Positions 1 through 40,050 of a DNA stretch of 40,050 bases are shown here, in pieces. The stretch comes from Psittacicella hinzii. GTDB lineage: Bacteria > Pseudomonadota > Gammaproteobacteria > Enterobacterales > Psittacicellaceae. The position numbers and the translations under genes were made by a program. Positions within the stretch are counted from its first letter, which is position 1; each line of letters starts with the position of its first letter. The stretch lies in NCBI RefSeq assembly GCF_003585935.1, contig NZ_NRJG01000039.1:1-40050 (forward strand), read 5' to 3'. The notes below the pieces were generated by a model that was not told the origin of the DNA, searched no databases, and saw nothing but the letters and a program-made list of their open reading frames with translations.

Positions 1-453
1 CTCTATAATAGTCCACAGAAACAACAAACAAAAACATAACTAACTAAACATAAACAACAAAGTTATAAACCATAAACTTTTTCCTTATGCTTTATAGCTT
101 TGCAAGTTATCTTTTATTTAGTCTTAATTAATGCCAAGAGATAAACAACCTCTTTAACAAACAACAAACCTAATCAACATTAATTAAAACGCTAATCGAT
201 AACTTAACATTATTAACTTAACTCATCTTAATGCGGCTTAGTCCACTTAAGTGATTTAACTTTACCTCTATAAACAATTAAAAACACAATAAATACTACT
301 CGGCATAGACAACATAAACACAGAGTAGTCTTTATTTGCCCTTAAGCCCACTAAGTAATGTTCATAAACTCCTTCGGGCTTAAGCTGGCAATTTATAACG
401 CATAACAAACAAATAACAACACAAAATAAATAAACACAATTGGAGAAAACAAC
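1..453. other. non-coding leader region of first secreted-protein gene
   Basis: No open frame of note. A TATAAT lies at 4-9 and could be a minus-10 box, but its upstream half is outside the window. Most of the stretch is A/C-rich and unstructured. Two inverted repeats sit close to the gene: ACTACTC (295-301) with GAGTAGT (323-329), and CTTAAGCCC (341-349) with GGGCTTAAG (376-384). The second extends by GCC/GGC past a two-base bulge. Neither is followed by a clean T-run, so they could be leader structures rather than terminators. Confidence 0.5.
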
Positions 454-885
454 ATGTCATTATTCAAAAAAGCAACTTCAGTATTAGTAGCAGCAAGTTT
501 ATTCGTAAGTGCTTCAGCTTTTGCAATGGGTGAACACGATAAAAGCAACGACCCATACTACAACTTAAACGCACACCCAATCGTATTAAATGCTAGCGAT
601 GCATACAATACTCCAGCTAAATCAGTACAAGCTACTGAAGGTGAGTTTGCAGTATCAGCAGATTTATTCAAAGGTGTTAACAACAACTTAGTAGTAATTA
701 AAGCTGCACAAGATCCAGCACAAGTAGTAAATGTACACGTTGGTAACTTAACTGTAGTTACTCCAGCTAACCTATCTGCAGCACAAATTAACGATGTATT
801 AGCTAAATTAGAAGTTGATGCACAAGTTAAAGATATCGATGTAACTGTTGCAGCTGTAGAAGCACACAACGAATACAAAAAATAA
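454..885 (+). CDS. small exported protein, paralogue 1 of 3
   Basis: A 143-residue protein that I do not recognise. Residues 1-24 form a classical Sec signal peptide ending ASAFA, so the mature product of about 12 kDa should be periplasmic, outer-membrane-associated or secreted. It has no cysteine. The ATG at 454 is preceded by GGAGA at 442-446, a good ribosome binding site. Residues 70-122 share a pattern with the next two genes: hydrophobic-FK or hydrophobic-YQ, then a V/I run, then a VGNLTV-like segment, then an S-x3-I/V-N-x-V/L-L helix. Codons are strikingly uniform (gca, gta, tta), as expected of a highly expressed gene. It is a single-gene unit ending at the hairpin at 1084-1109. Export is well supported by the sequence; function is unknown. 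Confidence 0.88.
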   Translation: MSLFKKATSVLVAASLFVSASAFAMGEHDKSNDPYYNLNAHPIVLNASDAYNTPAKSVQATEGEFAVSADLFKGVNNNLVVIKAAQDPAQVVNVHVGNLTVVTPANLSAAQINDVLAKLEVDAQVKDIDVTVAAVEAHNEYKK

Positions 886-1288
886 TTTTACGTCGAGATA
901 ATTTCTCTAGAGCCATAAAGTAGATTAAAGCTTGACCTAAGATGGTCGCTTAAGAAGCTTGAATTAACTTAAGAGAAGCGTTCTAGTGAGAATCAGAGGT
1001 AAAACTCTTCTACACTTTATAGAGTGTACCTACCTTATGTCTTAGTACAGATCATAAAGGTTAAATTTTATAGCTTTGAGTGCACAGCGGTAGCTTATGC
1101 TACCGCTGTTGTCCTGTTTGTAATTTAAAGTGGATGTGGCGTATATGCGAGTAGAAGTGTAAAGACTAAAGCTCAAAATTCGCACACTAAAACTATAAAC
1201 TTAAAGCTCCATACTACAAATAGCTATTTACTCTCCTAAAATAGCTAAATATCTTGAAAATCTATATATAAATATCTGAAAAAAATTT
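886..1288. other. intergenic: 3' UTR of gene 1 and leader of gene 2
   Basis: Besides the terminator at 1084-1109, the segment just ahead of gene 2 has a 9-bp stem, TAGCTATTT (1221-1229) with AAATAGCTA (1239-1247) and a 9-nt loop. Nothing protein-like is visible. Confidence 0.5.
1084..1120 (+). terminator. intrinsic terminator of the 454-885 gene
   Basis: An 11-bp perfect stem (1084-1094 with 1099-1109, ACAGCGGTAGC) has a TTAT loop and a T-rich tail. It lies 200 bp past the stop codon, so the mRNA would carry a long 3' UTR. Confidence 0.8.
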
Positions 1289-1852
1289 ATGGTGAAAGCA
1301 AATTTTACCTTACGTAAACGACTCTTAACTTTAGCAATGGTTGTTAGTGGTGCGTTTGCACTAACTAATGTACAAGTAGCTAGTGCGGCGAGTACTATTA
1401 CAACAACAAGTGCAACTATAAGTACAACAGCAAATACACCCGTAAATACAACTGCAAATACAGTAGCTAGCAACAAGCAAGCGCAGATTATGCTGGATAA
1501 CCAAGTACGTCAAGTTGAAGTCTCAACTACGCAACTTAATGGACTAGCAATTAATGGCTTTGCAGCCACAAAAATGGCGGTACTTGAACGTGAATCGCAA
1601 CCTTTAATGGCATATCTTTATCAAAAACTTGCAGGAGATCAATATATAGTCATTGCTCCTGTTACAGATAGTGATATTGAAGCTACAACCTATTCTTTAC
1701 GTGGTTTAACCATTACAGTAGCTAATCATGCTTCAGTACAACAAGTTAATTATTTACTTGAACAATTAGGTTTAGATGCTAGTTTTCTAGAACTGCAGCA
1801 TACTAATGTTCTAGAAAAGCCGGTTCTAGAGCAAAGCGTAGCTTGTAATTAA
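1289..1852 (+). CDS. exported protein, paralogue 2 of 3
   Basis: A 187-residue protein with a Sec signal peptide (basic start, hydrophobic core, ASA cleavage near residue 34). A Thr/Ser/Ala/Asn-rich stretch follows at residues 35-65, a likely flexible linker. The remainder (about 100-165) carries the same pattern as the genes at 454 and 2276: L-Y-Q-K-L, a V/I strand, a L-R-G-L-T-I strand, then S-V-Q-Q-V-N-Y-L-L-E-Q-L. No Shine-Dalgarno is obvious before the ATG, but the signal peptide fits this start. The only cysteine is the penultimate residue. It has its own terminator at 1955-1975, so it is not in an operon with its paralogues. Function unknown. Confidence 0.82.
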   Translation: MVKANFTLRKRLLTLAMVVSGAFALTNVQVASAASTITTTSATISTTANTPVNTTANTVASNKQAQIMLDNQVRQVEVSTTQLNGLAINGFAATKMAVLERESQPLMAYLYQKLAGDQYIVIAPVTDSDIEATTYSLRGLTITVANHASVQQVNYLLEQLGLDASFLELQHTNVLEKPVLEQSVACN

Positions 1853-1954
1853 AAGAGCGAAGTCGCAGTAAAAGCAAGTAATACTCATAAAGATAGAGTA
1901 ATATTCTACAGAGTAAAAAAATCAGGTTAAAAAAGTACTCCTTTTGTATAACCC

Positions 1955-1975
1955 AAAGATCAAGTGATCTTTTTT
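1955..1975 (+). terminator. intrinsic terminator of the 1289-1852 gene
   Basis: A 7-bp stem AAAGATC (1955-1961) with GATCTTT (1966-1972), an AAGT loop and a run of T to 1975. Confidence 0.7.
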
Positions 1976-2150
1976 ATTTGCTATATAATTGAGCAACCAC
2001 TCAACTAAATGCTGTTTATTTGTGCTTAAATATCAATGTCTTGCGGTGGTAATCCGCATTTAAAGCTAGAAATTTATAAATTCATCGCTATAATTTTAAT
2101 AAGAAAAACATCAAACAACAAAATAAATAGATTCTCTTATTAAACAAATA

Positions 2151-2200
2151 AGCTTGCTAAGGTAAACTGCAAAAATGAAGGTTGCAGAACCTTAGAAGCT
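2151..2200 (+). promoter_or_regulatory. long leader hairpin ahead of paralogue 3
   Basis: AGCTT (2151-2155), CTAAGGT (2157-2163) and CTGCAA (2167-2172) pair in order with TTGCAG (2182-2187), ACCTTAG (2189-2195) and AAGCT (2196-2200). That makes 18 base pairs interrupted by one bulged base and an internal loop. It lies 75 nt before the ATG at 2276 and has no T-run, so it is better read as a 5' UTR structure than as a terminator. A role in mRNA stability or translation is inference. Confidence 0.5.
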
Positions 2201-2275
2201 TGATCACCATTTTCGATATAGATAAGTCAGTTTTTTAGTCATTGACTAAATAATTTTGGCTTTAAGGAATGAATT

Positions 2276-2662
2276 ATGACTTTAAGTAAAAAATTAACAG
2301 CTTTAGCTTTATTAGGTGCAGTGATTAGTACTCCGTTAACTGCTTTTGCTGATACACCAAGTTCAGCGGCTGTACCTGTAGCAGCGCAAAGCGCTTCTGC
2401 AGCAAATAAAATGCCAAGCTTTATGTATCAAGGTGAAGCTCCTGAACGCATTGTTAAAGTTGAGGTAAATAACGCTCCGATTTATGGTGCTTTATTTAAA
2501 CAAAAACTTGTAAGATTAGTAATTATTAAGCAAAGCGACGATGCTGTTGCAATGCAAACTTATAACCTTGGTGATTTAGCAGTTAAAGCACCAGTGGAAA
2601 TGAGTAAAGAAACAATTAACCAAGTGCTAATGGCATTTGATTTAAAAGAAAGAGTACAATAA
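2276..2662 (+). CDS. small exported protein, paralogue 3 of 3
   Basis: A 128-residue protein with a Sec signal peptide of about 25 residues ending LTAFA, then an Ala/Ser/Val-rich linker. The mature core (about 58-126) has V-K-V-E-V, L-F-K-Q-K-L, L-V-I-I-K, Y-N-L-G-D-L-A-V and M-S-x3-I-N-Q-V-L. These are the same ordered elements as in the two upstream genes, so I call the three a paralogous family. AAGGA at 2263-2267 serves as ribosome binding site for the ATG. No cysteines. The gene is followed closely by its own terminator at 2724-2748. Known small exported folds such as DUF1471 (BhsA/YdgH) were considered, but their hallmark motifs are not visible. Function unknown. Confidence 0.85.
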   Translation: MTLSKKLTALALLGAVISTPLTAFADTPSSAAVPVAAQSASAANKMPSFMYQGEAPERIVKVEVNNAPIYGALFKQKLVRLVIIKQSDDAVAMQTYNLGDLAVKAPVEMSKETINQVLMAFDLKERVQ

Positions 2663-2723
2663 GCTTAAAAACCTTATAGTTTTCTTATTTGCATAACATC
2701 AAGTAATTTATCTTAATCGATTT

Positions 2724-2748
2724 ACTCCGAGTAAAACTCGGAGTTTTT
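2724..2748 (+). terminator. intrinsic terminator of the 2276-2662 gene
   Basis: A 9-bp perfect stem ACTCCGAGT (2724-2732) with ACTCGGAGT (2736-2744), an AAA loop and a run of five T. Confidence 0.85.
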
Positions 2749-2892
2749 CCTGAAAAAACGCAGTTCAAGCTCGCTGAAAGTGAGTTTTGCGAGGAAAAAA
2801 GCTAGTCGCGCATAAGATTTTGCGGTAAAGCCGCTCAAACTCGAGATTTTTACCTAAAAAATGTTGCTAAGACTAGAAGTTATCCCCTTTAA

Positions 2893-2901
2893 TGGTATAA
2901 G
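2893..2901 (+). promoter_or_regulatory. extended minus-10 promoter for candidate RNA
   Basis: TGGTATAAG fits the extended minus-10 pattern TGnTATAAT. No strong minus-35 box is seen. Transcription would begin near 2908. Confidence 0.4.
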
Positions 2902-2907
2902 ATTAAA

Positions 2908-3187
2908 AGAGTGCTGCAAATTAGTGAACTTAGTTTGTATCACTACCCAGAATTTGCGTAAACGAGCTGTCACAGTTGAACCTAGAGTTCGAACGGATAA
3001 GATGACAAGATCTTAGTTTACGAACCTCATTCGTCTTAGTAGTTAGGGAACTACTAGCGAATAACTTTCTTACTTTAAGGAAGTTCTTTTCATCGCATAT
3101 AAGTGAAGAGTGATTACTTATACGCAAAAAATCACATTGTTAATAAAATTAGAGTTAACCTGTTAGGCCACACTAACAGGTTTTTTT
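2908..3187 (+). ncRNA. candidate structured non-coding RNA, about 280 nt
   Basis: The region lies between two plus-strand terminators and has no gene, yet folds almost end to end. Stem 1: GCAAAT-TAGTGA (2916-2927) with TCACTA (2940-2945) and ATTTGC (2952-2957), with a six-base CCCAGA bulge. Stem 2: CGTAAAC (2957-2963) with GTTTACG (3016-3022), enclosing TGTCA/TGACA (2968-2972, 3003-3007) and GTTGAAC/GTTCGAAC (2975-2981, 2987-2994). Stem 3: 3037-3044 with 3049-3056, loop AGGG. Stem 4: nine pairs, 3063-3071 with 3077-3085. Stem 5: 3095-3104 with 3116-3125, one mismatch. Stem 6 is the terminator. Hallmarks of tmRNA, RNase P, 4.5S and 6S RNA are absent. The fold is seen in sequence; that it is transcribed is inference. 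Confidence 0.5.
3157..3187 (+). terminator. intrinsic terminator, plus strand
   Basis: A 10-bp perfect stem AACCTGTTAG (3157-3166) with CTAACAGGTT (3173-3182), loop GCCACA, and T-run 3181-3187. It ends the candidate RNA and faces the minus-strand terminator beside it. Confidence 0.88.
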
Positions 3188-3193
3188 GTGCGC

Positions 3194-3227
3194 AAAAAAA
3201 AAGTACCAAACGGCGAGTTTGGTACTT
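3194..3227 (-). terminator. intrinsic terminator of the NSS transporter gene
   Basis: A 10-bp perfect stem AAGTACCAAA (3201-3210) with TTTGGTACTT (3218-3227). The A-run at 3194-3202 is a T-run on the minus strand. It lies 78 bp past the transporter stop. Confidence 0.88.
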
Positions 3228-3304
3228 ATATCCATAAGACTTCTTGTCATAGATTTGTCGATCTAATGACCATTTTAGTATAACACTAAAATCTAGCTTA
3301 ATGC

Positions 3305-4636
3305 TTAGTAGAATAGGCCATAGATAAATACAATGAAAATAATAATCGGTAATACGTATTTAACGTAGTTAAACCAAATATTTACCGTGGTTGGACTTGC
3401 GCAGTAAGATAATTCTTTTTTCGCTTCGTCTTTTAAGCAATAGCCGGTAAAAATACATGTAGCTAGAGCTGTAAGTACGAACAGAATATTACCTGACACA
3501 AAGTCGAACCAATTAAAGATTGTACTATTAAATGCCGATGGGATATTACCAAGAATGAAAATTCCTAATAATACTACAGCAATCGAAGCTTGACGATTAA
3601 GTTTAGTTTTCTCGGCTAGGGCAGTAATTAATACTTCATATAAAGTGATCGAAGTAGTTAGAGCCGCTAGTAATAATAACGAGAAGAAGATAACCGCAAA
3701 CACAGGACCTAACCACATGTGACTAAACACAATAGGTAGAGTTTGGAATACTAAAGATGGTCCTGAGTTTGGTGCTAAACCAAAACTGAAAAGACCTGGG
3801 AAGATCATAAAGCCAGCCATTACTGCAATTACGGTATTCACAATGGCAGTAATAATTGAAGTTTTAACTAAGTCTTCTTGTTTAGAGAGATAAGATGAAA
3901 GCGTAATCAGCACCCCAAAACCTAAACTTAAAGCAAAGAATACTTGTCCGAGAACGAAGATAAACAGACGAGGAGTAATCTTACTAAAATCCGGTTGGAG
4001 GTAGAATTTGATCCCTTCACTTGCTCCTTCTAAGGTTAGATTACGGATCACCATAATCAGTAAGAAGACAAAGAGCACTGGCATTAAGAACTTAACTGAA
4101 CGTTCGATTCCGTCAATAATCCCTTTAGAAAGGATAAACCAGTTAACTGCAACGAAGATAAAAGTCCAGAAAGAAATATTGAGTGGAGAATTGGTAATAG
4201 CTTTTTCATAATGAGCCGTTGTGGTTGCGGCATCCATGGCTTTGGCTGTTAAGTCGAGATTACCTACGACAATGTCGTAAATATATCTTAATACCCAACC
4301 ACCGATTACCATGTAGTAAGCGATAATCCCAAAACAGCCGAGTAAACCAGAGTAAGCGACTATTTTCCACCACTTGGAAATAGGCTTACCATTAGCCGAA
4401 CCACCAAAGGCGTCGATCGAGTTCATTTGACGACGACGTCCAATGACATTTTCCACTAAGATCATCGGAATCCCGATAACAATCATACAGATGCAGAAAA
4501 GCAATACATATGCTCCCCCACCATTTTGTCCTACTAAATAAGGGAAACGCCATGTTGCTCCAAAACCAATAGTAGCTCCAGCAACCGTTAAAATATAAGT
4601 AACGCGACTGGACCAGGTTTGTCTTTCAGCAGTCAT
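3305..4636 (-). CDS. sodium-dependent transporter, NSS/SNF family
   Basis: A 443-residue inner-membrane protein with about 11-12 hydrophobic segments, the usual size for the bacterial YhdH-type branch of the neurotransmitter:sodium symporters. Segment 1 has the family signature ending W-R-F-P-Y followed by V-G-Q-N-G-G-G-A-Y. Family members import an amino acid or similar solute with Na+; the substrate here cannot be read. Compared with LeuT, the two asparagines of the G-N-A-x-G-L-G-N motif (one a Na1 ligand) align with Ala (G-A-T-I-G-F-G-A). As far as I recall this is typical of one large bacterial subgroup. AAGGAG at 4642-4647 is a strong ribosome binding site for the ATG at 4636. It is transcribed alone, with a hairpin-rich leader. 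Adjacent alanine dehydrogenase makes an amino acid substrate attractive but unproven. Confidence 0.92.
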   Translation of the reverse strand: MTAERQTWSSRVTYILTVAGATIGFGATWRFPYLVGQNGGGAYVLLFCICMIVIGIPMILVENVIGRRRQMNSIDAFGGSANGKPISKWWKIVAYSGLLGCFGIIAYYMVIGGWVLRYIYDIVVGNLDLTAKAMDAATTTAHYEKAITNSPLNISFWTFIFVAVNWFILSKGIIDGIERSVKFLMPVLFVFLLIMVIRNLTLEGASEGIKFYLQPDFSKITPRLFIFVLGQVFFALSLGFGVLITLSSYLSKQEDLVKTSIITAIVNTVIAVMAGFMIFPGLFSFGLAPNSGPSLVFQTLPIVFSHMWLGPVFAVIFFSLLLLAALTTSITLYEVLITALAEKTKLNRQASIAVVLLGIFILGNIPSAFNSTIFNWFDFVSGNILFVLTALATCIFTGYCLKDEAKKELSYCASPTTVNIWFNYVKYVLPIIIFIVFIYGLFY

Positions 4637-4741
4637 ATTAACTCCTTGGGCTTGAGCGGATAGGATATCTGTAGAACCAAGCTTGCTGCATGAGTTTTTT
4701 ATTTGAACTTTTGTACTAAAGCTAGCCTAGTTTGTTATACA

Positions 4742-4979
4742 GAGGGTAAAGCTATCCTCCTAGAGTAATCGGCTTAAGCCTTAAGGTCTTCTCTAGGTAC
4801 ACTCAATGTATATTGTAATTATTAATAACTATTTTCAGGGGAAGGCTGCAAGATTGCAGCACTTAAACTAAATTCTGGGAGATAGTTTTATCTCGGAGTT
4901 TCTAATGCATTATTAGAAAAGGAGTAAGAAGTTATTCTTACACGGTAATTATTAATTCTTAAAAAGAGTATATTACCGT
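4742..4979 (-). promoter_or_regulatory. tandem hairpin array upstream of the transporter
   Basis: Seven consecutive inverted repeats, read on the plus strand. They are GAGGGTA/TATCCTC near 4742-4760 (one GU pair), CCTAGAG/CTCTAGG near 4759-4797, GCTGCA/TGCAGC (4845-4850, 4855-4860), GAGATA/TATCTC (4879-4884, 4889-4894), TTTCTAAT/ATTAGAAA (4899-4906, 4912-4919), GTAAGAA/TTCTTAC (4924-4930, 4935-4941) and ACGGTAAT/ATTACCGT (4942-4949, 4972-4979). They would lie in the 5' UTR of the minus-strand transporter mRNA. I match them to no known riboswitch class. Confidence 0.35.
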
Positions 4980-5164
4980 AAAACTCACGATTTGGGGGAA
5001 AAATCTTTAGGGTTTTCACCTTAAAATAATTATAAATCGTCATAAATAAGAAAAATCTATAATTATCAATCTCAAGTTAAGGCAATAATTCCCTAGAGAG
5101 AACTAATAATGCGTAGAGGGTAGTTTTGGCTCAAAGTGTGGGTTACAGTTTTCACTATATAGAT

Positions 5165-5215
5165 CCAAGAGATTTAATAGTGCTAAGAGATCTAATAGTG
5201 ATAAGAGACCTATAG
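5165..5215 (+). repeat. 18-bp tandem repeat, about 2.8 copies
   Basis: Units at 5165-5182, 5183-5200 and 5201-5215 share the pattern CTAAGAGATCTAATAGTG with one to three differences. Confidence 0.7.
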
Positions 5216-5394
5216 ATAAGAGGTAAGAGCAAGGCTGAGAGCAAATTGGTGTAAGTAATGAACCTATACCTTACTGTAGACGCACTTAGCCATAAGCATG
5301 CTTATGCTTACAAAACTATAAACCTAGGTAGCAAGCTACAACAAACCAACAAATCAACAGAGATAAACTACTTGTAAGTAATACTGGAGTGCTT

Positions 5395-5526
5395 ATGACA
5401 AGACTCTTCTTACAAAATAATTATGACAAGACAATGACAATGAATTTAGCTGAAAATAGAGAGGAAGAATTATTTACCTTAAAACGAGGATTTCTAAAGC
5501 AAATAATAAAGACGAGATTAAGCTAG
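5395..5526 (+). CDS. possible 43-residue small protein
   Basis: ATG at 5395, preceded by TGGAG at 5384-5388, a plausible ribosome binding site, and open to TAG at 5524-5526. The product is hydrophilic, with an acidic middle (E-N-R-E-E-E) and a basic end (K-Q-I-I-K-T-R). It has no signal peptide or membrane segment and I recognise no family. A chance frame in non-coding DNA is the main alternative. Confidence 0.2.
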   Translation: MTRLFLQNNYDKTMTMNLAENREEELFTLKRGFLKQIIKTRLS

Positions 5527-5872
5527 TACTATTACTAAGCAGATAAAGATCGCTGAGCATAAAAAAAGAGAACTAACTTAGTCCATATGGGAAAGAAAAC
5601 AGAGTGGCACGTGGCTGAGATAGATCTCATAGAGCTAAATCTTATAATCTAAAACTTCCAAGTTCTAAAGCTTGTGGTGCTAAAACTTATAGATCAAGCT
5701 ATACAAGATAAAATCTTACTAACACTATAAAAAATACTTCAGCTTTACGCACCCACTGCGGGGTCAGCTATAAAGTAAATTTGACTATCGCTGGTCTCAA
5801 ATAAATACCTCAAGCATGCTGCTTCTAATATTAAAAGCCTGATGCCGGTACGTAAAGTCGAAGTAGCTGGTC

Positions 5873-6008
5873 GGAAGAAAAAAAGGACACTAATGTAAAT
5901 TACATCCAACTTCACCCTTGTAGCTTTGGATATCCACTATAGGCCAGATATAGTGAATTACAAGGACTTAAGCCCCGAAGTTGTCGTGTCCTTCAACCGA
6001 CTTGACCT
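5873..6008 (-). ncRNA. candidate structured RNA or nested palindromic element
   Basis: Five inverted repeats are nested in order around a centre near 5945 (plus-strand reading): TCGG/CCGA outermost, AAGGACAC/GTGTCCTT, AACTTC/GAAGTT, CCTTGTA/TACAAGG and CACTATA/TATAGTG. One arm also carries a small ATGTAA/TTACAT hairpin. This is a single long, interrupted stem of about 130 nt, the general shape of 6S RNA, though I cannot match 6S sequence landmarks. On the minus strand the outer GTGTCC arm runs straight into seven T, like an intrinsic terminator, which favours a minus-strand transcript. It could instead be a non-autonomous mobile element. Confidence 0.4.
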
Positions 6009-6546
6009 ATCCGATAAGTACCAAGCGAACTCTATACTTATGTTTTAAATTGCTTTAAAACCTTAACTATAATTTACCGTTACCTCTATATACTTATATG
6101 CTTAAGCAATAGTGATAGCCACAAGTTATAAGTGCGGATAAGCCAAAAGTAACATAAACCTGTAACTAGAACAATTTCTGACCAAGAGTCTAGTCTAGAG
6201 GTTTATGACGAAAGTAAACAGGAGTTTACTTTCTTAAAGCCATTAGTAAACAAATTGAGCTGGGGCCAGGTCAGGTCAACTCATTTACTAAGAGCGATTA
6301 CAAAATACTATAGAAATTTTTTATAGGTTGAGCTAGCAATTAGGACTAGGTTTAAGGATTAAGGTTAAGGACGAAGGTTAAGTTCTAATCTTACGTACAA
6401 CCTTAAGTACAATCTTAAGTAAATCTTCAAAACTCAAATCAATAAGCAAGCTTTAGGATTAGTTTTAAGATCAAATACTAGCCTTAAACTGATACCGCAA
6501 TTGCATAGATATTCTTTACTCTACACTAATTACGTGCCTACTTGCA

Positions 6547-7659
6547 TTAGCTACCTAGTGCTTCAAGGGCTGCTACATATGGCAGATTAAATGCTTGCGC
6601 AACTCCTGCACATGTAATATGACCTTGATGCGTATTTAAGCCTTCACGAATGGCTGGATTTTCTTTTACCGCTGCGGTTAAGCCTTTAGCAGCTAATTCT
6701 AAGCCATATTTAAGCGTTGAATTAGTTAAGGCAATGGTTGAAGTTCTTGCAACACATCCTGGCATGTTACCCACAGCATAGTGCACTACTCCATCTATAG
6801 TATAAACGGGCTCATTATGAGTAGTTACACGACTAGTTTCGAAACAACCGCCTTGGTCAATAGCTACGTCAGTAAGGATGGCACCTTTTTTCATTAGAGC
6901 TAAGTCTTCGCGGCGAATTAATTTTGGTGTTTTTGCTCCAGGGATTAACACAGCACCGATTACGGCATCAGCTGTTGGTAATTCCGCGAGCAAGTTTTGA
7001 CGAGTTGAGTAGAGAGTTTTAATGCGCATATCAAACATTTGATCAATATACGCTAAACGATTAGCATCAATATCCATAATCGTAACGTCTGCACCTAAAC
7101 CCATAGCTATTTGGGCAGCGTTTAGACCTACTACTCCGCCTCCAAGGATTAATACTTTGCCTTTAGGAGTGCCTGGAACACCACTAAAGAGTAAGCCTTG
7201 ACCGCCAAAGGTACTTTGGCTGTATTTGCAAGACTCAATCACTGAAAGACGTCCTGCAATTTGGCTCATTGGTTGTAGACAAGGTAAACCTTGAGCTGTA
7301 GTTATGGTTTCATAAGCCACAGCAGAGATCTTTTTCTCAATTAACATTTTAGTTAGCGGCTCTTCGGCTGCTAAATGTAAATAAGTAAAAAGAATGGTAT
7401 TCGGTTTAAAGTAAGAGAACTCGGAGCTAATTGGTTCTTTTACTTTGATAATCATTTCCGCCCGAGCAAAAAGCGTTTCTTTATCGGTAATTTGAGCACC
7501 AGCATTAATATAGTCTTGATCGGTAAAGCCAATAGCAGTACCTGCATCTTTTTCTATATATACTGTATGTCCTGCTGCAACATAAGCAGCTACATTGTCT
7601 GGAGTTAAGCCTACACGATATTCTTGAACTTTAACTTCTTTTGGGCAACCAATAATCAT
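6547..7659 (-). CDS. ald: alanine dehydrogenase
   Basis: A 370-residue NAD-dependent alanine dehydrogenase: L-alanine + NAD+ to pyruvate, ammonia and NADH. It is cytosolic and can run either way. Length and sequence are typical throughout. Substrate-site residues are visible: Arg15, Lys74 in K-V-K-E-P, His95 in Y-L-H-L-A, Met131 in Q-P-M-S-Q-I-A-G and Asp268 in V-A-I-D-Q-G-G. The nucleotide-binding G-G-G-V-V-G is at 173-178. AAGGAAG lies about 8 bases before the ATG. The gene is monocistronic. A CRP-like site lies 365 bp upstream (8024-8039), which would fit catabolic control, but the distance is large. Confidence 0.97.
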   Translation of the reverse strand: MIIGCPKEVKVQEYRVGLTPDNVAAYVAAGHTVYIEKDAGTAIGFTDQDYINAGAQITDKETLFARAEMIIKVKEPISSEFSYFKPNTILFTYLHLAAEEPLTKMLIEKKISAVAYETITTAQGLPCLQPMSQIAGRLSVIESCKYSQSTFGGQGLLFSGVPGTPKGKVLILGGGVVGLNAAQIAMGLGADVTIMDIDANRLAYIDQMFDMRIKTLYSTRQNLLAELPTADAVIGAVLIPGAKTPKLIRREDLALMKKGAILTDVAIDQGGCFETSRVTTHNEPVYTIDGVVHYAVGNMPGCVARTSTIALTNSTLKYGLELAAKGLTAAVKENPAIREGLNTHQGHITCAGVAQAFNLPYVAALEALGS

Positions 7660-8023
7660 AAGAAAACTTCCTTATTATATAGAGGAGGATAAATGTGCAA
7701 TCAATTTTTCCTATCCTATATGCTTAGCTGGCGCTAAATGACGATTTTGTTTAGATAATTTAAATGAGGTTTAATACGTTTGCACGACTTAAACCAAACT
7801 TAAATCTGAGGATGAAGTATAAAATCGACGGATTTAGGGCAATCGAGCTAAGAGCTATTTATTTTTACCTGGGAAAGTTTTTTTGATTAAGGAAATAAAA
7901 AGATAAAGATACTCGAACTTCCTAAAAACTCTAAAAATAAATATGCATATAGGGAGAAAAATAGGTCTCCTTATCTTGCGCCTTTATTATAGAAGCTTTT
8001 AGCTGTAGTACTCGAACAAATGT

Positions 8024-8039
8024 TGTGATTTGCGTCACC
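8024..8039. promoter_or_regulatory. CRP-like binding site
   Basis: TGTGA-TTTGCG-TCACC, one base off the palindromic CRP core TGTGA-N6-TCACA. It shares the TTTGnG spacer with the site at 14241. Confidence 0.5.
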
Positions 8040-8228
8040 AGACACAATTTTGCAGATAAATTTATCGATTTTTTGTTTGAGTTAATCAAAAATGCCTAAA
8101 ACGAATGCAAATTTAGCAAAACTTAACAAAAAATTTTCTTACCTTAGTGCGCTCTTCTTAGTGCGCTTTCAGAAGTCTTTAAAATGCAGTTATGCTGCAA
8201 GAGACATTTATGTTCTTGCTATAAGACA

Positions 8229-8259
8229 AGTTAGTTTAAGATTTAGTCTTAAGCTAACT
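8229..8259. other. 13-pair hairpin
   Basis: AGTTAG-T-TTAAGA (8229-8241) pairs with TCTTAA-G-CTAACT (8247-8259), one pair being GU, around a 5-nt loop. There is no T-run on either side, so it is not a typical terminator. It lies 190 bp after the CRP-like site. Confidence 0.5.
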
Positions 8260-8648
8260 AGAGCATTAGAGACAACCGCCTAAGGGAGATAAATTTCTCT
8301 TAAAAATTAAAGCTCTGAAAAAAACATAATAATAAATAAAAGCTGCAAAAAATGCAAGTAAAATTTTAGCTTAATTTCTTGGAATTTTAGCAAATTGACG
8401 AGAATACAAACACCCATAAGCTTGCTAATTTCCCATAGCTACATAAACACATGTCAAATAAAACTTAGAGAGTTAAATTAATCCATTATTTAGTGTTGAA
8501 ATTTAGCAATACGAAAGTAACGAAAGTTTAGCTTGCCAAAACTTACAAAAACGATCATCTGCGCGAGCAAAATTAATCTCATTCTCAAGCTCAGACCAAA
8601 ATACTAGCCGTGTTATGCCTTCTTAGACTACTTAGATTTACGATAACT

Positions 8649-8680
8649 AAATGATTGGATCAATCATTTTGTTCTTTAAA
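8649..8680 (+). terminator. terminator-like hairpin with no known gene upstream
   Basis: AAATGATTG (8649-8657) pairs with CAATCATTT (8661-8669), loop GAT, followed by TTTTGTTCTTT. It has the form of a plus-strand terminator. The only candidate transcript upstream is non-coding. Confidence 0.45.
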
Positions 8681-9689
8681 TGGGGCATGTGCAGGATTTT
8701 ACAAGAGAAATACAAGCTTGGTATGAGAGTTAATTGCGTACTTTTGTATTCAATTGAGTTAAATTTAACTATCCCTAAATTTATTTGCTCTATACAATCG
8801 GAAGTTAATTTGTGACATTTTTAGCTAGAGGAGAGTTGAGATAACTACATCATTTTTAAGATAAATTTTACTCTTCCTCTCCTTTTACCGTAACATAAAA
8901 TAACAATAGGTCTACAAGAATAACTGACATTAGTTTTAAAATGATAGGTAGAATGGTGTTTTGGAGAAGCTACAGGTTGTAATTTAACGCGTTAAAGCAA
9001 CCTTTTGTTAGTTATGGGCTCGCTAATCGGTGGGTTTGCTGGAGTTCGAGACTTTAGTTGGTTTTAAGTAAATCGAGCTTAATCTTCACAACAAAATCTA
9101 ATCTCAATCTTACAAAACTTAACAAGGTAACCAATCTAAATCTTAGCTAGCTTAACAACAAAACCAAAGGGAGTATGTAAAAAATATACAGGAGTTTTAA
9201 CCCAAAGAAAACTAAACCTAAATTAAACTTCCACTAAGTCAAACTTGATCTAAATCGAGTGAGCTTAACCAAAATTAAATTTAACCTGAACCAAACTTTA
9301 ACTAAAGCAAACTTACATAGCACTTAAAGTAAGTTCAGGCATTATGCTGCAAAATCCAGCTGTAAAATGAAGCCTCTACATAACTAAATGTAAATAACTA
9401 CTAATAGCAGCACAAAAAAGTGGTCACTATCGACACTTTTGCAAGATCTTTTTGGTGATTAATCATTGCTAGGCTATAATGAGAAAAGAATTTAGGACTT
9501 AGCACAGCTTTTAGTGGTCTCCGCCAATGGTAATCTCTAAAACAAGGTGCTTAAGTTTACGCGTTTTTATGTGCTTAAGTTCGCAGAACTTAAGCGCTAA
9601 CTATTTTAAGGCTAAGGAAGTGCCTTTGTATTTGTATAAGGTAGTCTAAAAACTAGTACTTAAAATAGTCTTTTCTGCTTTGATACTTT

Positions 9690-12600
9690 ATGAGTAAAAA
9701 TAAAACCCCACCTCAAGGTTTTCCTTTGCTTTCTTTTGCTCAAGGCTTAAAACTTTCACGTTTATATCGGCAGTTTTCCTATCAAACGCATAAGCGCGCT
9801 GGTTTACAACGTACCGTGCGTGACTTTGCGGGTGCTTTGGATCTAGCGGTTGCGGATTTTGCAACGCCAGCTGAAACAACTAAATGGCAAGTAGCACAAG
9901 GCTTACTTGCTTTTAATTATTTTAGTGAGCACGAATTTGCGACTAGTTATCTAACACCACTTGAAGAATTAAATGCTTATAGTGGTTATACCTTTATAGA
10001 AGTTGAAGACCTATACGAAGGAGCACTAACTGACCAAGAACAAGCTGAAATTATTGTGCAAGATCACTATCAAAAAATCCAAGTTGCAGTTAGCGGACGT
10101 ATGAACCGTCAGCTCGATAGTGAACTTGAACTACAAGCGCACTATAATTTAGGCTGTCAAGCTCTCTATGGTGAACTTAAGCCTTTAGAACTTTTTCATG
10201 ATTTAAGCTCAGAACAGCGTGAAGAATGCTTAGAAACAGGTTTTGCCTTAGAAAAGGATTGCTTACTAGAGCAAGTACAACCTTTTATGCGTAAGCAACA
10301 TGGTAAAACCGCCCAATCTGTAAGTCAGACGCAGTTTTATCCGTATTTTATTCAAGGCATGAACAATATTGCCCAACAAGGAGCATTATTGTCTTGGCCT
10401 TTTTACCAAAAACGTTACCAAAATATTAAACAAGCCATTTCGAGTAAATTACAAGCGGCGCAAAGTCGTGCCTTTACTAAAGCCCAAATCTACTCTAATG
10501 GTGAGCTCTATCAACAAGTAAGAGATGCTTATTTAGCTAATGCAAGTAAGTTAGATAATGAGCAACTCGATAAGAGTTTACTAGATAGTAGCAAGCATAG
10601 TAGCAAGCTCGATAATAGTAAGCTTGAGTCTAATCTAAATAACAAGCTTGAGAGTTATAAGTTCGATAAGAGCAGTTTAAGAAGTCAGCGTAATAAACAG
10701 CCAACCTTAACGCTGGCACAACGTGCTGCTATTCAGCAAGAGTATGTAGCGCAAGAGCGAGCTTTAGCCTCTACTCGTCATGAGCAGAATTTACGTCCGA
10801 CGGTTGCAACTTATACTCAAGAGCGCGAGCAAGATCTTGCAACCCAATCTAAGAAAGCAAAAACTACTTGGCAAGCGCTGCACCAGTTTACTGACATAGC
10901 TTATGAAGATCTTGCCCCTCAATATCAAGACATTGATCTGTATGCTGCTCAAGTGCAAGTAAGTTTTACTAATCATCAGGCATTACGTAACTTTATTATG
11001 GCGTATGCGCAACATACTCCTTATCGTAATCTGAACTTTATTGATGTAAGTAAACTTACGTGTTTAGATGGTGTCTTTGCCTACTTACCTTATACCTTTG
11101 ACATTAGTGCTTGGGATGTAAGTCAAGTAACTAGCATGAAAGGGACTTTTGCGTTTTCATGGTTTAATGGGGAGTTAAATACTTGGGACGTAAGTAAAGT
11201 AACAGATATGTCATATCTGTTCTATGCCGGTTTATTTAACCAACCTTTAAATAACTGGCAAGTAGCACAAGTAGAATCTTTAGCTTATACTTTTGCCTAT
11301 AGCTTATTTAACCAGCCTTTAGATACTTGGCAAGTAACACAAGTAAAAGATTTACGTAGTACTTTTGCTAGTGCTTACTTCAATCATAGTGTCGATCATT
11401 GGTGTTTACCACATATCGAGCATTATGATTGTGATACGTTCCGTACCTCAGACGAGTGTAGTATCTATCCATCAGAAATCTGGGATAAGTTAAGTCAATA
11501 TCAGCAACAATTAGCGCAAGGTGTTAGTTTAGGGTCCTTAAAACCAACGCCAATTACCGCTAAGCCTGATTTTATGACCTTAGCCGATGAACAAGCGCGT
11601 CAAGCTGCTCTTGCTAAGTATATGGCGAAGTTACCGCTCAACCCACGTTACGATCAGAAAACCTTTGGCGAACTCTATCAAAAAGATCTGAGTCAAACTG
11701 GCATTAGTCTTAAGTTTACCGACTATTTGTCTTTAGGTATGTTTGTCCGGGATTATTGTAAAACTTTACAAAACTGGCAAGCAGACTTAAACTTTATTGA
11801 TGTTTCTGAACTTAATAACTTAAGTTATGTCTTTACTCGTACGCCATTTAATGGAGATATCTCCCAATGGCAAACCGGTAAAGTTAAGCAAGCACAAATG
11901 CTGTTTTTTGGTAGTAGCTTTAACGGTGATATTAGTCAGTGGGATGTCCGTCAATTAACTAACCTCAAAGCCGCTTTCGCTAAAAGTCGCTTTACCAGAG
12001 ATCTAAGCTCTTGGCAAACTTCGAGCCTAGAAAACTTAGATTATGCCTTTGCCTTTACTAACTTTAATGGTGATGTAAGTGCTTGGGACGTAAGCCGCGT
12101 TAATTCGGCAATCTCAACTTTTATGGGGTCAACCTTTAACCAAGATTTAAGTGCTTGGGTAACTAGTTCTTTAGAGCAAGCAGAAAAAATGTTTGCTTAT
12201 AGTAACTTTAACCAATACTTAGGTACTTGGGATACTACTAAACTGGTAAATGCGAATTTAATGTTTGCCTTTAGTGCTTATAACCAGAACTTAAGTAACT
12301 GGCGCTTACCTAAGCTCGAACGAGCTATGGGAATGTTTGCCATGAGTGAGTTTAACCAAGACTTAAGTGCTTGGCGCTTACCGGCATTAGTGAATGCTAA
12401 TTACTTCTTAGCCTTTACTCCTAACTTTAAGCAAGACCTTAATGGCATCTGGTTACCTAAACTGCAAATGGCACATCATTGGTTAATAGGTACGTCTTAT
12501 AATTACAACCTAACTTGGTTTGTAAACTTATTACCAGCCATGGTTAGTCAGTATCCTAGTGAACTCTATAGTACCCAAGAGTATACTTCTTTACCTGTAG

Positions 12601-13379
12601 GTACAGAACTAGTTGATGTGCAGTTTAGTCAGTTAAGTAAAGAATTAGTGCAAGCCCTAATCGCTACTTATAAACTAAGCGCAGAAGCTAAAAGTAAGGC
12701 ACATAAACTAAGCGCAGAACCTAATGGGAATGAACTTGTTGCTGTAGGTGGTAAACTGCGTTTTAGCAATGCTTGGAGTTTACGTCGTTTCTTAGAAGCG
12801 CTTTTAGCTTTAGAACCGCGCATGGATCTAAGTTTTATCTCCATTGAGGGATTAGCAAACTTAAGTTATATCTTTGCTAAGATCCCACATGTAGCTGTTA
12901 AACTCTCTAACTGGGATTTAAGCCGTGTGCAAGATCTTACGGGAGCTTTTTTAGATGTGCAGTCTCTAACCGGTGTTAGTCATTGGCAATTCCCGCAATT
13001 ACGTTTTGCTTCTGGAGCTTTTTACAATTGTAAAGTGCAAGATGATCCATCTAATTGGCACTTCCCGCCATTAGAAAATTATGTAGGGATGTTTATGCAC
13101 ACTAATTTACATAAAGAGCAAGTAAAACAATTTAATATTGCGGCTGATTGGCAAAACTACTATGCCCTCAATGATGTTGATGAAACTCTTTTAGCAGCAG
13201 AGTTAGATGTAAGATATAGAGCAGGAATCCGTTTACTTTCTCGTCGTAGCCACGACACTTTAAATCTGGTAAACGAAAATCCAAGTTCCGAAGAAATTCG
13301 TGAATTACATCAATATTTTAAAACGCAAGTTGCAGAAGAAATGCAAAGTCAACGTTATATGTGGGTAGAGCAAGAGTAA
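9690..13379 (+). CDS. large DUF285/BspA-like repeat protein
   Basis: A 1229-residue protein. Residues 1-285 match nothing I know. Residues 290-345 are a Ser/Lys/Leu/Asp/Asn-rich low-complexity linker. The rest carries degenerate repeats of about 24 residues of the type F-N-x-D-L-S-x-W-D-V-S-x-V-T-x-M-x-x-x-F-A, the DUF285 (BspA-like, leucine-rich-repeat-related) family, often found on bacterial surfaces and in adhesion. The repeats fall into three blocks (about 449-585, 702-920, 1040-1135). Each opens with a similar cap: [KR]-F-[ST]-type start, a helix, then L-[NS]-F-I-[DS]-[VI] (from about 424, 674 and 1023). There is no signal peptide, lipobox or anchor, so surface location is not supported. 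No Shine-Dalgarno is evident before the ATG. Confidence 0.85.
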   Translation: MSKNKTPPQGFPLLSFAQGLKLSRLYRQFSYQTHKRAGLQRTVRDFAGALDLAVADFATPAETTKWQVAQGLLAFNYFSEHEFATSYLTPLEELNAYSGYTFIEVEDLYEGALTDQEQAEIIVQDHYQKIQVAVSGRMNRQLDSELELQAHYNLGCQALYGELKPLELFHDLSSEQREECLETGFALEKDCLLEQVQPFMRKQHGKTAQSVSQTQFYPYFIQGMNNIAQQGALLSWPFYQKRYQNIKQAISSKLQAAQSRAFTKAQIYSNGELYQQVRDAYLANASKLDNEQLDKSLLDSSKHSSKLDNSKLESNLNNKLESYKFDKSSLRSQRNKQPTLTLAQRAAIQQEYVAQERALASTRHEQNLRPTVATYTQEREQDLATQSKKAKTTWQALHQFTDIAYEDLAPQYQDIDLYAAQVQVSFTNHQALRNFIMAYAQHTPYRNLNFIDVSKLTCLDGVFAYLPYTFDISAWDVSQVTSMKGTFAFSWFNGELNTWDVSKVTDMSYLFYAGLFNQPLNNWQVAQVESLAYTFAYSLFNQPLDTWQVTQVKDLRSTFASAYFNHSVDHWCLPHIEHYDCDTFRTSDECSIYPSEIWDKLSQYQQQLAQGVSLGSLKPTPITAKPDFMTLADEQARQAALAKYMAKLPLNPRYDQKTFGELYQKDLSQTGISLKFTDYLSLGMFVRDYCKTLQNWQADLNFIDVSELNNLSYVFTRTPFNGDISQWQTGKVKQAQMLFFGSSFNGDISQWDVRQLTNLKAAFAKSRFTRDLSSWQTSSLENLDYAFAFTNFNGDVSAWDVSRVNSAISTFMGSTFNQDLSAWVTSSLEQAEKMFAYSNFNQYLGTWDTTKLVNANLMFAFSAYNQNLSNWRLPKLERAMGMFAMSEFNQDLSAWRLPALVNANYFLAFTPNFKQDLNGIWLPKLQMAHHWLIGTSYNYNLTWFVNLLPAMVSQYPSELYSTQEYTSLPVGTELVDVQFSQLSKELVQALIATYKLSAEAKSKAHKLSAEPNGNELVAVGGKLRFSNAWSLRRFLEALLALEPRMDLSFISIEGLANLSYIFAKIPHVAVKLSNWDLSRVQDLTGAFLDVQSLTGVSHWQFPQLRFASGAFYNCKVQDDPSNWHFPPLENYVGMFMHTNLHKEQVKQFNIAADWQNYYALNDVDETLLAAELDVRYRAGIRLLSRRSHDTLNLVNENPSSEEIRELHQYFKTQVAEEMQSQRYMWVEQE

Positions 13380-13413
13380 GCTATTAGTATTGCTTATCAC
13401 TATGAGTTAATCC

Positions 13414-13455
13414 ATACGTAAAAAGTGAGCCCCTAAAGGCTCACTTTTTACGTAT
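13414..13455. terminator. bidirectional terminator between DUF285 gene and mioC
   Basis: An 18-bp perfect inverted repeat, 13414-13431 with 13438-13455, loop CCTAAA, with AAAAA and TTTTT within the arms so both strands end in a T-rich arm. It serves the converging genes on either side. Confidence 0.85.
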
Positions 13456-13535
13456 AGTTCATTCTTAATTAAAGCTTAAATTTAGATTAGCTTTAGCTTT
13501 AGTCTAGTTTAACTCTAGCTAAACTATATCAAACT

Positions 13536-13988
13536 TTAAGCTAAAAACTCATCTGCATGCAGATTAAAATAATCCACGGCTGCTACATCAGGTTCAAAGG
13601 TTTCAACAATATCAATTTTCGCTGGTGTTGCAACTGGATGAATATCTTTAGCCGCAAAAATATTCGCTAATAAATCAATTGCACCATTGAAAGTATCATA
13701 GTCTGATGAACCAACGCCAATAAGTAGAAGTTTTTCTAATTGCGGGAAAGGTTTATCAGCTTTTTCGATTTGTTGTGCTAGAGGGTAAAAACTATCAGGG
13801 AACTCACCTGCACCATAAGAAGCACATACCACTACTAAACGCGTTGCATCAGCAATAGCTTCTAAGCTTGGGCTATGTAAAACTTTAGCGGGAGTTTCTG
13901 GGTGTTGTTGATTATATTCTTCGACAATACTTTCAGCCGCGGCTTCAGCCGTACCTAAAGTACTACCTGAAATTACGTAAAATGTCAT
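13536..13988 (-). CDS. mioC: MioC-like flavodoxin
   Basis: A 150-residue FMN-binding flavodoxin-fold protein, the size of E. coli MioC (147). MioC is an electron-transfer flavoprotein implicated in biotin synthase activity. FMN-site segments are recognisable: S-G-S-T-L-G-T-A-E near the start (phosphate loop), Y-G-A-G-E-F-P-D-S-F in the middle, and G-S-S-D-Y-D-T-F-N-G-A-I-D. The frame extends five codons upstream to a TTG at 14003, but the ATG at 13988 aligns with the family start and has TGGA about 7 bases before it. In E. coli mioC neighbours oriC; here the flanks show no DnaA-box cluster. Confidence 0.9.
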   Translation of the reverse strand: MTFYVISGSTLGTAEAAAESIVEEYNQQHPETPAKVLHSPSLEAIADATRLVVVCASYGAGEFPDSFYPLAQQIEKADKPFPQLEKLLLIGVGSSDYDTFNGAIDLLANIFAAKDIHPVATPAKIDIVETFEPDVAAVDYFNLHADEFLA

Positions 13989-14003
13989 ATCAATTCCAGT
14001 CAA

Positions 14004-14594
14004 TAAGGCTCAAGTCTTGAGCAAGAAAGAAGAGGATAAAATACTAAGAGTAAGAAGAGAATTGCTTGTAGGAGGTAAAAAATAAACAGGAGTTATTGTG
14101 GGATGCAGACGAACAGAAGTTGTATAACCCTACATCGAACTCGATTTATCTTTACTTCTGATTATACGGGATTTTACGGCTAAACGGGTAAAAATAGCGG
14201 TAGATCTTGATCGGACAGTTCAAATTGATTAATCTAAAAATGTGATTTGTGTCACATATTCCTGTCATAAATGCAGATTTTTCTACTTTACTCGATAAAA
14301 AGCACTAGAATATAGGTAGATGTGTAAAAATAAGCGACAATTGACTTATTTTAAAGGCACATTGCGGGAAGTGAAAAATTTTCATTCTTCCCTACTAGGA
14401 TAGTTTCGGCTATTTTAGATATAATAATCCATAATTAGTTATCCCTTAATCTAACTAAGGGCGTAAAGTCATTTTCTAGGATCAGTAACTAGCAATGAAC
14501 TAGGAATGAACACTAGTAATGAACTAGAAATGAACACTAGAAATGAACTTTAGCATTTTCCGATTTTTAGCTTAACTTATCTTTTCTTCAAAGG
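14004..14594. other. divergent intergenic region, mioC to exported-protein cluster
   Basis: It holds the CRP site (14241-14256) and a TATAAT at 14420-14425 about 170 bp before the first cluster gene. Near the right end a short AATGAACTAG-type repeat recurs (14490-14550). No gene seen. Confidence 0.5.
14241..14256. promoter_or_regulatory. CRP binding site, perfect core palindrome
   Basis: TGTGA-TTTGTG-TCACA, a perfect match to the CRP core half-sites, flanked by AAAA and TATT. It lies 253 bp before mioC and 339 bp before the first gene of the exported-protein cluster. A GATAAA at 14294-14299 would suit activation from about minus 61, but that pairing is inference. Confidence 0.7.
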
Positions 14595-15260
14595 ATGCAA
14601 AGCTTATATTCTTTTTTCCGACATGTAGGGAGACTTACTTGTCGTTGGGGTGGACTTTTAACTCTTGCGAGTAGTCTATGCTTAGCAGCACCAGCTAAAG
14701 CAGGCATCTTCTTTAATACCGTAGTACAAGATACAGTCAATCCCCAAAAAACGCATTCAGGCTTAGTAAACTTGCATATGATTATGCAGAGTTATTACTC
14801 TAAAGTTTACAATGCCCTTTATAACAATCCTATTAAGTCTACCGATGACTTTATTCGGATTTTTACTTATGACATTAAAATCCAATCTTATCTGGCTGTA
14901 ATTCGTACTGCTGCAGGTAAGAATATCCAGATCGATCCTAAACAAGTGCTCTCGATCTACTTAAGCGAACAAGCTCAATGGTGTCATGAGCACATTAAAA
15001 ATCCTTTACAGTTTCAATGCTATACAGCAGAAGCTTTACTTGAAGCCTTTAAACAAATGCCTCCGCAAGTACTCGAAGCCTTAAATTTAGGAGCTTTTGA
15101 TCCTGAATACTATCAAAAACTCTACTCGGACATTACTCTACGTACGCAAATTGATAATATCTTTGCCATGATCCGCGGTAATAAGTTTGATACTGCTTTA
15201 AAGAGATACTTTAACTCTGGAGTTATTACTTACAGTAGTCGTTTTAGTATTACCTTATAG
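14595..15260 (+). CDS. exported protein with conserved Cys pair, cluster member 1
   Basis: A 221-residue protein of no family I recognise. A signal peptide with a long basic start ends A-K-A-G, and the mature chain begins I-F-F-N-T. Signature elements shared with the next three genes are L-H-x-x-M-Q (about residue 56), then Y-L-S-E-x3-W-C, a second Cys 12 residues later, a following M-P-P helix, and Y-F-N-S-G-V near the end. The paired cysteines could form a disulfide in the periplasm or outside the cell. AAAGG touches the ATG directly at 14590-14594, an odd spacing that may mean weak initiation. It probably heads the cluster, downstream of the CRP site. Confidence 0.8.
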   Translation: MQSLYSFFRHVGRLTCRWGGLLTLASSLCLAAPAKAGIFFNTVVQDTVNPQKTHSGLVNLHMIMQSYYSKVYNALYNNPIKSTDDFIRIFTYDIKIQSYLAVIRTAAGKNIQIDPKQVLSIYLSEQAQWCHEHIKNPLQFQCYTAEALLEAFKQMPPQVLEALNLGAFDPEYYQKLYSDITLRTQIDNIFAMIRGNKFDTALKRYFNSGVITYSSRFSITL

Positions 15261-15536
15261 TGGGTGATAGTTAGTGGTTGTTAGAGATCTTTAGAGATCT
15301 TTAGTGATAGTTATCTAGTTCCATATCTATCAGTAATATAGCTACTTAGTTACCTAGTAATCTAACAACTTAGTTACCGAAACAATACAAAGTCATCAAT
15401 ACAAAGTTATATGAATAGCTAAAGTAACATGACTAAAATAAGACTTACGTAAGTAATGCGCTGAGGTATTTTAAAGTATTGTGTAAGACTTTTGCTTTCT
15501 CGACAAACAGAACTTTACCTGTTTTTTAGGTGATGT
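15261..15536. other. intergenic within exported-protein cluster
   Basis: A direct repeat AGAGATCTTT occurs twice at about 15283-15302, followed by TAGTTACCTAGT-type repeats to 15400. AGGTGA at 15528-15533 precedes the next ATG. No terminator seen, so read-through from the first gene is possible. Confidence 0.4.
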
Positions 15537-16682
15537 ATGAGAATATTTATCTCTCAACTCTTAACCTTAATACTTCTTGGATCTTCTCTAGTGAGAAATC
15601 AAGGACAGCATCTTAAGGCTTGGTTAGTTGCAGTTTTAAGTATGGGCTTGCTTAGTCTAAATGGTAGTGCTTTAGCTGATGAGAAGCAACCTTCTCCAGC
15701 AGCACAGCCAGCATCCCAACCAACGCCAACTAAGCCACAAGAGACTAACGAGCGGGATCAAACTCCAAGCACTAGTCCTAGTCCTTCACTAGTGTTACCT
15801 TATTCAATGGTAAGTGTAACTCAAGACATTCCGAGTAATCCCCAAGCGTCAATAGTTTTACCGCGCAAAGGGACAAAGTATGTTTTAAGTTACAATGTTA
15901 AATATAGTTTAACCTTACCCGAACTTTCAGATTGCCACTTAGCTTTAGTTTTTCAAAAGCAACTGCCGATTGTTGCTACTCCTTATAAAGTTGTATATCC
16001 GGTAACTGAAGTTAATCACTTCTTCCGGATTAATCAAGATCCTTATCACCAACAGTATCCAACGGCCAATTTCTACGAGTCGAACTATAAATCCGATGTG
16101 TCAATTGAACGTTTGCATTTTTTAATGCAAACTTACTATAACAATCTCTATAGTTACCTCTATGGACAGACCGTAGATATCCCGACTTTTGTGCGTTTAC
16201 TTTTAAGTATGCCTAACTTTGGTTATTTTAAAGATGAGATTGCTCAAGTATGGGCAATCAGTTGGAGTAACTACTACGGCGCTACATCTACGCCTCCGGC
16301 TTATGATGTAAATAAATTATTCTTAACCTATATTAGTGAGCACTATTACTGGTGTCAACAAAACATTCGTGATGATGCTTTAGCTTTTGCTTGCTATTTC
16401 AATTATCAGTTTGCAGATTTAGTTTTTAACTTACCACAAAACGGTGCTCAACTAGTAAGCCAGTATGCTTATGCGCCAAGTGGTAAATCGGACTCGCAGG
16501 TCGAACATGAGTTAACCAAACTCCTACAACAAGCTCTAAAAAGTCCGGACAGTAATATCTTTATAGCTAAACTGGCAAGTATTTACCATGCCCAGTTTAA
16601 AGAGTTACAAGTTACTAAACCAGCAACTGAGCCTAAGAAATCAGCAGTCAAGCTAAGCTCGTTTTCTCGCGCTCCGGTATAA
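15537..16682 (+). CDS. exported protein with conserved Cys pair, cluster member 2 (long form)
   Basis: A 381-residue protein. The N-terminus has two hydrophobic stretches (about 1-17 and 27-45), the second ending A-L-A before an acidic residue, read as a long signal peptide. A Pro/Ser/Thr/Gln-rich linker follows (about 50-90), then a unique domain of about 90 residues containing one extra Cys. The shared core starts at L-H-F-L-M-Q (about 198) and continues with Y-I-S-E-x3-W-C and a second Cys 13 residues later, then an N-L-P segment. Compared with its neighbours it is the same core with an added N-terminal domain. The basic C-terminal tail is unshared. Function unknown. Confidence 0.82.
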   Translation: MRIFISQLLTLILLGSSLVRNQGQHLKAWLVAVLSMGLLSLNGSALADEKQPSPAAQPASQPTPTKPQETNERDQTPSTSPSPSLVLPYSMVSVTQDIPSNPQASIVLPRKGTKYVLSYNVKYSLTLPELSDCHLALVFQKQLPIVATPYKVVYPVTEVNHFFRINQDPYHQQYPTANFYESNYKSDVSIERLHFLMQTYYNNLYSYLYGQTVDIPTFVRLLLSMPNFGYFKDEIAQVWAISWSNYYGATSTPPAYDVNKLFLTYISEHYYWCQQNIRDDALAFACYFNYQFADLVFNLPQNGAQLVSQYAYAPSGKSDSQVEHELTKLLQQALKSPDSNIFIAKLASIYHAQFKELQVTKPATEPKKSAVKLSSFSRAPV

Positions 16683-16976
16683 GGCCAGCACGAGTAAATT
16701 AGAGTAAACTAGAGCTTATTACAGTAATCTAAAGTCAATTGCAGTAAACAAAAGTAAATTACAGTCAATTACATAGAACTGTAATAAGCTGTAATAAACT
16801 TCTTTAAACAGTAATAAACACATTAAAAACTACATTAAACCACACCTCACAAGGACGTTTTTAAACAGACTTTTAAACATATGTTTTTAAACGTACCTCA
16901 GGTGGTAATAGATAATATCGCCTAGCAGTAATGCTCAGGCGATAAGTTTAACGGCGAAAATTTATGGTTAAACTTT
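16683..16976. repeat. degenerate AT-rich repeats and a mini-frame before member 3
   Basis: 16690-16830 is built from variants of AGTAAATTACAGTCAATTACAG and its complement (TTACAG and CTGTAA occur many times). At 16964 an ATG with GGCGA upstream opens a 10-codon frame ending at TAG 16994-16996. It overlaps the start of the next gene in another frame, so translational coupling is possible. Confidence 0.45.
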
Positions 16977-17693
16977 ATGCCGCATGTATCTTTTAGTCGC
17001 TGGTTAAGTGTAGCATTCATAAGTGTCATTAGTGCTAGCTCTTATGCTGGCTACTTTTTCAACACTTCTTCTCCATGGGCAAGACCGGCTCTGATCAATA
17101 AGTTGGCTTTTGATGAACAAGATTCACGTAGTATGTACGTGTACTCTTTAGCCTTTAAGTCAGCTCCAGAATTAGAAGAGTTTCACACCTTAATGCAAAT
17201 GAACTTTGCGCGTTTACGTGATTTTCTTACTAATCAGCAGTACGAGATTGCCTACTTACCAGCTAAACTAACGCCTTTTAATGGCATGTCGTCTTTAGTG
17301 ACGCAATACTACAATACCACCGGACATAAACTCGAAGTGTTCAAAGAACAAAAAGTCGGCTTTATTACCTATTTAAATGAATTAGTTGATTGGTGTAAGA
17401 TTAATGGTTTTGCTGTAACTGATTACAGTTACAGTTGCTCCGTAGCTTATCGCTACCAAAAAATCCTTGAGTCTTTACCCGAATTTAAAGAGTATATAGA
17501 AGGCGATCCTTATTTCTTTGCCCGCGGACGTCCAGGTCCAGATTATCCTGCGCAATTAGTAGCTTTACGTCGTAAACTACGTAACTTTGATGATCCGACT
17601 AACAGTTTACTGCAATGGTACTTTAACTCTGGAGTAAGAGCTCCAGAACGCCGTGTTGTAACCTGTAGTTATCAATTAGGTACTAATTGTTAA
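16977..17693 (+). CDS. exported protein with conserved Cys pair, cluster member 3
   Basis: A 238-residue protein with a signal peptide ending A-S-S-Y-A-G, then Y-F-F-N-T, nearly the same mature N-terminus as member 1. Core elements: F-H-T-L-M-Q, Y-L-N-E-x3-W-C, a second Cys 14 residues on, S-L-P-E, and Y-F-N-S-G-V near the C-terminus. Two further cysteines lie in the last ten residues. The 10-codon frame at 16964-16996 overlaps its start. The next gene begins 12 bp after its stop, so the two form an operon. Function unknown. Confidence 0.82.
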   Translation: MPHVSFSRWLSVAFISVISASSYAGYFFNTSSPWARPALINKLAFDEQDSRSMYVYSLAFKSAPELEEFHTLMQMNFARLRDFLTNQQYEIAYLPAKLTPFNGMSSLVTQYYNTTGHKLEVFKEQKVGFITYLNELVDWCKINGFAVTDYSYSCSVAYRYQKILESLPEFKEYIEGDPYFFARGRPGPDYPAQLVALRRKLRNFDDPTNSLLQWYFNSGVRAPERRVVTCSYQLGTNC

Positions 17694-17705
17694 TCGAGAA
17701 TACTT

Positions 17706-18341
17706 ATGCAAAAACTATGGCGTCTAGTAGGACTAGTTGGTTTAGGGATAGTGAGCATTATGCCAAGCCAAGCAGGGACTTACTTTTTTACCCATAAATA
17801 TCTGCAAAATCCGCAATTAAGTGTCACCGACTATGATTACTATTATGGTTCGGTAGACTTATCGGCTTTGCATATAGATATGCAGCGCAGTATTACCCAA
17901 ATAGAAAAGCAATTAAATTACTACACTAACTTTACTAAGCGTGATTTAGTGCAGATTTTAGTGAGTTCTGTGCCAAGCTTTAGTCCTTATCTTAAAGCGA
18001 TACAGAACAATCAACTAACTTCTTATAAACCAATTGCAGCTAATCAAACTTACAGCCAATACTTAAATGAGTATGTGGATTTTTGTACCAACCAAAGTCC
18101 AATGCGCGTAAAAACCTATCGTTACAATTGTGCCATGTTAATTAAAGTGTTTACTCTTTTAGCGCAATTGCCAGATGATTTTATTCGCGAGCTCAATCAA
18201 GTAGCAATGAATCCCGATCTAGCACGTAAATTTAGTGCCAATGCAGATCGTTTCTTACGTGCTATTGGTAAGGTTGAAGATCCTGATAGTGAAGCTAATC
18301 GTATTTTAAAATTGTATTATGGGATTAGCATTACCCAGTAA
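17706..18341 (+). CDS. exported protein with conserved Cys pair, cluster member 4
   Basis: A 211-residue protein with a short, clear signal peptide ending S-Q-A-G, then T-Y-F-F-T. Core elements: L-H-I-D-M-Q, Y-L-N-E-x3-F-C, a second Cys 15 residues on, and Q-L-P-D-D. The C-terminal Y-Y-G replaces Y-F-N-S-G-V. It follows member 3 by 12 bp with a weak GAGA ribosome binding site and is the last gene before the hairpin at 18391-18423. Only the two core cysteines remain in the mature protein, which makes it the minimal form of the family. Function unknown. Confidence 0.82.
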   Translation: MQKLWRLVGLVGLGIVSIMPSQAGTYFFTHKYLQNPQLSVTDYDYYYGSVDLSALHIDMQRSITQIEKQLNYYTNFTKRDLVQILVSSVPSFSPYLKAIQNNQLTSYKPIAANQTYSQYLNEYVDFCTNQSPMRVKTYRYNCAMLIKVFTLLAQLPDDFIRELNQVAMNPDLARKFSANADRFLRAIGKVEDPDSEANRILKLYYGISITQ

Positions 18342-18390
18342 GACACATAAGTGCTAGTAATTTATAGCATAAGGCAAATACCTAAACAGA

Positions 18391-18423
18391 CTTAAGCCCA
18401 AGTAATAAACACTTGGGCTTAAG
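18391..18423 (+). terminator. hairpin ending the exported-protein cluster
   Basis: A 13-bp perfect stem, CTTAAGCCCAAGT (18391-18403) with its complement (18411-18423), and a 7-nt loop. No strong T-run follows. The CTTAAGCCC/GGGCTTAAG arm sequence also forms the hairpin at 341-384. Confidence 0.6.
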
Positions 18424-19142
18424 GCGTTTAAGCTTCTAAAATTGTAAGAAAAGAACATAAAAAGTTTGGGGACTCTAGTCAGTGTCAGGTTAGGACTAAA
18501 CATTAACAATCGTTTGCTGTTTGCAATCTAAGCGACAACCAAAGCTGTGCTACTAAAGCTGTACTATTAAAGTTAGACAACTAAAGTAGTGCAACTCAAG
18601 CAAATTCTGTGCTTCAGAGAGCAATAGACTATAAGCTCTCGCCCATAACTAATTCCTTAAAAGCGCTATTTTTAGGATGGCACGAATTTGGTATTAAGAT
18701 TTTTGCTGCTTAACTTAAAAACGGCACTAGAGAAATGAATCTAAGATAAATCGGATAAGGAAAAGCTTTGGCTAGAACATTGCACTTGCATTTAAAGCTA
18801 GTTCTTTCCCACCTAGTTTAAATTTAAGTTAATGGCAAGGCTTTTTTATCTAATCTACCTTAAGAGAGAACCGCTTTATAACTTTTCTCTAGGTTTGCTT
18901 TAAGTTAAGAGGTAAAGATTTAAGAAAATTAGATTATGAGTATGTGCTTATGAGAATATGTTTATGTGAATATTATTAGAATATGCTTATGTTGATGCTT
19001 ATGCTTGGCTAAGAAAGTTTTCTAAGTATGACCAGGCTTAGAGAAGCTTAGATATCACTCCTAGGAGTAAAAAACTTACTCCTAGGAGGCTGCGCACATC
19101 AACGATCGTAATACTTAGTTAGTAACTAAAGTACCATGCTTT
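18424..19142. other. intergenic between convergent units
   Basis: Short imperfect repeats at 18541-18590 (AAAGCTGT-type) and 18936-19005 (ATATGCTTATG-type), then the hairpin at 19058-19088. No gene seen. Confidence 0.5.
19058..19088 (-). terminator. hairpin downstream of aldehyde dehydrogenase
   Basis: A 13-bp perfect stem CTCCTAGGAGTAA (19058-19070) with TTACTCCTAGGAG (19076-19088), loop AAAAC. Each arm is itself mostly palindromic. No T-run follows on the minus strand, so it may protect the 3' end rather than terminate. Confidence 0.55.
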
Positions 19143-20627
19143 TTAATAGAAACCTTCGCGTTCTTCACGTAGGCTAATGTAGATGTTTTTTACTTGCGTG
19201 TAAGCATCTAACATCATTTTGTGAGTTTCACGACCAATTCCTGATTCTTTATAACCACCGAATGGTGCACCAGCTGGTAAACGGTTATAACAGTTCACCC
19301 ACATACGACCAGTTTGTACGGCTTTAGCTACGCGAATCGCACGGCTTAAGTCTTTAGTCCAAACTGCCCCACCTAAACCATACACTGAATCATTTGCAGC
19401 TTTCACTACTTCTTCTTCAGTTTCGAATTTAATAATGGTTGCTACTGGACCAAAAATTTCTTCTTGGCTTACGCGATCTTTGTTGCTCTTACTTTCTAAC
19501 AGAGTAGGAAGCATGAACACACCGTTTTGTAATTCTGGTTTGTTTGCACGTTCACCACCGGTAATTACACGACAACCTTCTTCTTTACCAATAGCTACAT
19601 ATTTAAGAATAGTATCTAATTGGCTTTGGTTGATTTGAGCACCCATTACCGTATCATCTTCCCAAGGAAGACCAACTTTAATTTTTTCGAACTCGCCTTT
19701 AATTGCTTCTACGAATTTGTCGTAAATGCCAGCTTGTACGAAAATACGTGAACCAGCACAGCACACTTGACCTTGGTTGAAAAGAATACCTTTAGCCACC
19801 CCTTCAAGTGCTTTATCAAATGGACAATCATCAAAGAAGATATTTGCTGATTTACCACCTAACTCTAGAGTTGCTGGTACTAAACGCTCAGCAGCTGCTA
19901 CAGCTACACGACGACCGATTTCAGTTGAACCTGTAAATGCTAGTTTCGCAAAGCCTGGGTGTTTAAGCATGTATTCACCAGAACGTGAACCTTTACCAGT
20001 AATTACATTCACTACGCCTTTTGGTAATAATGGGTTAATTTTTTCCATTAAAGATAAAAGGCTTAATGAAGTTGTTGAAGATGGGTGAATTACTACCGTA
20101 CAACCTGCAGCTAAAGCTGGAGCGATTTTCCAAGCTGCCATTAAGAATGGGAAGTTCCAAGGAATAATCTGTCCTACTACCCCAATAGGTTCACGTAAGA
20201 CAATCGATAAGTCTTCTTGATCGATATCGTTTACTGTACCTTCTTCAGCAAGTACCACACCCGCAAAGTATCTAAAGTGCTCTACTGCTAATGGGATATC
20301 AGCCGCACGAGTTTCACGAATTGGTTTACCATTATCAAGAGTTTCTTGTAAGGCAAATAATTCTAAATTTTCTTCAATTACGTCAGCGATTTTATTTAAT
20401 AAAGCTGCACGTTCTGCTTTAGTAGTTTTTGAGAAAGTCTCAAAAGCTTTAGTCGCAGCAGCTACTGCCGCATCTACATCGGCATCAGCTGCATCCACGA
20501 AGGTTGCAAGTGCTTGACCATTTGCTGGGTTGTACGAAGTTAAAGCTTTACCTTCAACTCCATTTGTCCATTCACCATTAATGAGTAAGCCATAGTGTTT
20601 TGCAAATACATCTAAATTTTTTGACAT
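19143..20627 (-). CDS. NAD(P)-dependent aldehyde dehydrogenase
   Basis: A 494-residue cytosolic aldehyde dehydrogenase oxidising an aldehyde to its acid. All landmarks are present: P-W-N-F-P at 156-160, F-T-G-S-T at 231-235, E-L-G-G-K with catalytic Glu255, and G-Q-V-C-C with nucleophile Cys289. It resembles the AldB-type branch; the physiological aldehyde cannot be read. One notable change: the usual K-P-[SA] cofactor segment reads V-I-H-P-S-S, placing His181 where most family members have the lysine that contacts the NAD ribose. The frame extends 30 codons upstream, but ATG 20627 aligns with the family start and has GGAG about 9 bases before it. It stands alone. Confidence 0.95.
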   Translation of the reverse strand: MSKNLDVFAKHYGLLINGEWTNGVEGKALTSYNPANGQALATFVDAADADVDAAVAAATKAFETFSKTTKAERAALLNKIADVIEENLELFALQETLDNGKPIRETRAADIPLAVEHFRYFAGVVLAEEGTVNDIDQEDLSIVLREPIGVVGQIIPWNFPFLMAAWKIAPALAAGCTVVIHPSSTTSLSLLSLMEKINPLLPKGVVNVITGKGSRSGEYMLKHPGFAKLAFTGSTEIGRRVAVAAAERLVPATLELGGKSANIFFDDCPFDKALEGVAKGILFNQGQVCCAGSRIFVQAGIYDKFVEAIKGEFEKIKVGLPWEDDTVMGAQINQSQLDTILKYVAIGKEEGCRVITGGERANKPELQNGVFMLPTLLESKSNKDRVSQEEIFGPVATIIKFETEEEVVKAANDSVYGLGGAVWTKDLSRAIRVAKAVQTGRMWVNCYNRLPAGAPFGGYKESGIGRETHKMMLDAYTQVKNIYISLREEREGFY

Positions 20628-22319
20628 ACAACAGTCTCCGTGACTAAGCATGAAATAAAACTTTTTAGCAACTAAAGGTAAACTGGCGTTTCTAGGTTGG
20701 ACTCGGCCCGTTGCCAACCTAGAGAGTAGACTTAGATAAACTAAGCTTTACCGTAGCTAAAAGCACGAAAGCCTTATTACTTCACTCTTGCTACGTTCAC
20801 TTAATTAGGCGCACCTAAACGCAGCTTTTAGGGGGTATAAGAGAGAAATAAAAAACTGACGGGGGATTGTAACTTTAGTACGAGTAACAGTAAATCAACA
20901 AGAACTAAGAGTTGACGTGAAAGCTTTTAGTGCCAGTTTATGGATTTAGCAAAGCTAAAAAACCAAGAGGATCTTAAGTTATTTATTTCCTCTAAAACAA
21001 GTTAGAGGGTTGAAGTATAACTTTAAGAAAAGGGAGTAAAAGAGTAAACAGTTGTTAGACTAAACTTAAATGACCATTAGGAGTACACAATTAGTTGTAG
21101 TACCTCTTAAGGAGATTGTTACTAACTTAGTTAAGCTTAGGTAAAAAGCAATACTTAGCGAATGCCTAAAAGCAAAACTTAGTTAATCACTACAAGCAAA
21201 CTTAGCTAATACTTAAAAAGTAAGAGTTAAGTTTAATTTCCCTGCTGCCAGCCTGTTGCTAAGTAGGTGATAAGAGAATTACCACTTGCTTAAGCAATTA
21301 AACCGATCTCTTAAGTAGGGTAAGTCTGTCTAACTATAGGAATAGTGTCATAGATACTTAAGAGCAGAAATAGAACCCTAAGCAACAAGTTCGGAAAATA
21401 TTCCTCTACTTCTAACGGCAAAGATAAGGAAATAAGTTGTTAGAAGTAAGGAACTAAAAACAAAAGTGTCGCTAAAAAAGCTTTATTTCATTTAGGTTAG
21501 GAGAAATTAAAAATAAAAACTAACTATGAGTTTTACAGCAGTCATTAAATTTATGCCTAAAGCAATGATGCATATCTAATAAATTAGTAGGCATTAATCT
21601 TTTAACTTGTTTCTTTTCCTTTATTATAGGCGGCAATAATTGAAAAAATTACAACAAGGCGTTTTTTTCTTAGATTTATGGCATCCGTTGCACAATATTT
21701 TGATGAAATTGATCCAATCAATCAAAAATTAGCAATTTTGCCTAAAAATGTGAAAAAAAGTTTGGCAATAAGCGCAATAGATAAAGATATATGTGCCTAA
21801 ATATGCCGATTTAAAACGCAAGTAAAACGTAAGTAGTACCTAAAATTTTACAACTTTGTAAAACACACTATAAATCACAACTTAAACCATTGAATAATCG
21901 GTAAAAATATAGGTAGCTTTTCGATCAAAATGTTCAATTTCTTCTTACGTTTTTAACCCCGAAAAAACAATACTTAGCGTCAAATTCACATCTTGAGAAT
22001 AAATTTCACAAGCAAACGTAAGTTTTCACAAAAAATACGATTATTTAAATTATTTTTAATTTGTATCATTTTTGGGGTACAGCTCAACAGGTTTTTAGGA
22101 CTATGAATAAGTGTTGAGAAGTCACGTTGCAGCTTATACAAACTCACGCAAGGAGGCTAGGTGTTGAGACGCCAGGGAAGTGGAGACTGGGTATGAGGGC
22201 AGTAGAGTCTAGGTGTATGGGGAGCGCCTACGAGTGAGGGAAGATAAGTTAGAGTATACGGGATTGAAATGTGGTTGTTGGTGTGAAGTGTGAGGTGTAA
22301 TCATTTTTGCCAAAAGAAA
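20628..22319. other. long intergenic region downstream of a minus-strand unit
   Basis: Mostly AT-rich, with TTAGTTAA- and AAGTAAAA-like imperfect repeats (20870-21260). One possible 40-codon frame lies at 21678-21800. The 22090-22300 segment is strikingly G-rich and C-poor on the plus strand (see findings). No large gene. Confidence 0.5.
21678..21800 (+). CDS. possible 40-residue small protein
   Basis: ATG at 21678 to TAA at 21800. Composition is protein-like (acidic N-terminal half F-D-E-I-D, then I-L-P-K-N-V-K-K, with alternating hydrophobics). The only binding-site candidate, AAGG, is about 20 bases upstream. No family recognised. It could be a chance frame. Confidence 0.2.
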   Translation: MASVAQYFDEIDPINQKLAILPKNVKKSLAISAIDKDICA

Positions 22320-22345
22320 AACCCAGAGAATAAGATCTCTGGGTT
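22320..22345 (-). terminator. intrinsic terminator, minus strand
   Basis: A 10-bp perfect stem AACCCAGAGA (22320-22329) with TCTCTGGGTT (22336-22345), loop ATAAGA. On the minus strand it is followed by TTTTCTTTT. It ends the small-peptide transcript. Confidence 0.85.
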
Positions 22346-22347
22346 CA

Positions 22348-22422
22348 TCATTTCGAACATATTTCTACGTCTATGTTGCTTAGGCATAGCTGTAGAGATA
22401 GGTACAGGTAAAAACCTGTCAT
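22348..22422 (-). CDS. possible 24-residue second small peptide
   Basis: ATG at 22422 with AGGAAA just upstream on the minus strand, 24 codons to TGA at 22350-22348. The product is hydrophobic in the first half (F-Y-L-Y-L-S-L-Q-L-C-L), then acidic. Its first codons lie in a hairpin (22404-22409 with 22414-22419), which may gate translation. It ends two bases before the terminator stem. Speculative. Confidence 0.25.
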   Translation of the reverse strand: MTGFYLYLSLQLCLSNIDVEICSK

Positions 22423-22581
22423 GTTTCCTGTGCCTTGCGGAATATTAAGTAAATTACTCTTGCTTATTTTGACTCTTATTTTAGAGATAGAATTACTAAA
22501 GTAATTGATGTAAGCTACGCAACTGATGTTACGAATGTAAATTACTTAGATTAGTTCAAACTGTTTAAACTTTAATGGCAG

Positions 22582-22635
22582 TTAAATTTTAAACATTACA
22601 AATAAACTAATTCCTGCTAGTGCAAGAAAGATCAT
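22582..22635 (-). CDS. possible 17-residue hydrophobic membrane peptide
   Basis: ATG at 22635, stop TAA at 22584-22582. The peptide is almost wholly apolar (start M-I-F-L-A-L-A-G-I, then S-L-F-V-M-F-K-I), enough for one short membrane span, with a single lysine near the C-terminus. A good ribosome binding site, AAGAGG (22645-22650 on the plus map), sits 9 bases upstream. It lies in a compact unit with a TATAAT, a 170-nt leader with three hairpins, and a terminator. Very short hydrophobic products of this kind include Ibs/Fst-type toxins of type I toxin-antitoxin loci and small subunits such as KdpF or CydX; nothing here decides between them. Confidence 0.45.
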   Translation of the reverse strand: MIFLALAGISLFVMFKI

Positions 22636-22701
22636 GTTAATTTACCTCTTAACTTAATTACCTAAATAATATTAGATGAGCGTAATTAACTCGACTAGGA
22701 A

Positions 22702-22806
22702 CGTAAATTCATCTTGGCAGAGATGAGATTTACGGAGAGTTTATAAAACTTTATAAACTCGCACTGCAAAGCTGAGGAGGGATGCAAAAAGCTCCTTTAG
22801 CTTTTT
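22702..22806 (-). promoter_or_regulatory. structured leader of the small-peptide transcript
   Basis: Three hairpins lie between the TATAAT and the peptide: AAAAAGCT/AGCTTTTT (22786-22793, 22799-22806), GAGTTTATA/TATAAACTC (22737-22745, 22752-22760), and a 13-pair stem CGTAAAT-TCATCT (22702-22714) with AGATGA (22721-22726) and ATTTACG (22728-22734) around a TGGCAG-type loop, with one bulged base. Confidence 0.5.
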
Positions 22807-22816
22807 AGGCTTGCTC

Positions 22817-22822
22817 ATTATA
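22817..22822 (-). promoter_or_regulatory. minus-10 box of the small-peptide unit
   Basis: A perfect TATAAT on the minus strand, with TTGTGC 19 bp upstream as a weak minus-35. It would start transcription near 22810, immediately before the first leader hairpin. Confidence 0.5.
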
Positions 22823-22860
22823 CTCTTTTTAGTCGCAATTTGCACAAGATGAGTATGGAC

Positions 22861-23032
22861 CTGCTACTCTAATGGTTAATACTTGCTATTCTAGGACTAA
22901 AAGCTTGCCACTCTACTGATTAAAACTTACCACTCTAATGATGAAAGTCTATTACTCTAGCTTGAAAAGATTATCACTCTAGTATTGCAAGTTTATTACC
23001 TAGCGCTGCAATCTTATTATTCTCATGATACA
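22861..23032 (+). repeat. degenerate 22-bp tandem repeat, about 8 copies
   Basis: Units begin at 22861, 22882, 22904, 22926, 22948, 22970, 22992 and 23013. Consensus is about CTTAYYACTCTARTGATKAAAG; the ACTCTA core is best kept. Spacing is 21 or 22 bp throughout. It lies between the small-peptide promoter and dnaQ. Confidence 0.75.
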
Positions 23033-23172
23033 AATTATCATTATGTGTAATCAGGTTTCTCTTTTTAGTTTTTTAGTTTTTCAGGTTGTTTGTGGGGTAT
23101 TACCTTTCCTAACAATTATCGAATAGAGTATGGTTACCTAAGTGCGTGATTAGATGAGATACTTGACGACCA

Positions 23173-23181
23173 TGCTATAAT
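23173..23181 (+). promoter_or_regulatory. extended minus-10 promoter of dnaQ
   Basis: TGCTATAAT, a perfect extended minus-10 box with no good minus-35. Transcription would start near 23188, giving a leader of about 105 nt. Confidence 0.55.
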
Positions 23182-23293
23182 AGAAGACTGTTTTTATCCT
23201 CTGCTGATTTAAGCAGCGATAGTAACTTTCGGGCTTGGTTTAAGTAGGTACTTAATACCAAGGAAGTATTAACTCTTACGTAGAAGATAACTG

Positions 23294-25135
23294 ATGACAG
23301 CAGATAAATCTCTTGGTGATGTTTCTCAAGAACCTATAGAAAGTACGGAGAATACAACGTCAACTTCTTCAACTCATGTATCGAGTTTTTCTATACATGA
23401 TATTTCTAATCTAGATGCCCAAAAACGCAGTTCATCAAGCAATATATATTCGAGTGATGCTGAACCCGATTACGATGAAGATGATGAAGACGATCTAGAC
23501 TTAGCAACCCTTATTCAAAAAAATAAAGGTCTGCAAGGTGCAGAGCAAGCTGCGCAAGATAGTGCTGCTGTAGCCCAAGATAGTGCTGCTTTGGCACAAG
23601 ATAGTGCTGCTTTGGCACAAGATAGTGCTGCTTTTATGCAAGGGCAAGCGCAAGCCCAAGGCATGCTTGAGGCCGCAGCAATGCAACAAGCCATTCTTGC
23701 TGGACAGCAAGCTTTTGCGACAGAACAAAAGTATCTCCATGCCCAGCATCATGGTGCAGCAAGCTTAGATGCTTCAACTGATGACGGGTGGATGGCAGCT
23801 CTCGCCGCAGATGCGCAGACCCAACAACAGTTTGCCCAGCAAAAAGCCACTGCACCTGATGATGTGCAAGCCGCTTTAATGCAAAAACGAGGCGAAGACT
23901 TCTCTCCAGGGCAAGCTATCACTGGAGATCACTATAGTGAAAATCCTCCAGTCGAACAAGAAGTAGAACTGCCGTTTGACTATAGTGTGTACGATATCTA
24001 TCGCCAACAGGATCATAGTTATTCCCAATCACCACCTATTGATTTTAGTTATGATGAAGCTACTTTTTTAGCTAAGCAATCATTAGTAACTCAAGGTGGG
24101 ATGATTGACTATGAAGAATCAGAATTCCCTTTAACGCGTTTTGAGGTAGAACTCTATGCGCAATATCCTGAATTACGTCCAGATCCGATTGGTGATGCCT
24201 TTACCAAGCATAGTCTCGAATACGTAAAAGCTCTACATGCTAAAAAATTCGACTGCTACTTTATGGATACCGAGACCACGGGGATGACTCGTGAACCTGG
24301 ACGTAAACCATCCGATGGACATCGGATCATTACTTTAGGGATGGTGCCGTTTTTCAATGACCGTTTAGATCTAGATAACACCGAACAAATGGTCGACTGG
24401 GTATTTAATCCAGAAGAAGTAGAAATCGAGCACGAAGCCTATAAAGTACACGGTTTTAAAAATAAAGACTTAATCCACGCACCAATTTTCCACGAGTTTG
24501 TGGATGAATTTGTGCAACGCATTATGGGTAAAGTACTCATTATTCATAATGCTCCCTTCGATTTAGCTTTCTTAAACATGGAGTTAAAACGAGCGGGAAA
24601 AAACTTCGAAGTTGAAGATATTTGTTTAGTAATCGATTCTTTAGTATTGGCACGTAGTCTGTATCAAGGACGTGCATCACTTGATGCCCTTTCAGAAAGA
24701 TTTGGTGTAAGTATTCGCCGTGACCTGCACGGGGCATTACTTGACTCCATGATTCTTGCCGATGCCTATATTCGTATGCTGAATTCTTTACAAGAAGAAT
24801 GGCTAATCGACAAAACTAAAGGCTTTAAACGGCCCATTATCTGGGACTTCGATGATGAGGATACTCCTCCTTTAGATCCAGAATTAATTGCGCTAGCAAA
24901 TACGCTTAAAGTAACGGTGTCTGAAGAAGATTTGCAGCGCCACGAGAAATTTTGTGAAGAATTTAATATCGTAACAACCTTTGACTTGATTTCTAAAGCT
25001 AAACAACTCGAATTACAACAACAAGAAAAAGCTCGTCAAGAGGCAGAGTTAGCTGAAGCAGCTGAAGACGAAGAAGAGTATGCAGTTGAAGAACAAGCAA
25101 TTGTTGTAAATAATACTGAGACAGAAAGCGCTTAA
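23294..25135 (+). CDS. dnaQ: DNA polymerase III epsilon subunit with long N-terminal extension
   Basis: A 613-residue protein; E. coli DnaQ has 243. The 3'-5' proofreading exonuclease domain occupies about 318-505 with intact DEDDh residues: Asp325 and Glu327 in D-T-E-T-T-G, Asp423 in H-N-A-P-F-D, His479 and Asp484 in H-G-A-L-L-D. The following A-N-T-L-K-V-x8-L-x-R-H-E segment resembles the E. coli C-terminus that binds the alpha subunit, so this is the replicative epsilon, not a stray exonuclease. Residues 1-317 are additional: Ser/Thr-rich, then an acidic patch (57-71), four A-Q-D-S-A-A-L heptads (about 86-113), and Gln/Ala-rich sequence. An acidic Glu/Ala tail follows at about 575-613. The ribosome binding site is weak. 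ribA follows by 4 bp. Confidence 0.92.
23555..23632 (+). repeat. 21-bp in-frame tandem repeat in dnaQ
   Basis: Four copies of a 21-bp unit (CAAGATAGTGCTGCT conserved at 23555, 23576, 23597 and 23618) encode the heptad A-Q-D-S-A-A-L. Copies 3 and 4 are nearly identical, so copy number may vary between strains without breaking the frame. Confidence 0.85.
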
Positions 25136-25139
25136 ACTA

Positions 25140-25865
25140 ATGCGCTCTAGATTAATTATGTTAGTAGAACAAAAAGCAAAAGCTAAACTTCCTACACGTT
25201 ACGGAATTTTTGATATCTATGTATTCGAAGAACTTGCCAATGGCAAAGAACACGTAGCAATGGTAATGGGTGATTTAGGTGACGGTGAAAAAGTCCTAAG
25301 TCGTATTCACAGTGAATGTCTAACTGGTGATATTTTTCATAGCTTAAAATGTGACTGTGGTTTCCAGTTACATACAGCTATGCAAAATATTGCTGCCGAA
25401 GGACGCGGAGTTTTAATTTATCACCGTGCTGAAGGTCGTGGTATTGGCTTAACCAACAAAATTAAAGCCTACGCTTTACAAGATCAGGGCATGGATACGG
25501 TTGAAGCTAATGAAGCTTTAGGTTTTCCAGCTGATATGCGTGACTTTAATGCTTGTGCTGATATTTACACTTTATTAGGAGTGAAATCAGTAGAGTTAAT
25601 GACTAATAACCCACGTAAACTAGATACTATGCGTCGCGATGGTATTAACGTAGTAGCCCGTCGTCCGATTGTGGTAGGGAAAAACGTTTATAACGAAAAC
25701 TACTTACGCGTAAAAACCGACAAGCTCCAACATATGTTCACCCAAGATGAACTTGATAGTCAAAATATTGACGTAGATTTTGCAGCCCAAGAGCAAGCAA
25801 ACTTACCTCAAGATGAGAAAGGTGCAACAGCACATAAATGTAACTGCGGTCATCATCACGACTAA
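25140..25865 (+). CDS. ribA: GTP cyclohydrolase II
   Basis: Catalyses the first step of riboflavin synthesis, GTP to 2,5-diamino-6-ribosylamino-4-pyrimidinone 5'-phosphate. The 241-residue frame contains the Zn2+ site H-S-E-C-L-T-G-D with C-D-C (Cys60, Cys71, Cys73), the T-V-E-A-N segment and T-N-N-P-R-K. The phosphate loop reads [10 protein letters not shown], where family members usually have R-Q-E-G-R, so Gln is Ala97. Met7 (25158) matches the usual start better, but neither start has a binding site; coupling to dnaQ, which ends 4 bp before 25140, is likely. Residues 198-241 are an extra tail, Asp/Gln/Glu-rich, ending K-C-N-C-G-H-H-H-D, which looks metal-binding. Confidence 0.95.
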
Positions 25866-26000
25866 AGAGCGTTGAAATTATAGTTCCTAGTTGTGGTCAT
25901 CATAACTAAGTACTGCACCGTATCTATAGAGAGCGAGCGCTCCTGAATACGCTTAAGGCTTTATGCCACTTTTATCATGCCTAATCCAGAGGGACAAATC

Positions 26001-26525
26001 ATGGCAAAAAAAGAAAAACTGCTAACAGTGGGTAAACTAGGTTCGACCTATGGTTATAAAGGTTGGATTCGTGTAAACTCTTATACTGAACAAGCAACAA
26101 ACATTTTTAACTACCCAAATTGGTTAGTTAATTTGAATGGTAATATGACTCCAGTAACTGTTGAAGACTGGAAAGTTCATGCTAATCATTTAGTGTGTAA
26201 ATTAGATTGCTTACATACACTTGAAGAAGCTAAGGCTTTTAATAATTTATACGTGTATGTAAAAAATGAAGATTTACCAGAACTTGAAGGTGAGTACTAC
26301 TGGAAAGATCTAATTGGCTGTAAAGTAGTAAACCAAGAAGAATACGAATTAGGCACAGTAAAACAAATCCTTGAAACTGGTGCTAATGACGTTTTAGAAT
26401 TAACAGCTCCTTTAAATGATCAATACGGACGTAAAGATCGTTTAGTGCCGTTTGTGGATCAATACTTAGTAAAAGTTGATATCCAAAACAAATTAATCGT
26501 AGTTGATTGGGATCCGGAATTCTAA
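26001..26525 (+). CDS. rimM: 16S rRNA processing protein RimM
   Basis: A 174-residue ribosome maturation factor acting on the 30S head and binding S19. It has the N-terminal RimM domain (V-G-K-L-G-S-T-Y-G-Y-K-G-W-I-R-V) and the C-terminal PRC-barrel (Y-Y-W-K-D-L-I-G-C-K-V, then N-D-V-L-E-L and D-R-L-V-P-F-V). The frame runs eight codons further upstream, but ATG 26001 has a strong AGAGGGA ribosome binding site and the usual family start. Its customary partners rpsP, trmD and rplS are absent: ribA lies 135 bp upstream and a terminator lies downstream. Confidence 0.95.
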   Translation: MAKKEKLLTVGKLGSTYGYKGWIRVNSYTEQATNIFNYPNWLVNLNGNMTPVTVEDWKVHANHLVCKLDCLHTLEEAKAFNNLYVYVKNEDLPELEGEYYWKDLIGCKVVNQEEYELGTVKQILETGANDVLELTAPLNDQYGRKDRLVPFVDQYLVKVDIQNKLIVVDWDPEF

Positions 26526-26576
26526 ACTTGGTAAAAACCTCTTGACTTTATTGTTGCTTTAGCATATTGTAATAAA

Positions 26577-26692
26577 GCCTAGAGATTCTCTAGGCAGATA
26601 CCAAGGCAATGGTGTCTCAATTTTTTGGATTTGAATCTTTCGTCTAGTTTTACAAGTATTTTTTGGTCGGCTTGTAAAACTAGACGTTTTTT
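26577..26692 (+). terminator. three successive hairpins ending the dnaQ-ribA-rimM unit
   Basis: GCCTAGAG/CTCTAGGC (26577-26584, 26588-26595); GATACCA/TGGTGTC (about 26597-26616) followed by six T; then a 16-bp perfect stem, 26641-26656 with 26671-26686, followed by TTTTTT to 26692. The last alone is a very strong terminator. Confidence 0.85.
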
Positions 26693-27182
26693 ACATGTGT
26701 AAATAAGCAAAAAGCTTAGGTATAGCAAAATGGGACTCTCCCCATAAAATAAACTTAAGTGAAGCCAAGTAGCTCAAACAAACATTAGTAAAGTAAGACT
26801 TGTAAGTAAAGCAAACAGCTAAAACGTGCTTAAGTAAAGTAATACACCACAAACTTAGCCAAAGCAATATAAAGTAAGCTGCACTAAAACAAACTAAAAC
26901 TAACTAAAACAAACTGAAACAAACCAAAACTAAATATCTATTTCGGTTGTATTTTTTCAATTGTATTTTAGATAGTTTAGTTCTACTTAATTGAGAGCGA
27001 AGTTTTAACAATTTTGCCAGATAATTTCTCACAAGTTGAAAAATACACGCTATAATATGAAATGTTGTGTCTCTCTTAGAGGCATACAAAGAATATTTAC
27101 TTAACTTAAAATTATTTATCATGGTTACGAAGAGAAGTGCCAGACTTCACTTTGTAATGTTTAATCTTTCCTTTAAGCCAAG
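26693..27182. other. intergenic before the 27183 gene
   Basis: AACTAAAACAA-type repeats of about 11 bp at 26880-26935, and a TATAAT at 27051-27056 about 125 bp before the next start, with no good minus-35. Frames here are short and repeat-derived. Confidence 0.45.
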
Positions 27183-28409
27183 ATGAAACCGGTTGCCTTT
27201 TTCTTAGGGCAAGAAACTTTAAAAGCTCGACTTTTAAAGTTAGCTAGTGTTTTATATGTGTCGCATGTAAAGCGATTCGCACGTTTATCTCAGCAAGGAA
27301 TACAGAAGCTTTTCATCTGGATTAGTGTGGTTAGTTTCTTGAGCATGAGTCAAGTAACTCAAGCCCAGTCAGCACTAACTGCAGCTTCAGCTCAGCACTT
27401 AGATCAAAAAGTAGCCGAGCTTGAGCAAGTAGTAAAAGCTTTAGATCCTGTAAGTGAACATACTGCAGCATTAAGCCAAGCTGAAGCACAAAATTTCTTA
27501 GTGCAAGTAGCTCCAGAAGTATTAAAGAGTGAGCAAGCGAATCTGACAATGTCATTGACAGCAGTTTTTACTTCTCTTGCAGCTACTCCTACTGTGAAAG
27601 TTGAAACTATTGCTCATGAATCATCTGCACCAAGTAGCAGTAGTAGCAATCAACGAGCGGTACAACTTGCTGCGCATAAGAATGTAAGTGCTAGTTCTCA
27701 AAGTACTACTCAAAGCACCAATGCTAAAGCTAAACCTGCAGCTAGCAGTAGTACTAAAGTAGCACATGACCCTTTAGCACAAAAAATCATTCTTGCCTAT
27801 CAGCAAGAGAAAAGATTTTTTGATGATTATCAAGCGCAAGTGAGTACGTTCTTAACAGCACTACAAAACCGTGCGCAAAAACACAGCTTCTTGTCCTATC
27901 AACAAGATATCAGATACTTAATTACTCCAATTGCTAATGCTGTTAATCAGGATATGCAATTGGTAACTAATGAGCGAGGTGAACAAGCTATTCAAAGTAA
28001 TAACTTAGATCACATTGCTCAACTATCTTTACTTTGTAATAGTTACTATAATTTAGCCAGTCATAACGATGCGAGTGTCGATCAAATCTGCACTATGCGC
28101 ATGTTACCAGTGCTCTTACTCAATCTTAAAGATGCTAATGAGTTTAGTTACTTAATTCTGGACTTTATTAAGCAAATTCGTGAGAATAATACGGATGAGG
28201 GAGTACTTGCGACGGATCCGTTATATATTTTTATCAACGCGTCATTAAATGACTACCGTAAAAGTAAAATTACGATTATTGATTTAGATCGTAAACTCCA
28301 AGTTATTCATGGCAATAGCTTTACTTTAGCTAATGCTCGACCATTAACTTTAGAGCAAGTAATTACTTTTAGTGCAGATAAGTTTAACTGGTTAGTAACT
28401 AAAGATTAG
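27183..28409 (+). CDS. exported protein, possible distant member of the Cys-pair family
   Basis: A 408-residue protein. The N-terminus is long and basic (1-40), then hydrophobic, with cleavage after T-Q-A near residue 62, so it is an atypically long signal peptide or an internal start is used. A Ser/Ala/Gln/Thr-rich linker (about 145-195) precedes a helical domain. Near residue 280 it has L-D-H-I-A-Q-L-S-L-L-C, a second Cys 18 residues on, then M-L-P, echoing the LHxxMQ, (W/F)C-C-LP order of the 14595-18341 proteins. The likeness is weak and unproven. No Shine-Dalgarno seen. It is monocistronic, with no clear terminator before the insertion element. Function unknown. Confidence 0.7.
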   Translation: MKPVAFFLGQETLKARLLKLASVLYVSHVKRFARLSQQGIQKLFIWISVVSFLSMSQVTQAQSALTAASAQHLDQKVAELEQVVKALDPVSEHTAALSQAEAQNFLVQVAPEVLKSEQANLTMSLTAVFTSLAATPTVKVETIAHESSAPSSSSSNQRAVQLAAHKNVSASSQSTTQSTNAKAKPAASSSTKVAHDPLAQKIILAYQQEKRFFDDYQAQVSTFLTALQNRAQKHSFLSYQQDIRYLITPIANAVNQDMQLVTNERGEQAIQSNNLDHIAQLSLLCNSYYNLASHNDASVDQICTMRMLPVLLLNLKDANEFSYLILDFIKQIRENNTDEGVLATDPLYIFINASLNDYRKSKITIIDLDRKLQVIHGNSFTLANARPLTLEQVITFSADKFNWLVTKD

Positions 28410-28637
28410 TTGTACCCTACAACTAGGGACTCCCAAAAATTGATATAACTCTTATAAAGATAGCATAAAAATCAAGCAAATATCAAGCTTTTATGGCATA
28501 ATGCCTGTTATTAAACTGATAACAGTATATAAGTCTCCAAAAGCAATCATTTGTTAGTATTTTTATGAGCAGAAATTACACGTTACCCAATTCAAAAAAA
28601 GTTCAATTAGTAGATGCAAATAATAAAAACTTTAAAG
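28410..28637. other. short intergenic before the insertion element
   Basis: AT-rich with no gene seen. The segment 28632-28639 (TTAAAGCC) can pair with GGCTTTAA at 28667-28674 across the left IS end. Confidence 0.4.
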
Positions 28638-30343
28638 CCTGAATTCCGCTGCGCAGCGCCCGACGTGGCTTTAATTTAATAAGGATTTTTCCTATAAAAT
28701 TAACTAAAAATCTAGCTCTAAATATCTAATTTTGATATGGTAAAGCAAACGCCCGATGTTTTTATAAAAATAAAAAATAATTAGAGAAGTATTTTATGAA
28801 AGAGCCTAGATATGTAGCAAGACCAGCAGACAGAGTAAAAAGAGGTGGAGGAGTTTACATATACTATGTACTTAAGCATAAAAGAGGTAAAAACGCCCAA
28901 GGTGAAAGTTACACAACTAGCGATACACCACACACCAGCATATTACATGGTAGCTAAAGTACTTGCTGCAAATGTAGGTCTTCTAAAAGCATTAGAAGAA
29001 GTATTTGACGAGAAAAGTATTAATACAATTCTAGCTTTATCAGCTTTTTACCACCAAGAAAAGAACGCTGTAAGACAGTTTGAACAATGGTGTAAAGAGC
29101 GTAACTATGAAACGAACTGCTTATCTAGTTCTCAGGATATTAGTAAATTCTTCAAGGAAATCTCAACGAAAGTTGAAGATTTTAAAGAAGTATGGTCAAA
29201 AAACAGATACTACGATGGGATGTCAGCAATCTTCGATATAACTTCTCATAGTTCATATGCAGAAACTTACAAAAATGAACTAGTTAAACGTGGATATAAT
29301 CGTGATCGCAATGATTTACCACAAATGAATTTTGCTTTAATTATTGATCCTGAAACCAAGATTCCAGTCAACTTTGACCTCTTCAATGGTAACTGTAACG
29401 ATATCTCTCATTTCTCTCGTAATACCATGAGACTTCTACCGAACGTTAAAGATCCTGATATCGAGTTGGTTTTTGATAATGGTTGCTGTTCTAAAAAAGC
29501 ATTACAAACGCTAAGTTATGAAAATGTTAAATTTACTACAGTGATTAGTGAAGAAAGCACTCTTTACAAAGAATTAGTAGAGAAAAGCTATGGAAACATT
29601 CTTTTTGATGGGAAATTAACTTACGATGAAGATGTTTTCTCAAAAAGATACGATACAGACTATCTTGGAGTACCTGTAAATGCCCACGTATATTTAGATT
29701 ACAAGCTACTACATGAAAAGAGAAAAGCTCTAAGAAATAAGACCGATGCTTTAAAAGAAGAAGCAATAAAGTATCTTGGTAATCCTAAGAAATTACTGTC
29801 TCGTTATGGATCTGTTCTTGAGATAAAACCTCATGGTGACACTGCTTTAACTGCTAGTGACATTTGTGTAGATGAAGATAAGTACCGTGAACTTCAAAAG
29901 AAATGTGACTTCTTCACAGTGATAACGAATACACCAAGAGATTCTTTATCTGTACTAAACATTTATAGAAGAAATTACGTCGAAACAATGATGCATATTA
30001 TTAAAAACGTTCTTGGATTTAAAACCTATAGAACTCACACTTCAGAAGCTTCTATCGGTAAATAACTTACAGCGTTTACTTCTTTAATTATTTACAATCA
30101 ATTTACTGATGCAGTTCGTAAAGATCATACTCTTGCTACTTATTCGATAGAAGATATGATCAAAGAGCTTAATAGCAACCATGTGCTTAAATTAAAAACG
30201 GTAACTTAGAAGTTTCTGTTATGTCAACTTTACAGAAAAAGCTACTTAAAGCAGTAGGCATCTCAGTAGATGACTTTACGGATGCGATTAAGAAAAATAT
30301 TTAAAAAAAGTCTGGCGTTTTATTTTAATTTGCGGAATTCGGG
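28638..30343 (+). mobile_element. decayed insertion sequence, IS1634/IS4-like
   Basis: About 1.7 kb bounded by terminal inverted repeats CCTGAATTCCGC (28638-28649) and GCGGAATTCGGG (30332-30343), matching at 11 of 12 bases. It contains one transposase gene broken in at least three places. No target-site duplication is apparent. It sits in the gap between the 27183 gene and the minus-strand pbgA-like gene, breaking neither. Confidence 0.75.
28796..30304 (+). pseudogene. transposase, DDE type, IS1634/IS4-like, disrupted
   Basis: The ATG at 28796 (GAGAAG upstream) begins a frame with the usual basic N-terminus of such transposases, but the body is in the next frame from about 28845. The longest open piece is 28845-30065 (406 codons, GTG start). 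DDE residues can be placed: Asp in F-D-I-T-S, Asp in L-V-F-D-N-G, and Glu in Y-V-E before the I-x-K helix. A TAA at 30063-30065 interrupts it. The same frame continues with homologous-looking sequence (L-T-A-F-T-S-L-I-I-Y) until a one-base deletion in an A-run near 30200, after which another frame carries the tail to TAA at 30304. Non-functional. Confidence 0.8.
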
Positions 30344-30513
30344 TTCTAAATTTTATCTTTACAAAATAAAGGTCTTAGAAAAATTTCTAAGACCTTTAGC
30401 GTTTAAAATTTGCAATAAATTGTATATGGTTTGCTAGTGTGTTTTGTGTTTTACTATGTATTCTGTTCTAATTTTATCTAAGATATTGCATGTACTAAAT
30501 TATTTAGGAATAA
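30344..30513. other. gap between IS and pbgA-like gene
   Basis: It holds the terminator at 30360-30397. There is no remnant of a periplasmic PbgA domain between the pbgA-like stop and this hairpin. Confidence 0.5.
30360..30397 (-). terminator. terminator of the recX/pbgA-like operon
   Basis: A 14-bp perfect inverted repeat AAAGGTCTTAGAAA (30368-30381) with its complement (30384-30397), followed on the minus strand by TTTATTTTGT. Confidence 0.75.
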
Positions 30514-31191
30514 TTAAGGCAAGTAATCTAACCCATTATCAGGAGTAAAGTAGAACATTAAAGGAAACACTGAACGATATTTTAAAATATCCACATTATC
30601 TGTATTCATGGCATAAATATATAAACTATTACTCCAGCAAATACAAATAAGCATTAAGAAAAAGAAAATATACGTAAACTTTGAACGAAAGTGTAAGTGG
30701 AGAATCCGTCGCCAAATATAAGCACTAAATAGTACTTCAAATAGCAAGATAAACGGAATAGCAATAAAATACACATTTACAAAGTCTACTTGATAACGTG
30801 CATGGGCTAGCAAGAGGTCAACAAGATTTATCCACCGTAAGTGTTCGTAAAAAATGTTATATACCGCTTGATCGAGCATGAGCAGGCTGATCAATAAAGT
30901 ATAGTAAGTGGCAACTACTAGTCGGTAATAGAAGTCATTTTTAATGATAAAAACTACGAGTATAGGGATCACTAAACTAATAAGTGAGAGTAGAAAAAAA
31001 TGACTAAAATTAGTGGCTAAAAAATAGCCCATACTAATAGCATTATGAATATGTAAGCCAGAAATATAGCGTAAGCCTAAAAGCCAGAAGATAACTAGAT
31101 TACATAAGACGAACCAATATGCCCATCTTAAGTTCATAATGCGGCGTTGGCTAGGAGTTAGATATTGAGTAGAATTTAAGAGAATATGCAT
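30514..31191 (-). CDS. PbgA/YejM-like membrane domain only (DUF3413)
   Basis: A 225-residue inner-membrane protein with five hydrophobic segments. It aligns with the N-terminal domain of E. coli PbgA (YejM/LapC): R-W-A-Y-W-F near W-G-H-W-F, L-D-Q-A-V-Y-N-I-F near I-D-S-E-V-F, F-I-A-I-P-F-I-L-L-F-E-V-L-F near F-I-S-V-P-V-I-L-L-L-E-L-V-F, and S-x-F-P-L near L-P-L-S-Y-P. E. coli PbgA has 586 residues with a large periplasmic hydrolase-like domain; this protein stops just after the membrane part. In E. coli the membrane domain is the essential portion and controls LpxC turnover through LapB/FtsH. GGAG overlaps the recX stop codon, 9 bp upstream, so the pair is co-translated. Confidence 0.8.
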   Translation of the reverse strand: MHILLNSTQYLTPSQRRIMNLRWAYWFVLCNLVIFWLLGLRYISGLHIHNAISMGYFLATNFSHFFLLSLISLVIPILVVFIIKNDFYYRLVVATYYTLLISLLMLDQAVYNIFYEHLRWINLVDLLLAHARYQVDFVNVYFIAIPFILLFEVLFSAYIWRRILHLHFRSKFTYIFFFLMLICICWSNSLYIYAMNTDNVDILKYRSVFPLMFYFTPDNGLDYLP

Positions 31192-31200
31192 TAACTTCTC

Positions 31201-31716
31201 CTATTCAGGCAAAGTAAAATCATGTTCAACAATAAACTCAAGAGGACTGATATTTAGTTCTTGCAGAGTTTTAAGAGTTTGACTAATGTATTGTAAGTGC
31301 GCAAACTCATAACCTTTAGAGAGCATGCCTCGAGTTACTTTGGCTTTCACTTTAGGATCTTTAAGATCTAAGTTGTGAAAGTCTTTAGCAATAAAGAGTG
31401 CAAAGGCTTGGTGCTGCCAATTAACTTGCGCTTGTTCAAGTGCTTGCTCAATGTCTTCGTTGCTAACACCTTTTTGGCGTAGTTTTTGACGAATATTCTG
31501 TGGACCAAAGCGCGAGAGCGCTTGGTCGTGCACAAAAACTTCGGCAAAGCGCTTATCGCTTTGATAGTTTTTGCTTTGGCAGATTTCTAAAGCTTGCTCA
31601 CTCTCTTGTGCTTCATAACCTTTTTCGCGCAGTTTTTGTAAGAGCTGATGAGCTGAACACTCTCGCTTAGAAAGCAAGTAAATTAAATAGTCATAAGCTG
31701 TTAAACGTTTAGCCAT
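31201..31716 (-). CDS. recX: regulatory protein RecX
   Basis: A 171-residue RecX, of usual size, an all-helical repeat protein that binds RecA filaments and limits recombinase activity. Recognisable segments are A-Y-D-Y-L-I-Y-L-L-S-K-R-E-x-S, L-x-x-K-G-Y, D-x-R-F-A-x3-V, R-F-G-P-x-x-I-R-Q-K-L-R-Q-K-G-V and L-S-K-G-Y-E near the C-terminus. CAGGAAA provides a ribosome binding site about 8 bases before the ATG. recA, its usual upstream neighbour, is absent; instead recX is followed by the pbgA-like gene. Confidence 0.92.
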   Translation of the reverse strand: MAKRLTAYDYLIYLLSKRECSAHQLLQKLREKGYEAQESEQALEICQSKNYQSDKRFAEVFVHDQALSRFGPQNIRQKLRQKGVSNEDIEQALEQAQVNWQHQAFALFIAKDFHNLDLKDPKVKAKVTRGMLSKGYEFAHLQYISQTLKTLQELNISPLEFIVEHDFTLPE

Positions 31717-31864
31717 ATTTAAATTTCCTGTAGTTAAGCATACAGCTTTAAGATTATGGTTAAGAAGTTTAAAGCTGTGCTTATATTATAAGTCTTCTCT
31801 AAGTTCGAGGTAAAACTATCATACAAGGATGTCCTACAATTGAGTTAGTCTGGTAGGAAGAACA

Positions 31865-31902
31865 AAAACATTTAAGGCTTCGAAGTATTACTTCGAAGCC
31901 TT
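31865..31902 (-). terminator. terminator, minus strand, downstream of hemC
   Basis: A 12-bp perfect stem AAGGCTTCGAAG (31874-31885) with CTTCGAAGCCTT (31891-31902), loop TATTA, then TTTTT four bases on along the minus strand. It lies 360 bp past the hemC stop. Confidence 0.65.
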
Positions 31903-32130
31903 GATAGTATAAGTTTAGGATAAGCGTATAGCTTAACTCGATTTAACTCAACCAGGCTCAACTTGACTTAGAGATGAGTTATAAACTCATTATTTACGAG
32001 ACAACCAACGATTTTAGAAAGTATCAGCTTCTCTAAAGAAGTGACTAGTCATGCTTTATCTGTAACTAGAGAAGAGCTTACAGCTAATTTTTAGTCAATG
32101 CTTATAGGTTATGTTTCTAAGCGATGTTTC

Positions 32131-32157
32131 TAAGCTATGTAAGCTATGTAAGCTATG
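32131..32157. repeat. 9-bp tandem repeat, 3 exact copies
   Basis: TAAGCTATG repeated three times without change, with looser copies on both sides. Confidence 0.8.
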
Positions 32158-32265
32158 TTTATAAGCTGCGTCTCTAGCTTACACTTTTGAGACTATATGG
32201 CATATTATTTTTTAGATTGTATGCCATACGACTTTTTAGACTAGGACGAGATTACTTGTGACAAG

Positions 32266-33495
32266 CTATTGCTTGTCAGCTAATTGACGTTCAACAATAG
32301 GTAATAGTTTCTCAAAGCCAGCAAATTTTGCTTCCTCAACTATATCTTGGATAATATGATTAAGTAGAGCTGTAACTTGCGGGCTATGGTAATTAACTAA
32401 GTGCTCATGATTAAAGGTAATCGTATAAGCACGGTTTAGCGTAAATTCTTGCGCTTGTAGATCTCCAGCGTAGAAGTTAATGCGCACTTGCTGTATATCA
32501 AAAGCAGCTAAAGCTTTCTTTAAAGTTGGATCGCTGCTAATTAGTTCAAGGTAAGTTTTTACGATTAACTTAAGTTGTTCGCTATCTAAGTTATTTTGTT
32601 TTGTAGTAGGTTGTACTCTTGCTAAGAGTTGAGGTAAAATTTGTGCTTGTTGCTCTTGGAAAGCTTTACTTAGTTGTGAGCTAGAAATAGCTTTACCTTC
32701 GCTATTAATAAAATAAGCATAAACCCCTAGAGGTAATGAACACGAGCCACCTAGTTTAGCACTAACCGTACGCTCTAAGTAACTAAGCACATAATTAACT
32801 GGATCATTTAAGAGTGGGGCTAAAATACTTGGTAGTTGAGCTTTATCCCACTGAATAGCAACTATACCTTGTCCAGGAGCACTTACCCAGTCAAATTGAT
32901 CTAAAATCTGATAGTTGTAATTAGCGAGTAAGCCTAAACGTTCAAGCCCAGCACGTGCCAAAATAATTGCATCATAACCTTGCGCAGGATCATCAAGTTT
33001 AGCTAAACGTGTATTTACATTACCACGTAAAAGTTTTACTTTTAAATGAGGATACTTATTAGCTAAAAGCGCACGACGACGTACTGAAGCTGTACCGACT
33101 ACACTATCTTGAGGTAGATCCTCTAAGCGCGTCCATTTACTGCCAGTTGGAAAAACAGCTACATCTTCGTAGTACACACGTCCTAAATAAGAGTAGGTAT
33201 ATTTTTGATCTGGGGTTACAGGTACATCTTTAAGCGAATGCACGGCAATTTGCGCTTGACGCTGTTCCATTGCTTGTTCAAGCTCATAGGTAAAAAGACC
33301 TTTACCACCAACCTTAGCTAGAGAAGTTTCGAGCTTTTTATCACCGGTTGATACCATCGGTAATAAAATTGGTTGGAACTGACTAAATACAGGATGCTCT
33401 GCAATTAATTGTTGTACCATGCGCGCTTGCCATAAAGCTAAGTCGCTATTACGAGTGGCAATAACTAAAGGGAGTTGCTGATTTTTCATATACAT
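32266..33495 (-). CDS. hemC: porphobilinogen deaminase (hydroxymethylbilane synthase) with domain-3 insertion
   Basis: Joins four porphobilinogens into hydroxymethylbilane in heme synthesis; cytosolic. Landmarks are A-T-R-x-S-x-L-A-L-W-Q-A, S-T-G-D, G-x-K-G-L-F-x-x-E-L-E, catalytic Asp90 in H-S-L-K-D-V-P, S-V-R-R-R-A-L-L, R-G-N-V-N-T-R-L, A-P-G-Q-G, and dipyrromethane-cofactor Cys252 in G-G-S-C-S-L-P-L-G. E. coli HemC has 313 residues; this has 409. The surplus, about 85 residues, lies after Cys252 (around 272-355), Gln/Leu/Lys-rich and helical-looking, inside domain 3. Met3 (33489) could be the real start; the binding site is weak for both. hemD is not adjacent. Confidence 0.94.
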   Translation of the reverse strand: MYMKNQQLPLVIATRNSDLALWQARMVQQLIAEHPVFSQFQPILLPMVSTGDKKLETSLAKVGGKGLFTYELEQAMEQRQAQIAVHSLKDVPVTPDQKYTYSYLGRVYYEDVAVFPTGSKWTRLEDLPQDSVVGTASVRRRALLANKYPHLKVKLLRGNVNTRLAKLDDPAQGYDAIILARAGLERLGLLANYNYQILDQFDWVSAPGQGIVAIQWDKAQLPSILAPLLNDPVNYVLSYLERTVSAKLGGSCSLPLGVYAYFINSEGKAISSSQLSKAFQEQQAQILPQLLARVQPTTKQNNLDSEQLKLIVKTYLELISSDPTLKKALAAFDIQQVRINFYAGDLQAQEFTLNRAYTITFNHEHLVNYHSPQVTALLNHIIQDIVEEAKFAGFEKLLPIVERQLADKQ

Positions 33496-33840
33496 AAACG
33501 TCAGCTTTACTACTAGTTCAAGCTGAACTCAAAAATAACCGAGAATAAATGATAAGTGCTAGTTGCTGCAACTAGCCCTTGCTATTATAAGCCAAGCCTC
33601 TAAAGGCGAGAAAAAAAATGTCATAAAAAAGCCCAATCGGAAAGGATTGGGCTAATACTTTTAGGAGTTCATAACTTAACATTAAGTTATATGAAATATG
33701 AAAGATATATTAATAACAGAAACTATAGTAAATCAATCACTTCATTAATTTACTTAAGATGAATAAGATATGAATTAGATTACACTGGATGGACTAATTT
33801 GCAGTGTAAAATCGAGCAATATAGGTTGATTATAACAGAG
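33496..33840. other. intergenic, PAP2 gene to hemC
   Basis: It holds the PAP2-gene terminator at 33624-33653, and otherwise AT-rich sequence with no gene or obvious promoter box. Confidence 0.5.
33624..33653 (-). terminator. intrinsic terminator of the PAP2 gene
   Basis: A 9-bp stem AGCCCAATC (33630-33638) with GATTGGGCT (33645-33653), loop GGAAAG, then six T on the minus strand. Confidence 0.85.
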
Positions 33841-34761
33841 TTATTCAGCTTTTGCTGCACTTTCGGCTGCTTGTTCAGGAGCCATACGTTTAAGCGCAAT
33901 TTTATACACCACACGCATGAGCCAGAAGGTCGCAAAGACAAATACCCCAGCAATCATATTCGAAGCTAAAACATCATGTGCATAATGATAGCCAAGGATA
34001 ATACGACTCACTTCTACGCAAATACCCCAACCAAGTACCCCAAAGGCTACTAACCAGAAAGTTAGTTTCTTCGCTGCATATGCCATTACAAAGAAAATCA
34101 TTACCCAAGTGGCCGCAAAAATACTATGACCTGATGGGAATGAGTATGGGCTTTCAGCAACTAAGTGATTTAAAGCGTTACGACGAGCACTTTCACCATC
34201 ACCAACCATGTATGTACTTTCAAAATATTTAATGAAAGCTTCTTTACCTTCTTTGCTAAGGTCGTAGTAATAGTTGATAATGCCTTGAGTGGTTGATTGC
34301 GCTGACTCATTAGCAGCTGCAGCTTCTGGAGTTTCCTCGGTTGTAACTTGTACACCTTTAGCAGCTAACTCGGCTTTATATTGTTGATCGAAGTTTGCCA
34401 CAAAGTGCTTATCACCAATATCAGTTAAACGGTAGGCGATTTGATAAACAAATGGACGAGGTTCTTGGAAAGTGGCTTTTAAACCCTCTTTAATAAGTTG
34501 AGTACCTGCTACAGCAAAAGCACAATAAACCGTAATAGCAATACTTAGCGGTAAGTTACGATAGTAAAACGAAAGTAATACTAATAAGAAAATGGCAGAG
34601 AGAACCATAGCCGACTTAGTATTAGCCGTAGCTGTAATATATGACCAAAAACTACTGTGTGACGCTAGTTGATTAAGATCCCATGCATAACCCATAAAAA
34701 TGAAGACACAAGGAACTGCTAGCAGAATCACAAACGGGATATAAAAATAACTAAATTTCAT
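33841..34761 (-). CDS. PAP2-family membrane phosphatase, PgpB-like
   Basis: A 306-residue inner-membrane protein with about six hydrophobic segments and all three lipid-phosphatase motifs: K-x6-R-P (Lys95 to Pro103), P-S-G-H (209-212) and S-R-x5-H-x3-D (Ser252 to Asp263). His212 and His259 are the expected catalytic pair. The large soluble loop between motifs 1 and 2 (about 105-205), rich in Ala/Glu/Lys, is as in PgpB, which dephosphorylates phosphatidylglycerophosphate and undecaprenyl pyrophosphate on the periplasmic side. Which lipid is used here is not readable. The C-terminal tail is Ala/Glu-rich. No Shine-Dalgarno is obvious at this ATG. It is monocistronic. Confidence 0.9.
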   Translation of the reverse strand: MKFSYFYIPFVILLAVPCVFIFMGYAWDLNQLASHSSFWSYITATANTKSAMVLSAIFLLVLLSFYYRNLPLSIAITVYCAFAVAGTQLIKEGLKATFQEPRPFVYQIAYRLTDIGDKHFVANFDQQYKAELAAKGVQVTTEETPEAAAANESAQSTTQGIINYYYDLSKEGKEAFIKYFESTYMVGDGESARRNALNHLVAESPYSFPSGHSIFAATWVMIFFVMAYAAKKLTFWLVAFGVLGWGICVEVSRIILGYHYAHDVLASNMIAGVFVFATFWLMRVVYKIALKRMAPEQAAESAAKAE

Positions 34762-34905
34762 ACTATTTTAATATGCAAGCGCTAAGCTAAAGCGCTGTGA
34801 TCTAAAACTTAAGTTTAGAAATATAAGTCTTGCATGAATCGCATGCAAGCGAAAATCTTTGGCTTATTTTAACAAAAATATGCCTCAGGTGAGGAAAAAT
34901 TCAAG

Positions 34906-34940
34906 TAAAAAAAGCCACTCACATTTGCGATAGAGTGGCT
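34906..34940 (-). terminator. intrinsic terminator, minus strand, in PAP2 gene leader region
   Basis: An 8-bp stem AGCCACTC (34913-34920) with GAGTGGCT (34933-34940), a 12-nt loop, and seven T on the minus strand. No gene lies directly upstream, so it may end miaB read-through or act as an attenuator of the PAP2 gene. Confidence 0.7.
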
Positions 34941-35142
34941 AATAATCTATATAAAATATCTTTTGAAAAAATTTAGGTTAGCTAGCTATTGCACTCCATA
35001 CATGTCAATTAGTCTGGGTGTTTAAACTAACTGCGAACTATTTTACTATACTTTTGTCATTTTTGCACGAAAATACAGGCTTGAGCAGAGTTAGCTTGGT
35101 AAAAATGTTAGCGTAAGGGAACAAAGTAAAGACAAATTAAAT

Positions 35143-35264
35143 ATAATCTCAATACAACTTCGATACTATCTTAATATAGCCTTAAGACAATCTCAATATA
35201 AGCTTGAATACAATCTCAATACAACCTTAGTACAACCTTAATGCAATTTCAATACAACTTTAAT
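35143..35264. repeat. degenerate 11-bp tandem repeat, about 11 copies
   Basis: Consecutive units follow ACAAYCTYAAT (for example ATAATCTCAAT at 35143 and ACAACCTTAAT near 35232) with nearly constant 11-bp spacing, about one helical turn. Confidence 0.75.
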
Positions 35265-35314
35265 CTTTAAGTTGTATCTGAGCTGTACCCCGAAGATCAT
35301 ACAAACCAGATTTC

Positions 35315-35486
35315 AGACTGATCTCAGAATAGACCTAAGAATCGACCTCAAACCAGACCTCAAATTAGATCTAAAACCAGACCTCAAACTATACCTCAAA
35401 CTAGACAACAAATCAGATCTCAAACTAGACACCAAACCAGACACCAAATCAGACATAAAACTAGACACTAAACAAGATCTCGAGCT
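35315..35486. repeat. degenerate 12-bp tandem repeat, about 14 copies
   Basis: Units follow AGACCTCAAACT. In one frame they would read as x-D-L-K tetrapeptides, but that frame has only a TTG start, no binding site and no unique sequence, so I treat the array as non-coding. Confidence 0.75.
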
Positions 35487-35521
35487 AGAGGTCAGTTGTA
35501 TCTCAAAATAATACAAACTAA

Positions 35522-35545
35522 CCCCCTTGCTGTTTAGCAAGGGGG
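35522..35545 (-). terminator. probable miaB terminator
   Basis: A 10-bp stem CCCCCTTGCT (35522-35531) with AGCAAGGGGG (35536-35545), loop GTTT, the most GC-rich hairpin in the window. On the minus strand a T-rich but broken tail follows (TTAGTTTGTATTATTTT). Confidence 0.65.
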
Positions 35546-35620
35546 AAGTAAAAATTGAGATTTGAATTTGAGTTTTAATCTAGGGAATAAAACTTATTCA
35601 CTTCTTATTCATCTAGCAAA

Positions 35621-37045
35621 TTAGTGAGCACGATAGTGACCTACACCATTCTCATCTTCTTTGGCTGTACGAGTCATCATTTCTGCAGCTGAAGTGTGTT
35701 TACGCAGATTTAGTTCGTTTTCACGTGCAACTATTTTTCCACGTAGTGAGTTAGTGTAAACATCTGTAATTTCTAGATCAACAAATGTACCAATTAATTC
35801 TGGTTCACCAGCAAAGTTAACTACACGGTTGTTTTCGGTACGACCTGTTAACTCCATAATGTTTTTCTTCGAAATACCTTCAACTAACACACGTTGTACA
35901 GTCCCTAACATACGACGTGAATACGCCATTGCTTGTTGGTTAATACGTTGTTGTAATAGGTACAGACGTTGTTTTTTCGTTTCTTCAGAAACGTTGTCTT
36001 CGATATCAGCAGCAGGAGTACCTGGACGTGCTGAGTAAATAAAGCTGTATGACATGTCAAAGTTCACATCAGCAATTAAGTTCATCGTATCTTCGAAATC
36101 TTGATCTGTTTCGTTAGGGAAACCTACGATAAAGTCTGAAGAGATTTGAATATCTGGACGAGCTTCACGTAGTTTACGGATAATGAACTTATACTCTAAG
36201 CGCGTGTGGTTACGACGCATTAAGTTTAGAATACGATCTGAACCTGATTGTACAGGTAAGTGTAAGAAGCTTACTAGTTCTGGTGTATCACGATATACAT
36301 CGATAATATCGTCAGTAAACTCAATTGGGTGTGAAGTAGTAAAACGTAGACGGTCAATACCATCAATTGACGCTACTAAACGTAGTAATTCAGCAAATGT
36401 ACAGATCGTACCATCAGCTTTTTCTCCACGGTAAGCATTTACGTTTTGTCCTAAAAGGTTAACTTCACGTACCCCTTGTTGTGCTAGAGAAGCAATTTCA
36501 TATAGTACGTCATCTAATGGACGAGAAACTTCTTCCCCACGGGTATAAGGTACAACACAGAACGAACAGAATTTGTTACAACCTTCCATGATTGATACAT
36601 AAGCAGTTGGACCTTCAGCGCGTGGCTCAGGCAGCATGTCAAATTTTTCAATCATTGGGAAAGAAACGTCAATTACGTTTTTCTGTCCGTTTTGAATTTG
36701 CGTAATTAATTCTGGTAAACGGTGGATTGTTTGTGGACCAAAGATAATATCTACATATGGTGCACGTTCTTTAATGTGTTCACCTTCTTGTGAAGCCACA
36801 CAACCACCTACACCAATAATTACATTGCGGTCTTTTTTAATGTTTTTCCAACGACCTAATTGGTGGAATACTTTTTCTTGTGCTTTTTCACGAATTGAAC
36901 AAGTATTTAATAAAAGTACATCTGCTTCTTCCGGCACTTCTGTTAATTCCATGCCTTTAGTAGCTTGTAAAAGGTCTGCCATTTTTCCTGAATCATATTC
37001 ATTCATTTGGCAGCCCCATGTTTTAATGTATAGTTTTTTGCTCAT
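35621..37045 (-). CDS. miaB: tRNA-2-methylthio-N6-dimethylallyladenosine synthase MiaB
   Basis: A 474-residue radical-SAM methylthiotransferase that adds the methylthio group to i6A37 of tRNAs. The N-terminal domain binds one 4Fe-4S cluster through Cys12, Cys49 and Cys82 (the C-Q-M, N-T-C-S and G-G-C-V segments). The radical-SAM cluster is C-N-K-F-C-S-F-C, Cys156, 160 and 163. A TRAM domain ([10 protein letters not shown]) closes the chain, followed by a polar 30-residue tail ending H-Y-R-A-H. The frame runs 30 codons further upstream to 37135, but ATG 37045 matches the family start [14 protein letters not shown]. No strong binding site is seen. It is monocistronic. Confidence 0.96.
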
Positions 37046-37515
37046 AAATAATCGAAAATAATAAAACAAAGTTACATCAACATAGTGAGGGCTGATACAA
37101 GCATATAGTGCTCGCGCTCTACAAGAGATAGCCATGCTATAAAGTTAGAATCTAACTAGCAACATAGCGTGATATTAGCAACATAGCGTAATATTAAGCA
37201 TTGTAAAAGCGCTGAAGCGAAGATGCTCTTACCGAAATACCTCAACTCATGAAGAAGAATGGTTGCGACATTCTTCCTAATAGCAAAACGCAAAAGCTTA
37301 AGGGTAAACTTTATTCCTCATACTTAAAACAAAATCACCAATTGATCCCCTTATGCTATTTATTCCCTAATTCTAATTAAACCTCTTATGTTACTTATTG
37401 CCTACTTCCAAGTTATTGCCTACTCCCAAGCTCAACAATTAGCGTTTTTTGCCCTTGTAGTAGCAATGAAATTAGCAACAAATTAAGCAACCATGGAAGC
37501 AACGATAAAATCAAC

Positions 37516-37610
37516 CAAGTAAGCTCAATATAAGCAACCAAGTAAGCCCAATATAAGCAATCAAGTAGACACAAAGTAGACACAAAGTAAGCACAATGTC
37601 AGCAATCAAA
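37516..37610. repeat. 23-bp repeat, about 4 degenerate copies
   Basis: CAAGTAAGCTCAATATAAGC-like units begin at 37516 and 37539 and continue in a broken form (CAAGTAGACAC, AAAGTAAGCACAATGTCAGC). Confidence 0.65.
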
Positions 37611-37688
37611 ATCGATCAGCATTGCCTTTACAATAGAGCTACTTATGTTGCCGGTGCTGTAGATTAGACTAGAGACCTAGGTGGATTT

Positions 37689-37697
37689 TGTTATAAT
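37689..37697 (+). promoter_or_regulatory. extended minus-10 promoter of the Ubi-type gene
   Basis: TGTTATAAT, a perfect extended minus-10 box. It would give a leader of about 320 nt. No clear minus-35. Confidence 0.45.
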
Positions 37698-38022
37698 GAG
37701 GACACCTTAAGCTCGCTAGGTTAAACTTATCCAACTTATATTTAATTAGTTACTAACTTATATCTAATTAGTTACCAACTTATACTTAATTAGTTAATTA
37801 GTAATTAACTTTATAGTTAGCATTAGTGGAAGTGGGAGTATGTAAAATCTAGCTTGAGCAAATTTTGCTAGACAAATTATACCAGCAATTAGCTAGCTAA
37901 ACTTAGACTTTTAACCTATGAGGGAGAGTTTAGAGTTAAATGCAGCTTTTTATTGCAACAAATACAATTTATTCTTATTTTGAGTGTAACTAGTGAGAAC
38001 TAGTTCGTTTTAGGAAGTAATT

Positions 38023-39456
38023 ATGGCTTTTACCTTTAATTCTGCTGCAAAGACAGCATTACAAGTAACTGCACTCGGAGATTTAGAGGCTTTAAACTTA
38101 ACTCCAGCTACTCAGAGCTCATTAGCTAAACTGCAAGAGCAACAGGCTCGTGCTGTATTCATTGCTGGAGCAGGATGCGTAGGTCTGGCTACAGCCTTAG
38201 CTTTATTAAAGCAAGGTTATACGGTTGTTTTACATGACCCACAAGCATTAACACCTTGGTCAGCTGAACAACGTGATGTAAAGATCTTTGCGGTTAATCA
38301 TGTTAATGCCTCTTATTTAGATTCTTTAGGTGCTTGGGACTATATTAAAGCCTTACGCGTAAATGCTTATGACACTTTAAGTTTATACGCTGAGCAACAG
38401 CCAGAAACTTTCTTTACCGCTCAGGAAGTAGACATTCAAGAACTGGGATATATGGTGGAGAATGCGGCTTTAGTGCAAGGTTTATTACAAGCTTGTCAGG
38501 CATATGAGAATTTTATTTTCTTATCGCAAATTCAAGTAACCAATGCCCAACGTTTAAACTTAGCTGGAGAGTTTAATGTTTCAGAGCAATATAAACCTCT
38601 TGCTAGTCAACATGCATGGCATATTACTTTTAATACAGGTTTAAGCTTAGTAACAAACCTAGTGCTTGCTGCTGATGGCGCAAATAGTTATTGGCGTCAA
38701 CAAGCCAACATCGGTGTAGATACTCATAGCTATCCAACTAAATGTCTGCTTATTCAAGTGGAAACAGATGCTGCAGTAACTAGTAAGTATGCGCATCATA
38801 CTTGGCAGTATATAGACGAGCATGGTCCTAAAGCTTGGCTACCTGAAAGTGAAAATACAGGAGTGCTTTGTTGGTACGACCAAATCGAAACCATTGATGC
38901 TTTACAGCAAATGCCATTAGCACGTCTAACAACGCAAGTATTACAAAAATTTCCAAGTGATCGTGTAGGAACTGAGCTTAAAGTGTTACAAGCAGTAAGC
39001 TTCCCTTTAGCTCGTAAACGCGCGAAACATTATTGGCAAAATAATGTTCTCTTGCTCGGAGATGCAGCACATACAGTTAGCCCATTAGCTGGACAAGGTT
39101 TAAACTTAGGTTTACAAGATGTGCAATGCTTAGATCTACTGTTTGCGAATCGTGACTTTAAATCTTTAGAAGCACTAGCTTTAGCTTATGCTCGCGAAAG
39201 ATTTACAGACAACACTGCAATGCAAGAGTTTCTTTCGTTCTTACATCATACTTATGTATCGCAATTAGGGATCTTTAAAATGATTAAACCTAATCTCTAT
39301 CGCATTTTAAGTATTACTCCTTTAAAACATGAAGCTCTAAACTATGCAAATGGAGATCGTAGTGTACATCGTAGTGTGTTTACGATCCTGAATAAATTAA
39401 GTAACTTCTTAGCCAATAGTCGTACTAAATCTGGGAAAGACGAAGCTGGCTTATAG
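38023..39456 (+). CDS. FAD-dependent ubiquinone-ring hydroxylase, UbiH/UbiF/UbiI family
   Basis: A 477-residue flavoprotein monooxygenase hydroxylating a ring carbon of a polyprenyl-phenol intermediate in ubiquinone or menaquinone-type quinone synthesis, at the membrane face. Landmarks: ADP-binding G-A-G-C-V-G (49-54; G-G-G-P-V-G in most relatives), the A-A-D-G-A-N-S segment, and G-D-A-A-H-T-V-S-P-L-A-G-Q-G-L-N-L-G, the FAD/NADPH signature. About 40 residues precede the nucleotide fold, more than in E. coli UbiH (392 residues), and a basic tail follows. Which ring position is used cannot be read, so no symbol is given. AGGAAG lies 5 bases before the ATG. The terminator is 350 bp downstream. 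Confidence 0.92.
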   Translation: MAFTFNSAAKTALQVTALGDLEALNLTPATQSSLAKLQEQQARAVFIAGAGCVGLATALALLKQGYTVVLHDPQALTPWSAEQRDVKIFAVNHVNASYLDSLGAWDYIKALRVNAYDTLSLYAEQQPETFFTAQEVDIQELGYMVENAALVQGLLQACQAYENFIFLSQIQVTNAQRLNLAGEFNVSEQYKPLASQHAWHITFNTGLSLVTNLVLAADGANSYWRQQANIGVDTHSYPTKCLLIQVETDAAVTSKYAHHTWQYIDEHGPKAWLPESENTGVLCWYDQIETIDALQQMPLARLTTQVLQKFPSDRVGTELKVLQAVSFPLARKRAKHYWQNNVLLLGDAAHTVSPLAGQGLNLGLQDVQCLDLLFANRDFKSLEALALAYARERFTDNTAMQEFLSFLHHTYVSQLGIFKMIKPNLYRILSITPLKHEALNYANGDRSVHRSVFTILNKLSNFLANSRTKSGKDEAGL

Positions 39457-39803
39457 CGAGCGACAGCGTAGATCTAACTTGCATACCTAGGTTTATTTCT
39501 AGGGTAGAAATTGTCTTAAATACCTATTCAAAGACTTACGCTTAAACTTGTCTTAAATCCCGATCCACATATCTACTCTTTAACTTGTCTTAGATACTTA
39601 TACTTAGACTTGTTTTAGTTACTTAAACTTGTCTTTGTGGTGCATCACTTAAGTTATGTAGGATTAAACTTACGCAAACAAGAAATATCTAAAGTAAAGA
39701 AGGCTAATCATCTTGATTGTTCGGCTGCTGGCTTGATAGGATGATTATAATCTAGATCTATCTTCGGCAAGGCTAAGAGTAGAAACAAGAGAAAAATAGG
39801 CAA

Positions 39804-39841
39804 TTAAAACGCATGAGAAAAGATATTCTCATGCGTTTTAA
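39804..39841. terminator. bidirectional terminator after the Ubi-type gene
   Basis: A 16-bp perfect inverted repeat, TTAAAACGCATGAGAA (39804-39819) with its complement (39826-39841), loop AAGATA. Both arms end in TTTTAA. Confidence 0.8.
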
Positions 39842-39999
39842 CATATAATGGCTGTATCAAACTGCAATATAAAATTATAGAAATAAATTACACGATAATC
39901 CTAAGTTTAAGACTTAGGCATTATTTGTTGTAATAGGTCAGAATTTCTGAAATGTCAGGATGGTTTTGGAAAATAATGCTTGTTTTTCAGCTCTATAGC

Positions 40000-40029
40000 T
40001 TGAAGTTGCTTACATAGGTATGTTATAAT
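40000..40029 (+). promoter_or_regulatory. promoter next to a tetranucleotide tract
   Basis: TTGAAG (40000-40005), an 18-bp spacer, and extended minus-10 TGTTATAAT (40021-40029). It is the best sigma-70-type promoter seen in the window. Transcription would start inside the repeat that follows. Confidence 0.65.
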
Positions 40030-40030
40030 G

Positions 40031-40050
40031 ACAAACAAACAAACAAACAA
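40031..40050 (+). repeat. ACAA tetranucleotide tract, at least 5 copies, open at window edge
   Basis: Five perfect ACAA units run to the last base, so the full length is unknown. Perfect tetranucleotide tracts near promoters or starts are the classic phase-variation switches of Haemophilus and relatives. Confidence 0.75.

Follow-up and report, generated by a model that had tools for sequence, protein, structure and literature searches.

A strongly folded orphan unit with an intrinsic terminator between two divergent genes of Psittacicella: a candidate structured RNA

The aldD-dnaQ gap and the elements of the unit

The window analyzed here, a stretch of 40,050 nucleotides, is contig C149 of the 2.48 Mb draft genome of a member of Psittacicella, a bird-associated genus. 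A 2.6 kb gap separates an aldehyde dehydrogenase gene on the left (called aldD here; 19143-20717, minus strand) from a gene encoding a dnaQ-like exonuclease on the right (23294-25135, plus strand), and the unit under study lies inside this gap on the minus strand (22310-22822). Both neighbors are divergent, and neither their 3' ends nor that of any annotated gene falls in the gap. The 1.6 kb ahead of aldD (20718-22309) lacks a convincing gene and displays moderate structure at about 21250-21549. Many intergenic stretches of the window, including 22862-23004, 35129-35481 and 37484-37609, are filled with degenerate tandem repeats of about 11-36 bases per period. Elsewhere in the window, the plus strand encodes a protein of 1229 residues in which DUF285 repeats (Pfam PF03382) form six stretches and whose neighbors are conserved (9690-13379), as well as four secreted-looking proteins in a row (14595-18341), of which the two that were tested (16977-17693 and 17706-18341) had no match in Pfam. 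Between flavodoxin and dnaQ, P. gerlachiana (L025) and P. melopsittaci (L027) encode different small secreted proteins.

The initial annotation of this stretch had listed a TATAAT, three leader hairpins, a ribosome binding site, two small frames and a terminator on the minus strand, and all of these elements are present within 22310-22822. The TATAAT (22822-22817), a candidate -10 element, would place the start of the RNA near 22811. It is followed by leader hairpin A (22807-22785; AAAAAGCTAAAGGAGCTTTTT; p = 0.84), the 5' arm of a long-range helix termed P2 (22778-22766), and leader hairpins B (22760-22737; p = 0.97) and C (22734-22702; p = 0.98). The 13 pairs (7 + 6) ascribed to the third hairpin were found, while the first two, counted before as 8 and 9 pairs, contain 9 and 10. 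The ribosome binding site described as good is a Shine-Dalgarno (SD) sequence, GAGGT (22648-22644), located 9 nt before the ATG (as measured by the script used) of the 17-codon apolar frame (MIFLALAGISLFVMFKI; 22635-22582). Hairpin D (22695-22631; p = 0.77-0.97) buries this SD and the start codon region, and hairpins E and F (22627-22550; p = 0.90-0.98) hold the coding bases of the frame. Further along are a branched domain, G (22548-22446; p = 0.76-0.98), with an 11-pair closing stem and inner hairpins, and the 3' arm of P2 (22438-22426), within which lies the AGGA that would serve as SD for the 24-codon frame (MTGFYLYLSLQLCLSNIDVEICSK; 22422-22348). The ATG of the latter abuts a hairpin of 6 pairs. 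Hairpins H (22419-22404; p = 0.98) and I (22400-22360; p = 0.60-0.98) precede the intrinsic terminator (22346-22319), which consists of 11 perfect pairs and a T-rich tail.

On the opposite strand, a hydrophobic frame of 27 codons (MFPVPCGILSKLLLLILTLILEIELLK; 22421-22504, plus strand) is preceded by a weak SD. Both this and the 24-codon frame are probably incidental, and neither showed a family match in Pfam or NCBIfam. A 34-codon frame (MSKPKKLKELFASLLSFAVRVYKVL; 22741-22845, minus strand), whose C-terminal part is basic and amphipathic, runs over the TATAAT and would therefore be untranslatable from a start site near 22811. The -35 element is weak (TTGTGC, matching at 3 of 6 positions, with a 19-nt spacer to the TATAAT), the TATAAT was not among the matches of a consensus promoter scan, and this hexamer, with a frequency of 0.8 per kb of intergenic strand, is uninformative alone. 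Since the -35 is poor and TATAAT is common in this genome, a promoter belonging to the unit is plausible as a prediction only.

Terminator and fold

Strong intrinsic terminators were scanned in 412 kb, comprising the window and about 372 kb more of the same genome. Those with at least 10 perfect pairs number five in the window, compared with a mean of 0.3 in six shuffles, and the terminator at 22346-22319, described earlier as strong, is accordingly more than a chance feature. Over the 412 kb, 69 strong terminators stand behind a gene of the same strand, 13 do not (together 82 intergenic cases), and seven are inside genes. Most of the 13 adjoin a gene of the opposite strand at its 3' end, and two are close to where a contig or the window ends; a further orphan terminator is located behind a tRNA-Arg pair (C161). 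Divergent gaps harbor 3 of the 82 intergenic terminators, namely those of the RNase P RNA (C174:8125), of the thr-operon leader (C132:44285), which has a leader peptide (MYFLVTTTTTYCD) and thrA downstream, and of the unit, the former two representing positive controls. As these two belong to real RNA elements, a position of this kind marks real RNA elements in this genome; moreover, a terminator placed between the 5' ends of divergent genes leaves no gene for 22346-22319 to serve. This location, although indirect as evidence and not invoked in the initial annotation, constitutes the strongest ground for a real transcript.

The minus strand of the unit (509 nt) has a predicted folding energy of -141.4 kcal/mol and a z of -7.5 relative to 100 dinucleotide shuffles. 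Because the intergenic DNA of this genome is hairpin-rich (mean z -3.0, sd 2.0, in 44 windows), this z taken alone overstates the structure of the unit, which ranks first among the sampled intergenic windows of its size, a rank that carries some selection as the ends of the unit had been drawn around its hairpins. Pairs with p > 0.8 include 53% of its bases (0.530), compared with a mean of 26% (0.263; sd 9.5; maximum 52.7%, 0.527) in 150 intergenic windows and with 21% (sd 8) after shuffling. The fold is strand-specific, the fraction of bases in such pairs being 0.53 on the minus strand vs 0.29 on the opposite strand, and it stays well determined when the terminator is removed. It is best determined with 5' ends between 22830 and 22780 and blurs at 22845 or further upstream. 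In the predicted structure, P2 closes a multibranch domain that spans about 330 nt, with 22778-22766 pairing to 22438-22426 (p = 0.96-0.98); the helix predicted outermost, between 22816-22812 and 22359-22355, is unreliable, as it would lie upstream of the probable start site. Two other intergenic minus-strand segments of the genome, C124:16786-17294 (L052) and C209:9053-9561 (L061), are nearly as stable or as well determined, and are candidates for further RNA genes or large inverted repeats.

The 17-codon frame and the search for relatives

The 17-residue peptide has a mean hydropathy of 2.34 and one Lys near its C-terminus, and is encoded by ATG ATC TTT CTT GCA CTA GCA GGA ATT AGT TTA TTT GTA ATG TTT AAA ATT. 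Apart from this frame, no SD-led frame of 12-60 codons in 93 kb of intergenic DNA has a mean hydropathy of at least 1.9, and shuffles are expected to contain 0.95 such frames with an SD of at least 4 bases and 0.2 with an SD of at least 5. At this chance rate, a search over many frames should turn up one like it. In the predicted fold, the probability that the SD is unpaired amounts to 0.05 for the 17-codon frame and 0.03 for the 24-codon frame. Of 200 synonymous sets, which were drawn from the genome's own codon usage and serve as a null model only, 197 fold less stably and with less definition than the native codons, and so the bases of the frame appear to be constrained by the fold beyond any peptide. 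This constraint is compatible with translation of the frame. The view that the 17 codons encode the product of the unit is not supported, given that frames of this kind arise at chance rate, that the peptide is absent from the three congeners, that its SD is predicted to be buried and that its bases are taken up by helices. The peptide may well be a by-product of folding.

Relatives of the unit were sought at the DNA, peptide and structure levels. By blastn, a second copy was not found in its own genome, nor were relatives of the unit DNA found in three Psittacicella and 55 further genomes of the order, where only short matches at chance level appeared; within the genus no relative was detected at E ≤ 10. 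A 32-nt match of 84% upstream of aldD in P. melopsittaci (L030:7329-7360) was dismissed by eye as A-rich and isolated. In the genus, the 17-residue peptide matched only itself. The covariance model of the leader had no relative in the same 58 genomes, and three single-sequence covariance models of domains gave no co-located matches in the genus at E ≤ 10. In phages and plasmids, matches reached about 40 bits at best (25-58 bases long, E ≥ 0.5), and Rfam yielded only chance-level scores under gathering and relaxed thresholds. The back-translated peptide pattern had one exact match in viral contigs (L065:7056-7082), located outside the listed frames of at least 20 residues. Since no relative was found, the fold is without support from covariation.

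The congeners compared are three other Psittacicella species (contig names P. gerlachiana, P. hinzii and P. melopsittaci in the dnaQ alignment scan). In those congeners whose sequence covers the region upstream of dnaQ, other genes are located within about 130 bp of dnaQ, and the unit is therefore absent from that place. As the congener genomes are 89-92% complete and their DnaQ proteins only 52-55% identical to that of the window, a fast-changing RNA could escape detection.

A proposed regulatory RNA and alternative explanations

The unit is probably a real gene for an RNA, missing from the annotation. Based on the terminator and the fold, it is proposed that this is a stand-alone regulatory RNA with a defined structure, in which the small frames would be inaccessible as long as the molecule is full-length, a reading to which a probability of roughly 0.5 is assigned. 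A minus-strand transcript of about 500 nt would start near 22811, fold into a compact multibranch structure held by the helix between 22778-22766 and 22438-22426, and end at the intrinsic terminator (22346-22319), its most likely role being regulation and not the coding of a protein. With the ribosome sites of both small frames predicted to be paired in the full-length RNA, the 17-codon frame would be silent or incidental; were the RNA processed or opened, this frame could yield a minor product, as in a dual-function RNA. What this retains of the compact unit first described is a discrete minus-strand transcription unit, backed by the orphan terminator and by the strand-specific, well-determined fold, and not the 17-codon peptide as its product.

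Known RNAs provide partial parallels. RNase P RNA, tmRNA and CsrB-type RNAs resemble the unit in size class and in having an orphan terminator. Identity with tmRNA or RNase P RNA was rejected, since the unit matches neither family model and does not show the tRNA-like ends of a tmRNA, and the genome has its own tmRNA (C153) and RNase P RNA (C174), and identity with a CsrB-type RNA was rejected as the unit contains only three GGA motifs. Dual-function and other intergenic regulatory RNAs share with the proposed RNA a stand-alone intergenic transcript, an intrinsic terminator and a tiny frame in a structured RNA. AzuCR and SgrS/SgrT of E. coli are dual-function RNAs with a small frame, and these as well as VcdRP are shorter than about 500 nt. 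The unit differs from the three in being longer, at about 500 nt, in that its frame is apparently closed to ribosomes, and in that neither a target, a sequence relationship nor conservation is evident. VcdRP of Vibrio cholerae is a dual-function RNA as well, with the 29-residue VcdP (PMC8672173).

Intergenic palindromes, chance frames and a chance TATAAT could together give the appearance of a unit where there is no gene. Compatible with this explanation are the general abundance of intergenic hairpins in this genome (mean z about -3) and the lack of conservation in the congeners. It is nevertheless considered unlikely given that a unidirectional terminator of 11 pairs in a divergent gap is rare, that genuine RNA elements account for both other cases, and that the fold is specific to one strand and better determined than any other sampled. 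An attenuator of aldD, in which a leader peptide, a structured region and a terminator would precede the gene (start 20717, minus strand), has a counterpart in the thr-operon leader of the same genome (G000:C132:44017-44304, L047:4017-4304, plus strand). In that unusually spread-out leader, a short SD-led frame of 13 codons is likewise followed, in a divergent gap, by a strong terminator, 227 nt from the stop codon compared with about 236 nt behind the 17 codons of the unit. However, thrA follows its terminator after 680 nt, whereas aldD, which is not a biosynthetic gene, lies 1.6 kb past that of the unit; besides, the 17-codon frame lacks a run of regulatory codons, the fold lacks a clear antiterminator, and congener aldD genes have no such leader upstream where sequence covers it. 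Attenuation thus appears the least probable of the explanations weighed here.

The remaining alternatives assign the function to the peptide. The layout had been compared with that of type I toxin mRNAs. On this reading, the 17-residue peptide would be a small membrane toxin, with the long structured leader blocking translation of the full-length mRNA and an antisense RNA from the plus strand repressing it. The tiny hydrophobic frame, the buried SD and the long structured leader of that layout are indeed found, and a signal of an antisense RNA, the partner by which this class is defined, is not. Long leaders occur in the mRNAs of ldrD and of hok, where the leader is highly structured (PMC4147584), and, together with ibs mRNAs, these resemble the unit in combining a long structured leader and a buried ribosome site with a tiny apolar peptide (PMC4147584; PMC8309996). 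IbsC has 19 residues and can be shortened to 15, at least 10 of them hydrophobic, many type I toxins carry a C-terminal positive charge, and these toxins have little sequence in common (PMC8309996). The peptide of the unit, at 17 residues, is about the size of IbsC or slightly shorter, is apolar with one Lys near the C-terminus and is led by GAGGT, and the SD unpaired probability of 0.05 agrees, as a prediction, with the translation-inert full-length mRNA of hok-like members. Conversely, plus-strand promoter matches are not above chance (a consensus scan that cannot exclude an antisense RNA), the plus strand contains only a terminator-like site of 5 pairs, and the unit differs from known type I toxin mRNAs in having neither repeat copies in the genome nor a homolog in the genus. 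Furthermore, the longer frames matched nothing in Pfam or NCBIfam, scans for which the 17-residue frame is too short, and the frequency of such frames is that of chance. Altogether, a type I toxin mRNA is judged unlikely but still a serious minority alternative. The mRNA of a small non-toxic membrane protein, e.g., a regulatory subunit of a membrane complex, is viewed as less probable still: an SD, an ATG, 17 apolar codons and a stop are in place and the frame is the sole one with such hydropathy (at least 1.9) in 93 kb, but it is absent from the congeners, when a subunit of this sort usually shares the conservation of its complex, and shuffles give 0.2-0.95 frames of this kind while its coding bases lie in helices.

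There is a small chance that the unit represents a new large structured RNA (about 500 nt), restricted to its lineage and unrelated to any described family; such an RNA might be an mRNA locked against translation in the manner of hok, with the 17 residues as its membrane peptide. Should a toxin be made from this frame, few type I toxins would be smaller. As one orphan element for which no conservation was found, the unit is of modest interest unless expression or toxicity appears. If transcribed, it would add an RNA gene missing from the annotation of a bird-associated genus that has received little study, and a strong terminator between two divergent genes may offer a simple way to find RNA genes that have no relatives.

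Follow-up and report, generated by a model that had tools for sequence, protein, structure and literature searches.

A PbgA/YejM-like protein without the periplasmic hydrolase-like domain is conserved behind recX in Psittacicella

The window analysed here, a whole stretch of 40,050 nucleotides from Psittacicella hinzii (NZ_NRJG01000039.1), carries on its minus strand a pbgA/yejM-like gene (30514-31191; ATG at 31191, stop codon ending at 30514) encoding a protein of 225 aa with the DUF3413 membrane domain only. The first-pass annotation had described a 225-residue product from this interval; the reading frame stands as described, and the gene lies on the minus strand. The recX gene (31201-31716, minus strand; RecX_HTH1/HTH2) is found directly upstream with a gap of 9 nt, probably forming a dicistron with pbgA, and the same order is present at loci L036, L038, L039 and L040, with hemC-recX-pbgA kept in all four Psittacicella genomes. 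The coupling to recX, previously called unusual, is real and genus-wide, and any functional role for it would be conjectural. The recX-pbgA unit is followed by a strong intrinsic-terminator-like hairpin (30367-30398, minus strand), having a 14-bp stem, a loop of 4 and a T-rich tail. Ahead of recX there is a promoter-like site, TTTACC-18-TATAAT (31785-31814, minus strand), which is a consensus match only, the number of such sites in the region being not above that in shuffles. The gap between hemC and recX (31717-32265) is 549 nt long and includes a terminator-like hairpin (31874-31902, minus strand) that would separate recX-pbgA from hemC here; in the congeners, both genes overlap or nearly touch.

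Downstream of pbgA, the window contains a decayed IS1634-family element (28622-30359, plus strand; NF033559 IS1634, E=5.5e-32), which is bounded by imperfect terminal inverted repeats of 28 nt (28622-28649 and 30332-30359) and has a transposase frame that is broken after 30065. This position differs in each species, being occupied by trpE in P. melopsittaci, a gene for a surface-repeat-like protein in G003 and one for a small exported protein in G002 (L040:268-669). Truncation of pbgA by the adjoining element was considered and rejected, because the congeners lack the element there and have the same pbgA end. Elsewhere in the window, 9690-13379 encodes a 1229-aa protein with six stretches of DUF285 repeats (E=3.2e-82), a family whose name comes from Mycoplasma, and a similar repeat protein is encoded downstream of pbgA in G003 (L038:1-654). 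Small exported proteins, resembling the one in G002, form paralogue-like clusters in the window (454-885, 1289-1852 and 2276-2662; 14595-18341).

The 225-aa protein matches PF11893 (DUF3413) with E=1e-27 and 97.4 bits (cut-off, 27.1 bits) over profile positions 10-207 of 248, and the congener proteins match the same profile with E values from 9e-21 to 9e-22. Its sole NCBIfam match is NF038282 (LapC_YejM_PbgA; E=3.2e-10, 38.9 bits), which covers the N-terminal part only and does not reach the curated cut-off of 825 bits set for full-length proteins. A search of the PDB matched solely YejM/PbgA chains from E. coli and Salmonella (best E=1.2e-10), aligning with residues 15-213 of the 586 of YejM. 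The protein ends nine residues past the position of E. coli T213, inside the linker. The D-X9-H pair described for the PbgA/YejM membrane domain (PMC7018646) is present as D107 and H117, aligned with the family and invariant in the four Psittacicella species, and the family-invariant residues W23, W26, F27, N31, R90, P146 and P210 are also retained. Kyte-Doolittle hydropathy, the sole basis of the helix count, gives five hydrophobic segments; an AlphaFold model built from two sequences was all-helical, with a pLDDT of 48 that is too poor for use. Assignment to another membrane family was rejected, since Pfam gives only DUF3413 and NCBIfam only NF038282. Likewise, identity as an EptA/CptA phosphoethanolamine transferase, which combines a membrane domain with a catalytic sulfatase-fold domain, does not agree with these matches.

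No remnant of the hydrolase domain was found downstream of pbgA in any of the six frames in the four species, using a profile of 12 periplasmic domains with filters off, for which a full-length protein as positive control scores 452 bits. A frameshift or a remnant 3' of the gene was consequently rejected, and the absence of any such remnant before the terminator, claimed earlier from the reading frames, is borne out. The same profile found no separate PbgA-type periplasmic domain in the four genomes, whose assemblies are about 87-92% complete (86.6% for the window genome). In the window genome, its sole significant match was an arylsulfatase (E=4.5e-12), and the other three gave no significant match; beyond the arylsulfatase, there were sub-threshold fragments only. 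Four sulfatase-fold ORFs occur in the window genome, three for EptA/CptA-like transferases and one for an exported arylsulfatase, and these were rejected as the separated PbgA domain. Three genes for EptA/CptA-like phosphoethanolamine transferases lie in a single genome, two of them in tandem (L056:490-2124 and 2675-4045) and one at L005:778-2439. A single DUF3413 protein was detected in this genome at its 86.6% completeness, and no full-length pbgA was found elsewhere in it. It is unlikely that assembly gaps hide the periplasmic domain in all four genomes. The first-pass annotation had read the gene as the membrane domain of PbgA/YejM without its periplasmic domain, had proposed a search for a separate sulfatase-fold domain, and had named a full-length copy elsewhere or membership of another family as contrary findings; the Pfam, NCBIfam and PDB matches, the genome-wide searches and the relatives all support its reading.

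The loss also includes the linker. In E. coli YejM, the linker 210-YPMTARRF-217 binds LPS, and a T213D/R215D/R216D mutant (YejM-3D) still inhibits LpxC degradation while its response to Kdo2-lipid A is lost (PMC9356133). In alignments, the window protein has in place of this linker a C-terminal tail, FYFTPDNGLDYLP (residues 213-225; 30517-30555, minus strand), and YPMTARRF is replaced by FYFTPDNG, with FYFRFPYWF, FYFRYPYWF and FYFQYSQWF in the other species. Both R215 and R216 of E. coli are lost in the four species, with D and N at those positions in the window protein. Among 36 full-length relatives, by comparison, 31 carry YPxTA[R/K]; variants of it stand in the remaining five, all of which come from outside the order.

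Each of the four Psittacicella genomes compared, including Psittacicella melopsittaci (L036), has one short DUF3413 gene behind recX, encoding 221-234 aa. Protein identity among the four species is 59-81% (59-61% when each of the three others is compared with the window protein), and the motif RSVFPLMFYF is invariant near the C-terminus, with the sequence ending 8-21 residues later. Within the genus, the dN of pbgA (0.15-0.35) is slightly lower than that of recX (0.17-0.47); dS was saturated or not computable, so no dN/dS ratio is given. From these sequences, the membrane domain appears to be under constraint in the genus. As all four genomes have conserved the gene, its short form is neither a local accident nor a product of chance or decay.

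The comparison with related genomes, also proposed at the outset, separates the genus from its order. All 46 DUF3413 matches in a first set of other genomes of the order are open frames of 507-695 aa, and in a larger sample of the order all but one of the matches listed (down to about 4e-88) have at least 574 aa, the exception being a frameshift-like frame of 366 aa (G235). A survey of 35 more genomes from the class gave mostly full-length DUF3413 matches and one true membrane-only copy (G564, L097). Other short frames in the class and order were rejected as parallels: G652 has lost an internal part but keeps a hydrolase remnant, the frame in G235 is frameshift-like, that in G321 is interrupted by stops, and in G598 the hydrolase part follows in the same frame. 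In the tree, the Psittacicella proteins form a single clade with a long stem (2.84 changes per column), and the point at which this clade joins the full-length proteins is not fixed exactly. By parsimony, the periplasmic domain was probably lost on this stem. Identity of the membrane domain to full-length relatives is 21-25%.

The genomes also encode the partners of PbgA in the control of LpxC, for which a search had been suggested (lapB, ftsH and lpxC). FtsH and LapB are present in the four genomes and LpxC in three, the window genome having all of them. LapA is followed by LapB, with YciH nearby, in all four; LapA was recognised by Pfam in two genomes (LapA_dom, E=2.6e-11) and through its resemblance in the remaining two. 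LapB of the genus (L052:2202-4640 in the window genome; L053:2091-3953; L054:1229-3181; L055:1165-3126) is 620-812 aa long, whereas LapB of the related families sampled has 386-398 aa. The enlargement corresponds to a long polar stretch between the N-terminal helix and the TPR part, varying strongly in length among the species, and the N-terminal helix is retained (FELLFLFIPLIAILSFLLG versus LELLFLLLPIAAAYGWYMG in relatives). LpxC in the genus has a longer, diverged stretch at its tail, with VYA, VAA or VHA as the last three residues and no clear degron of the E. coli type.

The Psittacicella protein shares with PbgA/YejM/LapC of E. coli and Salmonella (NF038282; PDB 5i5d, 6v8q, 5i5h and 6xlp) the DUF3413 domain, the D-X9-H pair and the partner genes LapA, LapB, FtsH and LpxC (the full set in three of the four genomes). 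It differs from the 586-aa YejM in having 225 aa, in lacking both YPMTARRF and the hydrolase-like domain, in its position behind recX and in its low identity to full-length relatives. It resembles the laboratory alleles LH530/yejM569, with a stop after residue 189, and yejM-deltaC, with a stop at 192, which also leave the membrane domain only and are viable. However, such laboratory truncations are mutants with outer-membrane defects, whereas the Psittacicella form is fixed in the genus, is about 30 residues longer and has an invariant motif near its end. A predicted loss of the linker's response to LPS would be shared with YejM-3D (PMC9356133), the residue aligned with R215 being D in the window protein; yet that mutant retains the whole protein, and for Psittacicella the unresponsiveness is a prediction from the alignment. 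The membrane-only copy in G564, another gammaproteobacterium, is similar in being a 245-aa DUF3413 protein with neither hydrolase domain nor linker motif (L097:3075-3812, minus strand). It is an extra, very diverged copy between glycosyltransferase-like and kinase-like genes, in a genome that also has a full-length one (L092). No report of a natural membrane-only PbgA of the Psittacicella form was found in the library searched, where the papers mentioning DUF3413 or Psittacicella appeared, from their titles and abstracts, to be unrelated to this point.

Here it is proposed, with somewhat more belief than doubt, that the product is a functional PbgA/YejM of which the Psittacicella lineage has kept only the membrane module, and that this module would act as an anti-adaptor whose hold on LapB is relieved by LPS through the linker little or not at all. 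In E. coli, the YejM membrane domain is sufficient for LapB binding and can stabilise LpxC (PMC7240159; PMC9356133). By homology, the Psittacicella module would bind the transmembrane helix of LapB, and LapB held in this way would not deliver LpxC to FtsH. Because the periplasmic domain and the LPS-contacting residues of the linker are both gone, the complex is expected to be released weakly or not at all by LPS, like that of the E. coli triple mutant. The feedback on LPS synthesis would therefore need another input, which may be LapB, with its greatly enlarged cytoplasmic part, or LpxC/FtsH directly. A further step, put forward only tentatively, is that PbgA would be an LPS-blind, constitutive anti-adaptor in a rewired LpxC circuit, with the sensing of demand moved away from it, possibly into the enlarged LapB; that the LapB extension took over sensing is a guess from their co-occurrence in the same genus. 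Given the strong divergence of the membrane domain, the LapB interface may also have changed, and the lack of a clear E. coli type degron in the LpxC tails makes control of LpxC by FtsH in the genus no more than putative. That the membrane domain is enough for LpxC control in E. coli, as stated earlier, is disputed, since LpxC stays normal with a yejM stop at residue 192 (PMC7240159), but LPS and LpxC are lowered and the outer membrane is weakened with other truncation alleles (PMC7157816; reviewed in PMC13333357). The idea that the regulatory part was retained needs refinement, since the LPS-contacting linker motif is lost together with the hydrolase domain; what remains would be the LapB-binding module and not that part in full.

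LPS could compete for the helix groove even without the linker, and sensing may have been retained on this basis if lipid A enters the groove that binds LapB and the linker's place is taken by the new aromatic tail (FYF, YWF) facing the periplasm; the periplasmic domain would then have been dispensable and simply lost. On the helices of YejM, the sites for LPS and LapB do overlap (PMC9356133), the four species share an unchanged RSVFPLMFYF, and a W-F pair continues in three of them; but the equivalents of R215 and R216 are lost throughout, with D and N in the window protein, and the charge-reversed linker mutant of E. coli is unresponsive (PMC9356133), so that this possibility is considered unlikely. 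Still less probable is that PbgA has left the LpxC circuit for another membrane role, its fast divergence reflecting a change of function: the very long stem branch and the remodelled LapB (620-812 vs 386-398 aa) would fit such a change, against which stand the retained circuit partners and the nine family-invariant residues that remain, from W23 to P210.

With assemblies that are about 87-92% complete, a split protein whose periplasmic domain is encoded separately might have been missed, but four independent assemblies returned, with the 12-sequence profile, only one arylsulfatase and sub-threshold fragments, which makes it very improbable. It is barely credible that the gene is the decaying remains of a rearrangement, brought about for example by the adjoining insertion element: a broken IS1634-type element does lie just downstream and the next gene differs in all four species, yet the length class, the end and 59-81% identity are shared by the four, the congeners lack the element there, pbgA has its own terminator-like hairpin, and broken copies elsewhere (L098, L099) keep recognisable hydrolase remnants. 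Since the circuit partners are conserved and constraint acts on the membrane domain, an anti-adaptor that lacks LPS sensing through the linker is the likeliest role.

The role of the YejM periplasmic domain, the sensing of LPS and how conserved the monitoring by YejM is have been stated as open questions (PMC13333357, PMC7773988). A membrane-only YejM that lacks the LPS-binding linker, fixed in a genus where LapA, LapB and FtsH are retained, suggests that selection can keep the membrane module by itself. The bird-associated genus Psittacicella would thus offer a natural variant for testing LPS sensing and the role of the missing parts of YejM, in a pathway where LpxC and its control are antibiotic targets.
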